Positions 1-64,000 of a stretch of DNA of 64,000 bases are shown here, piece by piece (within the stretch, counting starts at the first letter, position 1; every line of letters starts with the position of its first letter). Position numbers and translations under genes: made by a program. This DNA comes from Herminiimonas sp. (GTDB lineage: Bacteria; Pseudomonadota; Gammaproteobacteria; Burkholderiales; Burkholderiaceae_D), in NCBI GenBank assembly GCA_027310305.1, contig DAIDBD010000074.1, positions 1 to 64,000 on the forward strand, given 5' to 3'. The notes under the pieces are model-generated. The model was not told where the DNA came from and did not search any database. It was given only the letters and a program-made list of their open reading frames with translations.

Positions 1-1668
1 CCTGAATTTTGCATAAAAAGGGCAAGAATGCCGTAAGTGATTGATAAAATGTGAGTTATCCCTAAAACACATTCGTCCACACGAACACACCTTGCCCGAC
101 ATGAATTCTACCCCAGAGCAGCTCCGTTTCGCGTCGATTCCAGCGCATAGCGTCCGTGCCGATTTTGCCGGCGGCGGCTTGTCGTCCGATCTCGGTCCGG
201 TTTTGCTGCGCGGCGTCGATCTGCAGATTGGCTTGACCAGGCGCATTGCCGCAGGTTGTCTGACCGCCGCCATCAAAGTTACGTCGACCATTCGTACCAC
301 GATCTCTTGACGCAGCGGATTTACCAGATTGCCTGCGGCTACGAAGACGGCAACGACTCCAACAGCCTGCGCCACGACCCGATGTTCAAGCTGGGCGCGG
401 CCCGTCTTCCATTCGACGATGACACCGCGCTGGCGTCGGGGGCGACGATGTCACGCTTCGAGCACGCGGCCAGCCGGCAGGACATCTATCGTGTCAGCAA
501 GGCCCTCGTCGAGCAGTTCATTGCCAGCTTTGCCAGTGCGCCAAAGAGTTTGACTCTCGATCTGGATCACGCCGAGGACTCGGTCTACGGTCAGCAGCCA
601 CTGGCGTTCTATAATCACCACTATGGCGCCACCTGCTATCTGCCGCTGATGATCTTCGATGGCCAGTCCGGCGCACTGGTCGCGGCCGTGCTGCGGCCCG
701 GCAAGCGGCCGTTTGGCGATGAGAATGCGATGATCATGCGGCGCGTTCTGAAACTGATTCGCCGCCATTTCCCCGACACCCGCATTCTCGTGCGCGGCGA
801 CGGACACTTCAGCGGCCCCGAATTGATGGGGCTGATCGACAGCATGCCCAACGTCGACTTCATCTTCGGCTTCTCCTGCAACGTCAAGCTGCTGGCGATG
901 GCCGAGCCCACGAGGCTGCGCGCCATCGATCTGTGGGTCGCGGCGCAAACGCAGGACGACGTACCGAACGCGGTGCGCCTGTTCGATGAATTTGCCTACC
1001 AGGCGCGCTCATGGCCGAAAGCCTGGCGCGTGCTGTTGAAGGCCGAGGTCATGGCGCTTGGCGAAAACACCCGTTTCATCGTGACATCGCTACCCGGACT
1101 TGACGCCGGCACGTTGTACGAAGAAATTTACTGTGCTCGCGGCCAGGCCGAAAACTATATCAAGCATCTCAAGCACGATCTGGCGTCCGACCGCACGTCC
1201 TGCACCAGCTTTCTCGCCAACTGCATGCGCTTGCTGTTGCATGCCGCTGCCTATGTCTTGCACCAGCAACTACGCACCGAGGCGCTACAACATACCGCGC
1301 TGTCGCAGGCGCAGCCATCGACAGTCATTGCCAGGTTGTTCAAGATCGCCGTGAGAGTCCGGCAGTGCAAGAACAGGATCGTTCTGCATCTGCCCAGCGC
1401 GTGCCCGGTAAAACATCTACTGCAAACATTGACCGAACGGCTGTACCTGCCGACCCCGGCAAGGATCCTCAACTCGTCCTGACCCGGTCACGTCCGGTCT
1501 GCCGCGAATCGACCACACACCGCTAACCTTCAACCTTCATGCCGCTTCATTTGATGCCCTCTTCGATGGGGGCAAGGGGAGACTTCGCCCGACACATGGC
1601 GATCGCAGTCGATACCGGCCTGCTGCCGGCAAACCTGCGCTGTGTTGGCAGTTTATGAAACATTCAGG
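1..1668 (+). mobile_element. IS1380-family insertion sequence
   Basis: The first 17 bases (cctgaattttgcataaa) are matched, inverted, by bases 1652-1668 at 15 of 17 positions. Between them lies a single IS1380-type transposase reading frame. The 1668-base span agrees with the roughly 1.7 kb usual for the family. The right end stops four bases (ctag) before the first CRISPR repeat. Because the left end coincides with the window start, the left target duplication cannot be seen. The 3' non-coding part (1483-1651) holds nothing else recognisable. Confidence 0.8.
101..1482 (+). pseudogene. IS1380-family transposase, frameshifted
   Basis: This is a DDE transposase that would move the surrounding element. 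The N-terminal part (ATG at 101, FASIPAHSVRADF...) is in one frame and the rest (LSDRRHQSYVDH..., to the stop at 1480-1482) is in another. The switch falls at about 252-260. Restoring one T in 'ggttgtctgac' gives an uninterrupted AAGLSDRRHQ, so a single-base deletion is the simplest explanation. The DDE-type features are otherwise present: LDLDHAEDS, LVRGDGHFSG and the C-terminal RGQAENYIKHLK block. No programmed frameshift is known to me for IS1380, so this copy is probably inactive unless complemented. Confidence 0.8.
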
Positions 1669-1672
1669 CTAG

Positions 1673-2050
1673 GTATCGCCCGACCAATGTGTCGGGCGTG
1701 GATTGAAACAATTTAACTCCCCTTTAATCATGTTGCTGCCAAAGTATCGCCCGACCAATGTGTCGGGCGTGGATTGAAACTTGATATTGACTTCCCAGAC
1801 AAGGACTGGTGCTGTATCGCCCGACCAATGTGTCGGGCGTGGATTGAAACTATGGTCGCGTCAAACGTGCCGCGCGCCTTGGCGGTATCGCCCGACCAAT
1901 GTGTCGGGCGTGGATTGAAACAATAAAGGCGCAACGGCACGCCGAATGCCGCAGGGGGTATCGCCCGACCAATGTGTCGGGCGTGGATTGAAACTTATCG
2001 GACAAGACGGCCGCAAAAGATGCAGCGCGTATCGCCCGACCAATGTGTCG
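1673..2050 (+). CRISPR. CRISPR array, five full repeats plus one degenerate repeat, five spacers
   Basis: A 37-base repeat begins at 1673, 1744, 1814, 1885 and 1958 with no differences that I can see. A sixth copy at 2029 matches only its first 22 bases. The repeat starts GTATCGCCCGACC and ends GTGGATTGAAAC, and contains a perfect 8-bp stem, CGCCCGAC/GTCGGGCG. Spacers are 34, 33, 34, 36 and 34 bases. The ATTGAAAC 3' end and the decayed final repeat both place the leader on the left, where the IS element now sits. The 3' end resembles type I-C and some type III repeats, but the type cannot be fixed without cas genes, and none are in the window. Confidence 0.97.
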
Positions 2051-2093
2051 CAACAAAACAATCGATTGCTGCGGGCATGTTACCGCCGGCCTG

Positions 2094-3608
2094 CTATTTG
2101 CTCGCTAATTGGGAACGGTTGATCAGGAACGTCGTCAACAGCGGAACCGGTCGGCCGGTAGCGCCTTTCGCCGTGCCGCTCTTCCACGCTGTGCCTGCGA
2201 TATCGAGATGCGCCCACGTGTATTTTTTCGTGAAGCGTTCCAGGAAACAGGCGGCGGTGATGCTGCCTGCCGGCGGGCCGCCGATGTTGGCGATATCGGC
2301 GAAATTGGATTTGAGCTGTTCCTGATAACTGTCTTCGATCGGCATGCGCCAGGCGGTATCGTTCGCCGTCTTCCCGGCGGCGAGCAACTGGTCGGCGAGC
2401 GCATCGTGCGCATCGTCATGGCGCGTGAACAGGCCGGAATTGTGGTGTCCCAGCGCGGTGATGCAGGCGCCGGTGAGCGTTGCGATATCCACTACCGCAG
2501 CCGGCTTGAAGCGCTCGACATAGGTCAGCGCATCGCACAAGATCAGGCGGCCTTCGGCGTCGGTATTGAGCACTTCAATCGTCTGGCCGGACATCGACGT
2601 GACGATATCGCCAGGCTTGGTGGCGCGGCCCGACGGCATGTTTTCGCAGGTCGGGATCACGCCGATCACATTGAGCTTCAGCTTCATCTCGGCAATCGCG
2701 CGGAATGTGCCCAGCACCGAAGCGGCGCCGCACATGTCGTATTTCATCTCGTCCATTCCCGCACCCGGCTTCAATGAAATGCCGCCGGAATCGAACGTGA
2801 TCCCTTTGCCGACCAGAACCACGGGCGCGTCTTTCGCTTTGCCGCCCATGTGCTTCAGCACGATGAATTTCGGCGGTTCGTCGCTGCCGTTGGTGACCGA
2901 TAGAAAGCTGCCCATCTTGAGCGCCTGCAACTGTTTGCGGTCCAGAATCTCCACGCCCAGTTCAAATTCCTTTGCAAGTTTTTTGGCGGTATTGGCCAGG
3001 TAGGTCGGCGTGCAAACGTTAGGGGGAAGGTTGCCGAGATTTTTGGTCAGGTCGATGCCGTTGGCCAGCGCCGCGCTTTGCGCCGCTGCGATTCTGGCTG
3101 CGCTGGCAGCAGCGGCCGGAACCGCGAAAGCCACTTTTCTGACGCCGGTTGGTGCCGGTTCCTTTTTGCTTTTCATGTCATCGAAGCGGTACAGATTCTC
3201 GCGCGCGGCGAGCACTGTGCTGCGAATTGCCCACGAAAGGTCGCGTTCCTTGACATCGTCGAACGGAAGAGCGACGACGGCATCGTTGGCGCCAAGCGAT
3301 GAAAACATGCGTGCGATGGCTTGCACCGCCGATGAAAAATCCTTGCCCGCGATGGACTCTTCCTTGCCGAGACCGACCAGCAGAATGCGTTCAGCCGCAA
3401 TGCCCTGAATTCCGCGCATCAGCAGCGTGCTGCCGGGCTTCCCGGAAATATCGCCGGATTTCATCGCAGCGGTGATGTCGCCTTTGCAATCCAGCGCCTG
3501 CGCAGCCTGCGACAGCTTCCTGTTTTCGAAAACCCCTACGGCAATGCAGCCGGTTTTCAACTGGGCGATTGTAGTTTTTGCATCGAATGTTTTTATGCTA
3601 AAGTCCAT
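2094..3608 (-). CDS. pepA: Leucyl aminopeptidase (M17 family)
   Basis: This is a cytosolic, hexameric, two-metal aminopeptidase that removes N-terminal residues (preferably Leu) from peptides. The 504-residue length is normal for PepA. The C-terminal catalytic half shows the metal-binding [11 protein letters not shown] segment and the family signature NTDAEGRL. The ATG at 3608 was chosen over one eight codons upstream because AAAGGAG lies at the right distance before it and the protein then starts MDFSIKTF. The gene diverges from lptF, a pairing common in beta- and gammaproteobacteria. In E. coli PepA also acts as a DNA-binding protein; nothing here tests that role. Confidence 0.96.
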
Positions 3609-3637
3609 GATTGCTCCTTTTAATCCGCACAATTATA

Positions 3638-3771
3638 GAGCCTATCTCAATATGGATCGCGAGATGCGTTCAGCTGAAACGTGATGGATGCAAGGCGCAT
3701 CGGGAGTGAATGGTTTTTCCTTCTACGACGAGTGCAACGCCGCACTCGCGATCCATATTGAAATAGGTTCT
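3638..3771. repeat. MITE-like palindromic element between pepA and lptF
   Basis: Bases 3638-3663 (starting GAGCCTATCTCAATATGG) are repeated inverted at 3745-3770 with only two mismatches, and one further base pairs outside. The 81-base interior is non-coding and has its own hairpin: CGAGTGC/GCACTCG at 3729-3748. Terminal inverted repeats with no open frame between them fit a miniature inverted-repeat element. The end sequence resembles IS5-type termini, but no target duplication is evident. The right end stops seven bases before the lptF start codon. Confidence 0.6.
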
Positions 3772-3778
3772 TCTTCGA

Positions 3779-4909
3779 ATGATTTTTCAGCGCGCGCTCC
3801 GACGCGAATTGATCAGCACCGCCGGCGCCGTTTTCACTACGCTTTTTACGATTACCATTACCGTGATGCTGATCCGCATCCTGGGCCAGGCCGCAGGCGG
3901 CAGGGCCGATCCTCAGGACGTGGTTGCGCTGATCGGCTTCGCCGCGCTGAACTATCTTCCCATCATCCTGATTTTGACCGGTTTCATTTCGGTGTTGCTG
4001 GTCGTGACGCGCAGCTATCAGGATTCGGAAATGATCGTCTGGTTCGCGTCGGGATTAAGCCTGTTGAAATGGGTCAGGCCGGTATTGTCGTTCGGTTTGC
4101 CGATCGTGGTGCTGACCGGATTATTGAGCTTCCTCGCGACGCCATGGGCCAATCGGCAGAGCGCGCAATTCAACGAACGCTTTGAAAAACGGGAAGACGT
4201 ATCGAAAGCCTCTCCCGGCAGATTTCAGGAGTCCGCCTCCACCGATAGAGTCTTTTTTGTAGAAGGGATTTCCGGAGATGCAACCAAGGTAAAAAATGTT
4301 TTCGTCAATTCATCGCAAAACGGCCGGACCACCGTGGTGGTAGCGAAAGAAGGCACGATCGAGCTGGACAAACGGGGCAACAAGTTCCTGGTGCTGGAAA
4401 GCGGCCGCCGCTACGACGGTTCGCCGGACAAGCCGGATTTTCGGCTGATGGAATTCGAACGTTACGGCGTGCTGATCTCGCGGCAGTCGCAGGCGCTGGT
4501 CGGCGACAAGTCGGCCCGTTCATTATCGACCGGCGCTTTGCTTGCCGATAGAAACGATTTCAACATGGGCGAGTTGCTGTGGCGGGTTGCGTTGCCGCTG
4601 ATGAGCCTGATCCTGATGCTGCTGGCCATTCCGCTCAGCTTCGTCAATCCGCGCGGCGGACGGTCGGCCAACCTGCTGATTGCGCTGTTCCTGTTTGTGG
4701 TCTACAGCAACATGGTCAGCGTTTTCCAGGCGGCTGTCGTGCAGAAAAAACTGCCGCTGCTGCTGGCCTGGTGGCCGGTTCATGTCGCCGCGCTGGCGGT
4801 GGTTGCGATGCTGTTCTTGTGGCGGTTGAAAATGAACAGCCGCTATCATCCGCTTATTCTATGGGCCTCGATCAAGCGGCCTCGTCAAACCGGGCGGGCT
4901 TCCCGATGA
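3779..4909 (+). CDS. lptF: LPS export permease LptF
   Basis: Inner-membrane subunit of the LptB2FG ABC transporter, which extracts lipopolysaccharide from the inner membrane and passes it to LptC/LptA. The 376 residues follow the YjgP/YjgQ pattern: membrane helices in roughly the first 120 residues, a periplasmic beta-jellyroll domain (about 120-260), then more helices. It begins MIFQRALRRELI, typical of LptF. Its stop overlaps the lptG start (ATGA), so the two are translationally coupled. The start codon is preceded by no clear Shine-Dalgarno sequence; the right arm of the palindromic element occupies that position. Confidence 0.94.
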   Translation: MIFQRALRRELISTAGAVFTTLFTITITVMLIRILGQAAGGRADPQDVVALIGFAALNYLPIILILTGFISVLLVVTRSYQDSEMIVWFASGLSLLKWVRPVLSFGLPIVVLTGLLSFLATPWANRQSAQFNERFEKREDVSKASPGRFQESASTDRVFFVEGISGDATKVKNVFVNSSQNGRTTVVVAKEGTIELDKRGNKFLVLESGRRYDGSPDKPDFRLMEFERYGVLISRQSQALVGDKSARSLSTGALLADRNDFNMGELLWRVALPLMSLILMLLAIPLSFVNPRGGRSANLLIALFLFVVYSNMVSVFQAAVVQKKLPLLLAWWPVHVAALAVVAMLFLWRLKMNSRYHPLILWASIKRPRQTGRASR

Positions 4910-6054
4910 AGGTTTTGCAAAGATACCTGGCGGCAGAGATCATTCGAGCGGTATCGTTCGTGCTACTTGCATTCCTCGCGCTGTTCGCCTTTTTCGATTT
5001 GATGAATGAGTTGCAGGCGGTCGGACGCGGCGGTTACCGGCTTGAGCATGCCTTCCTGTACGTCTTGATGGGACTGCCCGGTTATACCTATGAATTGATG
5101 CCGATCGCCGCATTGATCGGCACGATCTACGTACTGGCGCAGCTCGCATCGCGATCGGAATTCACGATCATGCGCGTCTCCAGCATGTCGACCCTGATGG
5201 CGGCCGGCATGCTCGCAAAGATCGGCGTGGTATTTGCGATCATTACATTCCTGTTCGGTGAACTGATTTCGCCGAAAGCCAGCGAACTGGCTGAAAAACT
5301 GAAATTACGCGTACAGGGTGCGTCGATTTCGCAGGAATTCCGTTCCGGCTTGTGGGCCAAGGATGTCATTCGGAAAAATGGCGCTACTGGTGAAGCGATC
5401 GGTTCGCGCTTTCTGAATGCCAGGGAAATGCGTCCGGACGGCCAGTTGCAAGGCGTGAAAATTTATGAGTTCGATCCCAATTTTCACATGACTGCGATTG
5501 TCACGGCATCCCGCGCCAGCTATGGCGGCGCGAATACATGGCGGCTCGAACAGGTCACCGAAACCCGTTTCTCCACCAGCGCCTCCGCGCAGACCGGCTC
5601 CATCCCGGATCTTACGACCGCCGTTTCAACGAACAGCATGGCGACCCGGACTCTGGTATCCGAGATCACGCCTGATATCCTGGCGGTGCTGTTCGCCGAT
5701 CCGGACCGGATGTCGGCATACGATCTGTCGGCCTATACGAAGCATCTGCAAGAAAACCAGCAGCGTACCGAACGGTACGAAATTGCATTCTGGAAAAAAG
5801 TGATTTATCCGTTCGCCGTATTTGTGATGATGGCGCTTGCATTGCCTTTTGCCTATCTGCATACGCGTGCGGGCGGCGTCAGCCTGAAGATTTTCAGCGG
5901 CATCATGATCGGCGTCGGTTTTCAGTTGTCGAACAGCCTTTTTTCGCATCTCGGATTATTGAACACCTGGCCGGCGCTGATGACGGCGATAACGCCGAGC
6001 ATACTGTTTCTGATGGTGGCGATTGCGGCATTATGGTGGGTGGAAAGACATTAA
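4906..6054 (+). CDS. lptG: LPS export permease LptG
   Basis: Partner permease of LptF in the LPS transport ATPase; the two form the lateral gate through which LPS leaves the membrane. The ATG at 4906 overlaps the lptF stop and gives a 382-residue protein beginning MKVLQRYLAAEIIRAV. It has the expected layout of N-terminal helices, a periplasmic domain (about 130-260) and C-terminal helices. An open frame continues upstream of this start but only overlaps lptF out of frame. The ATPase gene lptB is not in the window. Confidence 0.94.
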   Translation: MKVLQRYLAAEIIRAVSFVLLAFLALFAFFDLMNELQAVGRGGYRLEHAFLYVLMGLPGYTYELMPIAALIGTIYVLAQLASRSEFTIMRVSSMSTLMAAGMLAKIGVVFAIITFLFGELISPKASELAEKLKLRVQGASISQEFRSGLWAKDVIRKNGATGEAIGSRFLNAREMRPDGQLQGVKIYEFDPNFHMTAIVTASRASYGGANTWRLEQVTETRFSTSASAQTGSIPDLTTAVSTNSMATRTLVSEITPDILAVLFADPDRMSAYDLSAYTKHLQENQQRTERYEIAFWKKVIYPFAVFVMMALALPFAYLHTRAGGVSLKIFSGIMIGVGFQLSNSLFSHLGLLNTWPALMTAITPSILFLMVAIAALWWVERH

Positions 6055-6059
6055 TCGAT

Positions 6060-6437
6060 ATGAAACGACAAGCTTTGATTCTGTTTGCGCACGGTGCCCG
6101 CGATCCCAGGTGGGCTGCTCCGTTTGAGCGGCTGCAACAACTGGCGCAGGCGCAATTGCCGGATGCGGTGGTATCGCTCGCCTTTCTGGAATTGATGACG
6201 CCGCGTTTGCTCGATCTGATTCCCCAATTGGTGCAGATGGGATGCGACAGCGTGACGGTCGTACCCGTGTTTCTCGGGCAGGGCGGTCATGTGCTGCGGG
6301 ATTTGCCGGTGATGATTGAAAAATTGAAAACCGATTACCCGCAGTTGACGCTGAATGTGGCGAACGCAGCCGGGGAAGATCCGGCGGTATTGAACGCGAT
6401 AGCCAGATACTGTATCGGAAGCATGCCGAAATCTTGA
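6060..6437 (+). CDS. CbiX-type sirohydrochlorin chelatase, short form
   Basis: At 125 residues this is a short, single-domain class II chelatase of the CbiX/SirB family, which inserts Co2+ or Fe2+ into sirohydrochlorin. The start MKRQALILFAHGARDP carries the family's metal-binding histidine (FAHGARD). It begins six bases after the lptG stop and converges on cobA, whose product starts the route to sirohydrochlorin. An iron chelatase role for siroheme would fit the adjacent sulfite reductase operon. A cobalt role would fit the cobalamin genes 20 kb away. The sequence alone does not decide between them. Confidence 0.82.
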   Translation: MKRQALILFAHGARDPRWAAPFERLQQLAQAQLPDAVVSLAFLELMTPRLLDLIPQLVQMGCDSVTVVPVFLGQGGHVLRDLPVMIEKLKTDYPQLTLNVANAAGEDPAVLNAIARYCIGSMPKS

Positions 6438-6438
6438 G

Positions 6439-7221
6439 TTAACCGTTATTGTTTTGAGCGTCGGGGCATGCTGTTTCAATCCGTCGCGAAGCCAGCGCCT
6501 CGCCGATCATCACCAGCACCGGCCCGCTGCACTGCGACAAGCCCGATTCCAGTTCACTCAATCCCAGACGCAGCACGCGCTGATCGGCGCGGCTGCAGTT
6601 TTCCACCACCACCACCGGCGTGTCGGGCGAACGGCCTTGCGCCAGCAAGCTGCGCGCGGTCTTGATCGCTTCTTTTCCGCCCATGTATTGCACCAGCGTG
6701 TCGCAATCGGGCAGCGTCAGCTGATCCGGGTGATTGGGTGCGGTGCTCGACGTGAAAAAAGCGACGCTGCGCGCAATGCCGCGCTTGGTCAACGGTTGTT
6801 TGGTGGACGCTGCCGCAGCAAGTGCGGCAGTAATGCCGGGCACGATTTCAACCTCGATGCCTGCCGCTTCGAGCGCGCGCAATTCTTCATCGGCGCGTCC
6901 GAACAGCATCGGGTCGCCGCCTTTGAGCCGTACCACCAGCGCATATTTTCTTGCGCAATCGACAAGCTGCTGGTTGATCAGCGTTTGCGCGGTCGAACGC
7001 TGGCCGGAGCGCTTGCCGACGGAAATTTTGATGGCTTGCGGACACAGTTGCAGCATTTCTTCGATCACCAGCGCATCATGCAGCACGACTTCGGCTCGTT
7101 CCAGGATCCGCGCGCCGCGCACGGTAATCAGATCGGCGGCGCCCGGTCCGGCACCGATCAGATAGACCTTGCCAAAACCGATTTTTTTTTGCCCGGCATG
7201 TGACGATGTCATGCAGCTCAT
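6439..7221 (-). CDS. cobA: Uroporphyrinogen-III C-methyltransferase
   Basis: Methylates uroporphyrinogen III twice with S-adenosylmethionine to give precorrin-2, the branch point to siroheme and cobalamin. The 260-residue protein has the SAM-dependent tetrapyrrole methylase core: VYLIGAGPGAADL near residue 20, VVRLKGGDPMLFGR near 100 and the YMGGKE motif. It is the stand-alone form, equivalent to the C-terminal domain of CysG. It is the last gene of the cys operon, nine bases after cysN. Siroheme is the cofactor of the CysI sulfite reductase in the same operon. The precorrin-2 dehydrogenase needed between this enzyme and the chelatase is not seen in the window. Confidence 0.93.
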   Translation of the reverse strand: MSCMTSSHAGQKKIGFGKVYLIGAGPGAADLITVRGARILERAEVVLHDALVIEEMLQLCPQAIKISVGKRSGQRSTAQTLINQQLVDCARKYALVVRLKGGDPMLFGRADEELRALEAAGIEVEIVPGITAALAAAASTKQPLTKRGIARSVAFFTSSTAPNHPDQLTLPDCDTLVQYMGGKEAIKTARSLLAQGRSPDTPVVVVENCSRADQRVLRLGLSELESGLSQCSGPVLVMIGEALASRRIETACPDAQNNNG

Positions 7222-7230
7222 CGATCCGGC

Positions 7231-8565
7231 TCAGACGAGCCGGATCATTCCCGCAGCGACTGTCTGGTGCGTCACTTCGTCGATCAGGATGAACGAACCG
7301 GTCGAACGAATGGCGTCGTAAGCATCGGCGGCGAGCGGCTGCTGCACGGTGAGCGTGATACGGGCAATGCCGTTCAGATTCAACGCATCGGCCGGGCGTT
7401 TTTCCTGCGTATTGATATCGAGCAGCGTATCGATCCTGGTGACGCGCGCGGCAACCTGTCTGGTGGTGTGCTTCAGCCAGTATTTGCGGTGCATGTCGAG
7501 CGGTTCTTCCGATAGCCAGCAGACATCGGCGGAAACCGTCTTGAGCAAGGTAGCGGGGCGCTCGGTGGCAGCCAGCATGTCGCCTCGGGAAATGTCGAGA
7601 TATTCATTCAGCAGCAGCGTCACCGATTGGCCGACGGCCGCCGATTCAAGCGAGCCGTCGAGCGTCACGATGTCCTTGACGGTTGCGGTCTGGCCGCCCG
7701 GCTGCACCACGAGCTTGTCGCCCTTGTGCACCTTGCCGGCTTCGATGCGGCCCATGTAGCCGCGAAAATCATCGGCTTGATGACCTTGATGGCGAGCGAC
7801 AAGTTGCACCGGAAAGCGGAACGGTTCGTCGTGCGATTCATCATAGACGGACAGCGATTCCAGCAGTTCGATCAAGGTCGGCCCCCGATACCACGGCATC
7901 CTGGCGCTTTGCGTGACCACGTTGTCGCCGGTCAGGGCGGACAGTGGAATCGGACGGATATCTTTCAGGCCAAGCCGTTGCGCGAACTGCCGATAGGCGC
8001 CGACGATGCGGTCGTACACTACCTGATCGTAGCCAACCAGATCCATCTTGTTGACCGCAACCACCACGTGTTCGATTTGCAAGAGATGCGCAATCGTCGA
8101 ATGGCGCTTGGTCTGGATCAGCAATTCGACGCTGCCGTCGTCGTTCAGTTTCACCTTGGACACATCGATCAGAATGATCACCGCATCGGCGGTCGATGCA
8201 CCCGTCACCATGTTGCGCGTGTACTGTTCGTGGCCCGGCGTGTCCGCGATGATGAACTTGCGCTTCGGCGTCGCGAAATAGCGGTAGGCGACATCGATCG
8301 TGATGCCTTGCTCGCGCTCGGCTTCCAGGCCATCCGTCAGCAGCGACAGGTCGATCGCATCGCCGACGGTGCGCTTGTGCTTGGCGCGCGACATCGCATC
8401 CAACTGGTCGGCGAAGATGCCTTTGCTGTCGAACAGCAGGCGGCCGATCAGCGTGCTTTTGCCGTCATCGACCGAACCGGCGGTAATGAAGCGCAGCAAG
8501 CCGCGTTCTGCCGATTGCGGCGCGGCGGCCGGGGCCAGGTTTTTTTCTGCAACTACGGCGTTCAT
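7231..8565 (-). CDS. cysN: Sulfate adenylyltransferase subunit 1 (GTPase)
   Basis: GTP-binding subunit of ATP sulfurylase; GTP hydrolysis drives adenylylation of sulfate to APS by CysD. The 444-residue protein is EF-Tu-like, with P-loop GSVDDGKSTLIGRLL near residue 31, DTPGHEQYTRNM, and NKMD. It ends without a CysC kinase domain, so it is the simple CysN form. Its start shares one base with the cysD stop (TGATG), which implies coupled translation of the two subunits. Confidence 0.96.
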   Translation of the reverse strand: MNAVVAEKNLAPAAAPQSAERGLLRFITAGSVDDGKSTLIGRLLFDSKGIFADQLDAMSRAKHKRTVGDAIDLSLLTDGLEAEREQGITIDVAYRYFATPKRKFIIADTPGHEQYTRNMVTGASTADAVIILIDVSKVKLNDDGSVELLIQTKRHSTIAHLLQIEHVVVAVNKMDLVGYDQVVYDRIVGAYRQFAQRLGLKDIRPIPLSALTGDNVVTQSARMPWYRGPTLIELLESLSVYDESHDEPFRFPVQLVARHQGHQADDFRGYMGRIEAGKVHKGDKLVVQPGGQTATVKDIVTLDGSLESAAVGQSVTLLLNEYLDISRGDMLAATERPATLLKTVSADVCWLSEEPLDMHRKYWLKHTTRQVAARVTRIDTLLDINTQEKRPADALNLNGIARITLTVQQPLAADAYDAIRSTGSFILIDEVTHQTVAAGMIRLV

Positions 8566-9500
8566 CAGAAATATCCTTCTTTCTTGCGTTTTTCCATCGA
8601 GGCTTCCGACGTCTGGTCATCCATGCGCGTCGCGCCGCGCTCGGTGATCTGGGTCACGGCGGTTTCCGCAATGATGGCATCGACCGTGGCGGCATCGGAT
8701 GCGACCGGGCAGGTGCAGGAAATATCGCCGACGGTGCGGAAGCGCACCATGCGCGTTTCAACCTGCTCGCCTTCTCTGGGTGGAGTCAACTCGGTCGACG
8801 GCACCAGCAGCCCGTTGCGCGGAATGACTTGGCGTTGATGCGCAAAATAAATCGGCGGCAGCGCCAGCTTCTCGCGTGCAATATATTGCCACACATCGAG
8901 CTCGGTCCAGTTCGAGATCGGAAACACGCGCATGTTTTCGCCCGGATGGACGCGGGTGTTGTACAAGTCCCACAGCTCAGGCCGCTGCGCTTTCGGATTC
9001 CATTGGCCGAACTCGTCGCGGAATGAAAAGATGCGTTCCTTGGCGCGCGCCTTTTCTTCGTCGCGCCGCGCGCCGCCGATGCAGGCATCGAATTTGTGCT
9101 CGGCAATGGTTTCCAGCAGCGTCACCGCTTGCGCCGCATTGCGCGAATCGGTTTTCGGATTGCGCAGCCGCACGGTGCCGCGCCTGATCGAATCCTCGAC
9201 CGAACCGACGATCAGGCGTTCGCCCAGTTCCGCCACGCGTTTGTCGCGAAAGGTGATGACTTCCTCGAAGTTATGGCCGGTATCGATATGAACCAGCGGG
9301 AACGGGAAGTTGCCCGGGCGGAACGCTTTTTCGGCGATGCGCAGCAGCACGACCGAATCCTTGCCGCCGGAAAAGAGCAATGCCGGATTGCTGCACTCGG
9401 CAGCGACTTCGCGCATGATGTGGATCGCTTCGGATTCGAGCCAATCGAGATGCTTGCTGCTGGCGGCATCCAGAAATAATTTTTCGACTGCTGTATTCAT
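8565..9500 (-). CDS. cysD: Sulfate adenylyltransferase subunit 2
   Basis: Catalytic subunit of ATP sulfurylase, making adenosine 5'-phosphosulfate (APS) from sulfate and ATP. The PP-loop LLFSGGKDSVVLL lies near residue 42, followed by the family's HIDTGHNF segment and the GGARRDEEKARAKER region. The length of 311 residues is normal. It starts seven bases after the cysH stop in the same operon and overlaps cysN by one base. Confidence 0.96.
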   Translation of the reverse strand: MNTAVEKLFLDAASSKHLDWLESEAIHIMREVAAECSNPALLFSGGKDSVVLLRIAEKAFRPGNFPFPLVHIDTGHNFEEVITFRDKRVAELGERLIVGSVEDSIRRGTVRLRNPKTDSRNAAQAVTLLETIAEHKFDACIGGARRDEEKARAKERIFSFRDEFGQWNPKAQRPELWDLYNTRVHPGENMRVFPISNWTELDVWQYIAREKLALPPIYFAHQRQVIPRNGLLVPSTELTPPREGEQVETRMVRFRTVGDISCTCPVASDAATVDAIIAETAVTQITERGATRMDDQTSEASMEKRKKEGYF

Positions 9501-9507
9501 GGTTTTT

Positions 9508-10242
9508 TCAGGCTGGTGTTGGTTGCGCTGCTGGTTTGATTCTGATCAGTTTGCCGTCGACGATATGCAAGCCGCATTCTTTCGATTCCGGGTTCTCCCA
9601 CCACCAGCGGCCGGCGCGCACGTCCTCGCCCGGCTGGATCGCACGGGTGCAGGGTTCGCATCCGATCGACGGATAGCCTTTGTCGTGCAGCGGGTTGTAG
9701 GGCACGTTGTTGGTGCGGATGTAATGCCAGACATCTTCTTCCGACCAATGAGCCAGCGGATTGAATTTGGCCATGCCGTGCGCTTCATCGTTTTCCTGCA
9801 CATCGAGCGCGGCACGGGTGGTCGATTGCGCACGGCGCTGGCCGGTGACCCATGCCTTGTTGCCGGCCAGTGCGCGATTGAGCGGCTCGACCTTGCGGAT
9901 GCGGCAGCATTCCTTGCGCAGGTCGACGCTGTCGTAAAACGCATTCAAGCCGTTTTGCCGGACGTATGCATCGACCGCGGCAGGTTCAGGTTTGTACAGC
10001 GTCACTTCGGTGCCGTAGGTTTCCTTGATGCGGTCGAGCACGCTTAACGTTTCCTGGTGCAGACGTCCGGTTTCCAGCGTGAAGATGGCAATCGGCAATC
10101 CGCCACGCAAGATCAGGTCGGTCAGCACCATGTCTTCGGCGGCCAGGCTGGACGCAAACACCGCAGGCGAAAAATCGCCGGCGATACGCGCGAGCGTTTC
10201 TTTTGTGGCCGCAACAAGCCGGTCAAAGTCTGCAATATTCAT
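9508..10242 (-). CDS. cysH: APS reductase (assimilatory, 4Fe-4S type)
   Basis: Reduces activated sulfate to sulfite using thioredoxin. The 244-residue protein carries the nucleotide-binding ASSLAAEDMVL segment, the cysteine pairs KECC (about residue 111) and CEPC (about 194) that ligate a 4Fe-4S cluster, and the C-terminal catalytic ECGLH. These paired cysteines mark the APS-reducing form rather than the cluster-less PAPS reductase of E. coli. That agrees with the lack of an APS kinase (cysC) in the operon. It sits five bases downstream of the DUF934 gene. Confidence 0.94.
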   Translation of the reverse strand: MNIADFDRLVAATKETLARIAGDFSPAVFASSLAAEDMVLTDLILRGGLPIAIFTLETGRLHQETLSVLDRIKETYGTEVTLYKPEPAAVDAYVRQNGLNAFYDSVDLRKECCRIRKVEPLNRALAGNKAWVTGQRRAQSTTRAALDVQENDEAHGMAKFNPLAHWSEEDVWHYIRTNNVPYNPLHDKGYPSIGCEPCTRAIQPGEDVRAGRWWWENPESKECGLHIVDGKLIRIKPAAQPTPA

Positions 10243-10246
10243 CTGT

Positions 10247-10774
10247 TCATTCCTGTGCGGCTTTTTGCGGGCGGTTTACACGCCGGAACAGCGGCGTCTT
10301 CTGATCCCACGACGTCTGATAGGCGTCGGAAAAATCGGTCAAGCCTTTCAGCGCATCGTGAATATTGCGGTCCGGGCGGGTGGCGAATGCATTGAAGCCG
10401 ACGCGCTGCATGTAGAACAACTGGTCGCGCAATACATCGCCGATCGCGCGCAGTTCGCCGGTGTAGCCGAGGCGGGCGCGCAGGTTGTAGGCGATCGAAT
10501 AGCCGCGGCCATCGGCGAACTTCGGGAAATCGACGGCGATCACCGGCAGTTTCGCCGCATCGTCCTTCAGCGCTTCCGGACGCTCGTCGCTGGCGATCCA
10601 GACGCCGATATCGCTGCGTTGTTGCAAGGTTGCGCGCTGCGCCTGCCAGACTGCGAGCGGCACGATGAACTTGCCCGCAGGCACTGCGGCGGTTTCCGGC
10701 ACGTCGCCTTCCTCCAGACGCAGCACGGTCCAGTCATCGCTGACAACAGCCTTATCCTTGATGATGTCACGCAT
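10247..10774 (-). CDS. DUF934 family protein of the sulfite reductase operon
   Basis: This gene codes for a 175-residue protein of the DUF934 family, which regularly sits next to a cysI-type sulfite reductase in proteobacteria. Its biochemical role is not established to my knowledge. I chose the ATG at 10774 (MRDIIKDKAV) because GGAG lies nine bases before it; ATGs at 10780 and 10792 are also in frame. The start overlaps the cysI stop, so the two are probably translated together. With no CysJ flavoprotein in the operon, a role in supporting or feeding electrons to CysI is possible but is inference only. Confidence 0.85.
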   Translation of the reverse strand: MRDIIKDKAVVSDDWTVLRLEEGDVPETAAVPAGKFIVPLAVWQAQRATLQQRSDIGVWIASDERPEALKDDAAKLPVIAVDFPKFADGRGYSIAYNLRARLGYTGELRAIGDVLRDQLFYMQRVGFNAFATRPDRNIHDALKGLTDFSDAYQTSWDQKTPLFRRVNRPQKAAQE

Positions 10775-12461
10775 ATGCATCTTCTCCCGCATTGTGTTGG
10801 ATCTTGATCGGCGTGGCATAGACGTGCTCCTTGAACGGCGCCACACCGACCCGGCGCGCGGTGTCGATGAAGCGCTCGTCTTCAATCCGGTCGCGCACAT
10901 ATACCTGCAGCAGCCGTTCGATCACGGTCGGCATCTGATGCGCGGAAAAGGACGGCCCGATGATCTTGCCGATCGAGCTGTCATTGCCTTGCGCGCCGCC
11001 GATCGATACCTGATACCACTCGGCGCCATCCTTGTCGACGCCGAGAATGCCGATGTTGCCGACATGATGGTGGCCGCAGGCATTGATGCAGCCCGAAATA
11101 TTCAGTTCGATCTCGCCGATGTCATGCTGGAAATCGAGATTGTCGAAACGCTCGGCAATCGCTTCCGCGACCGGAATCGATTTGGCATTGGCCAGCGAGC
11201 AGAAATCGCCGCCGGGGCAGCAGATGATGTCGGTCAGCAGGCCGATGTTCGGCGTCGCCAGGCCATGCGCCTTCGCTTCCTGCCAGAGCGCAAACAAATC
11301 CGATTCTTTGACGTCGGCCAGCACCAGGTTCTGTTCATGCGTGACGCGCAGTTCGCCGAAGCTGTAGCGATCCGCCAGATCGGCGACAAAATCCATCTGT
11401 TCCGCGCTGGCGTCGCCCGGCGGCACGCCGGTCTTTTTCAGCGACAGCACGACGATCGCATAACCGGGCATCTTGTGCGGCTTGACGTTGCGTTTGAGCC
11501 AGTTGCCGAACGGCTTGCTTTCCGCTTTCTGCTGTTCCAGCGCATTGCCGCCGTCTGCAATTTTTTCATAGGCAGGCGGCTCGAAATAAGCGGCGACGCG
11601 ATTGAATTCCTCGGCGGTCAACGTGCTCGGCGCATCCTTCAGGTCGGCCCATTCCGCTTCGACCTGACGGGCGAATTCTTCGGCGCCGATCGCCTTGACC
11701 AGAATCTTGATGCGCGCCTTGTAGATATTGTCGCGCCGGCCGTACTGGTTATAGACGCGCATAATTGCCTCGGTGTAGGTCAGCAGATGCCGCCACGGCA
11801 GGAATTCGCGGATCACGCTGCCGAGAATCGGGGTGCGGCCCATGCCGCCGCCGACCATCACGCGAAAACCGGTTTCGCCCTGCGCATCCTTGATCACGGT
11901 AAACCCGATGTCGTGCACGGCGGTCGCTGCGCGGTCTTCTACCGCGCCATTGAATGCGAGCTTGAACTTGCGCGGCAAATAGGCAAATTCCGGATGGAAC
12001 GTGCTCCACTGGCGCATGATTTCGGCATACGGGCGCGGATCGATGATCTCGTCCGCCGCCACGCCGCAATATTCATCCGACGTGATGTTGCGGATGCAAT
12101 TGCCCGATGTCTGGATCGCATGCATTTCCACCGATGCCAACTGGCCGAGAATCTCCGGGGTGTCTTCCAGGTTGATCCAGTTGTACTGAATATTCTGGCG
12201 CGTCGTGAAGTGGCCGTAACCGCGATCGTAGTTGCGGGCGATATGCGCAAACATGCGCATTTGCGTGGATGACAGCAGGCCGTACGGCACGGCGACGCGC
12301 AGCATGTACGCATGGCGCTGCAGATAAAGCCCGTTCTGCAATCGCAGCGGACGGAATTCGTCTTCCGTCAGTTCGTCCGACAGGCGGCGACGCACCTGGT
12401 CGCCGTATTGGGCAACGCGTTCCCTGACGATTTGATGGTCGTATTGATCGTAGCGATACAT
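10767..12461 (-). CDS. cysI: Sulfite reductase, siroheme and 4Fe-4S subunit
   Basis: Reduces sulfite to sulfide with six electrons. The 564-residue protein has the two-fold repeated nitrite/sulfite reductase structure. The TSGNCIRNI segment lies in the first half, and the cluster and siroheme cysteines appear in the second half as CCPGGDFC and NISGCINACGHHH. A ferrodoxin-dependent nitrite reductase would look similar, but the cys operon context supports sulfite. The CysJ flavoprotein partner is absent from the operon, so the electron donor is unknown. It starts 24 bases after the TauE-type gene. Confidence 0.93.
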   Translation of the reverse strand: MYRYDQYDHQIVRERVAQYGDQVRRRLSDELTEDEFRPLRLQNGLYLQRHAYMLRVAVPYGLLSSTQMRMFAHIARNYDRGYGHFTTRQNIQYNWINLEDTPEILGQLASVEMHAIQTSGNCIRNITSDEYCGVAADEIIDPRPYAEIMRQWSTFHPEFAYLPRKFKLAFNGAVEDRAATAVHDIGFTVIKDAQGETGFRVMVGGGMGRTPILGSVIREFLPWRHLLTYTEAIMRVYNQYGRRDNIYKARIKILVKAIGAEEFARQVEAEWADLKDAPSTLTAEEFNRVAAYFEPPAYEKIADGGNALEQQKAESKPFGNWLKRNVKPHKMPGYAIVVLSLKKTGVPPGDASAEQMDFVADLADRYSFGELRVTHEQNLVLADVKESDLFALWQEAKAHGLATPNIGLLTDIICCPGGDFCSLANAKSIPVAEAIAERFDNLDFQHDIGEIELNISGCINACGHHHVGNIGILGVDKDGAEWYQVSIGGAQGNDSSIGKIIGPSFSAHQMPTVIERLLQVYVRDRIEDERFIDTARRVGVAPFKEHVYATPIKIQHNAGEDAYA

Positions 12462-12485
12462 CGTTGAATCCTTAAATGAAGCGTC

Positions 12486-13259
12486 TTAAAATACCAGTTT
12501 TGCCGCCACGCCGGTCAGCGTGGTTGCCAGCAGGACGCGCAAAATTTTCTCGGGCACCGCACGCGCCGCCAGTGAGCCGATGGTGATGCCGGGCACCGAA
12601 CCCAGCAGCAGCATCGCGAGCAATTCCCAGTCGATCGAGCCGAGCCACCAGTGGCCGAAAGCGGCGATGGCAGTCAACGGAACGGCGTAGGCAATGTCGG
12701 TGCCGGCAATTTCAGCCGGCGAAAGGCGAGGGTAAAGCAGCACCAGCAGCGTAGCGCCGATTGCGCCGGCACCGATGGACGATACGGTGACCAATGCGCC
12801 GAGCATCACTCCTGCGCCGATGGTGGCGGCAACCAGATTGGCGCCTTGCAACTGCTTTTCAGGATGCGCGCTGATCCATGCCTGCATTTTTTTTCTGAAT
12901 ATGATGGCGATCACGGTGAGCAATACCGAGCCGGCGATCGAATAGCGGATGATTTGACCGATTTCCTTGTCCAGCGCACCGAAATAGTTGAGCGCCAGCG
13001 TAGCGGCAACCGCAGCGGGCAGTGCGCCGTAGCACAGATGCTTGACGATTTCCCAACGCACGGTGCCGCGAAACCGGTGCGCGAATGTGCCGGCCACCTT
13101 GGTGACGGAGGCGAAAGCCAGATCGGTGCCTACCGCAACGGTGGGATTGATGCCGAATAACAGCGTCAGCAGCGGCGTCATCAGCGACCCGCCGCCCACG
13201 CCGGTCAATCCGACCAGCATGCCGACTGCAAAGCCTGAAACCACATATGAAAGAGTCAT
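12486..13259 (-). CDS. TauE/SafE-family transporter at the head of the cys operon
   Basis: A 257-residue integral membrane protein with about eight hydrophobic helices and the family's N-terminal GLTGVGGGSLMTPLL motif, repeated in altered form in the second half. TauE/SafE proteins move sulfite or sulfur-containing organic anions. As the first gene of the sulfate-assimilation operon it may export excess sulfite or take up a sulfur source; direction and substrate cannot be read from sequence. The promoter of the operon must lie in the 134 bases between it and the divergent cysB-like gene. Confidence 0.85.
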   Translation of the reverse strand: MTLSYVVSGFAVGMLVGLTGVGGGSLMTPLLTLLFGINPTVAVGTDLAFASVTKVAGTFAHRFRGTVRWEIVKHLCYGALPAAVAATLALNYFGALDKEIGQIIRYSIAGSVLLTVIAIIFRKKMQAWISAHPEKQLQGANLVAATIGAGVMLGALVTVSSIGAGAIGATLLVLLYPRLSPAEIAGTDIAYAVPLTAIAAFGHWWLGSIDWELLAMLLLGSVPGITIGSLAARAVPEKILRVLLATTLTGVAAKLVF

Positions 13260-13393
13260 TTTTCCTCGCGCAAAGTAACATGAATCGTAATAAACTTGGC
13301 CCTTATTCCAAACTACAAAGTATTTATTTGCTTATATGCTTATCTGGCATATGAAAATAGGCATGAATACCAGGCAAAACATCAGGGGCGCCA
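13260..13393. promoter_or_regulatory. Divergent control region of the cys operon and cysB-like gene
   Basis: These 134 bases separate the TauE-cysI-DUF934-cysH-cysD-cysN-cobA operon from the LysR-type regulator gene. The stretch is distinctly A/T-rich (around ttatttgcttatatgcttatctggc), unlike both flanks. Divergent placement of a LysR regulator and its target is the usual arrangement for this family, so CysB-type binding here is likely. I cannot define exact operator boxes or the -35/-10 elements with confidence. Confidence 0.55.
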
Positions 13394-14335
13394 ATGAATC
13401 TGCATCAACTTCGCTTCGTTCGGGAAGCTGTTCGCCAAAACTACAACCTGACTGAAGCCGCCAAGGCGCTTTTCACGTCGCAGCCGGGCGTATCCAAGGC
13501 GATCATCGAACTGGAAGAAGAGCTCGGCATCGATATCTTCACCCGCCACGGCAAGCGGATTCGCGGCCTGACCGAACCGGGGCGGGCGGTGCTGAAATCG
13601 GTGGAGCTGATCATGCAGGAAATAGAAGGGCTGAAGCGCATCGGCAAGGAATTTGCGGCGCACGACAGCGGCAGTTTCACGATTGCCACGACGCATACCC
13701 AGGCGCGCTATTCGCTGCCTAAAGTGGTGCAGGCTTTCACGCTGAAGTTTCCGAAAGTACGGCTTTCGTTATTGCAGGGCAATCCAAGGCAGGTTGCTGA
13801 AATGGTATTGAAAGATCAGGCCGATCTGGCCATCGCCACCGAATCGATCGCCAGTATCGACGGCTTGATTTCATTACCGTGCTACCAGTGGGAACACCTG
13901 GTCGTAGTGACGCCTGACCATCCGCTGCTGAAATCGAAATCGATCACGCTGGAAGAAATTGCAGCCTATCCGCTGATTACCTACGATGCTGCGTTCGCAG
14001 GGCGCAATAAAATCGATCACGCGTTTTCGCTGCGCAATTTGAAACCCGATGTGCTGCTCGAAGCAATCGATGCCGATGTCATCAAGACCTATGTCGAACT
14101 CGGCATGGGCGTCGGCATTATCGCCGGCATGGCGTTCGACGCCGAACGCGACAAGAATTTGCGCGCAATATCGGTCGGGCATTTATTCGGCACCAATGTG
14201 TCGCGCGTCGCCATCAAGCAGGGCGCGTATTTGCGCAGTTATGTTTACACCTTCATCGAATTGATGACGCCGACATTGAACCGCAAACTGATCGAACAAA
14301 TCATGACCGGCGAAAAGGACATGTACGAATTATGA
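13394..14335 (+). CDS. cysB: CysB-type LysR-family transcriptional regulator
   Basis: The 313-residue LysR regulator has an N-terminal winged helix (residues about 1-60, MNLHQLRFVREAVRQNYNLT) typical of CysB/Cbl, and a C-terminal effector-binding domain including TTHTQARYSLP, which in CysB binds sulfate or acetylserine. It faces the sulfate-assimilation operon, which it probably activates when sulfur is scarce. Cbl or another CysB paralogue is possible; the operon context favours CysB. Its stop overlaps the next gene's start (ATGA). Confidence 0.9.
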   Translation: MNLHQLRFVREAVRQNYNLTEAAKALFTSQPGVSKAIIELEEELGIDIFTRHGKRIRGLTEPGRAVLKSVELIMQEIEGLKRIGKEFAAHDSGSFTIATTHTQARYSLPKVVQAFTLKFPKVRLSLLQGNPRQVAEMVLKDQADLAIATESIASIDGLISLPCYQWEHLVVVTPDHPLLKSKSITLEEIAAYPLITYDAAFAGRNKIDHAFSLRNLKPDVLLEAIDADVIKTYVELGMGVGIIAGMAFDAERDKNLRAISVGHLFGTNVSRVAIKQGAYLRSYVYTFIELMTPTLNRKLIEQIMTGEKDMYEL

Positions 14336-15126
14336 AGCCGTTGATCGAGTGGCCGCGCAGCGAGCGGCGCAATATCCGGGGCATACTGACTGACATTGAC
14401 GACACCTTGACGACGCACCGGCAATTGACGCCGGACGTGCTGGCGGCGCTGGCAGGCTTGCGGCAAGCCGACCTCAAGCTGATTGCGGTGACCGGCCGGC
14501 CGACTTACTGGGCCTTGCCGCTGCTGCGCCTGTGCGGCTTCGACGCGGTGCTGGCCGAGAATGGCGCAAGCGCATTCTGGCTCGATGAAAGCGGCATGCA
14601 GCAATCGCTGTTCTATGCCGATGCGCCGACCCGGCAAAAGCACCGGCGCGCGCTGGATGCTTTTGCGCAAACGTTGCGGGAAAATTTTCCGCATGTGCCG
14701 GTCGCCGAAGACGCGCCGCAGCGCATCGGCGATCTGGCGTTCGATATCGGCGAGAACGTGCCGCCGCTGGCACCGGCGCAGGTCGATGAACTGCTTGGGT
14801 TCATCCGCAGCCACGGCTTTTTTGCCGCTGCGAGCAGCATTCATGCGCACGCATCCGTGACGCAATTTTCCAAGCAGGCGATGAGCGCGCGGATACTGAC
14901 CGATGTGTTCGGCGTCGATGACGAAACAGCGCGCCGGCATTACGTCTTCATCGGCGATTCGGGCAACGATGCATCGATGTTCGCGCATTATCCGCATGCA
15001 ATCGGCGTCGCCAATGTCGCGCCATTTCTCGACAAGTTGCCGACACCGCCCGCATATGTGACGCGCGCATCCTTCGGCGCAGGTTTTGCGGAAGCGGCAA
15101 ATGCTATTCTGGAAGCACGAACATGA
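14332..15126 (+). CDS. HAD-superfamily IIB phosphatase
   Basis: A 264-residue Cof-type HAD hydrolase. The nucleophile motif is DIDDTLTT (about residue 21), motif II is the VTGRP segment, and motif IV is GDSGNDASMF near the C-terminus. The cap lies between these, as in mannosyl-3-phosphoglycerate or sucrose phosphatases. The physiological substrate is not clear. It overlaps cysB by four bases and the following methyltransferase by four bases, so all three are likely cotranscribed. Confidence 0.82.
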   Translation: MKPLIEWPRSERRNIRGILTDIDDTLTTHRQLTPDVLAALAGLRQADLKLIAVTGRPTYWALPLLRLCGFDAVLAENGASAFWLDESGMQQSLFYADAPTRQKHRRALDAFAQTLRENFPHVPVAEDAPQRIGDLAFDIGENVPPLAPAQVDELLGFIRSHGFFAAASSIHAHASVTQFSKQAMSARILTDVFGVDDETARRHYVFIGDSGNDASMFAHYPHAIGVANVAPFLDKLPTPPAYVTRASFGAGFAEAANAILEART

Positions 15127-15782
15127 TGAACAAAGACAACAGCGATCTGGCGGCTTATTACGCCAAGTGCGCAGGCATCTATGAAAACGTATACGACAAG
15201 CCGGAACGGCAGGCCGATCTCGCGATCCTGCATGACAAGGTGCGCGAAGCATTGCGCGATCATCGCGTACTCGAGATTGCCTGCGGCACCGGTTACTGGA
15301 CCGAGCAATTGGCGCAATCGGCTGCATCCGTGTTGGCGACCGATATCAATCCGGAGATGATGCGCATTGCAGAAGCCAAGGGCCTGCCGACCGACAAGGT
15401 GAAGTTTGCGCTGGCCGATGCATTCGATCTGCCAAGTGCAGAAGGCAAGTTTTCAGCCTGCTTTGCCGGCTTCTGGTGGTCGCATGTCAAGCGGCAGGAT
15501 CAGGCCGGATTTCTGGCGCAGTTGCGCGAAAAATTGGGCAAAGATATTTTGCTTGTGATGCTGGACAACGTGTACGTCGAGGGCAGCAGCACGTCGATTG
15601 CGCGTACCGATCTGGAGGGGAATACCTATCAGATTCGAACGTTGCCGGACGGCGAGCGTTGTGAGGTGCTGAAAAATTTTCCGGCGGATAGTGCGTTGCG
15701 GAAGAAGATTGGGGCGGCGGTGAAGGATATTCGGATTGTGCGGTTAGAGCATTACTGGATGCTGACTTGCAAATTGAAATAA
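15123..15782 (+). CDS. Class I SAM-dependent methyltransferase
   Basis: A 219-residue small-molecule-type methyltransferase with the glycine-rich SAM site VLEIACGTGYWTEQL (about residues 42-56), an acidic loop ATDINPEM, and the FALADAFDLP motif. The substrate is unknown. It is the last gene of the short cysB run; the A/T-richer insert begins after it. The gap of about 130 bases that follows shows no gene. Confidence 0.82.
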   Translation: MMNKDNSDLAAYYAKCAGIYENVYDKPERQADLAILHDKVREALRDHRVLEIACGTGYWTEQLAQSAASVLATDINPEMMRIAEAKGLPTDKVKFALADAFDLPSAEGKFSACFAGFWWSHVKRQDQAGFLAQLREKLGKDILLVMLDNVYVEGSSTSIARTDLEGNTYQIRTLPDGERCEVLKNFPADSALRKKIGAAVKDIRIVRLEHYWMLTCKLK

Positions 15783-15914
15783 TTGGTGTTAAGCATTATC
15801 CACGAGAGATATGAAAAGGCTTGTTCATATACATCAATTCAAACATGAGCGTAAATTTGATGTCTGATTTCTTCGAAATTAACCCATTTACCATTGGCCC
15901 AGGAAGACACGTCC

Positions 15915-16893
15915 ATGACGATTGACATCTTGACTCAGGATCTGACCGACCAAGCGCACTGTCGTCCTAAAGACACAATCGGCCTCGATTGCAAAATTAC
16001 AAGCGATGCTGCGCCTGCCTTACGGTTCGGCCAAAGCGCTGATTGCTCACTTCGAGCATGAAGGATTAGTGCTCCCAGCGTGGCCCGGCCGCGAACGAAT
16101 GCTTCACCCACGCTATCTGCGCATGCATGTACGCGTAGTCGCTGCCAGCGTGCGGACTGTCTATATCCGGCGGGTAGCTGAAACGGCACTTTTTTTCTTT
16201 GAAATGTATGAAGAAAAAAATTCCGGCGATACAAGAGCTATTAATTTGATTAAACCGAATTCTTCTGTCGACTTTGCCGAATTACGTCAAATTTTCCTGA
16301 CCGAGTGGTATAGGAGTGAGCATATGTCTCTGACCGACGCGGCCCTATCGTTCCATCGCTGGCTGCAAGGGCGAGACCTCGCGCCGAAGGATAACGATGG
16401 CATCGAGACAGCGATACGTACCGAGTTTCTCGTTCACGAACGTCATCCTTTTTTTGCCTATGATGAGAATGCCCGGCGCGACCGAGCGTTTGTCCGTCTG
16501 GCTCGCTATTACCGTCAGATGCTTAGCGAAGGCATGAGTCAGCATACACGTGTGCCGGATTTCTTCATTCCAGTAGGTTTCATTCCGCACGGCCGATCGC
16601 ACGCTGGCATAGGACATCGCGAACATGTGGTTCCGTGTGCAATTCTTCGTGAGACGGCCATCCGCTATTTCCAGGAAGAGCGCTCCCTCGACGACGTTGT
16701 AAAGATGCTCAAAAAATGGCTCGTCATCGTTCGCATCAGGAAGGATGAGCGTGACCTACTTGATAAAGGCGACGCCCCGCTCAAGCATCGAATGCCCCCC
16801 GACTGGAATGAAGAGATCGGCTGCATTTATGCTCGATTACATGAAAAGGGAATCGCCTTCGATTCACCCGTCAAGCGACCATGCTGTTGTTAG
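15915..16893 (+). pseudogene. HNH-like protein gene with a 5' frameshift
   Basis: The main frame (ATG at 16006, 295 residues) stays open back to 15946, coding for SIAKLQAMLRLPYGSAKALI, which resembles the DNA-binding winged helix of the FtsK gamma domain. No start codon exists in that extension. An ATG at 15915, preceded by AGGAAG, opens in another frame (MTIDILTQDLTDQA). A one-base shift near 15950-15985 would join the two. The C-terminal part holds GHREHVVPC and LKHRMPPDW, reminiscent of HNH-type nucleases. I do not recognise the exact family. It could still be expressed from 16006 without the N-terminal end. Confidence 0.5.
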
Positions 16894-16993
16894 AAAAATG
16901 TCTGGAGCCAAGCATGATATCTATGGACTCCACCCGATCCAGTAGCAAAACGAGCACCTCACGAAGCCGCCAATGCATGAAGACTGCAATTGA

Positions 16994-17305
16994 TTATGCG
17001 TGTGCCGGGGGCGGCTGCACAGATTGCACGGCAAGACGAAGTCCCATCGCCTTGAGGATGGCCGACAAACTGCTAAGAACAGGATTTCCATCGGGTGACA
17101 GCGTGCGGTATAACTGGGTCGTACTCAAGTGAGCCGTTTCAGCCACCGACTGAACACCGCCAAAAGCTTTTGTCATTTGACGCAACGTAATCAACAGTTC
17201 GCTTTGGTCGCCGTCTTCAAGAATACTGTTGAGTACCTGGATGGCATAAGCGGGATCCTCCTGATACAACTCGGCCATTGCATCGTCATGCGCTCTATCT
17301 TTCAT
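16994..17305 (-). CDS. HigA-like antitoxin (helix-turn-helix)
   Basis: A 103-residue protein with an XRE-type helix-turn-helix near the C-terminus (GGVQSVAETAHLSTTQLYRTL), typical of the addiction-module antidotes paired with Gp49/HigB-like toxins. The ATG at 17305 follows AAGGAG and gives MKDRAHDD; the longer open frame upstream overlaps the toxin gene. It overlaps the toxin's end by 11 bases, so toxin is first and antitoxin second, the HigBA order. It probably binds and neutralises the toxin and represses the pair's promoter. Confidence 0.82.
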   Translation of the reverse strand: MKDRAHDDAMAELYQEDPAYAIQVLNSILEDGDQSELLITLRQMTKAFGGVQSVAETAHLSTTQLYRTLSPDGNPVLSSLSAILKAMGLRLAVQSVQPPPAHA

Positions 17306-17627
17306 CGCTTGTTCTCCTTTGCCAGTCTTGCCAGTATTCACAGGCGCGGTCGATATCTGCATCTTGCGTCCGCTTGTCGCCACCGCATAGAAGCAATACC
17401 ACTTCTTTACCTGCGACAGCATAATAGACGCGATACCCTGCACCCACATCAACACGAAGTTCCCACACGCCATCACGACAAAATTTGTGATCGCCGAAGT
17501 TGCCCAGCTCGATGCGGTTTACACGCCGACCTACCGCTACTCTTGCCGTCACATCGCGCAGTTTGCGCAACCATTCGAGGTAAATATCCTTTTCGTCGCC
17601 GGTCAGATAGTGTCGGATTTCGTACAT
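17295..17627 (-). CDS. RelE/HigB-like toxin (Gp49 family)
   Basis: A 110-residue basic protein of the phage-derived Gp49/HigB-like group in the RelE/ParE superfamily. Members are usually ribosome-dependent mRNA nucleases. The recognisable core is RRVNRIELGNFGDHKF, then GVWELRVDVGAGYRVYY and VVLLLCGGDKRTQ. It lies upstream of, and overlaps, the HigA-like antitoxin gene. The pair sits in an A/T-richer stretch beside a broken gene, suggesting acquired DNA. Confidence 0.85.
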   Translation of the reverse strand: MYEIRHYLTGDEKDIYLEWLRKLRDVTARVAVGRRVNRIELGNFGDHKFCRDGVWELRVDVGAGYRVYYAVAGKEVVLLLCGGDKRTQDADIDRACEYWQDWQRRTSDER

Positions 17628-17789
17628 GGCTAATTTTCTTTTATAAACGAATTATTGTCAATCTCCGCAAAGCTCAATCAAGCGTGGATTTTTGAAATTC
17701 AATATATCTGATTTGTTTTGGCAATTCTTTCAAATCACCCGTTTTCGAATCTGCGTAATTACCATTTCCGCGATACTCCAATGAGAAAG

Positions 17790-18659
17790 TTACCCGCGAT
17801 AACCCAGCCGAGCCGATAATTGCGCCGCATGGCGCAGGGCCGATCGGGCAATTTCCCCGTTCCACGCCTGACTGACATGCGCCGCCGAACCGACCACGGT
17901 CAGCGCGAACCGCATGCGGCCGTCGTGATCGAAAACCGGTGCCGAGAAGGCGTTGAAGCCGGCCAGCAATCGTTCGGCTGCGCGGCTTTTTCCCGGATCG
18001 CGTACCGCGGCTGGATCGAGCCGTCCGATGATGCGCGCCATGCCGTGCTGCCGCGTTTCAGCCAGCAGCGGCGCGAGCGCGCTTCTGGTATGCGGTGCAT
18101 CAAGCTTGTCGCGGCGATTGTGCGCCAGTTCGCGTTGCAGCAGTTGCGCGGTTTCTTTTTCAGGAAGGAACGCGGCAAAGCACAAGCCGCTGGCGGTATA
18201 GGTCATCGGCATCACGCTGCCGATTTGCAGGTTGATCGTGACCGGGCGGCGCGATTGCATCAGACGGATATAAGTCGGCCCAAGATTGCCCCAGATCGCC
18301 AGCGCGACGGTTTCGCTGGTGGCGTCGCGCAGTGTGCTGATTGCCTCATCGGCCAGCTTTATCGCATCCATCCGGCCTAGCGAAGCCAGCCCCAGTTCCA
18401 GCGCCAGCGGCCCCAGATCATATTCGCCGGAAAGCGCGTCCTGTTCCACCAGTCCGACCCTGATCAGGCTGACCAGATAGCGGTGCGCTTTTGCCGCCGG
18501 CATGCCGGCAATTTTGGACAATGCGGATAGCGATAGCGATCCGGCCGCGCTGCTCAAACTTCGCAACAGCGGCGCGGCAACTTCAACCGATTGAATGCCT
18601 TGCTGGGAAGTTGCCTTGGCGAGGGGCGGAGCGGATTTGGTCATGCTGATTCCTGTCAA
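17790..18659 (-). CDS. IclR-family transcriptional regulator
   Basis: A 289-residue regulator with an N-terminal winged helix (about residues 28-85, SVEVAAPLLRSL...) and a C-terminal IclR effector domain. A second in-frame ATG (MTKSAPP) lies five codons in and is an equally possible start. It diverges from a FAH-family hydrolase gene, which it probably controls together with the VOC gene behind it. IclR regulators of this kind usually respond to aromatic or small organic acids; the ligand is unknown. Confidence 0.88.
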   Translation of the reverse strand: MTGISMTKSAPPLAKATSQQGIQSVEVAAPLLRSLSSAAGSLSLSALSKIAGMPAAKAHRYLVSLIRVGLVEQDALSGEYDLGPLALELGLASLGRMDAIKLADEAISTLRDATSETVALAIWGNLGPTYIRLMQSRRPVTINLQIGSVMPMTYTASGLCFAAFLPEKETAQLLQRELAHNRRDKLDAPHTRSALAPLLAETRQHGMARIIGRLDPAAVRDPGKSRAAERLLAGFNAFSAPVFDHDGRMRFALTVVGSAAHVSQAWNGEIARSALRHAAQLSARLGYRG

Positions 18660-18660
18660 T

Positions 18661-18689
18661 TTTGCAGCAGTCTATCATTACGCTATAAT
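18661..18689 (+). promoter_or_regulatory. Probable sigma-70 promoter of the FAH-family gene
   Basis: A perfect TATAAT is at 18684-18689, with TTTGCA 17 bases upstream (18661-18666). It lies 39 bases before the FAH-family start codon and just upstream of the divergent IclR gene, so a regulator bound here could control both directions. Confidence 0.5.
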
Positions 18690-18728
18690 AAATTCATTCC
18701 TTTATCCGTAATAACAACAGGACGCTGC

Positions 18729-19742
18729 ATGAAACTTGCCACTCTCAAAGACGACACCCGCGACGGCCAGCTTGCCGTCGTCTCCTGCGACCTCAAAACA
18801 GCGGTCATCGCCGATGGGATTGCATCGACGCTGCAGCGGGCGCTGGACGACTGGCATTTCATCGCGCCGCAACTCGAGCAACTGTACGAAGAGTTGAACG
18901 AAGGCAAAGCGCGCCATGTATTCGACTTCGATCCCAAGCGCTGCATGGCGCCGTTGCCGCGCGCATTTCAGTGGGCCGACGGTTCGTCATATGTCAATCA
19001 CGTCGAGCTGGTGCGCAAGGCGCGCAACGCCGAGATGCCTGAATCGTTCTGGCATGAGCCGCTGATGTACCAGGGCGGCTCCGACGATTTCATCGGGCCG
19101 ATGGATGACATCGTGCTTGGGTCGGAAGAGTGGGGCATCGATTTCGAAGGCGAGGTCGCGGTGATTACCGATGACGTGCCGATGGGAACAACGCCCGATG
19201 CCGCGCTGTCGCACATCAAACTGCTGATGCTGGTCAACGATGTTTCGCTGCGCAATCTGATTCCGGCGGAACTGGCAAAAGGCTTCGGCTTTTTTCAGGC
19301 GAAACCGGCATCGAGTTTTTCGCCGGTTGCCGTGACGCCGGATGAATTATCGACCGCATGGGAAGAAGGCAAACTGCATCTGCCGTTGCGCACCACCTGG
19401 AACGGCGTGCAGGTCGGGCAGCCGAATGCCGGCGTCGACATGGTGTTCAGCTTCCCGCAACTGATTGCGCATCTCGCCAAAACGCGCAATGCGCGCGCCG
19501 GATCGATCATCGGTTCCGGCACGGTATCGAACAAGGACAGTAAAAAAGGTTATACCTGCATCGCTGAAAAACGCGCGCTGGAAATGATCGCCGACGGCGA
19601 AGCGAAAACGCCGTTCATGAAGTTCGGCGACACGATCAAAATCGAAATGTTCGATGCGGACGGCAAGTCGATCTTCGGCGCGATCAATCAGCAGGTGACG
19701 CAGAGCGTCATCAAAAAAGGCCGTCATTCATCGCATTCCTAG
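18729..19742 (+). CDS. Fumarylacetoacetate hydrolase (FAH) family protein
   Basis: A 337-residue enzyme of the FAH superfamily, which cleaves or hydrates beta-diketo acids in aromatic catabolism. The recognisable core includes DIVLGSEEWGIDFEGEVAV with metal-binding acidic residues, the FGFFQAKPASSFSPV segment and RNARAGSIIGSGTVSN. The ATG at 18729 follows AGGA and is the natural start. The precise reaction is not fixed by sequence. It lies nine bases before the VOC gene and under the divergent IclR regulator. Confidence 0.85.
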   Translation: MKLATLKDDTRDGQLAVVSCDLKTAVIADGIASTLQRALDDWHFIAPQLEQLYEELNEGKARHVFDFDPKRCMAPLPRAFQWADGSSYVNHVELVRKARNAEMPESFWHEPLMYQGGSDDFIGPMDDIVLGSEEWGIDFEGEVAVITDDVPMGTTPDAALSHIKLLMLVNDVSLRNLIPAELAKGFGFFQAKPASSFSPVAVTPDELSTAWEEGKLHLPLRTTWNGVQVGQPNAGVDMVFSFPQLIAHLAKTRNARAGSIIGSGTVSNKDSKKGYTCIAEKRALEMIADGEAKTPFMKFGDTIKIEMFDADGKSIFGAINQQVTQSVIKKGRHSSHS

Positions 19743-19751
19743 GAGCTCGCC

Positions 19752-20315
19752 ATGAACACACTAACCGCTACGCCGGTCGGCCAGACTGCCGCGATTCCCA
19801 CTGCGGTACCGATCGACGGTTTGCATCATTTCGCCTACCGCTGTCGCGACGCCGAAGAAACGCGTCATTTTTACGAAGACATTCTCGGCTTGCCGCTGTT
19901 TCATTACATCCGCGCCGATGTCGTGCCGTCGACCGGCGAGTATTGCCCGTACGTGCATATTTTTTTCCGGATGACCGACGGCAGCTGCCTGGCATTCTTC
20001 GACCTCGGCGACAATCAGTTGTCCGCGCCGTCGCCCAATACGCCGGCATGGGTCAATCATATTGCGCTGCGTGTCGAGTCGGTCGAACAACTGGAAGCGA
20101 TGAAGGCGCGCATCGAAGCACATGGCATCGAAGTGCTCGGCGTCACCGATCATCGGGTATTCAAATCGATTTATTTTTTCGATCCGAACGGCATCCGGCT
20201 GGAACTGTGCGCGCAACTGGCGCCGGATTCGCAAATGATCAGCGAGCAAAAAGGCATACACGAAAAAATTGCCGCGTGGTCGCAAGAGAAGGCGGAGCGT
20301 CTGGCCAGGAAATGA
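19752..20315 (+). CDS. VOC-family protein, ring-cleavage dioxygenase-like
   Basis: A 187-residue vicinal-oxygen-chelate protein with two beta-alpha-beta-beta-beta modules. Likely metal ligands are the histidine in LHHFAYRC (about residue 25), a histidine in AWVNHIALRV (about 98) and a glutamate in NGIRLELCAQL (about 155). This matches glyoxalase or extradiol-dioxygenase proteins. Being next to a FAH-family enzyme suggests a step in catabolism of an aromatic compound. The substrate is unknown. Confidence 0.82.
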   Translation: MNTLTATPVGQTAAIPTAVPIDGLHHFAYRCRDAEETRHFYEDILGLPLFHYIRADVVPSTGEYCPYVHIFFRMTDGSCLAFFDLGDNQLSAPSPNTPAWVNHIALRVESVEQLEAMKARIEAHGIEVLGVTDHRVFKSIYFFDPNGIRLELCAQLAPDSQMISEQKGIHEKIAAWSQEKAERLARK

Positions 20316-20380
20316 ACGGCGGGCGATTGATTTTCGGGCGCCGTCCTGCTGAACAATTTCAACTCATCTTCGACCGGACG

Positions 20381-21499
20381 CTATCGCCAGATGGCGCCGT
20401 TCTTTCCAACGATGGTCAGCTCGACGAAGCCTGAGCCATCGTGGTCGGTCGGCGAATAGCCGACAATGATGCCGCCGAGATCGACGTCCGTCATTGCGTC
20501 CAGTGCGGCAACGATCTTTTGCCGCGTCGGCTGCGGCCCGGCGCGGCGGATCGCTTCCGCCATCAGTTTGGCCGCGACGAATCCTTCCAGTGCGGCGTAG
20601 GATGAAGGCGGCGGATTCTTCATTGCTTTTAGCACGCGCTGAAACTCGCGTACCACGGCTGCGCCGATATCGCGTGGATACGGCATTACCTGCATCACGC
20701 CGATCCCTCTTCCCGAATCGCCGAGAGAGTTGAAGAATTTCTCGGAGTTCACATTCGACAGCATCAGGAACTGCGGTTGCAGCCCGAGCTTTCTGATTTG
20801 CCGGATGAAGCCGGCGCAGGCGGCCGGGGTGCATGCCATTAGCACCGCTTGCGGATTTACCGTTCCAATCGCGCTCACCGCCTGGCTGAGGTCCAGCGTC
20901 TTGCGGTCATACTTCGCAATCGCCACCGGCTGCAATCGCCGCGCCTTCAGACTGCGTTCAAACCCGGCCAGCCCATTGCGGCCGAACGCATCGTCCTGCG
21001 CCAGGATTGCGACCCTGGTGATCCGCAGCATTGCCAGCGATTCCGTCATCTTGGCCGCTTCATCCTGATAGCTCGCGCGCAGATTGAACACATAGGGATG
21101 GACAGGCGCATGCAGGCTCTGCGCACCTGAGAACGGCGCTACCAGCGCTACCTTTTCCTGCATCAGAAGCGGCAGAATTTCTTCGACCGTCGGTGTACTG
21201 CGATAGCCGAACAGCGCAAGCGCGCGGTCTTGATGCAGCAATTTTTCGGTATTCTTCCGTGCCGTCGCACGACTGCGTCCGTCGTCGTAGGTAATCAGTT
21301 GGATCGCGCGCCCGCGCACGCCGCCGTGCTCATTCAGCCATGAAAAATAGGCGAGCGCGCCAAGCATGTTTTCCTTGCCGGTGGCCTGGCCGCTGATTTC
21401 GATCGACTGGCCGATCACAATGCTATCCGGCGCGGCACCGTCCTGCGCCCGGGCCGGCGCCATCATGGCAAGCAGCAGCAATGCAACAGTACGCAGCAT
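20381..21499 (-). CDS. ABC transporter periplasmic binding protein (Leu/Ile/Val type)
   Basis: A 372-residue binding protein of the LivJ-like type I periplasmic fold. A hydrophobic signal peptide (MLRTVALLLLAMMAPARA) precedes IVIGQSIEISGQATG. The ATG at 21499 was chosen because a GGGGGA sequence lies seven bases before it; a GTG further upstream would lie on that ribosome site. No permease or ATPase gene is nearby, so it is an orphan binding protein. Proteins like this are abundant in Burkholderiales. It converges with the VOC gene. Confidence 0.87.
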   Translation of the reverse strand: MLRTVALLLLAMMAPARAQDGAAPDSIVIGQSIEISGQATGKENMLGALAYFSWLNEHGGVRGRAIQLITYDDGRSRATARKNTEKLLHQDRALALFGYRSTPTVEEILPLLMQEKVALVAPFSGAQSLHAPVHPYVFNLRASYQDEAAKMTESLAMLRITRVAILAQDDAFGRNGLAGFERSLKARRLQPVAIAKYDRKTLDLSQAVSAIGTVNPQAVLMACTPAACAGFIRQIRKLGLQPQFLMLSNVNSEKFFNSLGDSGRGIGVMQVMPYPRDIGAAVVREFQRVLKAMKNPPPSSYAALEGFVAAKLMAEAIRRAGPQPTRQKIVAALDAMTDVDLGGIIVGYSPTDHDGSGFVELTIVGKNGAIWR

Positions 21500-21821
21500 G
21501 ATCTCGTCCCCCACCGCTTTTTTTCCGAGGAAGGAATATAGTCCCGCATTTCTTTCAAAAAGCTTTCATCGGTGGGCCGATTTCGTTCTGTTATGAAAAA
21601 GAATTGCCTTGTTGTTGCATGGGCACAGCAACTCCTGCGTATCGTTATGTGATCTTCCAAATTGAAAGCGAATTGAAAGATGGAATGATTCAAGATGCGA
21701 CGCAGCGATTATGCAAGCCATCTTCGCTTAAGTAGACAACGGGTCATTTGCTTCGGACAGGTTGCCTTCATTTTTTAACTTATCGATCAGTTGTAATTTA
21801 AATTTCTTGGGGACATTCATA
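21500..21821. other. Non-coding region between binding-protein gene and porin
   Basis: No gene is supported in this stretch of about 320 bases. It contains the promoter regions of the two flanking divergent genes. The only structure I see is a tandem copy of AATTGAAAG at 21660-21668 and 21671-21679, 11 bases apart from start to start, about 150 bases upstream of the porin start. Confidence 0.5.
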
Positions 21822-23033
21822 ATGAAGAAAAAAATATTTGTAGGCTTGGCCTTGCTAACATCAAGCATCGCTTTCGCAGACGATATCCACAGTGCCAGCC
21901 CTGACCCTAGTTCCGCTCCAAGCTCCAGCCCTAGCCATGTCCATGGCCCTGGCCATAGTCCGACGCATACAGATTCAGTTTCCGGTTCTTCTTCTCTCAC
22001 AATTTCCGGTCAGGTTGATGCAGGCGTGAGCCGCAGTCAATCAGCGACTGGCCAGACGCTTACGGAACAAGGGAGCCAATTCGGCGCCTCGCGGTTTCGC
22101 TTTGTCGGCATAGAAGACATGGGGGGCGGCAACATAGCGAGCTTTCGGCTTGAAATGCAGCCCAACATGGATACAGGTTCAGTCAATCGCTTTGCTTTGT
22201 TCAATCGGGCTGCATGGGTTAGTTTGGCCGGTAATTGGGGCTCGATCCGACTCGGGAAGCAGGGCTCTGCAAATGTGGCCTTTATTTGTGATGTCATCGA
22301 TCTTATCGATTGCCACAGCGGCTTTTCAGGAGCGGGCGTACTCTTCGGCGGCAATGGCTCTTCGACACGCTGGATTTCCGCCAATCCCGTGCGCGGTCAA
22401 ACGACGAATGCCAGAGGCCTGGCGCCTTCCACCGGCGCGGTTCTGGCTGACCCTGCTTCGCGTGATACGGTTCGGGTGGTAAATGGCATGTCATACTTTT
22501 CCCCCAGAATCGGCGGGGTTGAAGCGATGATTCAATACGCTCCAAGCGAGTTGCCGAAAGGCAGCCTTAATGGTCAGGGCGACTCATTCGGCCTGAACGT
22601 CAACTACCTTAGTGGGCCGCTGGCAGCAGGAGTAATGTATCAGACAGCCGGCGCTGATCCCGGCACCAATGCATCGGGCAAACTCATTACGTTAGGCGGA
22701 GCATACAATTTTGGCCCGACCCAGATAGGCGCAGTCTATCAGTCCGAATCAGCCTCTGGTCCCGCTGCCGTATTTACCCGGGCAAGGTCTTGGGCAATAA
22801 CTGCCGCGACTCATTTCGGGGCTGCGACGCCTTACCTGAAGTTTGGTCAACACAGAACGAATGCAGCAACGGGCATCGACTCTGCGGTAATCAATATCGG
22901 GACCACTTATAACCTATCAAAGCGTACATTGCTTTACGCGGATTATGCCGTGGACAGAAAAGCCAAGGTGCTGGTAACAGGGGGCAATACCAATCCTTCC
23001 ATCATGTCTATCGGTATTCAAAACAACTTTTGA
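21822..23033 (+). CDS. Gram-negative porin
   Basis: A 403-residue outer-membrane porin of the Neisseria/Bordetella-type beta-barrel family. It has a clear signal peptide (MKKKIFVGLALLTSSIAFA), many amphipathic strands, and the terminal aromatic residue (IGIQNNF) needed for assembly. Unusually, about 40 residues rich in Ser, Pro and His (HVHGPGHSPTH) lie between the signal peptide and the first strand, LTISGQVDAGV, where porins normally begin directly. The ATG at 21822 is the only start giving a signal peptide. Confidence 0.92.
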   Translation: MKKKIFVGLALLTSSIAFADDIHSASPDPSSAPSSSPSHVHGPGHSPTHTDSVSGSSSLTISGQVDAGVSRSQSATGQTLTEQGSQFGASRFRFVGIEDMGGGNIASFRLEMQPNMDTGSVNRFALFNRAAWVSLAGNWGSIRLGKQGSANVAFICDVIDLIDCHSGFSGAGVLFGGNGSSTRWISANPVRGQTTNARGLAPSTGAVLADPASRDTVRVVNGMSYFSPRIGGVEAMIQYAPSELPKGSLNGQGDSFGLNVNYLSGPLAAGVMYQTAGADPGTNASGKLITLGGAYNFGPTQIGAVYQSESASGPAAVFTRARSWAITAATHFGAATPYLKFGQHRTNAATGIDSAVINIGTTYNLSKRTLLYADYAVDRKAKVLVTGGNTNPSIMSIGIQNNF

Positions 23034-23310
23034 TGTTTGGCCGGCGCTTCCCCTCAAGTTGAATTGACGCGGGGCGAGTTGCGCCCGCCTTCGGTCTTCC
23101 GGGGACGGGCGGTTTTTTCCGGCAGAGGCCGCTCTGCCGCTTCTCCGAGGCCGGCACAGACCGGCCGGTATAGGAATCCGAAGGAGACAGGATGCGTCCG
23201 TTAGCTATGGCGGCAAGGCTGCCTGCGCAGCGTTCCCAACCATGGCAGATCAATGCGTTCGGCGGCATTCGCCCTCGTGCCCGGCGCACGCGTTTCCGGA
23301 TCGCGGGAAC

Positions 23311-24003
23311 GTGAGCGTGCGGGTCCTGCTTGCCGAACGGGACGAAGGCCTGGCGATCTGGCTGGAGGGCGAGTTGCAGAAAATGCGCTTCGCCGTCGAG
23401 CGCGTGTCGAGCGGCGTGCAGGCCGAGGAGCGGCTTGCCGCGCAAGCCTTCGATGCCGCACTGCTGGGATGGAATCTGCCCGGAAAAAGCGGTTGCGATA
23501 TTCTGGTCGGTCTGCGTGCGGCGGGCAATGCGGTGCCGGTGCTGATCATCGCGGATACGGATACGCTGGCGGAGCGGGTGGCAAGCTTCAACAGCGGCGC
23601 CGACGATTTCCTGCCGAGGCTGGTGCCGGCCGAAGAGCTGGCGGCGCGGCTCAATGCCGTGATGCGGCGCAGCCTGATTCGGACTGACAACTGCTTTCGT
23701 TGCGGTGCGCTCGTCTACGGCAGCGATACGCGGCTGTTTCATCTTGACGGCGTCCATCTCGCGGTTACGCCGCGCGAGCATGCGATTCTGGTTGCGCTTA
23801 TTGAAAAACCCGGCTGCACGGTCACGCGCAGCACGATCATGCGGCGCATGGATTCGATCGGCGCATATCAGGGCTGCCAGAGCGGAATCGAGATCATGGT
23901 GCATCGCTTGCGCAAAAAACTCGGATCCGATTTTGTGACGATCGAGACGGTGCGGGAGGCGGGCTATCGGCTGGCCGAGATCCGGAATAAAAACAGCGAG
24001 TAA
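23311..24003 (+). CDS. OmpR-type response regulator with degenerate receiver domain
   Basis: A 230-residue two-domain protein (GTG at 23311; GTG at 23317 or an ATG at 23242 are alternatives). The receiver domain (about 1-118) aligns with OmpR-family proteins but has Gly-53 in LLGWNLPG where the phosphorylated Asp belongs, Ala in place of the switch Thr, and Arg in place of the conserved Lys. The C-terminal winged helix (about 130-228) is intact, ending with IETVREAGYRLAEI. No histidine kinase is adjacent. It is probably a phosphorylation-independent regulator; its targets are unknown. Confidence 0.85.
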   Translation: MSVRVLLAERDEGLAIWLEGELQKMRFAVERVSSGVQAEERLAAQAFDAALLGWNLPGKSGCDILVGLRAAGNAVPVLIIADTDTLAERVASFNSGADDFLPRLVPAEELAARLNAVMRRSLIRTDNCFRCGALVYGSDTRLFHLDGVHLAVTPREHAILVALIEKPGCTVTRSTIMRRMDSIGAYQGCQSGIEIMVHRLRKKLGSDFVTIETVREAGYRLAEIRNKNSE

Positions 24004-24120
24004 GCAGATCGTCGTCTTGTCGCTGCCAGGCAGGAGCGACTGGAGCAACGCGTTCAGCGAAGCGGATTGAATGCAGGTAATATCTTTCCTTGTTCCGGCA
24101 TGGCGCCAAATTATTCGACA

Positions 24121-24188
24121 CCGAAATGAGGACGGCCTTGCCCCCCATTATCAGGCGCGGACGGCCCCGCCATTTTTCGAGAAAAACA
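24121..24188 (+). promoter_or_regulatory. Guanidine-II (mini-ykkC) riboswitch candidate
   Basis: Two short hairpins, each with the loop ACGG, stand immediately before the gdx gene. The first has stem 24128-24131/24136-24139 with loop 24132-24135. The second has stem 24154-24160/24165-24171 (one C-C mismatch) with loop 24161-24164. The guanidine-II class is defined by two such hairpins with ACGR loops, and typically precedes sugE-type exporters. The second hairpin lies 17 bases before the start codon, as expected for control of translation. Confidence 0.85.
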
Positions 24189-24503
24189 ATGACCTGGTTC
24201 ATCCTGATAATCGCCGGCCTGTTTGAAGTTTGCTGGGCGATCGGCCTGAAATATACGGAAGGATTCAGCCGGTTGTGGCCGACCGTCGGTACGGTTGCTG
24301 CAATGATTATCAGCGTCGGCTTGCTGGGCATCGCGATGAGAACCCTGCCGGTCGGGACCGCCTATGCGGTCTGGACCGGTGTTGGAGCGATTGGCACGGT
24401 CATCCTCGGGATAATTCTTTTCAACGATCCGGCAACCTTCCCGAGATTGCTCTGCGTCGGTCTGATCCTGGCGGGAATTATTGGGTTGAAGCTGGTCGGT
24501 TGA
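24189..24503 (+). CDS. gdx: Guanidinium exporter, SMR family (SugE/Gdx)
   Basis: A 104-residue small multidrug resistance protein with four membrane helices that works as an antiparallel dimer. The essential glutamate is Glu-13 in [17 protein letters not shown], the pattern of the SugE/Gdx branch, which exports guanidinium in exchange for protons. The ATG at 24189 gives the usual [11 protein letters not shown] start. The guanidine-II riboswitch in front supports guanidinium as the physiological substrate over quaternary ammonium drugs. Confidence 0.94.
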
Positions 24504-24535
24504 ACGTTGCTTGCCAAGCGCAGCCCGATCCCGCA

Positions 24536-25399
24536 TTACATGTCCGACACGAGCTTCACGCTCGCCTCAAACAATGGATGACCCGGCGCCGCGAACGCAT
24601 CGCAAATCGTCAGATGATTTTTATCCGGCAAGGCAATATCGCCAACATGACCGGCTTTCCATAAATCTGCGATCAACGCATTCTGCCGTTTGAATTCATC
24701 CGATTCCAGTCCGCCGACCGCGGTGAGGAATCGTGCCGGGTGCGATTGCGGCATCGATGCCGGAGACAGCGGGCCGATATGCTCGGTCCGCAGCTTCAAA
24801 TCGACATTGACGAAATCGGCGTGCAGCACCGGCGCGAGATCATACAGGCCGGACATCAATATGCCTGCCTTCACCAGATCCGGCGGCAGGTCGCTTGCAA
24901 ACGCGGGCCAGCGCGCCGCCATCATCATCGCCGCCAGATGGCCGCCGGCGGAATGGCCCGAGACGGCAATGCGCTGCGGATCGAAATCATATTGCTCCGC
25001 ATTGCGATACAGCCATGCCAGCGCACGCAATTGCTGGCGCGTGATTTCCTCGATCGATGCGTTCGGCGCCAGCGTGTAGTTGGTCAGTGCGACATTGAAT
25101 CCCGCAGCGCGGTAGCCGGGAACGATGAAGGAAAAATCCGATTTGTCCAGCGAGCGCCACCAGCCGCCATGGATAAAAACCAGCAGCGGGGCGCCGCCGC
25201 GATTGGCGGGGAAGAAATCGAGGCGCTCGCCGGATGACTCGCCATAGGCCAGATCGAACAAGCCTGCGTTGGTGCGGCGTACATGTGCCGACTCTTTCTG
25301 CCAGCGCGTGAAAATGTGCGGATGATCCGGGATCGACGCGCGTGCGTTGTATTGGCGGCTGTAGTAATCGGCGGGTGAAGCGGAGTTGTCAGCAGTCAT
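24536..25399 (-). CDS. Alpha/beta hydrolase, kynurenine formamidase-like
   Basis: A 287-residue alpha/beta hydrolase of the arylformamidase/esterase type. The oxyanion motif HGGWW (about residue 75) and the nucleophile elbow SGHSAGG (about 148) are clear, and a C-terminal histidine (GHVGDIALPDKNH region) completes the triad. HGGWW is typical of kynurenine formamidases, but no tryptophan-catabolism genes are nearby, so substrate assignment stays open. It converges with gdx. Confidence 0.8.
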   Translation of the reverse strand: MTADNSASPADYYSRQYNARASIPDHPHIFTRWQKESAHVRRTNAGLFDLAYGESSGERLDFFPANRGGAPLLVFIHGGWWRSLDKSDFSFIVPGYRAAGFNVALTNYTLAPNASIEEITRQQLRALAWLYRNAEQYDFDPQRIAVSGHSAGGHLAAMMMAARWPAFASDLPPDLVKAGILMSGLYDLAPVLHADFVNVDLKLRTEHIGPLSPASMPQSHPARFLTAVGGLESDEFKRQNALIADLWKAGHVGDIALPDKNHLTICDAFAAPGHPLFEASVKLVSDM

Positions 25400-25604
25400 G
25401 GGATTTAACCGGAGGTTGTAATGAATGTTCGTTCGGTATGCACAGTGTAATAGTTTTGATGCGTAGCGGAAAGTGATCGTGACGCCTGCAATTCACGCTC
25501 AAGCAGGGCATAAATCATGTTGCGATAAATTGACGATGCACAACGAAAACGACTAGACTGATCGGATTTCGGCGCCCGCGCGTAGCGACACGCAAGGCAA
25601 TCAT

Positions 25605-26639
25605 ATGCATATTCCAGTTATCCATCCGACGCACGATACCGTTTTATCCGCAGCGATTGATGCCGCCATCAACAACAAGACAAAGCCGCACGGCAGCCTC
25701 GGTTTTCTGGAGGCTGTTGCGCGGCAGGCCGGCATGATTCAGAAGACGACGCGGCCGGAATTGATCGAGCCGTCCATCATCGTGTTTGCCGCGGATCACG
25801 GGATCGTGGCTGAAAATATTTCCGCCTATCCGCAAAGCGTCACCTGGCAAATGGTCGAGAATTTTCTCGGGAACGGCGCGGCGATCAACGTGTTTGCACG
25901 GCAGAACGGTTGCGCACTGCATATTGTCGATGCCGGCGTGAATCACGACTTCGGTCTGCGCGACGGCTTGATCGATCGGAAGGTTGGCTTCGCCACCCGC
26001 AATTTTGCACATGAACCGGCAATGACTGTTGAACAGTGTGCGGCGGCCATGCAGCACGGCATGGCGCTGGCTGCGTCGCTTGACGGCAATGTGGTCGGGT
26101 TCGGTGAAATGGGTATCGGCAACACGACTGCCGCAGCGGCCATCATGCACAAGGTCACGGGAATGCCGGTTTCAGAATGTGTCGGTGCCGGTACCGGCCT
26201 GACAGGCGATGGCATCCTGCACAAGCAAAAAGTGATTCGGGATGCAGTGAAGCGCCATGCTACTGCCACCTCGCCGCTCGATGTCCTGGCGACATTCGGC
26301 GGATTTGAAATTGCGATGATGGCCGGCGCAATGCAGGTGGCGGCGGAACGGCGCATGGTGCTGCTGATCGATGGCTTTATCGTGACCAGTGCGCTGCTGA
26401 TCGCTGCGCGCCTGCAGCCGTCGATACTCGACTATTGCCTGTTTTCGCATTGCTCCGATGAGCATGGACACAGGCGGATGCTGGAGCATCTGGGGGCGCG
26501 TCCATTGCTGCAGCTTGGTTTGCGTCTGGGCGAGGGAACCGGTTGTGCACTGGCGCTGCCGCTGCTGCAGGCAGCGGTGAATTTCATGTGCGACATGGCG
26601 ACGTTCGAATCCGCCGAGGTCAGCGGAAAAATTGAATAG
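25605..26639 (+). CDS. cobT: Nicotinate-nucleotide--dimethylbenzimidazole phosphoribosyltransferase
   Basis: Activates the lower ligand of cobalamin: nicotinate mononucleotide plus 5,6-dimethylbenzimidazole gives alpha-ribazole phosphate. The 344 residues match the family, with KPHGSLGFLE near the start, IVFAADHGI, GEMGIGNTTAAA, and the C-terminal ATFESAEVS segment that holds the catalytic Glu. It heads a cobT-cobS-cobC run that assembles the nucleotide loop; bluB, which makes its benzimidazole substrate, is the last gene of the adjacent operon. Confidence 0.96.
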   Translation: MHIPVIHPTHDTVLSAAIDAAINNKTKPHGSLGFLEAVARQAGMIQKTTRPELIEPSIIVFAADHGIVAENISAYPQSVTWQMVENFLGNGAAINVFARQNGCALHIVDAGVNHDFGLRDGLIDRKVGFATRNFAHEPAMTVEQCAAAMQHGMALAASLDGNVVGFGEMGIGNTTAAAAIMHKVTGMPVSECVGAGTGLTGDGILHKQKVIRDAVKRHATATSPLDVLATFGGFEIAMMAGAMQVAAERRMVLLIDGFIVTSALLIAARLQPSILDYCLFSHCSDEHGHRRMLEHLGARPLLQLGLRLGEGTGCALALPLLQAAVNFMCDMATFESAEVSGKIE

Positions 26640-26654
26640 GCAGTTAGCCGAACG

Positions 26655-27464
26655 ATGCCGACCACTGCTACTCCTGCCGGATTCGCCAATCGATGCCTGC
26701 ATCAGCTTCGGCTGTTTTTCATTGCGCTGCAATTCTTCACGCGCCTCCCGGTTCCGCGCTGGGTCGGATTCGCGCCGGACTGGCTGCGGCATGCGTCTCG
26801 CTATTTTCCTGCTGTCGGCATCGTGGTGGGCATCGTCACTGCGGCGGTGTATGCGGTCGCGGTTTTCATCCTGCCGCAGCCGGTTGCCGTACTGCTGTCG
26901 ACTGCCGCGGGCATTTATCTGACCGGCGCTTTCCATGAAGACGGGTTCGCGGACATGTGCGACGGATTCGGCGGCGGCTATACGCCGGAGCGGACGCTTG
27001 AAATCATGAAGGATTCCCGCATCGGGGCATATGGCGCGATCGGCATCGGCTTGCTGCTGGCCTTGAAATGCATGACGCTGTCCTATCTGCCGTCATGGCC
27101 CGTGGCGGCGGCGCTGCTGGCGGCGCATCCGTTGTCGCGGCTGGCGTCGGCGTCCCTGATCTGGCGGCTGTCTTACATAAAAGCGGATGGCAAGGCCAAG
27201 CCGCTGGCAGAGGAAATGACGGCAGCGGAATTCTGCATCGGCGCGATGGCGGTCCTCGCGCCTGTAGCCGCATTGGGTATTGCCGGTTGGTTATCGTGGC
27301 AGAGCATCGCTGCCGGCACGCTGGCAGCAGCATTCGCTGCGTCGTACCTGGCAAGGATGTTCGTGCGCCGCATCGGCGGTTATACCGGCGATTGCCTGGG
27401 CGCGGTGCAGCAGGTTGCCGAAGCGGCGTTTTATCTGGGTCTGCTGGCGGCCATGCCGCATTGA
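26655..27464 (+). CDS. cobS: Adenosylcobinamide-GDP ribazoletransferase (cobalamin synthase)
   Basis: Integral membrane enzyme that joins alpha-ribazole (phosphate) to adenosylcobinamide-GDP to form adenosylcobalamin. The 269-residue protein has several hydrophobic helices and the conserved GAFHEDGFADMCDGFGGG motif (metal binding) followed by KDSRIGAYGAIG. It is 15 bases downstream of cobT and 20 bases upstream of the phosphatase gene. Confidence 0.95.
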   Translation: MPTTATPAGFANRCLHQLRLFFIALQFFTRLPVPRWVGFAPDWLRHASRYFPAVGIVVGIVTAAVYAVAVFILPQPVAVLLSTAAGIYLTGAFHEDGFADMCDGFGGGYTPERTLEIMKDSRIGAYGAIGIGLLLALKCMTLSYLPSWPVAAALLAAHPLSRLASASLIWRLSYIKADGKAKPLAEEMTAAEFCIGAMAVLAPVAALGIAGWLSWQSIAAGTLAAAFAASYLARMFVRRIGGYTGDCLGAVQQVAEAAFYLGLLAAMPH

Positions 27465-27484
27465 ACGGTCATTGAGCGGCTCTC

Positions 27485-28039
27485 ATGCGTATTTATCTGG
27501 TGCGCCATCCCAAACCCCTTGTTGCTCCCGCTACCTGCTACGGTCGCACTGACATGGCTGTATCCGAGGCAGAAGAAACGCTCGCATTGCATGCGCTGAC
27601 GCCGGCTTTGCCCGGGCGCACGCCGGTATTTTCAAGTCCCGCGTTGCGTTGCACCGGGCTGGCGGCCAGCCTGAGCCGCGCGCTTGATTGTCCCGCGCCT
27701 ATCCATGATCCGCGTCTGGCCGAGATGAATTTCGGCCGCTGGGAAATGCGTTCCTGGAGCGACATTCCCCGTACTGAAATCGATGCGTGGGCTGACGACA
27801 TGGCCGGCTACCGTCCGGGCGGCGGCGAGAGTGTAGCGCAGGCGGCGCAACGGGTTCGTGCATTTCATGACGACTTGCTGCAGTTGCGCCATGACTGCGC
27901 CATCGTGGTTTGCCATGCCGGCACGATACGGCTATTGCTTGCCTGCCGGCACGGCTTGCCGATTGCAGACATGGCGCTGCATGCGGCAAGCACGCCGCAC
28001 GGTATCGCTTACGGCGGACTGGCGATACTCGACTGCTGA
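27485..28039 (+). CDS. cobC: Alpha-ribazole phosphatase (histidine phosphatase family)
   Basis: Removes the phosphate from alpha-ribazole phosphate or adenosylcobalamin phosphate. The 184 residues show the phosphoglycerate-mutase-like fold: LVRHPKPLV with the catalytic histidine at the N-terminus (RHP instead of the commoner RHG), EMNFGRWE, and the second histidine in VCHAGTIRLL. Its position after cobT and cobS supports the assignment over other histidine phosphatases. Confidence 0.9.
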   Translation: MRIYLVRHPKPLVAPATCYGRTDMAVSEAEETLALHALTPALPGRTPVFSSPALRCTGLAASLSRALDCPAPIHDPRLAEMNFGRWEMRSWSDIPRTEIDAWADDMAGYRPGGGESVAQAAQRVRAFHDDLLQLRHDCAIVVCHAGTIRLLLACRHGLPIADMALHAASTPHGIAYGGLAILDC

Positions 28040-28098
28040 GAAGGCCTTCCCCGCAAGACTGCGGTTGCCGTCAGCCGGCATCGGCTTTACAATTGCGA

Positions 28099-28302
28099 TG
28101 TTTTGGTGCCCGCGGACATGTCCATGTCCGCAGTTAAACGGGAAACACGAAGCTGCTTGATCAGCGAGCGTGTGCTGCCCCCGCAACGGTAAGCAAGCGT
28201 CACTTTTCGGTGACTGGCTGTCTCTCAATACCACTGTGCATAGGCATGGGAAGGTGAGGCAGTTTGACTTGTTAGCCCGGATACCGGCCAACACAGGTGG
28301 AA
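28099..28302 (+). promoter_or_regulatory. Cobalamin riboswitch
   Basis: The stretch contains the conserved blocks of the adenosylcobalamin aptamer in order: GGTGCCCGCGGACATG, GTTAAACGGGAAACACG, GCTGCCCCCGCAACGGTAAG, the CCACTGTGCATAGGCATGGGAAGG core, and AGCCCGGATACCGGCC ending in AACACAGG. It ends about 155 bases before the btuB-type receptor gene, leaving room for an expression platform. It should repress the uptake and synthesis operon when cobalamin is plentiful. Confidence 0.95.
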
Positions 28303-28456
28303 GTGCTGCGAACGGGGATCTTTGCAATGTGAATGGGAAATGCGCCGGTACGTTGTCGCCTTTCTTTCCTTTCAGTTGTCGGACGCCGATCGAGTGCTTC
28401 TGTTCAATCCAGCCTGCGGGGAAGCGGCTGGTTGTGTCCTCACTTGAAAATTGATC

Positions 28457-30364
28457 ATGACCTCTACTCTAACGCGGCACGCCCATGTGGCGATCAAGCC
28501 GTGCGCTATCCTCATTGCCGTTACCGCTGTATTTCCTTCGTTTGCTCTTGCGCAAGCCCATCCTGACCAGATGCTTGCGCCGGTGGTGGTGACCGCCACC
28601 CGTTCGCCTCAGGCAGCAACGGATGTATTGGCTGATAACATTCTTATTACATCCGAAGAAATCGCGCAATCAGGACAAAATTCGCTAGTCGATTTGCTGC
28701 AGCGGCAACGCGGCATTGAAATAGCCAGAAACGGCGGTCCGGGAACAAATTCATCTGTTTTTGCGCGCGGTACCAATAATAATCAGACGCTGGTTTTGAT
28801 CGACGGCGTGCGTACGGGTTCTTCAACCTCCGGCGGCGCGACCTGGGCTGCAATCCCGCTGTCGCAGATCGATCATATTGAAATCGTCTACGGGCCGTTA
28901 AGCAGTTTATATGGTGCAGATGCGGTTGGTGGTGTCGTGCAGATTTTCACGAAAAAGGGCGATGGCGCTCCGCATTTCACGACATCCGCAGGATATGGGA
29001 GCTATGCGACGCGATCGCTGCAAGCCGGTGTTTCCGGTTCGACCAGTGACCAAAACCGGTTTCGTTATGCACTCAATATAGCGAAAGAGGATTCGGGCGG
29101 TTTTTCAGCCACCAATCCCGGAAACTTTTCATTCAATCCGGATAAGGACGGATATAAAAAGAGCAGCGCAAGCGGCCAGTTCTCTCTGGACATTGCCAAA
29201 GGCCATGAAGCAGGATTCAATTTTCTGCAAAGCCGGATCGATTCCCAGTTCGATAACGGTCCTGCCAGTTTCGATGCGCGCAACGAAAGCAAGCTGGGAA
29301 GTTACAGCCTGTATTCCAAAAACCGGTTTCTGCCGCAGTGGACAAGTTTGTTGCAGCTTTCGCAGTCCACGGACAAGCTCGATTCGATTACGTCGGCAGC
29401 GTTGCCGGCGGGAACAAGCACATTCAATACCAAGCAGATCGACCTCACGTGGCAGAACGACATTGCGTTAGGCGCCGATGTGCTGCAGCTTCTCGCCGAG
29501 CGCCGCAAGGAAGAAGTGGATTCGACCCGGCCTGAGCTGGCTCGCGACCGGACTACCGATTCATTTGCCGCGTCGTATCAATTCAAGCGCGATGCGCATC
29601 TTGCCAACGTCAGTGTGCGCAACGACCGCAATTCACAGTTCGGTTCCGCGACCACCGGCAGTCTGGCATATGGTTACCGGATGACCAAAGCCTTGCGCGT
29701 CAATGCGAGCGCCGGCACCAGCTTTCGGGCGCCGACCTTCAATGAGCTGTACTACAAGTTTTCCAATACCAATTTTTACGGCATTGAAACGAACCGGCCC
29801 GAACATGGAAAAAATGCAGAAATCGGCTTGTACTATGACGATGGAAAGTCGCAACTGAGCGCGGTGTATTACCGCAATGCCGTGAGGGATATGCTCGTGT
29901 ATGCGAATCCTTGCCCGGTGTCGCCGGCAACCCATACGTTCGGTTGCGCCTATAACGTGAATAAAGCGTTACTTACCGGTGTATCGCTCGGCGCAAAAAC
30001 CACGCAGGGCAATCTGACTGTCCGTGGCACGCTCGACCTGCAGGACCCGCGTGACGAGACAGCCGACAAGCTATTCGCCCGTCGCGCCAGACAGCATGGC
30101 ACCGTGGCTGTCGAATATGCCGCTGGCGCGATCAGGTCGGGCGCGGAAATGGTATTTTCCGGCAAGCGTTTCGACGATTCGTCCAATACAATTGTATTGG
30201 GCGGATATTCGCTGCTGAATTTGTACGGCAGCTACGATTTCGCGCGCGACTGGTCTTTATTCGCACGTTGGGACAACGTGATGAACAAGGATTACGAGCT
30301 GGCCAGAAATTATGCTACAGCAGGTTCCTCGGTATTTGTCGGCGTGCGTTACGGCTTCAAATAA
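28457..30364 (+). CDS. btuB: TonB-dependent outer-membrane receptor for cobalamin (BtuB-like)
   Basis: Takes up cobalamin across the outer membrane using TonB energy. The 635-residue protein has an N-terminal signal region (MTSTLTRHAHVAIKPCAILIAVTAV begins it), a TonB-box-like PVVVTATR, the plug domain (about 40-160; QRQRGIEIARNGGPG, LIDGVRTG, YGADAVGGVVQIFTKK), and a beta-barrel ending in a terminal aromatic-rich FVGVRYGFK. The ATG at 28457 is preferred to a TTG two codons earlier. The cobalamin riboswitch upstream and the operon context make cobalamin or cobinamides the likely ligand. Confidence 0.93.
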   Translation: MTSTLTRHAHVAIKPCAILIAVTAVFPSFALAQAHPDQMLAPVVVTATRSPQAATDVLADNILITSEEIAQSGQNSLVDLLQRQRGIEIARNGGPGTNSSVFARGTNNNQTLVLIDGVRTGSSTSGGATWAAIPLSQIDHIEIVYGPLSSLYGADAVGGVVQIFTKKGDGAPHFTTSAGYGSYATRSLQAGVSGSTSDQNRFRYALNIAKEDSGGFSATNPGNFSFNPDKDGYKKSSASGQFSLDIAKGHEAGFNFLQSRIDSQFDNGPASFDARNESKLGSYSLYSKNRFLPQWTSLLQLSQSTDKLDSITSAALPAGTSTFNTKQIDLTWQNDIALGADVLQLLAERRKEEVDSTRPELARDRTTDSFAASYQFKRDAHLANVSVRNDRNSQFGSATTGSLAYGYRMTKALRVNASAGTSFRAPTFNELYYKFSNTNFYGIETNRPEHGKNAEIGLYYDDGKSQLSAVYYRNAVRDMLVYANPCPVSPATHTFGCAYNVNKALLTGVSLGAKTTQGNLTVRGTLDLQDPRDETADKLFARRARQHGTVAVEYAAGAIRSGAEMVFSGKRFDDSSNTIVLGGYSLLNLYGSYDFARDWSLFARWDNVMNKDYELARNYATAGSSVFVGVRYGFK

Positions 30365-30369
30365 TGATC

Positions 30370-30399
30370 TGCGCGCGCAGCCATCGCGCTGCGCGCGTA
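30370..30399 (+). other. GC-rich intergenic hairpin between btuB and btuC
   Basis: The 11-bp stem TGCGCGCGCAG/CTGCGCGCGTA (30370-30380 with 30389-30399, one G-T pair) closes an eight-base loop six bases after the btuB stop. There is no T-run after it, so it is not a standard terminator. It may protect or process the mRNA between receptor and transporter genes. Confidence 0.5.
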
Positions 30400-30437
30400 C
30401 ACCGTATTGACACACCTGCCAAGTTGAGAAGTTAGTC

Positions 30438-31484
30438 ATGCAAACCCTCGCGCATACTGCACTCACGATTTCTCGTCCGCGCCGAAAGTTTCGTGCATGG
30501 GCGATCTTGTGCTTGCTGTTGGCATTTGCGCTGGTGAGCATCGTGTTCGCCTGCAGCATCGGATCGGTCACGTTATCCGCAACTGACCTGTTTGGCGCAA
30601 TCGGCGAAGCGCTGCATGGCACCCATTCGACACTTGCCGCCACACTGCTTGAATTGCGTCTGGGCAGGGCGTTGTCGGGTTTCGCAACCGGGGCGATGCT
30701 GGCGCTGGCCGGCGTGATGATGCAGGCTTTGTTGCGCAATCCGCTGGCCGATCCGTATGTGCTGGGCGTGTCGGGCGGCGCTGCGGTCGGCGCGCTGGCA
30801 TCGATGCTGTTCTTCAGCGCGGTCTGGATGATCGATGCCGCCGCGTTTGCCGGCGCCATCTCGGTCGCGTTGCTGCTGTTCGTACTGGCGAATCGCGATC
30901 TGCGCGGCGGCATTGTCGACGGCAATGCGCCGCTGCTGTTGCTGACCGGCGTGATCGTGGCGTCGGGTTGCGGCGCGCTGGTGACGCTGATGCTGTCGGT
31001 TGCGCCGGACAATCGTTTGCGCGGCATGGTGTTCTGGCTGATCGGCGACTTGTCCGGCACGCAACTGCGCTGGCTGCCCTGGCTGGTATTGGCGGGCGCA
31101 CTGCTCTATGCCATCCGGATGGCGCGCGCCATCAATGTGGTGGCGCTCCATGCGGAAGCGGCGGCGACGCTGGGCATCCGGGTCGGTACATTGAGGAAAG
31201 GGCTGTTTGGCTGTGCGGCGCTGCTGACTGCCAGTGCGGTGAGCAGCGCCGGCAGCATCGGTTTTGTCGGGCTGATCGTTCCGCATGCGTGCCGCTTTGC
31301 GCTCGGCCCCGATCACCGTCTTCTGTTGCCGGCGGCAGCATTGGTCGGCGGCACGTTCCTGGTGCTGGCTGATACGCTGGCGCGCAGCGTAATCGCGCCC
31401 CAGCAACTTCCGGTCGGCGTCATCACCGCGCTGATCGGCGTGCCGGTATTCCTGTTGCAACTGCATCACATTCGCAAGAGATGA
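30438..31484 (+). CDS. btuC: Cobalamin ABC transporter permease (FecCD family)
   Basis: A 348-residue inner-membrane permease of the FecCD/BtuC family with about ten hydrophobic helices and the characteristic NPLADPYVLGVSGGAAVGA segment near residue 95. It dimerises and works with the ATPase directly downstream, which it overlaps by four bases. FecCD proteins carry either iron-siderophores or corrinoids; the riboswitch-led cobalamin operon points to corrinoids. Confidence 0.9.
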   Translation: MQTLAHTALTISRPRRKFRAWAILCLLLAFALVSIVFACSIGSVTLSATDLFGAIGEALHGTHSTLAATLLELRLGRALSGFATGAMLALAGVMMQALLRNPLADPYVLGVSGGAAVGALASMLFFSAVWMIDAAAFAGAISVALLLFVLANRDLRGGIVDGNAPLLLLTGVIVASGCGALVTLMLSVAPDNRLRGMVFWLIGDLSGTQLRWLPWLVLAGALLYAIRMARAINVVALHAEAAATLGIRVGTLRKGLFGCAALLTASAVSSAGSIGFVGLIVPHACRFALGPDHRLLLPAAALVGGTFLVLADTLARSVIAPQQLPVGVITALIGVPVFLLQLHHIRKR

Positions 31485-32266
31485 TACTGATGCGTACAGT
31501 CGATCTGCATCTTCGTATCGGTGAACGCTTGCTGGTGGCGGGACTCGACTGGCAGATTCAGGCCGGAGAATGCTGGTGCGTCATCGGCCGCAATGGCGCA
31601 GGCAAAAGCACGCTGCTGCGCACACTGACGGGCTTGCGCGAGCCGGATAGCGGATCGGTGCAGTTGCAGGGACGCGCGTTGCAAGACTGGCCGTTGCAGG
31701 AACTGGCGCGTCAGCGTGCGTTCCTGCCGCAAGGGCGCAGCGATGCATTCGGCTATCGCGTGATTGAAACGGTGCTGACTGCACGCCATCCGTACCACGA
31801 TGCCGCGTATTGGGATTCGGATGCCGACTATCAGGCAGCGCATGCCGCACTGCAGGCGCTCGATGTGGATGCGCTGGCCGATCGCGACGTGCGCACGCTT
31901 TCCGGCGGCGAGCGCCAGCGCGTGGCGATTGCCGCGGTGCTGGCGCAGGATACGCCGTTGCTGTTGCTCGATGAGCCGGCCAATGCGCTCGATCTCGCGC
32001 ATCAGGTCGGCGTGATGGGTTTGCTGGCCCGTCTGTGCCGTCAAGCCGGTAAATCGGTTGTGATGGTCAGTCACGATCTGAATCTGGCGCACAGTATTGC
32101 GACTCATGCGCTGTTGCTGATGGGCGATGGCGGCTTGCAGGCCGGACCGGTGGCCGAGGTGATGCAAGCCCCGATCCTGAGTCGCTGCCTGGGCCATCCG
32201 ATTGAAATCATCCGCCATGGCGAGCGTGCCATTTACATACCCGTCGAGGAAAAACATCATGACTGA
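31481..32266 (+). CDS. btuD: Cobalamin ABC transporter ATP-binding protein
   Basis: A 261-residue ATPase with Walker A GRNGAGKSTLL (about residue 37), Q-loop, ABC signature LSGGERQRV (about 137), Walker B LLLLDEPANALD and the switch histidine in VMVSHDLN. It overlaps btuC at its start and cobO at its end, consistent with one translationally coupled transporter and synthesis operon. Confidence 0.92.
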   Translation: MILMRTVDLHLRIGERLLVAGLDWQIQAGECWCVIGRNGAGKSTLLRTLTGLREPDSGSVQLQGRALQDWPLQELARQRAFLPQGRSDAFGYRVIETVLTARHPYHDAAYWDSDADYQAAHAALQALDVDALADRDVRTLSGGERQRVAIAAVLAQDTPLLLLDEPANALDLAHQVGVMGLLARLCRQAGKSVVMVSHDLNLAHSIATHALLLMGDGGLQAGPVAEVMQAPILSRCLGHPIEIIRHGERAIYIPVEEKHHD

Positions 32267-32867
32267 AGACAATATCAACGACCGTCATCGTGCGCGCATG
32301 CAGCGCAAGAAAGACGTGATCGATCAAAAAATAAATTCGGCAAAGCGGGATGCCGGCGTGCTGCTGGTCAATACCGGCAATGGCAAGGGCAAAAGCTCCA
32401 GCGCATTCGGCATGGTGATCCGCACGCTCGGCCATGGCAAAAAGGTCGGCATCGTGCAGTTCATCAAGGGTGCGATGGCGACCGGAGAAGAACGCTTCCT
32501 GCGGCGCTTTCCGGACGAGGTCAGTTTCTACGCGATGGGCGAGGGCTACACCTGGGAAACCCAGGACCGCGAGCGCGATATCGCCTGTGCGCAAAAAGCG
32601 TGGGAACAGGCGCAGCGTTTTCTCCGCGACCCCGAGATCGGACTGGTCGTGCTCGATGAACTCAATATCGCACTGAAATACCGGTACGTCGATATCAATC
32701 AGATCATCGCCGATCTGGATGAACGGCCCGAGATGCAGCACGTCGTCGTTACCGGACGCGGCGCGCCGCCGGAGCTGATTGAAATTGCCGATACCGTGAC
32801 CGAGATGCAACCGGTCAAGCATGCATTTGCTGCCGGCATAGCCGCGCAGCCCGGCGTTGAATGGTAA
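32259..32867 (+). CDS. cobO: Cob(I)yrinic acid a,c-diamide adenosyltransferase
   Basis: Transfers the adenosyl group of ATP to the cobalt of reduced corrinoids. The 202-residue protein is of the CobA/CobO/BtuR type, with the P-loop NTGNGKGKSSSAFG (about residue 40), VLDELNIALKYRY and the C-terminal TGRGAPPELIEIADTVTEM. The ATG at 32259 overlaps the end of btuD by eight bases. It can act in both salvage of imported corrinoids and de novo synthesis. Confidence 0.95.
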   Translation: MTEDNINDRHRARMQRKKDVIDQKINSAKRDAGVLLVNTGNGKGKSSSAFGMVIRTLGHGKKVGIVQFIKGAMATGEERFLRRFPDEVSFYAMGEGYTWETQDRERDIACAQKAWEQAQRFLRDPEIGLVVLDELNIALKYRYVDINQIIADLDERPEMQHVVVTGRGAPPELIEIADTVTEMQPVKHAFAAGIAAQPGVEW

Positions 32868-32877
32868 GGCAACGCAG

Positions 32878-34185
32878 ATGAACATGTCCGCTGCCGCCCG
32901 CGTCGTTCTGGTATCCGCCATCGCGTCGGGACAGGGGAAAACCACGGTGACCGCGGCGCTGGCGCGCAAGCTGCTGCGCCAGGGATTGCGGGTACGGATA
33001 TTCAAGGCAGGCCCCGATTTTCTCGATCCGCAGATGCTGGCGCGCGCCAGCGGCGCGCCGGTCTACACGCTCGACCTGTGGATGGTCGGTCTTGCGCAAT
33101 GCCGCTCGCTGCTGGCGCAGGCGGCTGCAGAGGCGGACGTGATTCTGATCGAAGGCGTGATGGGCCTGTACGATGGAACGCCTTCTTCCGCCGATCTGGC
33201 GCGCGCTTTCGGCGTGCCGGTCATGGTCGTGCTCGATGCGTCGGCGATGGCGCAAACGGCGGGCGCGGTCGTCATGGGATTGCGCGATTACGGGCCGGTC
33301 GATCTGGCCGGGGTCATTGCGAACCGGGTCGGCAGCGCGCGCCATGCCGAAATGGTGGCAAGTGCCATGCGCAAGGTACCGCTGTTCGCCACATTGCCAA
33401 AACAGATTCAATCGCTGCCGGAACGGCATCTCGGCCTGGTGCAGCCGGACGAAGTCGAAGCGCTTGAGTCCGTGCTCGACGGGATCGCCGAACAACTGGT
33501 GTTCGATGCGGACGCGTGGAACGGGCTGCGCACCATCTCGTTCGATGCAGCTGATGCGATGCCGTCCGTTGCGCCAGTATTGAATGGCAAAACCATCGCA
33601 GTGGCCCGGGACGCCGCTTTTGCGTTTGTCTATCCGGCCAATCTGGATTGCCTGCGAAGGATGGGTGCTGCATTGGCATTTTTTTCGCCGCTGGCAAACG
33701 AGCCGGTTCCTTCCATCGCCGATGCGGTTTATCTGCCGGGCGGATATCCCGAGCTTCATTCTCAAACGCTGTCGCAGGCAACCGATTGGCAGGATTCGAT
33801 CCGGACGGCGCATGCGGCAGGCATGCCGATCCTGGCGGAATGCGGCGGATTGATGGCGCTGGCCGAGACCTTGACCGATCTGAACGGCATGACCTGGCCG
33901 ATGGCCGGCCTGCTGCGCGGGCAGGTGCGGATGCAATCGCGCCTCGCCGCAATCGGCTTGCAGGGATGGACGACACCGTACGGCGAACTGCGCGGCCATG
34001 CATTTCACTACTCGCGTTTTGAAACGGCAATCGCACCGGTGGCGCATGCAACCAAACATCCTTCGGCCGATGCCGGAGAAGCCGTCTTTCGCGTTGGTGC
34101 GCTGACGGCTTCCTACTTCCATGGGTATTTCCCTTCATGTCCGGCAGCGGTTGCAGACATCTTCCTAGGCTCGGCGTTGACATGA
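32878..34185 (+). CDS. cobB: Cobyrinate a,c-diamide synthase
   Basis: Amidates the a and c carboxyl groups of (hydrogeno)cobyrinic acid using glutamine and ATP. The 435-residue protein has the N-terminal dethiobiotin-synthetase-like ATP site SAIASGQGKTTV and a C-terminal class I glutamine amidotransferase domain with GGYPELHS and the nucleophile in LAECGGLMAL. An ATG two codons later (32884) is also possible. Its presence implies either de novo corrin synthesis from genes outside the window or a leftover of that pathway. Confidence 0.93.
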   Translation: MNMSAAARVVLVSAIASGQGKTTVTAALARKLLRQGLRVRIFKAGPDFLDPQMLARASGAPVYTLDLWMVGLAQCRSLLAQAAAEADVILIEGVMGLYDGTPSSADLARAFGVPVMVVLDASAMAQTAGAVVMGLRDYGPVDLAGVIANRVGSARHAEMVASAMRKVPLFATLPKQIQSLPERHLGLVQPDEVEALESVLDGIAEQLVFDADAWNGLRTISFDAADAMPSVAPVLNGKTIAVARDAAFAFVYPANLDCLRRMGAALAFFSPLANEPVPSIADAVYLPGGYPELHSQTLSQATDWQDSIRTAHAAGMPILAECGGLMALAETLTDLNGMTWPMAGLLRGQVRMQSRLAAIGLQGWTTPYGELRGHAFHYSRFETAIAPVAHATKHPSADAGEAVFRVGALTASYFHGYFPSCPAAVADIFLGSALT

Positions 34186-34739
34186 ATCGCACACTGGTAT
34201 TCGGCGGTGCGCGTTCAGGCAAAAGCGCTTATGCAGAAACGCTTGCTGCCGCTTCCGGCAAGGAAGTGATCTATATCGCCACCGCGCAGCCGGGCGACAG
34301 CGAAATGGCAGCCCGCATTGCCCATCACCGGCAGCAACGCAATCAGGCATGGACGACTGTCGAGGAATCGATCTCGCTGGGCGCCGCCATCGCACAGTGG
34401 AGCAGGCCGGAACGATTGGTACTGGTCGATTGCCTGACTGTCTGGCTGTCCAACCTGGTGTTCTCCGAAGCAAAGGATTTTCCGGATATCGGAGAAATCA
34501 TTCCGCCTGCATGCTTTCATGAAGAGCGCGAGCGATTTTTGCAGGCGCTTCGGCAAGCCGCCGGCGACATCGTTCTGGTATCGAATGAAATCGGCATGGG
34601 TGTCATACCGCAAGGTGCGATATCGCGCTGGTTCGTCGATGAGGCGGGCCGCCTGAATCAGGCGGTTGCTGCAATATCCGAGCAAGCGATATGGGTCGCG
34701 GCTGGTTTGCCTCTGGTGCTCAAAGGACGATCATGCTAA
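34182..34739 (+). CDS. cobU: Adenosylcobinamide kinase/guanylyltransferase
   Basis: Bifunctional enzyme that phosphorylates adenosylcobinamide and adds GMP to form adenosylcobinamide-GDP, the substrate of CobS. The 185 residues show the P-loop FGGARSGKSAYAE, the LVDCLTVWLSNL segment and SNEIGMGVIPQGAISRWF, all conserved in CobU/CobP. Its ATG overlaps the cobB stop. Confidence 0.95.
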   Translation: MNRTLVFGGARSGKSAYAETLAAASGKEVIYIATAQPGDSEMAARIAHHRQQRNQAWTTVEESISLGAAIAQWSRPERLVLVDCLTVWLSNLVFSEAKDFPDIGEIIPPACFHEERERFLQALRQAAGDIVLVSNEIGMGVIPQGAISRWFVDEAGRLNQAVAAISEQAIWVAAGLPLVLKGRSC

Positions 34740-35698
34740 CCGGATTGAGTGTTGCCATGATCGCGTTGCTGATTGCCGCGGGCGTGATGCTCGATCTGAT
34801 GCTGGGCGAAGCGCGACGCTGGCATCCGCTGGTCGGGTTCGGCCGGCTGGCCAATGCAATCGAGCTGAAGCTGAACCGCGGCCGGCACCGATATCCGGCC
34901 GGTGCGCTGGCGTGGCTATTGGCGGTGATGCCGCTGATCTTGATCGCGTACTGGCTCATTCGATGGGGCACAAGCATCGAGATGATGGCGGGCGCCGGCC
35001 TGCATGCCGTATCGCTATATTTCTGTCTTGGCTTGCGCAGCCTGCGCGATCACACGTTACCGATCGAACAGGCGCTGGCGCAAGACGACCTGATCACGGC
35101 GCGGCAGCGAACGGCGCTGATCGTCAGCCGCGATACGGAGCAAGCCGATGCATCCGATCTTGCCAAAGCCGGTGTCGAATCGCTGCTGGAAAACGGCAAC
35201 GACGCCGTGTTCGGCACATTGTTCTGGTTCATCGTCGCAGGCGGCCCGGGCGCCATTCTGTTCAGGTTGGCCAATACCCTCGATGCCATGTGGGGATACC
35301 GCACGCCGCGTTATCGCGCTTTCGGTTGCGTCGCCGCCCGCATCGATGACGTGCTGAACTGGATTCCGGCCCGGCTGACTGCATTGTCATACGCGCTGCT
35401 CGGCAATACCGGATCCGCCTGGCATTGCTGGCGCACCCAGGCGCCGCAATGGTCGAGCCCGAATGCCGGTCCGGTCATGGCATCTGGCGCAGGCGCTTTG
35501 GAACTGGCTCTCGGCGGCGAAGCTTCCTACGGCGGCGTCATCGAAAACAGGCCGCCGCTGGGAACCGGGCGGCTCGCGACGCCGTCCGATATCAGCCGCG
35601 CCTGGCGGCTGGTGGCTGTTACGACCGCCCTGTGGATCAGTGTCGTCATCCTGATTGCCGCATTCAAATGGCTTCTGGAAAGGGAAATGCATGCTTGA
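34733..35698 (+). CDS. cbiB: Adenosylcobinamide-phosphate synthase
   Basis: Integral membrane enzyme that attaches aminopropanol (or its phosphate) to adenosylcobyric acid. The 321-residue protein begins with hydrophobic helices, has DLMLGEARRWHPLVGFGRL near residue 22 and the signature GVESLLENGNDAVFGTLFW in the middle. The ATG at 34733 follows AAAGGA and overlaps the cobU stop by seven bases. Called cobD in some naming schemes. Confidence 0.94.
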   Translation: MLTGLSVAMIALLIAAGVMLDLMLGEARRWHPLVGFGRLANAIELKLNRGRHRYPAGALAWLLAVMPLILIAYWLIRWGTSIEMMAGAGLHAVSLYFCLGLRSLRDHTLPIEQALAQDDLITARQRTALIVSRDTEQADASDLAKAGVESLLENGNDAVFGTLFWFIVAGGPGAILFRLANTLDAMWGYRTPRYRAFGCVAARIDDVLNWIPARLTALSYALLGNTGSAWHCWRTQAPQWSSPNAGPVMASGAGALELALGGEASYGGVIENRPPLGTGRLATPSDISRAWRLVAVTTALWISVVILIAAFKWLLEREMHA

Positions 35699-36674
35699 AC
35701 ATGGCGGCAACCTGCGCGATGCGGTGATCCGCTTCGGCAGAGCACGCAAAGACTGGCTGGACTTATCCACCGGCATCAATCCGCAACCTTATCCGGTTCC
35801 GGCTTTGGCCGCCGATGCATGGCATCGTTTGCCGGAAGCCGCTCCGGCGCTGGCGACCGCGGCGCAGGAATATTACAACGCACCGCGGATGTTGCCGGTA
35901 GCCGGAACCCAGGCGGCCATTCAGGCATTGCCGCGTCTGCGTTCGCCGTCGCGCGTCGTGGTAGCCGCCCCGGCATACGCCGAACATGCGCATCATTGGG
36001 CGCAGGCCGGCCATGCGATGCGCGAAGTCGCTTACGATGAACTGGATGCCGCCGTCGCCGGTTGCGACGTGATGGTGATCTGCAATCCCAACAATCCCAC
36101 CGGCGCCACGATCGCGCCTGAGGTATTGCTGGATTGGGCCGCGCAGTTGGCGCTGCGCGGCGGCTGGCTGATTGTCGACGAAGCGTTCTGCGACACCACG
36201 CCGCCTATGAGCGTGGCGGCGTGGTCGGATCGTCCCGGATTGATTGTGTTGCGTTCGGTCGGAAAGTTTTTCGGCCTGGCCGGGTTGCGGCTCGGATTTG
36301 TCGCTGCGCATCCCGAATTGCTGAAAGAACTGGCCGATGCGCTGGGCCCGTGGACCGTAAGCGGGCCGGCGCAGGAGATCGGATGCGCAGCCCTGGCTGA
36401 CCGCGACTGGCAAACGTCGATGCGCCACCGCCTGCTGCAAGGCGGCGAGCGCCTGCACGCATTACTGGCGCGTTACGAAATCAGCGCAAATGGCAGCGCA
36501 CTGTATCAATGGTGGCCCGAGCAACATGCGCAGTCATTCTGGTTGCACATGGCGCAACGCGGCATCTGGGTACGGCTGTTTACACGCGGCGCGTGCGGGA
36601 TAAGATTGGGTCTGCCGCCGGACGAAGCCGGCTGGCAGCGGCTGGAACAGGCGTTACTGGAAAGAAAACAATGA
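35691..36674 (+). CDS. cobD: Threonine-phosphate decarboxylase (PLP-dependent)
   Basis: Decarboxylates L-threonine O-3-phosphate to aminopropanol phosphate, the linker used by CbiB. The 327-residue class I/II aminotransferase-fold protein starts MLEHGGNLRDA, and has STGINPQPYP, CNPNNPTGAT and the PLP-binding lysine in SVGKFFGLAGLRLG. The symbol follows Salmonella; it is cobC in the Pseudomonas denitrificans scheme. It overlaps cbiB by eight bases and btuF by four. Confidence 0.92.
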   Translation: MLEHGGNLRDAVIRFGRARKDWLDLSTGINPQPYPVPALAADAWHRLPEAAPALATAAQEYYNAPRMLPVAGTQAAIQALPRLRSPSRVVVAAPAYAEHAHHWAQAGHAMREVAYDELDAAVAGCDVMVICNPNNPTGATIAPEVLLDWAAQLALRGGWLIVDEAFCDTTPPMSVAAWSDRPGLIVLRSVGKFFGLAGLRLGFVAAHPELLKELADALGPWTVSGPAQEIGCAALADRDWQTSMRHRLLQGGERLHALLARYEISANGSALYQWWPEQHAQSFWLHMAQRGIWVRLFTRGACGIRLGLPPDEAGWQRLEQALLERKQ

Positions 36675-37555
36675 AACGTTATTTATTGCTGGCGGCATGG
36701 CTGTTCGCTACGCACGCAGCGGCCGCTATCAGCGTGCAAGACGATAATGGCAACACGGTCGTTTTGCAGCGCCCCGCGCAACGCATCGTGTCTCTTGCGC
36801 CGCACGCCACCGAACTGGTGTTTGCCGCGGGCGCGGGCGATCATCTGGTGGGCACGGTCAGCTACAGCGATTATCCGCCGGCGGCAAGAAGCATTCCGCA
36901 AATCGGCGACAACCGCCAGATCGATATGGAGCGCCTGATCGCGCTCAAGCCCGACTTGCTGGTGGTCTGGTTGCACGGCAATGCCGAGCGCCAGCTGGAA
37001 TCCTTGCGCAAACTGGGCATACCGATGTTCTACAGCGAGCCGCACAAGCTCCAGGATATTCCCGACACCCTGATCCGGATGGGCCAGCTGTTCGGCACCG
37101 AACCGCAGGCGCAAAAAAATGCCATGGAATTGCGCCGAAAACTGACGGGACTTGCCGCGCAATACGGCAGTCGTCCGCCGGTGCGGGTGTTCTATCAGGT
37201 ATGGGATCGGCCGCTATATACGCTCAACGGGCGCCATATCGTCAGCGATGCAATCCGCTTGTGCGGCGGCGAGAACGTCTTCGCGAAACTGCCGGTCACC
37301 GCGCCGACCGTCAACATTGAATCGGTTCTTCTTGAAAACCCCGAAGTCGTGATCACCGGCGACCGGCGCAACAAGCCGGCGAACGGACTTGATATATGGA
37401 AGCCGTATTCCACATTGCTGGCGGTGCGCCGCGGCAATTTGTTTTCCGTGGATGCCGACCTGCTTAACCGCGCGGGTCCGCGCATGATCGACGGCGCGGC
37501 CGTCCTGTGTGAAAAAATCGAGCAGGCGCGCAGTCATCGCGGTGATCGACCATGA
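36671..37555 (+). CDS. btuF: Periplasmic cobalamin-binding protein
   Basis: Soluble component of the BtuCDF transporter. The 294-residue protein has a signal peptide (MKRYLLLAAWLFATHAAAA) and the class III binding-protein fold with SLAPHATELVFAAGAGDHLVG and ALKPDLLVVW. It sits inside the biosynthetic run rather than next to btuCD. Its start overlaps the decarboxylase gene and its end overlaps a second, related gene. Confidence 0.9.
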   Translation: MKRYLLLAAWLFATHAAAAISVQDDNGNTVVLQRPAQRIVSLAPHATELVFAAGAGDHLVGTVSYSDYPPAARSIPQIGDNRQIDMERLIALKPDLLVVWLHGNAERQLESLRKLGIPMFYSEPHKLQDIPDTLIRMGQLFGTEPQAQKNAMELRRKLTGLAAQYGSRPPVRVFYQVWDRPLYTLNGRHIVSDAIRLCGGENVFAKLPVTAPTVNIESVLLENPEVVITGDRRNKPANGLDIWKPYSTLLAVRRGNLFSVDADLLNRAGPRMIDGAAVLCEKIEQARSHRGDRP

Positions 37556-38352
37556 GCCATTATCAGCGGATTGCCTGCCTGTGCACCGAAGCGGTGGAAA
37601 CGTTATATGCGCTCGGCGCCGAAGACTCGATCGCCGGCATTTCCGGATTCACTACGCGCCCGGCGAGAGCGCGCACGGAGAAGCCGAAGATCAGCGGTTT
37701 CTCTTCATCCAGGCTGGAGCGCATCCTCGCCGTCAAGCCTGATCTGGTAATCGGCTTTTCCAACATGCAGGCGGAAATATGCCGCGATCTTGCTGCCGCG
37801 GGAATTGAAATTCATCTGTTCAATCAACGCGATGTCGCCGGCATTTTTCGCATGATACAAGTGCTGGCGTCGATGGTGGAGCGACAGACGGAAGGACAGC
37901 GGTTAATCGCCGATCTGCAGGCGCGCGTCGAGATTGCCCGGGAGCAGGCACGGCAATGGGAAAAACGTCCGGGGATTTATTTCGAAGAATGGAACGATCC
38001 GCTGATCAGCGGAATCGGATGGGTGTCGGAACTCATTCAACTTGCCGGCGGCGACGATGTGTTTGCCGAGCTGGCCGCGCAGCCGAGCGCCAGGGACCGC
38101 ATCATTGCCGATCCGCTCGACGTGGTGCGACGTGCGCCCGATATTATTATCGGTTCATGGTGCGGCAAGAAATTTCAATCGGAAACGCTTTGCGCGCGTC
38201 CTGGCTGGGACGCGATTCCGGCCGTAAAAAACGGGATGGTCGCCGAGATAAAATCAGCCGATATCCTGTCTTCCGGGCCTGCTGCCATTACCGAAGGCCT
38301 GAGCCGGATTACCGCGCTGATAGCACGCTGGCAGGAGCGGAATCTCACATGA
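37552..38352 (+). CDS. Second BtuF-like protein, without signal peptide
   Basis: A 266-residue protein of the same class III binding-protein family as its upstream neighbour ([53 protein letters not shown]). It begins [14 protein letters not shown] with no hydrophobic leader, so it should stay in the cytoplasm. Corrinoid or haem-type ligands are possible. Signal-less relatives occur elsewhere in bacteria, usually annotated as cobalamin-binding, with no defined role that I know of. It overlaps btuF by four bases and cobQ by four bases. Confidence 0.78.
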
Positions 38353-39827
38353 ATTTTCCATTTCATACCCTGATGGTGCAGGGCACGACTTCCGACGCCG
38401 GAAAAAGCACGGTGGTCGCAGCGATCTGCAGATTGCTGACGCGGCAGGGCGTCAAGGTCGTTCCATTCAAGCCGCAGAACATGGCATTGAACAGCGCGGT
38501 GGCATCGGACGGCGGAGAAATCGGCCGGGCCCAGGCATTGCAGGCGCAAGCGGCCGGACTGGCGCCGCATACCGACATGAATCCAGTTTTGCTCAAGCCA
38601 TCGAGCGATACCGGCGCGCAAGTCATCATCCACGGCCAGGTGCGCACCGACATGAATGCGCGCGACTATCATCAGTACAAGCCGATCGCGATGCAGGCGG
38701 TGCTGGCTTCGTACGAACGGCTTTCAGCCAGCTATGACGCCATCATCGTTGAAGGTGCGGGCAGTCCGGCGGAGATCAATCTGCGCGACCGCGATATCGC
38801 CAATATGGGTTTTGCCGAAGCGGTCGATTGTCCCGTGGTTCTGGTTGCCGACATCGATCGCGGCGGCGTATTTGCCCATATCGTGGGGACCCTGGCCTGT
38901 CTTTCCGACAGCGAGCGCAAGCGCATCATCGGTTTCGTCATCAATCGTTTTCGCGGCGATATCGGATTGCTGGAACCGGGTCTGGAATGGCTGGAACGGG
39001 AAACCGGTAAACCGGTGCTTGCCGTGCTGCCTTATCTGCACGGTCTGTTTCTCGATGCGGAAGATGCAATTCAGTCATCGCAATCCGAGCGTGGAAAATT
39101 TCGGGTCGCCGTGCCGGCGATGCCGAGAATCAGCAACCATACCGACTTCGATGCATTGCGCGCGCATCCCGATGTGAATCTGCAATTCATCGGGACGGGC
39201 CAGGCAATTCCGCCGGCCGACCTGATCGTTCTGCCTGGCAGCAAAAACACGCGGAACGATCTGGCATGGCTGATTGAACAGGGCTGGCAGCAAGCGCTGG
39301 CCAAACATCTGCGTTACGGCGGCAAGGTCATCGGCATCTGTGGCGGTTTCCAGATGCTCGGGAAAACCATTGTTGATCCGCATGGGATCGAAGGTGCGCC
39401 AGGCAGGTCGCATGGATTGGGTTTGCTCGACGTCGATACCGAGCTGACCGAGGACAAGCGTTTGCTGCAAGTCAGCGGCCGCTGCGCGTTTGCGGAAGCG
39501 GCAGTGAGCGGTTACGAAATCCATATGGGCATATCGCATGGCGCGGCATTGGCCAATCCGGCGTTTCATGTCGGCGATCGTCCGGAAGGTGCGCGCTCGG
39601 CGGACGGTCAGATCCTGGGCACTTATTTGCATGGCCTGTTCGATACGCCGCAAGCGTTGGACGCGCTGCTGCGCTGGGCGGGTCTTGCCAGCGAAACATC
39701 GATTGATCCGGCCCGGTTGCGCGAACAAAGCCTTGACCGCATAGCCGACGCCGCGAAGCCGCTGATGCATGCACTTGAAGCGCTTGCAAAAAATACCGCC
39801 ATGCCATCGAACTGGATCGCAAGATGA
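38349..39827 (+). CDS. cobQ: Cobyric acid synthase
   Basis: Amidates four side chains of adenosylcobyrinic acid a,c-diamide. The 492-residue protein has the N-terminal ATP site [17 protein letters not shown], the middle [14 protein letters not shown], and the glutamine amidotransferase domain with [10 protein letters not shown] (catalytic Cys) and YLHGLFD. The ATG at 38349 overlaps the preceding stop; the longer open frame upstream is out of frame with the preceding gene and is not the start. Confidence 0.95.
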
Positions 39828-40489
39828 ATCCGCATCAATACTCTGAACTTGAAATCGCTGCGGTGTATCGCGCGATTCGCGAGCGCCGCGATATGCGCCA
39901 TTTCGAATCCACGCCGATCGAACCGGAGCAGCTCGCGCGTCTGATAGAAGCCGCTCACATGGGCCCCAGTGTCGGTTTCATGCAGCCGTGGCGCTTCATA
40001 CGCATCATGAACCCGCAACTTCGGCAGAAGATACACGCGCATGTGGACGAGGAACGCATACTTACCGCACAGGCATTAGGCCAGCGTTCCGACGAATTCA
40101 TGAAGCTGAAGGTCGAAGGAATTCTCGCTTGCGCCGAACTGCTGGTCGTGGGCCTTGTCGACAAACGCGAATCCTACCTATTCGGCCGGCGCACCATGCC
40201 TGAAATGGATATGGCATCCGCGTCGTGCGCCATCCAGAATTTGTGGCTGGCGGCGCGCGCCGAAGGTATTGGCGTCGGTTGGGTCTCGCTATTCGATCCT
40301 GTCCAGTTGCGCCGATTATGCAATATGCCTGACGGCAGTCAGCCCATCGCGATTCTATGCGTCGGCCACGTGAAGGAATTTTATCCAAGGCCTATGCTGG
40401 AGACGACAGGCTGGGATAGCCGCCGCCCATTGCAGGACATCATCTGCGAAGATCGTTGGGACGGCGCCGATAATAAGTTCTTGCCGTGA
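39824..40489 (+). CDS. bluB: 5,6-dimethylbenzimidazole synthase
   Basis: Flavin-destroying nitroreductase-fold enzyme that converts FMNH2 to 5,6-dimethylbenzimidazole with oxygen. The 221 residues include [24 protein letters not shown] and the [12 protein letters not shown] segment, diagnostic for BluB. It overlaps cobQ by four bases and is the last gene of the operon. It indicates the organism makes true cobalamin with its own lower ligand, under oxygen. Confidence 0.94.
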
Positions 40490-40665
40490 AAATCGGAAAG
40501 CCCATGAGAACCCTGCCAGGCACGTGCTGATTTGCACCGGTCCGCGGTGCGACGTCGATAGCGTATTCGTATTCCATTGCTTGCTGGAAGGTGATGCCCA
40601 ACCGACGGAAAATACCGAAGGGTGTGATAGGGCCACGTACCTGCCTGATCACGCTCGGTGATTTA

Positions 40666-41082
40666 TCAGCGCGGCCACAGCACCATCTGCGTACAGCGAA
40701 ACAGCGCAATCGTCTTGCCGTTGGCGCTCACCGTCGCATCCCACACTTGCGTGGTCTTGCCGAGATGAACCGGCGTCGCGTGGCATTCGATCGCGCCTTC
40801 CAGCACGGTGCCCAGATGATTGCTTTTCAACTCGATGGTGGTAAAGCCTTTCGCCCCTTCTGGCAGGTGCGCGATGCAGCCATAACCGCAGCAGGTATCG
40901 GCCAGCATCACGACCGATGCCGCATGCAGATAACCGTTGGGCGCCAAATGGTGCGGTTTTATTGTCAGTTTTGCACGGAGGCTGTTCGCTTCGACGGCAA
41001 TCACTTCGACACCGAGCAAGTCGGGCAACGTGCCCTTTTGGCGGGCATGGAAATCGGCGGGAGCTATGGCAATGGATGGCAT
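40666..41082 (-). CDS. PaaI-type thioesterase (hotdog fold)
   Basis: A 138-residue single-domain hotdog thioesterase, probably an acyl-CoA thioesterase. The core helix and motif NGYLHAASVVMLADTCCGYG (about residues 49-68) and the acidic catalytic region match the PaaI/YdiI group. The ATG at 41082 follows AGGAG at ten bases and is preferred to one nine codons upstream. The 176 bases between bluB and this gene's stop contain only a short, weakly gene-like frame on the minus strand. Confidence 0.83.
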   Translation of the reverse strand: MPSIAIAPADFHARQKGTLPDLLGVEVIAVEANSLRAKLTIKPHHLAPNGYLHAASVVMLADTCCGYGCIAHLPEGAKGFTTIELKSNHLGTVLEGAIECHATPVHLGKTTQVWDATVSANGKTIALFRCTQMVLWPR

Positions 41083-41204
41083 TTGAAGTTTGCTCCTGTA
41101 AAACGTCATGCTATTCTTGCACGAAAAATAGAATTCATGCGGGGCATCCGCAGACCGGCATTGACCAAATGCCGCGAATGACTCAATTCACCAAGGGATA
41201 AACC

Positions 41205-41816
41205 ATGCCAGTCATTGTCATCGCAAACCCCAAAGGCGGCGTCGGCAAGAGCACGATCGCCACCAACCTCGCCGGCTATTTTTCCGTGCAAGGCTACAAC
41301 GTGATGCTGGGCGATGTCGATGTGCAGCAATCGTCGTATTCGTGGCTGGCATTGCGGCCCGCATCCCTGCCGCCGATCCAGGCATGGGAAATCAGCGATG
41401 GACATGTCGCGAAACCGCCGAAAGGCACGACCCATGTCGTGCTGGATACGCCGGCCGGCTTCGATGGAGCCCGTCTGGATCAAGTGATGCGGATTGCCGA
41501 CAAGGTGATCGTCCCGCTGCAAGCATCGATGTTCGATATTCTTGCAACCCAGTCATTCCTGCAAAAACTGATCGGCCGGCGTGACAAAGCCGCCATCGGC
41601 GTGCTCGGCATGCGCGTAAACGTCCGCACCCGCGCAGCAGACCAGCTGGCGCATTACGTCAATGGCCTGGGTTTGCCGGTGCTGGGCTGCCTGCGCGATA
41701 CGCAAAATTATGTGCAGCTCGCCGCGCTCGGCGCCACGCTATGGGATGTGGCGCCCTCGCGGGTTGAAAAGGATGTCGCGCAATGGCAGGGACTGCTGGA
41801 GTGGATTAGACAGTAA
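41205..41816 (+). CDS. Orphan ParA-family ATPase
   Basis: A 203-residue deviant Walker-type ATPase: IANPKGGVGKSTIATNLAGYF at the N-terminus, GDVDVQQSSYSW and a VLDTPAGFDG Walker B. It lacks the N-terminal DNA-regulatory extension of plasmid SopA-type proteins. No ParB or parS-like gene is adjacent, so it may position a protein cluster rather than segregate DNA; that is inference. It converges with panC. Confidence 0.87.
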   Translation: MPVIVIANPKGGVGKSTIATNLAGYFSVQGYNVMLGDVDVQQSSYSWLALRPASLPPIQAWEISDGHVAKPPKGTTHVVLDTPAGFDGARLDQVMRIADKVIVPLQASMFDILATQSFLQKLIGRRDKAAIGVLGMRVNVRTRAADQLAHYVNGLGLPVLGCLRDTQNYVQLAALGATLWDVAPSRVEKDVAQWQGLLEWIRQ

Positions 41817-41866
41817 TTTCATCTCACCAGCGTGCGCCATGCCAGATACGACACCATATCGAATGA

Positions 41867-42715
<849 letters not shown>

Positions 42716-42797
42716 TTAACTGTCTTGATGCCTTATCGCCCCGGCAAGATATGGGCGGATGAAAAGGCGATGATGATCAACGATAAATGAAAACGGG

Positions 42798-43667
42798 TCA
42801 GCTCGGCGAATACGACAGCCGCACGTAAATCGGGGCGAAGGCTTCGGCCTGCGTGATTTCGATCAGGGTTTCTTTCGCCAGCTCCAGCAATGCAATGAAA
42901 TTGACGATCAATACCGGCACCCCGCGCGACGGATCGAACAGATCGGCGAATTCCACGAATCTGGCCGATTGCAGACGGCGCAGGATGCCGGTCATGTGTT
43001 CGCGCACCGACAATTCTTCACGGCTGATGGTGTGATGCGCAGTCAGTTTGGCGCGCTTGAGCACATCGGCCCATGCGCCTTGCAAATCGACCGCGCTGAC
43101 TTCCGGCCAGCGGGTGACGATGCTTTGCTCGATGTAAATCTGGGTGCGGACATAATCGCGGCCGAGCTGCGGCAATGTATCGATCTGATACGCGGCCAGC
43201 TTCATCTGCTCGTATTCCAGCAGGCGGCGCACCAGTTCGGCGCGCGGGTCGCCGGCTTCCTCGCCGGTGTCGGCTTTGCGGACCGGCAGCAGCATCCGCG
43301 ATTTGATCTCGATCAGCATCGCCGCCATCAACAGGTATTCCGCTGCGAGCTCCAGATTATGGACGCGGATCTGGTCGACATATTCCAGATATTGCAACGT
43401 CACCTGCGCCATCGGAATATCGAGAATATTGAAATTTTGCTTGCGGATCAGGTACAGCAGCAAGTCGAGCGGGCCTTCGAATGCTTCGAGAAAGATTTCC
43501 AGCGCGTCCGGCGGAATATACAGATCGGTCGGCATCCGGAACAGCGGCTCGCCGTACAGCTTGGCGAAAGCAACGCCGTCGATCATGTTCGGCGTCGAAT
43601 CGACTTGCCCTGCCAGTGCCAGTGCATCGGGCACGCTTGCCGTTGCCGTGTTCCGTGTCTTGCTCAC
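42798..43667 (-). CDS. scpA: Segregation and condensation protein A
   Basis: Kleisin subunit of the SMC-ScpAB condensin, bridging SMC heads and ScpB in chromosome compaction. The 289-residue protein has the characteristic N-terminal FEGPLDLLLYLIRKQNFNILDIPMAQ (shown in part by FEGPLDLLLYLI) and a C-terminal winged helix. A longer than usual N-terminal tail (about 50 residues) precedes this. The scpB gene is not in the window. Confidence 0.93.
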   Translation of the reverse strand: MSKTRNTATASVPDALALAGQVDSTPNMIDGVAFAKLYGEPLFRMPTDLYIPPDALEIFLEAFEGPLDLLLYLIRKQNFNILDIPMAQVTLQYLEYVDQIRVHNLELAAEYLLMAAMLIEIKSRMLLPVRKADTGEEAGDPRAELVRRLLEYEQMKLAAYQIDTLPQLGRDYVRTQIYIEQSIVTRWPEVSAVDLQGAWADVLKRAKLTAHHTISREELSVREHMTGILRRLQSARFVEFADLFDPSRGVPVLIVNFIALLELAKETLIEITQAEAFAPIYVRLSYSPS

Positions 43668-43673
43668 GATGAA

Positions 43674-43883
43674 TCAGCTCTTGTTCTGATACACATAGGC
43701 TTGTTGCTTCACGCTGGATTCTTTCGTTTGTTTTTGCGTATCCAGATCGATCGATGGCTTGTCCCACAGCAAGGCACGGCCCGCACGCTGCTCTTCTTCC
43801 AGGTTGGGGTTTTTTTGCTTCAGTTCCTTGATGAAGCGGGTAAATTCGGATTCATAACGTTGATATTGATTGGTAAGTTTCAT
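43674..43883 (-). CDS. DUF3460 family small protein
   Basis: A 69-residue charged protein of the DUF3460 family, found upstream of scpA in betaproteobacteria. It shows YESEFTRFIKELKQKNPNLEEEQRAGR followed by LLWDKPSIDL (quoted in part: RFIKELKQKNP, LLWDK). No function is known. It ends six bases before scpA starts, so the two are cotranscribed. Confidence 0.83.
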   Translation of the reverse strand: MKLTNQYQRYESEFTRFIKELKQKNPNLEEEQRAGRALLWDKPSIDLDTQKQTKESSVKQQAYVYQNKS

Positions 43884-43936
43884 GGGCCGATCGATCAGAA
43901 TAGGTAAATTCAGGCGTTATTCTACCTTGTCTTGTC

Positions 43937-44100
43937 TAGAACTCATTTCATAAATAGGCGTGTGTGGGAGCGGTGTCTGGGAGGATGCAGAGCTAGGCGG
44001 GATGCGACGCAAAGGGTGGTTCCCTTTGCTAGCGGCCCAACAACGCGCTGCACCGCCCAGATCCCGTTCACGCATATGTCTATTTATGAAATGAGTTCTA
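43937..44100. repeat. MITE-like element with perfect 21-bp inverted ends
   Basis: Bases 43937-43957 are a perfect inverted copy of 44080-44100 (core GAACTCATTTCATAAATAG), and the pairing continues inward with only purine transitions. The ends are bounded by TA on both sides, as for a TA target duplication. The interior of about 120 bases carries no gene. It lies between the DUF3460 promoter region and the BamE-like lipoprotein gene. The end sequence has the same pattern as the element at 3638-3771 (GARCYYATYTCA). Confidence 0.72.
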
Positions 44101-44122
44101 ATGTTCAGCCAAAGGAAACTGC

Positions 44123-44635
44123 ATGAAACGACTGATTCCGGCCATTCTTGCGATGGTGTGCACATTGATGCTGGGCGCCTGCGACCGGCAGGGACGCCCG
44201 ATCCAGGAGTTCGGTCTGGACAAGCTGGCAAAAGGCGTTTCCACCGAGGGTAACGTGCGTGAGGTGATGGGGCAGCCGGAAACGGTATGGGAAGAGGAAG
44301 ACGGCAGTCGCAGCCTTGAATATCCGAAAGGCCCGATGGGCCACCGCACCTGGTTTTTCGACATCGGCAAGGATGGCAAACTGAAGGATTACAGGCAGGT
44401 GCTGACCGAAGAAAACTTTGCCAACATCAAGCCGGGCATGAGCCGGGATACGGTACGCCGCATGCTCGGCAAGCCGCGCAGCGTAGTGCAATTCAAGCTC
44501 AAGAATGAAGAGGTCTGGGACTGGCTTTATTTGCAGCCTACCAACATGCCGCGGCTATTCAATGTGCATTTCGATATCGACAGCGGAAAAGTCACGCGGG
44601 TTTCGTCATCGGACGACCCGCAGAGCGGATCATGA
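44123..44635 (+). CDS. BamE/SmpA-domain lipoprotein
   Basis: A 170-residue outer-membrane lipoprotein with the signal and lipobox CTLMLGAC (Cys about residue 20) followed by two BamE-like repeats; the second holds NIKPGMSRDTVRRMLGKPR, close to the SmpA/OmlA consensus. BamE helps the barrel assembly machine, but the tandem repeat form is a paralogue whose role may differ. Its promoter must lie in or just after the MITE-like element 22 bases upstream. Confidence 0.83.
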   Translation: MKRLIPAILAMVCTLMLGACDRQGRPIQEFGLDKLAKGVSTEGNVREVMGQPETVWEEEDGSRSLEYPKGPMGHRTWFFDIGKDGKLKDYRQVLTEENFANIKPGMSRDTVRRMLGKPRSVVQFKLKNEEVWDWLYLQPTNMPRLFNVHFDIDSGKVTRVSSSDDPQSGS

Positions 44636-44658
44636 AGCCGGGCCGGATGCTCCGAATG

Positions 44659-45138
44659 TCAGCGCCGAAGCAACCTGCGCATGACGGTTGGCGCAGGTTC
44701 CAGCGGATTGGCATGCGTGTATTCGAGTTCCAGCGCCAGCTCGAAGCCATAGGCCGCATACAGGTCCGGCAGCCGCGACTGGTCGCTACGGATCGCGAGG
44801 CGCAACTCGTTGATATCGGCCGCCAAGGCGCGATGGATCACTGCTTCCAGCAAATGCTGCGACAAGTGGTTGCCTCGATAATCCGGCAGAATACTCATGC
44901 GCAGGATTTCCCACACGTTCGGATCAGCCTCCAGCGGCAGCCAGCGCACCGAACCCGCCGGCACATCGTCAGCCAACAGGATGAACCCGCCGCCATCCTG
45001 TAAATGACGCGCCACGCGCACAGCCGTTTCGCGATGGCCGCTGGAAGTGACCGCGACTTTTCCGGCCCAGGCCGCCCGCGTCAACTCCGCCATCAACTGG
45101 GCATCATCGAGGGTGGCTTCGCGGACCAGCAGATTCAT
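44659..45138 (-). CDS. GNAT-family N-acetyltransferase
   Basis: A 159-residue acetyltransferase of unknown substrate. The GNAT fold is seen in VREATLDDAQLMAELTRAAW at the N-terminus and the acetyl-CoA loop in ILPDYRGNHLSQHLLEAV near residue 97. ATG at 45138 gives the shortest start that keeps the whole fold. It lies 29 bases after metG and may be cotranscribed. Confidence 0.82.
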   Translation of the reverse strand: MNLLVREATLDDAQLMAELTRAAWAGKVAVTSSGHRETAVRVARHLQDGGGFILLADDVPAGSVRWLPLEADPNVWEILRMSILPDYRGNHLSQHLLEAVIHRALAADINELRLAIRSDQSRLPDLYAAYGFELALELEYTHANPLEPAPTVMRRLLRR

Positions 45139-45167
45139 GGGACGCAAGGAGAAAACATTGTTGTCGC

Positions 45168-47288
45168 TTATCGGACCCGCATGCCCGGCTCCGCGCCCGG
45201 CCACGGGTTCAGCACATAGATGCCGGGATTGGTTTTTTCATCCGCTGCGGAGGCAGCCAGCATCATGCCTTCCGACACGCCGAACTTCATCTTGCGCGGC
45301 GCCAGATTGGCGACCATGACAGTCAGCTTGCCGATCAGGTCTTCCGGTTTGTAAGCCGACTTGATGCCGGAAAAGACGTTGCGCAGACGGCCTTCGCCGA
45401 CATCGAGCGTCAGGCGCAGCAGCTTGTCGGAACCATCGACCGGTTCGCAATTGATGATCTTCGCAATGCGCAGATCGATTTTGGAAAAGTCATCGATTTT
45501 AATTTCCGGGGCGAGCGCTTCGATCTTATTATTGGCGAAGCCACCGTTCTCACCCTCGCCCTCAGGGGGAGGGCTGGGGAGAGGGTGGGTTTCTTTCGCA
45601 GAGGATGCCAGCTCCGGCGCATCAAACAACGCCTCCAGCATTTTCGGATCGACGCGCGTCATCAGATGCGAATACGCATTGACCCGATGGCCATGCGGCA
45701 ACGGCGTTCCGACATCCGACCACCGCAGCGCTTCTATATTGAGCAACGATTCCACTTGCTTGGCTAATTCAGGCAAAACAGGTTTCAGATAGATAGTCAA
45801 AATCCTGAACGCTTCCAGCAAACGACTGCATACTTCCTGCAACGCGCCATCGTTGGCCGGATTTTTCGCCAGCTCCCATGGCTTGTTGGCGTCCACAAAA
45901 ACATTGATGCTATCTGCCCGTTCCATCACGGTACGCAGCGCCTTGCCGTATTCCCGATGCTCGTACAGCGCCTGAATTTCCGGCGCTGCATCGCGCAGAT
46001 TGGAAAGAAATGCATCGGAAGCGGTTGCCCAGTCCGACACGATTTTCCCGCCGAATTTTTTTGCAATAAAGCCTGCCGACCGGCTTGCAATATTGACGTA
46101 TTTTCCAATCAGATCGCTGTTGACCCGCGCAACGAAATCTTCCCCATTGAAATCGACATCTTCCACTTTTGCATTGAGCTTGGTCGCAATATAGTAACGC
46201 AGCCATTCCGGATTCATGCCGAGTTCAAGATAGCGCAGCGGCGAAATGCCGGTGCCGCGCGATTTGCTCATTTTCTCGTTATTGACGGTAAGGTGTCCAT
46301 GCACGTTGACCTTCAGCTTGTCGATCACCGGGTGGCCGGAAAACTTCAGCATCGCGGGCCAGAACAGCAAGTGAAAAGAGACGATATCCTTGCCGATGAA
46401 ATGCACCTGTTCGGTGGCGGGATCGTTCAGGAAGGCGTTGTAGTCGATACCCTTTTTGGCGCAGTAATTCTTCAGGCTGGCGAGATAGCCGACCGGCGCA
46501 TCCAGCCACACATAAAAATATTTGCCCGGCGCATCCGGAATCGGGATGCCGAAATAAGGCGCATCGCGCGAGATATCCCAGTCGGCCAGATCGTGCCCGT
46601 CGTTGCCCAGCCATTCGCTGACTTTATTGACCATCTCCGGCTGCAGGCGCCCCGGCGTGTTGACCCAATCCTGCAGGAATGCGACACAGCGCCGATCGGA
46701 CAGTTTGAAAAAATATTGTTCGGACGGCCGCATCACCGGCGTCGCACCGGTAAACACCGAGTAAGGATTTTTCAGCTCGGTCGGCTCATAGGCGGCGCCG
46801 CATACTTCGCAGTTGTCGCCGTACTGATCCTTCGCGCCGCACTTCGGGCATTCGCCCTTGACATTGCGGTCCGCCAGGAACATGCCTTTCACCGGATCGT
46901 AAAAGCGCTCGACGGTGCGCGTGACGATCAGTCCGGCAGCCTTGAGCCGCAGGTAGATGCTTTGCGACAGTTCCGTGTTTTCAGGCGAATCGGTCGAATG
47001 CCAGTTATCGAATGAGATATGGAATCCGTCCAGGTATTGCTGACGTCCGGCTGCTATTTTTGCAACGAACGCTTCCGGCGTGACGCCTGCTTTTTCCGCA
47101 GCGATCATGATCGCCGTGCCATGCGCATCGTCCGCGCCGACGAAGTGCACTTCATTGCCTTGCATGCGCTGGAACCGCACCCAGATATCGGCCTGAATAT
47201 ATTCCATGATGTGGCCGATGTGGAACGCGCCATTGGCGTAGGGCAGGGCGGTGGTGACGAACAGCTTGCGGGGCAGTGTGGTGCTCAT
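45168..47288 (-). CDS. metG: Methionyl-tRNA synthetase
   Basis: Charges tRNA-Met. The 706-residue class I synthetase has [10 protein letters not shown] (HIGH) near residue 22, the zinc knuckle ECPKCG...NCEVCG near 145, [10 protein letters not shown] near 330 and the C-terminal dimerising tRNA-binding domain (KIDLRIAKI). ATG at 47288 was chosen ([10 protein letters not shown]); longer frames upstream overlap non-conserved sequence. Between anticodon-binding and tRNA-binding domains the frame reads through a repeat ([13 protein letters not shown]) that looks like an intergenic-type insertion. Confidence 0.96.
45549..45591. repeat. Intergenic-type GC-rich repeat inserted in metG
   Basis: The + strand reads caccctcgccctcagggggagg then gctggggagagggtg, a partly symmetrical C/G-rich stretch of the kind dispersed between genes in many proteobacteria. 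Here it is in frame within metG and encodes [13 protein letters not shown] in the linker before the C-terminal domain, where it should be tolerated. Confidence 0.6.
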
Positions 47289-47477
47289 AGGGTGGTGCCG
47301 AATGGGTAAAGGCATGATTTTAGCAGCGCGCGGCGATTTATCGTGCCGATGCTCCACTAAACCGTCCCGAAAGCCGGGTTTCAGGCGGCGGCGGAAAGTC
47401 CATCGCGCCCGTCAACGCGGTAAAATGGCTTTTTATATATCCCCGGCTTTGGCAACCCAAGGCCGTTTTCATTTGCC

Positions 47478-48869
47478 ATGACAGTTCGCACCCGCTTTGC
47501 TCCCAGCCCGACCGGTTATCTCCATCTGGGCGGCGCCCGTACCGCGCTGTTCGCATGGGCCTATGCCCGCCGTTTCGGCGGCACGTTCATTTTGCGCATC
47601 GAGGATACCGATCTGGAGCGTTCCACGCCGGAAGCGGTGCAGGCGATTCTGGATGGCATGCAATGGCTCGGCCTGCACCATGATGAAGGCCCGTTCTACC
47701 AGATGCGGCGGATGGATCGTTATCGCGAAGTGATCGGCCAGATGCTGGCAGCGGGCACCGCTTATTACTGCTATTCGTCGCTGGAAGAAGTCGAAGCGAT
47801 GCGCGAGCGGCAGCGTGCAGCCGGTGAAAAGCCGCGCTACGACGGCACCTGGCGGCCGGAGCCGGGCAAGACCTTGCCGCCGGTCCCGGAAGGGCGCAAG
47901 CCGGTGGTGCGTTTCCGGAATCCGCTCGACGGCGATGTGACGTGGGACGATGCGGTCAAAGGGCCGATCACCATTGCGAATCGGGAAATGGACGATCTGG
48001 TGATCGCGCGGCCGGACGGTACGCCGACCTATAATTTCTGCGTGGTCGTCGATGACTGGGACATGCGGATTACCCATGTGATCCGCGGCGACGATCACGT
48101 CAACAATACGCCGCGCCAGATCAATATCCTGAAAGCGCTCGGCGCCACGCTGCCCGTGTATGGCCACGTGCCGATGATACTCGGCGCCGACGGCGAAAAA
48201 CTATCGAAGCGCCACGGCGCGGTCAGCGTAATGGATTATCCGGCGCAAGGCTATCTGCCGGAAGCGATGCTGAATTACCTGGCGCGCCTGGGATGGAGCC
48301 ATGGCGATGAAGAGATTTTTTCGATGGAACAATTCTGCGGATGGTTCGATCTCGATCACTTGTCGAAATCGCCGGCGCAATTCAACCCGGAAAAGCTGGC
48401 CTGGATCAACAATCATTACATCAGGCAAGCCGACAATGGCCGCCTTGCAGGATTGGTTCATCCGCTGATGGAAAAAGATGGCGCGCAACTCGCCGATGCG
48501 CCCGACTTGCAAGCGGTGATTGGGTTGATGAAAGAGCGCGCCAATACGATCAATGAACTGGCCGCTGCCGCGATGCTGTTTTATCGCCAGCCGGCACCGG
48601 ATGCGGCTTTGCTCGCGCAACACGTCGATGATGCGGTCAAGCCTGCGCTGGCTCAGTACGCCGGGCTATGCAAGACGGTCGCGTGGAACCGGGAAGCATT
48701 GTCCGCGATGCTGAAAGAAATTTTGGCGGCGCACAAACTGAAGATGCCGCAACTGGCAATGCCGCTGCGGCTGATTCTTACCGGGCAATTGCAGACGCCG
48801 TCGATCGATGCGGTGGTTGAATTGTTTGGCCGTGAAACGGTACTGGCACGGCTGGCAAAGTATCTTTGA
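47478..48869 (+). CDS. gltX: Glutamyl-tRNA synthetase
   Basis: Charges tRNA-Glu. The 463-residue class I enzyme has [17 protein letters not shown] (HIGH-type) at residue 9 and the KMSKS-type [10 protein letters not shown] near 240. It diverges from metG and lies directly upstream of tRNA-Ala and tRNA-Glu genes, so enzyme and one of its tRNA substrates are neighbours. Misacylation of other tRNAs (non-discriminating form) cannot be judged here. Confidence 0.96.
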
Positions 48870-48887
48870 CAATTTTCAAAAAGCCGA

Positions 48888-48917
48888 TTTACACCGGAGC
48901 AAATTCTTTGCTATACT
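48888..48917 (+). promoter_or_regulatory. Probable promoter of the tRNA-Ala/tRNA-Glu pair
   Basis: TTTACA at 48888-48893 and TATACT at 48912-48917 are spaced 18 bases apart and end 14 bases before the mature tRNA-Ala. This is a good sigma-70 match at the right distance for a tRNA operon. Confidence 0.55.
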
Positions 48918-48931
48918 CTCGCTTCTGCGCA

Positions 48932-49007
<76 letters not shown>

Positions 49008-49057
49008 GCAAAAAGAAATTGCAAGTGCAGTATAGGTCGCAGTACGGACAGGTTTTT

Positions 49058-49133
49058 GTCCCCATCGTCTAGAGGCCTAGGACATCACCCTTTCACGGTG
49101 AGTACAGGGGTTCGAATCCCCTTGGGGACGCCA
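49058..49133 (+). tRNA. tRNA-Glu (anticodon TTC)
   Basis: A 76-base tRNA with encoded CCA. The acceptor stem is GTCCCCA/TGGGGAC, the anticodon arm TCACC-CTTTCAC-GGTGA gives anticodon TTC, and the T arm is GGGGTTCGAATCCCC. It lies 50 bases after tRNA-Ala and is followed by a terminator. Confidence 0.97.
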
Positions 49134-49136
49134 GCA

Positions 49137-49176
49137 TAAAAACGCCACGCATTTGCGTGGCGTTTTTGTTTTTGCG
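49137..49176 (+). terminator. Rho-independent terminator after tRNA-Glu
   Basis: The hairpin AACGCCACGC-atTT-GCGTGGCGTT, about 11 base pairs, is followed by a T-rich run (tttttgttttt). It begins three bases after the tRNA 3' end. Confidence 0.9.
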
Positions 49177-49308
49177 TCACAACTATGCAGTATGCTTTGC
49201 ATACGGTACTCATTAAACTGCGTTGGGACGATGATTGTCTCTTGAAACCATTCATGTGCAGCTATGGGATGCCACGATCGCTGCACACGGCGAATTAAAT
49301 CATCGAAC

Positions 49309-50499
49309 ATGTTCCTCAATAAAAACCAGGCAATATCCCTGGCCCTATTCTGTAAAGTCGTCGATAACTATGGTGATGTCGGTATCTGCTGGCGTCTGGC
49401 GAGGCAACTGCAACAAGAACATGGCATCGCCGTCACCTTGTGGATAGACGATTTACAGAGCTTTCAGCGGATTTGTCCGGACGTTGTGATCAACGCCGAA
49501 GAGCAGCAGCTTGCCGGCGTGACGGTGCGCTACTGGCGCAATCAGGAGGGCAGCTTTTCGGCTGACGATGTTGCCGATATCGTCATTGAATTTTTCGCTT
49601 GCGACATCCCGCCAGGCTACATTGGCGCAATGGCGGGGTGCAATCCGCGTCCGGTATGGCTCAACCTGGAAGGCCTGAGCGCCGAGGAATGGGTTGAAGG
49701 TTGCCATACCTTGCCATCGCCTCACCCGCGCTTGCCGTTGACGAAATATTTTTTCTTTCCCGGTTTCACAAACAAAACGGGAGGCTTGCTGCACGAATCT
49801 TCCCTGGAAGAGCAACGCCGGCAATTTCAATCGGATCAAGCGGCCATGACGGCTTTTCTTGCGCAGTTTGGCGTGACGCCGACAGAAATGGCATCGCTGA
49901 AGGTGTCCTTGTTTTGTTATCCGCACGCACCAGTCTCGGCGCTGTTTGATGCATGGCAAAGCGGTGATACATCAATCACTTGCCTGGTACCGGAAGGGGT
50001 TGCAGTAGAGGCGATTCAAGCATTTCTTGGAGGGGAAGCAAAACCGGGAGCAGCACGAACCTGTGGCGCGCTCACCGTACGCGTCTTGCCCTTTGTTGCG
50101 CAACCCGACTACGACAAGCTGTTATGGACGTGCGACCTCAATTTCGTGCGCGGAGAGGATTCCTGGGTGCGTGCGCAGTGGGCAGGCAAGCCATTTATCT
50201 GGCACATCTATCCCCAGGACAAAAATCTGCATCACAAAAAATTGCGCGCATTTCTGCAACGTTATTCAACCGGCATTGAAAGTTTGTTTTGCCTCTCTTT
50301 GCGCTGGAATGACGCAAGGACCGAGGACATGGAAAAGCAAACCAGCTGGTCTGCGCTATGGTCGCTACTTCAAGCTGACATGCCAAAAATTGCGTGCAGG
50401 TCTGCGGAGTGGCAGCGGCAAATGCTGGCAAACGGGGATCTGGCCTCCAATTTATTGGAATTTGCCGGTTCGCTTCGGTCTGCGGCTACGAAAAGCTAG
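49309..50499 (+). CDS. earP: EF-P arginine rhamnosyltransferase EarP
   Basis: Adds rhamnose from dTDP-rhamnose to arginine 32 of elongation factor P, which the modified EF-P needs to relieve polyproline stalling. The 396-residue protein belongs to the DUF2331/EarP family: ALFCKVVDNYGDVGICWRLARQ at the N-terminus with the catalytic aspartate region (VVDNYGD), and NFVRGEDSWVRAQWAGKPFIWHIYPQ near the C-terminus. The ATG at 49309 gives MFLNKNQAIS. The efp gene follows directly. Confidence 0.95.
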   Translation: MFLNKNQAISLALFCKVVDNYGDVGICWRLARQLQQEHGIAVTLWIDDLQSFQRICPDVVINAEEQQLAGVTVRYWRNQEGSFSADDVADIVIEFFACDIPPGYIGAMAGCNPRPVWLNLEGLSAEEWVEGCHTLPSPHPRLPLTKYFFFPGFTNKTGGLLHESSLEEQRRQFQSDQAAMTAFLAQFGVTPTEMASLKVSLFCYPHAPVSALFDAWQSGDTSITCLVPEGVAVEAIQAFLGGEAKPGAARTCGALTVRVLPFVAQPDYDKLLWTCDLNFVRGEDSWVRAQWAGKPFIWHIYPQDKNLHHKKLRAFLQRYSTGIESLFCLSLRWNDARTEDMEKQTSWSALWSLLQADMPKIACRSAEWQRQMLANGDLASNLLEFAGSLRSAATKS

Positions 50500-50500
50500 G

Positions 50501-50506
50501 TATAAT
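50501..50506 (+). promoter_or_regulatory. Probable -10 element of an efp promoter
   Basis: A perfect TATAAT stands just after the earP stop and about 107 bases before efp. The -35 region is not clear. It suggests efp is also transcribed separately from earP. Confidence 0.4.
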
Positions 50507-50613
50507 ACGCGGTTAATCCATAACGTTTTTTCGATCAAACGTGAGCTGATGGCGCTGTTGGCCAAGTGGCGACAGATGATTTTTATGCAACCCACTTTTT
50601 ACGACCACTCTTT

Positions 50614-51189
50614 ATGAAACCTGCAAAAGAAATTCGTGTTGGCAACATCATCATGATTGATAACAAGCCGATGATCGTGTTGCGTTCCGATGTCAATGGT
50701 TCGAGCCGCACGGGCTTCACATACAAATGGAAGATGAAAAATCTCCTGACGAACAGCCCTCAGGAAAATGTAATGCGCGGCGACGACAAATTCGATGTCG
50801 TTGTTCTCGACAAAAAACCTGTGACTTATTCTTATTTCGCTGACCCATTGTTCGTGTTCATGGATGGTGAATACAATCAGTACGAGATCGAAGAAGAAAA
50901 CCTGGGTGATGCGCTGCATTACCTGAAAGAAGGCATGGAATGCGAAGCCGTTTTCTATGACGGCAAGGCGATTTCCGTTGAACTGCCAACGACCATCGCG
51001 CGCAAGGTGGCGTATTCGGAACCTGCCGTCAAAGGCAATACTTCCGGCAACGTCTTGAAAGAAGCGAAGCTTGAAAATGCCATCGAGGCGTATAGCCACA
51101 CCGTTCAAGTGCCGCTGTTTGTCAGTACCGACGACGTGATTGAAGTCGACACCCGTACCAACGAGTACAAACGCGTGGTTCGCAACTGA
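50614..51189 (+). CDS. efp: Elongation factor P
   Basis: Binds between the P and E sites and promotes peptide bonds at consecutive prolines. The 191-residue protein shows the three-barrel family with [20 protein letters not shown] at the start. The modified-loop position is Arg-32 (NGSSRTGF) instead of the lysine of E. coli, the residue targeted by EarP, which is encoded upstream. The ATG at 50614 is fixed by this numbering and by the conserved N-terminus. Confidence 0.97.
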
Positions 51190-51202
51190 ATCACGTGAAA
51201 TC

Positions 51203-51239
51203 AAAAAAACGCTGCCGATAGTGAGCAGCGTTTTTTTTG
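51203..51239 (+). terminator. Rho-independent terminator after efp
   Basis: The stem AAAACGCTGC/GCAGCGTTTT encloses a short loop (cgatagtga) and runs into eight or more T residues. It ends the efp transcript. Confidence 0.92.
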
Positions 51240-51414
51240 GCCATCTGTTCTGTGGTTTCCATTTCAGAACAGACTGGTCCGGCAACATCCACTTCTGAGT
51301 CCGTTCATTCGATGAGCGGCACGCACCCATAACAAGAAATCCGCGCCGGCATCATCCACACACGCACACGGAAACCGCTCTAACTTGTCTGCGCCGCGTT
51401 TTTTCCAAGATGTT

Positions 51415-52503
51415 TCAATAGGTGGTAGGGTCTTCTCGCTTGTATGACGGACAGCCGTTTTGTCCCCATTTACCACCGCATACTCGCCACTTGCATTGTT
51501 CGCGCTGAATGAAGCCGGCGCTGCGTTCACATGCATTGAATGCATTGCGGAGCCTGCCGGCGCGTTTGTCTGCACGGTTCGTATCGTACGAATTGCGTTG
51601 CATGGATTGTTGATCGAACCGATAAGAAGGTGGCGGCTTCCCTGCGCCATGTTTGCCGCTTCCAAGCCGATCTTTTTTGGTTTCCGAAAACGCTTGTGTC
51701 TGGAGGCGGCTGATTTCGTCGATTCTCTGTTTTTTTCTTGCCGCGACCGTTCGTTTCATGGTGCGCGGGATCGGCTCGATCTTTGCAATTTTTTTAGAGG
51801 TCATCTGTCTGGAAGCAGGTGCCGCCGTTGTGTCGCTTGGCGTTTGCGGCATCTTGGCTAAAGCTTGTTCCGGAATGGCCGGTGCCGGTTTCGGCGTTTG
51901 CGTAACCGCGGAAGCAGCTTCTTGCGGAATGGCGGCGCCGCCGTTTGGACGCGGCTCAACAGTTGGCGTGGGGTTGTCTTGAATGAACAAAGACGCCTTG
52001 TTGGAAATTTTTTCCGCAGGCAATGCGGTTGCCGGTTGCGAAAAAAATCCTGCTATTGCCGGTGCGCCGCGGTCATTTCCCATCCACCACATGGCACTGA
52101 ATACAGCCATGATACCGACCAGAAGAATGCTGCCGACCAATGTCGTCTGCAAGGAACTGGAGATCCGCGTTACATGCTTTTCCCGGGAAGGGTGCGACCG
52201 TCTGGCCGATCTTCCATGACCGTCGGCGCGCGAAGCTTGCCGCTTGCGCAGCGGATCGGTTCGCGGCGGCTTTCCGGTTGCTGCAGGTTGTGCGATCGCC
52301 GGACCGGACGGGACGGCAGGTATTCCGGGAAATCCGCTTCGCGGACTGGATATGGGAGCGATTGCCGGCGTTGCGGCAGAAGCCGTCTGCACGGGTTTGG
52401 TCGGCAAAACGCCTGCTGCTTCAAGACGGAAGCCGGATTTTGTACGGAACCAGGCATTGGTCATATTGCCGTGATGCCGATTTAAATAATTTAGATAGCT
52501 CAT
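51415..52503 (-). CDS. Uncharacterised single-span membrane protein with cysteine-rich tail
   Basis: A 362-residue protein that I cannot assign. An N-terminal Pro/Ala-rich region with a basic stretch (about 84-110) precedes one hydrophobic helix (about 118-140, TTLVGSILLVGIMAVFSAMW). A long Pro/Ala/Thr-rich linker follows, then a basic segment and a C-terminal tail with four cysteines (NACERSAGF, EQCKWRVCGG, NGCPSY). The charge pattern places the tail in the periplasm, where the cysteines could form disulfides. An alternative start is ATG at 52464 (MTNAWFRTKSGF). Neither has a good ribosome site. Confidence 0.65.
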   Translation of the reverse strand: MSYLNYLNRHHGNMTNAWFRTKSGFRLEAAGVLPTKPVQTASAATPAIAPISSPRSGFPGIPAVPSGPAIAQPAATGKPPRTDPLRKRQASRADGHGRSARRSHPSREKHVTRISSSLQTTLVGSILLVGIMAVFSAMWWMGNDRGAPAIAGFFSQPATALPAEKISNKASLFIQDNPTPTVEPRPNGGAAIPQEAASAVTQTPKPAPAIPEQALAKMPQTPSDTTAAPASRQMTSKKIAKIEPIPRTMKRTVAARKKQRIDEISRLQTQAFSETKKDRLGSGKHGAGKPPPSYRFDQQSMQRNSYDTNRADKRAGRLRNAFNACERSAGFIQREQCKWRVCGGKWGQNGCPSYKREDPTTY

Positions 52504-52983
52504 GGCTGGCTGTGATGCCGAAGCGGTTGTTTATCTGCTGCCGAAGCACATAACTTTGCCAAGTTGTAAATTTCAATATTGAAAGGTTCGCAGGACATCT
52601 TATTTTTTCGGATTGTCCATGCCTATCCTCCCTGTCAAGGGACGCTGTCAAGATGACAAAGTTCCGTCTTAAAAGGATATTAAAACTGACGCCTCCTAAA
52701 ACTGGGTTCGGAACGAATCCTTGTCACGTTTTATCGGAGTGTAAATTGTGCCGGCCCGGGCCGATCCTTGATCAACGACGGATCAGCGTCGCATTGCCGT
52801 AAAAGGAAAGGACCATCTGGACGTCCATCTGCATGGAGGCGCATTTGACAGCGGATTTTTGATTAACGGAACCAGGCGACAGAAACCGGACCGTCGTGTG
52901 CGGCAAAACATGGAAAAGAGTGGCGTCCATGTCGCCAGACATGGCGCACTCGATTCCGATGCTGTCATAAAAACGCAAACTAT
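52504..52983. other. Non-coding region of about 480 bases
   Basis: I see no convincing gene here. A 68-codon frame on the minus strand (52772-52978) starts six bases after the reductase stop, but has no ribosome site and no recognised similarity. The remainder is A/T-richer sequence that could hold the promoter of the minus-strand membrane protein gene. Confidence 0.5.
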
Positions 52984-54012
52984 TTATTCGGCCGCGACCT
53001 GCAATATCAGTTTGCCGAAATTCCGGCCTTCGAACAGCATCGATAAAGCATCCGGAAAGTTTTCCAGTCCCTGGACGATATCTTCACGGGTTTTGAGGCT
53101 GCCTTCCCGCATCCATTTGGCCATTTCCGCGACCCCGACATGATAGCGGTCGGCATAATCGAATACGACGATGCCTTCCATCCTGGCGCGATTGACCAGT
53201 AGCGACAGATAGTTGGCAGGGCCTTTGACGGGCGTCGTGTTGTTGTATTGCGAGATCGCGCCACAAATGATGATGCGGGCCTTCATGTTGATGCGGGTGA
53301 GAACGTCGTCCAGGATCTGGCCGCCGACATTGTCGAAATAGATATCGACGCCGTTCGGGCAGTGCGCTTTCAGGCCATCCTTGACTGAATCGTTTTTGTA
53401 ATCGATGCACGCATCGAATCCAAGCTCATCGACCACGAAATCGCATTTATCCTTGCCGCCTGCGATGCCGACCACACGGCAGCCTTTATGCTTGGCGACC
53501 TGGCCGACCGTCTGCCCGACTGCGCCGGCGGCGCCCGAAACCACCACGGTTTCGCCGGCTTTCGGCAGGCCTACTTCCAGCAGGCCGAAGTACGCGGTCA
53601 TGCCAGGCATGCCGAGCGCATTCAGATATTTGGGCAGCGGCGCGACTTTCGGATCGACTTTATAAAACGCGGCGGTCTTGTCGTTCGCGGCACCGATCCA
53701 ATACTGCTGCACACCGAGGCTGCCGGAAACGATATCGCCCACCTTGAAGCCGAACGCCTTCGACGCCACGACCCGGCCGATGCCGCCGGCGCGCATGACT
53801 TCGTCGATCGCCACCGGGCGAATATAGGATTTGCCTTCGTTCATCCAGCCCCGCATTGCCGGATCGAGCGACAGGTAAAGCGTCTTTACCAGAATGTCGC
53901 CGTCCGCAATTTCGCGTACCGGTTCCGATGTGAAACGCCAGTCGGTCGGCTTGGGCATGCCGACCGGACGCGCTGCAAGGCGGAATTGTTGATTGGTTAA
54001 AGTTGTCGTCAT
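52984..54012 (-). CDS. NADP-dependent MDR-family oxidoreductase
   Basis: A 342-residue medium-chain reductase close to prostaglandin reductase, CurA and YncB-type 2-alkenal reductases. It has the GroES-like N-terminal domain without zinc ligands, the Rossmann motif VVSGAAGAVGQTVGQVAKHKG (in part GAAGAVGQ, about residue 157) and FDNVGGQILDDVL. It probably reduces alpha,beta-unsaturated aldehydes or ketones. No partner genes are adjacent. Confidence 0.86.
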   Translation of the reverse strand: MTTTLTNQQFRLAARPVGMPKPTDWRFTSEPVREIADGDILVKTLYLSLDPAMRGWMNEGKSYIRPVAIDEVMRAGGIGRVVASKAFGFKVGDIVSGSLGVQQYWIGAANDKTAAFYKVDPKVAPLPKYLNALGMPGMTAYFGLLEVGLPKAGETVVVSGAAGAVGQTVGQVAKHKGCRVVGIAGGKDKCDFVVDELGFDACIDYKNDSVKDGLKAHCPNGVDIYFDNVGGQILDDVLTRINMKARIIICGAISQYNNTTPVKGPANYLSLLVNRARMEGIVVFDYADRYHVGVAEMAKWMREGSLKTREDIVQGLENFPDALSMLFEGRNFGKLILQVAAE

Positions 54013-54308
54013 TTTGTTCTCCAGAGTGAGCTTGTCAAGAGTGCCGAACTATACTGTAAATTGAACGGTCGTGCTTTTTTAAAAAGTGTAACAGCATCGG
54101 AACTTTTTGAACTTGCCATAGACCAATGAGGGAGTCTGCAATGCTTCAGCGCAACTCACCGAGTGTCGGCCTGCTTACTACGGCGCAAATGGATGTCAAG
54201 CGCCGCTTTGTCACAACGGCACGATTTTATTTGTATGCTGAGCGTGCTTGATTTTTAACGCGTACATCACGTCCGTCATAGCACCTTGTCACATTATCAG
54301 GAGATACC

Positions 54309-54872
54309 ATGCTTCGATCCGAAACGCTTTTTGGCAAGCGGGAAACCAATACGCCAAACCCACCGCTCAGCACCACCAATAATCTGTCGCCAACCGGCAC
54401 ATCCAGCGCGCCAAAAGCAATGTCTTCCACCATCAGCAACCCTGTGAGCAATTCCATGACTCCTACACCTGCACAGAACACGCAATTGAATTCCAGCACG
54501 AATGAAGTCGGCAGCAAGCTGATCGTCGGACCGAACATCAAGCTCAAGGGTGTTGAAATTACCGATTGCGATACGCTCGTGGTCGAAGGTTTCGTTGAAG
54601 CCACCATGGATTCGCGCGTGATCCAGATCGCGGAACGCGGTGCGTTCAAGGGCTCTGCGGAAATCGACATTGCCGAGATTCGCGGCGAATTCGACGGCGA
54701 TCTGACCGTGCGTCAGAAGCTGGTGATCTATGCGACCGGCAAAGTCTCCGGCAAGATCCGTTACGGCAAAGTCGTGATCGAAGAAGGCGGCCAACTGGCG
54801 GGCGATGTGCAGGTCGGCACGACGGCGACCGCGGCCAATCCAAGAGGTTTGGCTGTAGCGAAAGCAGTGTAA
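54309..54872 (+). CDS. Bactofilin
   Basis: A 187-residue cytoskeletal protein that self-polymerises into filaments, often to organise cell-wall enzymes. The N-terminal 65 residues are Ser/Thr/Pro/Asn-rich and disordered. The beta-helical DUF583 domain follows (about 68-165), with repeated hydrophobic turns such as LIVGPNIKLKGVEI, GDLTVRQKLVIYATGKVSG and GKVVIEEGGQLAGDVQV. It stands alone, with no peptidase neighbour. The 296 bases upstream hold its promoter; TTGTCA at 54208-54213 is a possible -35. Confidence 0.9.
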   Translation: MLRSETLFGKRETNTPNPPLSTTNNLSPTGTSSAPKAMSSTISNPVSNSMTPTPAQNTQLNSSTNEVGSKLIVGPNIKLKGVEITDCDTLVVEGFVEATMDSRVIQIAERGAFKGSAEIDIAEIRGEFDGDLTVRQKLVIYATGKVSGKIRYGKVVIEEGGQLAGDVQVGTTATAANPRGLAVAKAV

Positions 54873-54910
54873 CCGGCAGCGCGCACCCGGTCAGTTTTAC
54901 CTGTCGATTT

Positions 54911-54944
54911 CGTCGGCGTCCGAGACGGGCGCCGACGATTTTTT
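54911..54944 (+). terminator. Rho-independent terminator after the bactofilin gene
   Basis: Perfect stem CGTCGGCG/CGCCGACG (54911-54918 with 54930-54937) is followed by atttttt. It ends the bactofilin transcript 40 bases after the stop. Confidence 0.85.
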
Positions 54945-55077
54945 GCGTCCGCCATTTCATCGCCGACGGGTTGCCCGGCGCGCCGATACGGGTTTTGCTG
55001 GATGCGGCCCGGCCATGCGACAATAACGACCTTTCGCGGCCATCGCTGGCAAGCGCCTTCCCGATATAACGATAACC

Positions 55078-55947
55078 ATGACGCATCCGGAATATATTCT
55101 TACACTGTCTTGTCTCGATCAGCGCGGCATCGTCCATCGCGTATCGGGTTTTCTGGCCGAGCATGGTTGCAACATCATCGATTCCGCGCAATTCGGCGAT
55201 GCGCAGTCGAAGCTGTTTTTCATGCGCGTGCATTTTTCGGCAGACGACGGTTCAGTCGCCGACAAGACCTTGCGCGACCGATTTGCGGCATTGGCCGCGA
55301 CCATGCAAATGAACTGGCAGCTGCACGATGCGCACAAGAAGCCGCGCATGATGCTGATGGTGTCGAAAATCGGCCACTGCCTGAACGATTTGCTGTTCCG
55401 CTACAAAAGCGGTTTGCTGCCGGTCGAGATACCGGCCATCGTATCCAATCACACCGATTTTTATCAACTGGCGGCGAGCTACAACATTCCGTTTCATCAT
55501 TTGCCGCTGGCTGCAGGTGCACCGCCCGAGGCCAAACGGATGCAGGAAGAGCGGGTGCTGGAAATCGTCAGGGCGAACGACATCGATCTGGTCGTGCTGG
55601 CGCGCTACATGCAGATTCTGTCGCCGCAAATGTGCGATGCGTTGAAGGGCCGCGCCATCAATATCCATCACTCGTTTCTTCCGAGCTTCAAAGGCGCCAA
55701 GCCTTACTATCAGGCGCACGATCGCGGCGTGAAGCTGATCGGCGCGACCGCGCATTTCGTGACCGGCGATCTGGATGAAGGACCGATTGTCGAGCAGGAT
55801 GTCGAGCGCGTCGACCACGCGATGGACCCTGATACGCTGACGGCGATCGGGCGCGACGTGGAATGCGTGGTGCTGGCGCGCGCGGTGAAGTGGTTTGTCG
55901 AGCACCGGATTTTACTGAACGGCCACAAGACCGTGGTGTTCAAGTAG
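55078..55947 (+). CDS. purU: Formyltetrahydrofolate deformylase
   Basis: Hydrolyses 10-formyltetrahydrofolate to formate and tetrahydrofolate, balancing one-carbon pools. The 289-residue protein has an N-terminal ACT domain (about 5-85, LSCLDQRGIVHRVSGFLAEH) and a formyl-hydrolase domain with the catalytic histidine in NIHHSFLPSFKGAKPY and aspartate in GDLDEGPIVEQD. It starts 205 bases after the bactofilin stop. Confidence 0.95.
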   Translation: MTHPEYILTLSCLDQRGIVHRVSGFLAEHGCNIIDSAQFGDAQSKLFFMRVHFSADDGSVADKTLRDRFAALAATMQMNWQLHDAHKKPRMMLMVSKIGHCLNDLLFRYKSGLLPVEIPAIVSNHTDFYQLAASYNIPFHHLPLAAGAPPEAKRMQEERVLEIVRANDIDLVVLARYMQILSPQMCDALKGRAINIHHSFLPSFKGAKPYYQAHDRGVKLIGATAHFVTGDLDEGPIVEQDVERVDHAMDPDTLTAIGRDVECVVLARAVKWFVEHRILLNGHKTVVFK

Positions 55948-56030
55948 ACCGTTAATTGGCTTGATTCCATCTAACCCGTAGCACCCGGTTGCGCTGTTCC
56001 TCACCCGGGCCGCGTTCTTCAATGAAGGAA

Positions 56031-56702
56031 TCAAGCCAGTACGCGCCGCAACCACGCGCTGATATCGTCGATTTCTTCCGCGCAGACCGCATGCTGCATC
56101 ATGTATTCATGCCACTCCACCGAATAACCGAGCGACTGCAGCAAGTCGCGCGATTGTTCCGCCCGATCGATTGGAATCACCTGATCGCCGCGCCCATGCG
56201 CCATGAAAATCGGCGTATCGTGGTTTGCAGGGTGGCGTTCGGTGGCGATAGTGGCATGGATCGGAACATAGCCGGAAAGACATAGCAAGCCTGCCAATTT
56301 TTCCGGATGGCGCAATCCGGTCTGAATCGTCATTGCGCAGCCTTGCGAGAAGCCGGCGAGCACGATCCGGTTCGCAGCGATGCCGCGCGATTTTTCCTGC
56401 GCAATCAATTGCTCGATCGACGTCTGCGATGCGCGCAGTCCTTTTTCATCCTCGCGCTTGGCCAGATCGGTGCCGAGTATGTCATACCAGGCGCGCATCA
56501 CATAGCCGCCGTTGATGGTCACCGGCATCGTCGGCGCATGCGGAAAGACGAAGCGGATCGCAGGGCAGTCCGTCAAATCCAGCTCGCGCACGATCGGCAC
56601 GAAATCCGAACCATCGGCGCCTAATCCATGCATCCAGATTACGGACACGGTCGGGTTGGGCGCGGTTTCGATTTGAATGGCTTCGAGTAAAGGATTGTTC
56701 AT
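56031..56702 (-). CDS. Carboxylesterase / acyl-protein thioesterase-like hydrolase
   Basis: A 223-residue alpha/beta hydrolase of the phospholipase/carboxylesterase group. The oxyanion WMHGLGADGSDF lies near residue 23, the nucleophile GFSQGCAM near 115, the acid in AHGRGDQVIP and the histidine in EYMMQHAV. The ATG at 56702 gives MNNPLLEAIQ; longer frames upstream lack conservation. It converges with purU and follows mog by 52 bases. Confidence 0.87.
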   Translation of the reverse strand: MNNPLLEAIQIETAPNPTVSVIWMHGLGADGSDFVPIVRELDLTDCPAIRFVFPHAPTMPVTINGGYVMRAWYDILGTDLAKREDEKGLRASQTSIEQLIAQEKSRGIAANRIVLAGFSQGCAMTIQTGLRHPEKLAGLLCLSGYVPIHATIATERHPANHDTPIFMAHGRGDQVIPIDRAEQSRDLLQSLGYSVEWHEYMMQHAVCAEEIDDISAWLRRVLA

Positions 56703-56754
56703 TTTTAATTGCAGCGATTGTTTGCCGTTCCCTGTTGAAAGCGGATGAAGGAAT

Positions 56755-57378
56755 TCATTTTTGCCGAATCGCCGACTTGGGCCGGAATGCTTTGCACACG
56801 GCGTCGTTGGTTTCGACATACGGGCCGCCCATCAGGTCAAGGCAGTAAGGAACCGCGGCGAATATTCCGGCAACCAGTTGCTGACCGTCGGCGTCCTTCA
56901 ACCCTTCCAGTGTTTCCTTGATCGACTTCGGCTGGCCGGGCAAATTCATGATCAGCGCAGCGTGATCCGCAGTCTCGCGAATGACGGTGACCTGGCGCGA
57001 CAGAATGGCGGTCGGCACGAATTTCAGGCTGATTTGCCGCATCTGTTCGCCGAAGCCCGGCATTTCCCTGGTACCGACGGCGAGCGTCGCGTCTGGCGTG
57101 ACGTCGCGTCTGGCAGGGCCGGTGCCGCCGGTAGTGAGCACAAGGTCGCACTGCATGTCGTCCACCAGCTCGATCAAGGTTTTTTCAATTGCCGTGCGCT
57201 CGTCCGGAATCAGGCGGGTTTCCATTTGCCATGGACTGGCGAGGGCGGACGTCAGCCAGTCGCGTAACGCAGGAATACCCTGGTCTTCGTAGATGCCGCT
57301 CGAAGCGCGGTCGGAAATGGAGACAAGACCGATCAACAGATCGTCCGGGTTACTCTTCTTCTGTTTGGTCGTCGTCAT
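56755..57378 (-). CDS. mog: Molybdopterin adenylyltransferase
   Basis: Adenylylates molybdopterin so that molybdate can be inserted by MoeA. The 207-residue protein shows the MoaB/Mog core: LVSISDRASSGIYEDQGIP at the N-terminus and LTTGGTGPARRDVTPDAT near residue 82. ATG at 57378 overlaps the end of yjgA by 29 bases. No other molybdenum cofactor gene is in the window. Confidence 0.93.
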   Translation of the reverse strand: MTTTKQKKSNPDDLLIGLVSISDRASSGIYEDQGIPALRDWLTSALASPWQMETRLIPDERTAIEKTLIELVDDMQCDLVLTTGGTGPARRDVTPDATLAVGTREMPGFGEQMRQISLKFVPTAILSRQVTVIRETADHAALIMNLPGQPKSIKETLEGLKDADGQQLVAGIFAAVPYCLDLMGGPYVETNDAVCKAFRPKSAIRQK

Positions 57379-57943
57379 GCTGGCCCGGTGTTGGTGAGGA
57401 TGTTTTCGATTGCAACTGCTTCAGAATCTGGAAAATTTCGCGGTAAGCCTTGGGCGGCCTGTTCTCGGCCTGCTCTTTGCGCGCATTGCGAATCAGCGTG
57501 CGCAACTGCTGCACATCGACTTCCGGATACTGCGCCAGCAATTCCGTCAGTGCGCCGTCGTCGCTCAATAATTTATCGCGGCGCCGTTCCAGCGCGTGCA
57601 TGGCTGCGGTATCGGCCTTCGACAAGCCTTTCCAGCTATCGAGGGTTTTCTGGATCGCGGCGATTTCATCTTCATCCAGCGTGCGCATTTTCTTGCCTAC
57701 ATATTGCAGTTGGCGGCGCCTGCCTTCATGATCCTTGATCGTCTGACATTCGAGAATCGCATCGCGCACATCTTCCGGCATCGGCACGCGCTTGACGCGT
57801 TCCTTTGGTTCGGCGATCAATTCTTCGCCCAGTTTTTGCAGGGCGGTCATTTCGCGTTTCAACTGCGACTTGGATGGGCGATCGTATTCTTGTTCGAATT
57901 CGCTGGATTGGAAGCCGCAAGCGCCTCGATTGGGATTTGGCAT
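57350..57943 (-). CDS. yjgA: Ribosome-associated protein YjgA (DUF615)
   Basis: A 197-residue acidic and basic helical protein of the DarP/YjgA family, which takes part in late assembly of the 50S ribosomal subunit. Conserved parts are SKSQLKREMTALQKLGEEL near residue 24 and the central LEHRRR-type region (LERRRDKLL). The ATG at 57943 was chosen; the longer open frame beyond it lies on the other side of the pmbA promoter. It diverges from pmbA, as in many proteobacteria. Confidence 0.93.
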   Translation of the reverse strand: MPNPNRGACGFQSSEFEQEYDRPSKSQLKREMTALQKLGEELIAEPKERVKRVPMPEDVRDAILECQTIKDHEGRRRQLQYVGKKMRTLDEDEIAAIQKTLDSWKGLSKADTAAMHALERRRDKLLSDDGALTELLAQYPEVDVQQLRTLIRNARKEQAENRPPKAYREIFQILKQLQSKTSSPTPGQHDDDQTEEE

Positions 57944-58067
57944 GATAATTGGCAGGGCATAAGCCATTCGGTGAACGGCTGCTATCATAACCCTTTTAAT
58001 TATTGCGGGACAGGGCCGAGCGTTGCGGCATTCTGTTCGCAACATTCCAAACAGAAGAAACGAGCAC

Positions 58068-59432
58068 ATGAACGATTCCGTATTTATCCATAGCCAAGAC
58101 CAGTTGAAGCAACTCGCGCAGGATGTATTGCGTTTCGCAAAAGAAAAAGGCGCGTCCGATGCGGCGGTGGAAATCAGCGAAGGCAGCGGTTTGTCGGTTT
58201 CAGTGCGCAAAGGCAACGTCGAAACCATCGAGCAAAACAAGGACAAGGGTATGGGCGTTACCGTGTATCTGGGGAGGGATCGTTCGATTCGGCGCGGCAA
58301 TGCAAGCACATCCGATTTTTCGCAGCAGGCATTGAAAGATACGGTGGAAGCTGCATACAATATCGCGCGTTTTACCGCCGAGGACGATTGTGCCGGCCTG
58401 CCGGATGCGGACATGCTGGAACGGCATCCGCTTGATTTGCAGCTCTGTTATCCGTGGCTGCTGTCGGCGGAAGAAGCGGTCGAGTTGGCCAAGCGCGGCG
58501 AAGCGGCGGCGTTTTCAGTCGACAAGCGGATTACGAATAGCGAAGGCGCGGGTGTTTACGCGCAGCAATCGCATTTCATTACCGCCAATACGCATGGCTT
58601 TATCGGCGGCTATCCGTATTCGCGTCATACGATTTCGGTTGCGCCGATCGCCGGCAAGGGCGCCAACATGCAGCGCGACGACTGGTATTCATCGATGCGC
58701 GATCCGGCAAAGCTGGCGCAGCCGGAAGCGATCGGCCGCTATGCCGCGGAACGCGCATTGGCGCGGCTCAATGCGCACAAGCTCGATACGCGTACCTGCC
58801 CGGTCTTGTTCGAAGCGCCGCTTGCGGCCGGATTGCTGGGCGCCTTCGTGCAGGCCGTTTCCGGCGGCGCGCTCTATCGCAAATCGACATTTTTACTCGA
58901 TTCGCTCGGCAAATGCGTACTTGCGCCGCATATCGATATTGTCGAGGATCCGCACATCGTCGGCGCAGTGGGTTCTTCGCCATTCGATGAGGAGGGCGTC
59001 CGGACCAGCCGTCGCGACGTAGTGAAAAACGGCGTGGTGCAGGGTTATTTTCTTTCTACCTACTCTGCTCGCAAACTGGGCATGAAAACAACCGGCAACG
59101 CAGGCGGTTCGCACAACCTGGTATTGACATCAACCTTGACCAAGCCAACCGATGACTTCAAGGCGATGCTGAAAAAACTCGATACCGGCTTGCTGGTAAC
59201 CGAACTGATGGGGCAAGGCGTCAATTACGTGACCGGCGATTATTCGCGCGGCGCATCAGGCTACTGGGTGGAAAAGGGCGTGATTCAATATCCGGTCGAA
59301 GAAATCACGATCGCAGGAAACATGAAGGATATTTTCCGCCAGATCGCGGCTGTCGGCGCTGATACGCTGGTGCGCGGCACGAAGCAGACTGGTTCCATTC
59401 TGATTGAAAAAATGGTCGTTGCAGGCAGCTGA
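58068..59432 (+). CDS. pmbA: Metalloprotease PmbA (TldE)
   Basis: One half of the TldD/TldE proteolytic pair, which processes modified peptides such as microcins and degrades CcdA-type antitoxins. The 454-residue length and ATG at 58068 (MNDSVFIHSQDQLK) fit. The conserved C-terminal GQGVNYVTGDYSRGASGYWVEKG segment (in part GVNYVTGDYSRG) is diagnostic for PmbA. TldE lacks the metal motif of TldD and needs it as partner; tldD is not in the window. Confidence 0.93.
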   Translation: MNDSVFIHSQDQLKQLAQDVLRFAKEKGASDAAVEISEGSGLSVSVRKGNVETIEQNKDKGMGVTVYLGRDRSIRRGNASTSDFSQQALKDTVEAAYNIARFTAEDDCAGLPDADMLERHPLDLQLCYPWLLSAEEAVELAKRGEAAAFSVDKRITNSEGAGVYAQQSHFITANTHGFIGGYPYSRHTISVAPIAGKGANMQRDDWYSSMRDPAKLAQPEAIGRYAAERALARLNAHKLDTRTCPVLFEAPLAAGLLGAFVQAVSGGALYRKSTFLLDSLGKCVLAPHIDIVEDPHIVGAVGSSPFDEEGVRTSRRDVVKNGVVQGYFLSTYSARKLGMKTTGNAGGSHNLVLTSTLTKPTDDFKAMLKKLDTGLLVTELMGQGVNYVTGDYSRGASGYWVEKGVIQYPVEEITIAGNMKDIFRQIAAVGADTLVRGTKQTGSILIEKMVVAGS

Positions 59433-59610
59433 AATGTTTTGCGTAGTTTTGCTTACGTATTGCATGTTGCGGCGCCGCATGATTTATGTGTTGCGACATT
59501 TATATCCGCCCCATACAATTTGCGGCAGCAATAGCTGACTTGCGTGGCCGCGTCATGAGCCCGGCTCCGCTTGGGGTTTTGGTGTTCTAATCCTTTAGGA
59601 GACAAATAGT

Positions 59611-60690
59611 ATGGAACGTCGTTCATTCATAAAAAAAGCGGCTGTTGGCGCATCGGCCGGCGCAATTGCAGTGCCCGCGCTAGCGCAATCACAGCCTACT
59701 ATCAACTGGCGGCTTGCATCCAGTTTTCCGAAATCGCTTGATACAATTTTCGGCGCAGCGGAAACACTTACCAAGCGTGTTTCATCATTGACGGGCGGCA
59801 AATTCAATATTCGCGCATTTGCCGGCGGGGAGATCGTTCCGGCACTGCAGGTTGTCGATGCCGTGCAAGCCGGTACGGTCGAGATGGGCCATTCGGCTTC
59901 CTACTATTATTTTGGCAAGGATCCCGCGTTCGCATTTGACTGCGCAGTGCCTTTTGGCTTGAATTCACGTCAGCAAACAGCATGGTTCGATCAAGGCGGC
60001 GGCCGCCAGTTGATGCGTGACTTCTTCAAGGATTACGGCATCGTCAATTTCATGGGTGGCAATACCGGCTGCCAGATGGGCGGATGGTTCCGTAAAGAAA
60101 TTAATTCTGTCAAGGATCTCGATGGCCTGAAAATGCGGATCGGCGGATTTGCCGGTCGCGTCATGCAGCGTCTGGGCCTGGTGCCGCAACAGATCGCCGG
60201 CGGCGATATCTATCCGGCGCTGGAAAAAGGCACCATCGATGCGGCCGAATGGGTCGGTCCTTACGACGACGAAAAGCTCGGCTTCAACAAGGTGGCGCCG
60301 TTTTATTATTCACCGGGATGGTGGGAAGCGGGTCCGCAACTCTCATTTTATGTCGGCATCAAGGAATGGGAAAAATTGCCGAAGGATTATCAGTCGGCGG
60401 TTGAAGTAGCGACCTATGAAGCGCATGTCGTGATGCAGGCTGAATACGATGCGAAGAATCCCGCCGCACTTGCACGCTTGCTGAAAGGCGGCGTCAAGTT
60501 GCGCAGTTTCTCCAAGCCGATCATGGATGCCTGCTACAAGGCTGCCAACGATGTGATGGAAGAAGAAGCCGCGAAAAATGCCAAGTTCAAGAAAATTTAC
60601 GATCCATGGAAACGGTTCCGTCATGATCAGAATCAGTGGTTTTCCGTCGCGGAAGCGCCGCTGCAAAACTACATGATCAGTCATAAATAA
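59611..60690 (+). CDS. TRAP transporter periplasmic binding protein
   Basis: A 359-residue DctP/TakP-type binding protein for organic acids. A twin-arginine-like leader (MERRSFIKKAAVGASAGA) directs export through Tat, as for other members of the TakP group. The core includes INWRLASSFPKSLDTIFG and MRIGGFAGRVMQRLG with a conserved substrate-binding arginine. The DctQ and DctM membrane subunits are not adjacent, so it is an orphan here or works with a distant transporter. A ribosome site (aggag) precedes the start. Confidence 0.9.
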   Translation: MERRSFIKKAAVGASAGAIAVPALAQSQPTINWRLASSFPKSLDTIFGAAETLTKRVSSLTGGKFNIRAFAGGEIVPALQVVDAVQAGTVEMGHSASYYYFGKDPAFAFDCAVPFGLNSRQQTAWFDQGGGRQLMRDFFKDYGIVNFMGGNTGCQMGGWFRKEINSVKDLDGLKMRIGGFAGRVMQRLGLVPQQIAGGDIYPALEKGTIDAAEWVGPYDDEKLGFNKVAPFYYSPGWWEAGPQLSFYVGIKEWEKLPKDYQSAVEVATYEAHVVMQAEYDAKNPAALARLLKGGVKLRSFSKPIMDACYKAANDVMEEEAAKNAKFKKIYDPWKRFRHDQNQWFSVAEAPLQNYMISHK

Positions 60691-60774
60691 TTTTTTTGGC
60701 CGGATTCAATTCAATCCCCCGGCGCGAAAGCCCAGGGGATTGACCTGTTGAAAAAATGAACGTTGTTTAATAGC

Positions 60775-60810
60775 ATGCCCTGCATAGTCATCGACTTGCA
60801 GGGCATTTTT
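60775..60810 (+). terminator. Terminator after the TRAP binding protein
   Basis: The inverted repeat ATGCCCTGCA/TGCAGGGCAT encloses about 13 bases and is followed by tttttatt. It terminates transcription from the left; only the plus-strand side has a T-run. Confidence 0.85.
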
Positions 60811-60831
60811 ATTAATGCAGCAAATCAGTCG

Positions 60832-62490
60832 CTACAACACGTCGCTCGCATGATCGGCCAGGCGTGAACGTTCGCCGCGTGCCAGCGTCACATGCCCGCC
60901 GTGCGACCAGCCCTTGAAGCGATCCACCACGTAAGTCAGTCCGCTGGAACCCTCGGTCAGATAAGGCGTATCGATCTGGGCGATATTGCCGAGGCAAATT
61001 ATCTTGGTGCCGGGACCGGCGCGCGTGACCAGCGTCTTGATCTGTTTCGGCGTCAGATTCTGGGCTTCGTCGACAATCAGGAATTTGTTGACGAACGTAC
61101 GTCCGCGCATGAAGTTGAGCGATTTGATCTTGATGCGCGAGCGGATCAAGTCCTGGGTCGCGGCACGGCCCCATTCACCGGCATCGGAATCCGACTTGTT
61201 CAGCACTTCGAGGTTGTCGTCGAACGCGCCCATCCATGGCGACATCTTCTCCTCTTCAGTGCCAGGCAGAAATCCGATATCCTCGCCGACCGGCACGGTC
61301 ACGCGGGTAACGATGATTTCATTGTAAATTTTGGATTCCAGCACTTGCGCCAGTCCAGCCGCGAGCGCCAGCAAAGTCTTGCCGGTGCCGGCCTGGCCGA
61401 GCAGGGTGACGAAATCGCACTCCGGGTTCATCAACAGGTTGAGCGCAAAATTCTGTTCGCGGTTGCGCGCGGTAATGCCCCAGACGCTGTTCTTTGCATG
61501 GCCGTAATCGCGCAGCGTCTGTATGACCGCGGTCTTGCCGTTGATCTGCGTGACGTGGCCGTAGAATGCCGCTTCGCCGTTTTTCGGTTCCATGAAGACG
61601 AACTGATTGACCAGCATCGATGGCACGAGCGGGCCGCTGATACGGTAAAACGTATAGCCGGTGCCATGCCTGTTTTCCTGCCATGACTCCATGCCCTTGC
61701 CATGCCTGTTCCAGAAATCGTCCGGCAACTGCTGGATGCCCGAGTACAGCAGGTCGGTGTCTTCGAGCACATGGTCATTGAAGTACTCTTCCGCCGGCAA
61801 CCCCAGCGCACGTGCCTTGATGCGCATGTTGATGTCTTTCGACACCAGCACGATCGGGCGCCCCGGATGCTGTGCTTCTAGTGCACGGACGACGCCGAGA
61901 ATCTGGTTATCCGCCTTACCCGCAGGCAATCCTTCCGGCAGGATGCTGTTTTGCAGCTTGGTTTGAAAAAACAGGCGGCCTTTCGCATCCTTGTTGCCCA
62001 GCTTGGACAAAGGAATGCCTTGATCGATTGCATGGTCGGCGGTATCGGCAACCAGGGCGTCAAGCGAGCGCGACACCTGCCGTGCATTGCGCGCGACTTC
62101 CGACATGCCCTTTTTGTGATCGTCCAGTTCTTCCAGCGTCATCATCGGCAGATAGACGTCGTGCTCTTCAAACCGGAACAGCGATGACGGATCATGCATC
62201 AGTACATTCGTATCCAGCACGAAAAGCTTGGTCATGCCCAATTTGTCGGCGGTACGGCTGGTACTCGATTTAATGCGCGTATCGGCTTTGGGTTGCTTGA
62301 TGTTGCGCGGCTTTTCCGCAGGTGCTTTTTCAACGGTTTTGGCACGGGCTACCGGTGCCACTTCGATTTTCTTCGGTATTGATTCGACCAATGTGATGGA
62401 AGGTTTGACAGGTTTGCCTTTTTCCGCCTTGGGGTATTCACTTGGAGAGAGCAATGCAGCAGGTTTGGTCGGCAATTTTGGCAGGGGCAT
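60832..62490 (-). CDS. PIN-domain PhoH-family ATPase
   Basis: A 552-residue protein. A long basic and Pro/Lys-rich N-terminal tail (about 1-85) is followed by a PIN ribonuclease domain (about 88-230, LFVLDTNVLMHDPSSL with the catalytic aspartate) and a PhoH ATPase domain (about 320-552, LLGQAGTGKTLLALAAGL as Walker A, FLIVDEAQNLTP as Walker B). This is the PhoH2/YlaK type, thought to unwind and cleave RNA. It converges with the TRAP gene and stands alone. Confidence 0.92.
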   Translation of the reverse strand: MPLPKLPTKPAALLSPSEYPKAEKGKPVKPSITLVESIPKKIEVAPVARAKTVEKAPAEKPRNIKQPKADTRIKSSTSRTADKLGMTKLFVLDTNVLMHDPSSLFRFEEHDVYLPMMTLEELDDHKKGMSEVARNARQVSRSLDALVADTADHAIDQGIPLSKLGNKDAKGRLFFQTKLQNSILPEGLPAGKADNQILGVVRALEAQHPGRPIVLVSKDINMRIKARALGLPAEEYFNDHVLEDTDLLYSGIQQLPDDFWNRHGKGMESWQENRHGTGYTFYRISGPLVPSMLVNQFVFMEPKNGEAAFYGHVTQINGKTAVIQTLRDYGHAKNSVWGITARNREQNFALNLLMNPECDFVTLLGQAGTGKTLLALAAGLAQVLESKIYNEIIVTRVTVPVGEDIGFLPGTEEEKMSPWMGAFDDNLEVLNKSDSDAGEWGRAATQDLIRSRIKIKSLNFMRGRTFVNKFLIVDEAQNLTPKQIKTLVTRAGPGTKIICLGNIAQIDTPYLTEGSSGLTYVVDRFKGWSHGGHVTLARGERSRLADHASDVL

Positions 62491-62604
62491 CAGGACCTCA
62501 ATCTAAAAGTGTTTGGGTTATGCAAATTTTTACCACAAGGAACAGCGCAAAACGGTTGGAGAACGGCGCAAAAGAGCGCGAAATGAAAGGGTGAATTCAA
62601 AAAT

Positions 62605-62656
62605 GCAAAAAGCCGTTTAAGGGAAAGGCGGAATACCTTTTCCAGAAACGGCTTCT
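62605..62656 (-). terminator. Terminator of the bcp transcript
   Basis: Read on the minus strand, the arms GCAAGAAGCCGTTT and AAACGGCTTTTTGC pair with one mismatch around a 26-base loop; a T-rich stretch follows. It lies between the bcp stop and the phoH start. Confidence 0.65.
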
Positions 62657-62695
62657 TGCAAATTTTTCTTTTTGAATTCAATGGGTTGAGCGAAT

Positions 62696-63190
62696 TTAAA
62701 CAATAGCCTTCATGAATTCGAGCACTTCATCGACATGCCCGGGCACTTTCACTCCACGCCATTCTTTCACCAATTTACCCGACCCGTCAATGACAAACGT
62801 GCATCGTTCGACACCTCGAACCTGCTTGCCGTACATATTTTTCATTTTCATTACATCGAACATGTTGCACACCGTTTCATCCGGATCCGAAATCAGTTCG
62901 AACGGCATTTCCAGTTTCGCCTTGAAGCTTTCATGCGAGCGAATGCTGTCGCGGCTGATGCCGAAGATTTCGGTATTGGTCTGCTGGAATTGCGGATAGC
63001 ATTCACGAAACCGAATGCCTTCGGTGGTGCACCCGGGAGTGTTGTCTTTCGGGTAAAAATACAGCACAACATTTTTTCCTTTGTAATCCGACAGTTTGAA
63101 TGTCTTGTTGTTCGTCATTTCAGCGAAAAAATCGGGCACTGTCTCATGCAGTGCGGCTGGGCTGTCTACCACGGTAAGCTCCTGATTCAT
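62696..63190 (-). CDS. bcp: Thioredoxin-dependent peroxiredoxin (BCP type)
   Basis: Reduces hydroperoxides. The 164-residue atypical 2-Cys or 1-Cys peroxiredoxin has the peroxidatic cysteine in DNTPGCTTEG (about residue 54). The usual BCP resolving cysteine five positions later is absent (next residues IRFREC), with another cysteine nine residues on. The N-terminal MNQELTVVDSPAALHETVPDF is slightly longer than in E. coli BCP. Confidence 0.93.
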   Translation of the reverse strand: MNQELTVVDSPAALHETVPDFFAEMTNNKTFKLSDYKGKNVVLYFYPKDNTPGCTTEGIRFRECYPQFQQTNTEIFGISRDSIRSHESFKAKLEMPFELISDPDETVCNMFDVMKMKNMYGKQVRGVERCTFVIDGSGKLVKEWRGVKVPGHVDEVLEFMKAIV

Positions 63191-63329
63191 TGGTTAACAA
63201 TTCGCTTATGGCGAAGAGCATGCGGTTATTCAATTTATTTCGACGGTTGCGGCAGACGGCATGCAACGGCCAGCCTTGCCAATGCTTGAAAGTCCGGATC
63301 CGGTTTGGTCGCCCGGCGCAAGAGGCTGC

Positions 63330-64000
63330 TTACAATGATCGGGCTGGCTGAACCGGCTGAACGATCAATGCACCGGAACGTCCCGGCAATTCGGACCAGC
63401 TTACCGGCGATGTTGGCAGCAAATCATTTTTTACTTTTTGATAATGGTCAGCCATCGATACCAGATCGTATCCTTGCGCCTGCCATCCTTTCAGCAATTG
63501 TTTAAAGATGGGGGCAAGTTTTTGTCCTTCAAGCTCTGCGTGCAATGTGAATACGTGATCGCGCGGCGCTGCGGTCAGATTCAGCAGCGTGGCAGCAATA
63601 TTTGACGGCGTGACGACAGCGCCGTCGATGGTTCGCCCGAGCAGTTCGTCCAGCGTCGGCAACGTGGTCGGCAACTGGATGCAGGACAGGATATTGCCAG
63701 ATACGCTCAATCGATGCGGACCGGCCGATGCATCGGCCAGCGCTCCGGCCTCGGTCAGCATCGCGCGCCCATCGGATGCATACGCCATGCCGAACGCGTC
63801 CAGTTGAGCAAACGCATGCGCATTCATTTGCCAGCCTGCCGCGCCATGTGTCTGCGGCGCCCGGCCGAAAATATCGGTGAAGCGGTCGAATGACTGCTGC
63901 ATCCGTTTTTTTGTCCAGGCCGCGCCGCGATGGCGCACGTTGTTATGCCACACCACATGATCCCAGGTGTGAATGCCGCATTCGAAACCGGCATCCTGCA
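63330..64000 (-). CDS. ArnD-like polysaccharide deacetylase, partial
   Basis: The visible C-terminal part (about 223 codons) of a NodB-fold deacetylase runs off the right edge; its start is beyond the window. It aligns with ArnD, which deformylates undecaprenyl-phosphate 4-formamido-arabinose for lipid A modification: GIHTWDHVVWH, THGAAGWQMN, ASDGRAM, LPTTLPTLDELLGR and TLHAELEG. Other ArnD-context genes cannot be seen, so lipid A modification is only a likely role. Confidence 0.8.
   Translation of the reverse strand, partial: QDAGFECGIHTWDHVVWHNNVRHRGAAWTKKRMQQSFDRFTDIFGRAPQTHGAAGWQMNAHAFAQLDAFGMAYASDGRAMLTEAGALADASAGPHRLSVSGNILSCIQLPTTLPTLDELLGRTIDGAVVTPSNIAATLLNLTAAPRDHVFTLHAELEGQKLAPIFKQLLKGWQAQGYDLVSMADHYQKVKNDLLPTSPVSWSELPGRSGALIVQPVQPARSL

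Follow-up and report, generated by a model that had tools for sequence, protein, structure and literature searches.

Transposition of an IS1380-family element into spacer 23 as the likely cause of a split type I-C CRISPR array

A single type I-C CRISPR array of 28 spacers has almost certainly been split in this genome by transposition of an IS1380-family element into spacer 23, where the only CTAG in the array was duplicated. The element and the last five spacers stand at the start of the window, the 64,000-nucleotide stretch of DNA analysed here, which lies on contig C61. The rest of the array is on contig C101, and the two halves are joined across an assembly gap. The first-pass annotation had placed an IS1380 copy four bases from the first repeat, and this proved correct: the element ends at 1668 and the repeat starts at 1673. 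Its suspicion of a contig edge at a repeat was also borne out, in that the window and contig C61 begin at the same base and the assembly breaks in the IS. The parts of the element are listed below.

1..1668, + strand: complete insertion sequence of the IS1380 family, lying within CRISPR spacer 23 (identified by transposase models, terminal inverted repeats and relatives that share its ends)
1..17, + strand: left terminal inverted repeat; base 1 is base 1 of contig C61
101..310, + strand: N-terminal piece of the transposase before the frameshift (Pfam DDE_Tnp_1_4 profile positions 6-42)
256..1482, + strand: remaining frame of the transposase (NF033539, E 5e-105; Pfam DDE_Tnp_1_4 profile positions 45-430)
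1652..1668, - strand: right terminal inverted repeat

The transposase scored 351.5 bits against the NCBIfam model for IS1380 transposases (NF033539, cut-off 180, E 5e-105) and also matched Pfam DDE_Tnp_1_4. The terminal inverted repeats are imperfect (CCTGAATTTTGCATAAA on the left and CCTGAATGTTTCATAAA on the right, read inward) and match at 15 of 17 positions. Copies of a related IS in genome G202 begin and end at the same bases and are 82% identical across 1-1668. In its transposase, its terminal inverted repeats, whose ends recur in other genomes, and its short target-site duplication, which is 4 bp in this subgroup, the element resembles the family described by NF033539; unlike the family norm, the window copy has a frameshifted transposase. 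One base is missing near 255 relative to six relatives, which breaks the transposase frame so that the N-terminal piece stops at 310, whereas in the G202 copies the frame stays open for 460 codons. Judging from this one-base gap against intact relatives, the window copy is probably stuck unless another copy helps. Misassembly of a repeated element could also account for the frameshift.

Five spacers had been reported to the right of the IS, and the window indeed holds five complete repeats followed by a decayed last copy, arranged as follows.

1669..1672, + strand: CTAG, the end of spacer 23 and the right-hand copy of the target-site duplication (left copy at C101:26548-26551)
1673..1709, + strand: first repeat in the window and number 24 in the restored array, identical to the C101 repeats
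1710..1743, + strand: spacer 24, 34 nt
1744..1780, + strand: repeat 25, identical
1781..1813, + strand: spacer 25, 33 nt
1814..1850, + strand: repeat 26, identical
1851..1884, + strand: spacer 26, 34 nt
1885..1921, + strand: repeat 27, identical
1922..1957, + strand: spacer 27, 36 nt
1958..1994, + strand: repeat 28, identical
1995..2028, + strand: spacer 28, the oldest, 34 nt
2029..2050, + strand: decayed terminal repeat at the leader-distal end of the array; the first 22 of 37 nt are kept and all 22 are identical

The repeat, present in identical copies at 1673, 1744, 1814, 1885 and 1958, is 37 nt long, with a stem of 8 pairs (-15.5 kcal/mol) and a ATTGAAAC tail, and is of type I-C. Across the genome, 23 further copies, all identical to those of the window, were found on C101, and none outside these two contigs. 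The last 141 bases of C101 (26,692 bp) are the start of the same IS, the pattern expected from assembler overlap at a repeat. On that contig spacer 23 (ATCGCTCATCTGGATCATGCTTCACTCTCCTAG) abuts the IS, and its last four bases, CTAG, are the target duplication that the first-pass annotation had suggested searching for (C101:26548-26551), so that the IS is bordered by CTAG on C101 as well as on C61. With the IS removed, spacer 23 is 33 nt long, compared to 33-36 nt for the other spacers, and the restored array spans 2,033 bp with 28 spacers. Apart from the 4-bp duplication, the insertion in spacer 23 caused no visible loss of sequence.

The leader, approximately 180 bp long, follows cas2 on C101. 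In the family members G029, G075, G016 and G052, cas2 is followed at an approximately equal distance by a closely similar leader; from this conservation the leader end, and with it the acquisition site, can be assigned to C101, away from the IS. The first-pass annotation had put the leader to the left and offered, as one possibility, that a longer array had been split; it proposed looking leftward for cas genes, a leader and more repeats, and all of these are present on C101, the upstream half. No leader was found on the right side of the array or between the IS and the first repeat of the window.

The cas operon on C101 is complete, in the order cas3-cas5-cas8c-cas7-hicBA-cas4-cas1-cas2. Cas5c, Cas8c (Csd1), Cas7 (Csd2), Cas4, Cas1c and Cas2 scored above their NCBIfam cut-offs, which assigns the locus to type I-C; for Cas3 the HD domain was above and the helicase core just below the cut-off. 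The hicBA pair lies between cas7 and cas4 (L045:12282-12724), HicA being named by Pfam and HicB, which had no Pfam hit, by position and by matches in relatives. At the cas1-cas2 junction a degenerate CRISPR repeat extends up to the start codon of cas2 (L045:14403-14440; alignment score 33, reached in 0 of 500 shuffles). L165 has a similar copy, L078 and perhaps L074 have weak ones, and most relatives have none.

The position of the insertion can be accounted for by target choice. The restored array of 2,033 bp contains a single CTAG, and the element sits exactly there; in the 64-kb window the tetramer is approximately 15-fold rarer than expected (16 found at 1-64000 compared to 239 expected from base composition). 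Both IS copies in G202 have CTAG on both sides, and the left flanks of other copies are CTAG (G083 and G051), CTAA (the second locus in this genome), TTAA (G052) and ATAG (G094). These few copies suggest that the IS favours CTAG-like sites. Given such a preference and a single CTAG in the array, no CRISPR-specific cause is needed. A literature search found no paper linking IS1380 to CTAG.

The consequences for the array would differ along its length. Spacer 23 is the only spacer disrupted. The leader, repeat 1 and the cas genes are untouched, and both acquisition and the use of spacers 1-22 should continue. Since type I-C repeats are processed by Cas5c, spacer 23, which has lost its downstream repeat, would yield either a guide with an IS-derived 3' end or one that is not matured. 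Spacers 24-28 are still flanked by complete repeats, with the one exception of spacer 28, whose downstream repeat is the decayed one, as it was before. They are now 1.67 kb further from the leader, depend on transcription that crosses the IS, and are probably weakly expressed or silent. The earlier suggestion was that, with no leader left next to the first repeat of the window, these five spacers can no longer be the site of new acquisition. Such a loss costs nothing, because new spacers are added beside the leader and these five had been the oldest of the array before the insertion. No match was obtained when spacers from the two halves of the array were compared with phage records, or when four spacers were scanned for exact matches in viral contigs.

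It is unlikely that the IS supplies or passes on enough transcription for spacers 24-28 still to give working guides, in which case the array would consist of two working units, the first driven by the leader and the second by or through the IS. A simple scan found no terminator-like site on the coding strand within the IS. It is also unlikely that the end of the IS serves as a replacement promoter for spacers 24-28. The IS lies in the orientation of the array, and some IS1380-family elements, e.g. ISEcp1, carry outward promoters. In a simple scan of the IS and array region, however, no promoter was found beyond chance, the sole promoter-like match lying inside the array (1703-1731) where one is expected by chance.

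The joining of the two halves depends on how IS ends are paired. The genome contains three left and two right ends of the IS, and at a second IS locus contigs C55 and C120 share a CTAA/CTAA duplication. Because the target duplications match within each locus (CTAG for C101 and C61, CTAA for C55 and C120), the flanks can be paired. C120 (L047:1-210) retains no more of the IS than its last 69 bases, and these are joined to a sequence rich in repeated GGTCA/CCGGAAT motifs that resembles the end of another mobile element.

These duplications also bear on whether spacers that once lay between 23 and 24 were lost by IS-mediated deletion or recombination. Such losses are produced by pairs of IS6110 copies in M. 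tuberculosis, where recombination between copies deletes spacers (PMC7708916). Recombination between two copies usually leaves differing flanking 4-mers, whereas here the duplications match at both loci and nothing is missing from spacer 23, and a deletion is very improbable. Equally improbable are two separate arrays with the same repeat and an IS end shared by coincidence or misassembly, for which there is room in the assembly gap between C101 and C61 and in the second IS locus, because the flanking 4-mers agree within each locus and not between them, the rejoined spacer is exactly 33 nt with one CTAG, and the halves are complementary, C101 having the leader and cas genes without an end repeat and C61 the end repeat without a leader. 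One array split by transposition remains the reading that we adopt.

The split of an array by an IS is already known in kind, and the present case is a clean but ordinary event. IS6110 is found in the CRISPR (direct repeat) locus of M. tuberculosis, in repeats or spacers, with a common copy in the orientation of the array (PMC7708916). The two cases are alike in having an IS inside an array that is thereby split. They differ in that IS6110 belongs to the IS3 family, the array is of type III-A and spacers are deleted, whereas here an IS1380-family element lies at a CTAG target in a type I-C array with no sign of deletion. On the Lactococcus plasmid pKLM an array is truncated beside a vestigial IS1194 (PMC3519859). 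There an IS remnant adjoins the leader-distal end of an array whose far part was lost, while in the present array the far part survives, its decayed end repeat included. No IS1380 copy was identified in 57 related arrays, where the long gaps consisted of N runs or of other cargo (L108, L145 and L165).

The hicBA pair has counterparts in other type I-C loci. In a survey covering L045 and the intervals of L090-L169, 61 of the loci examined had a cas7-cas4 stretch of 150-4,000 bp. An Unstab_antitox gene was present in 36 of these 61, on the strand opposite to the cas genes and mostly with a ParE-like toxin gene; hicB and/or hicA in approximately 21, in the cas direction; and DUF433 in 5, mostly with DUF5615. 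These classes overlap, some stretches holding more than one. A second Cas3-like gene of approximately 740 codons, with HD and helicase motifs recognised by eye, lies between cas7 and cas4 in L099, L100, L150 and L169. A limited literature search found no paper clearly describing toxin-antitoxin modules between cas7 and cas4.

The value of the split array lies in its being clean and explained, the single CTAG accounting for the place. It shows how spacers come to be undercounted when a short-read assembly breaks an array at an IS copy, and it allows the reach of transcription from a leader to be tested in a natural setting. The toxin-antitoxin genes may be worth more than the split itself: standing between the interference and adaptation genes, they bear on whether cells depend on keeping the operon.
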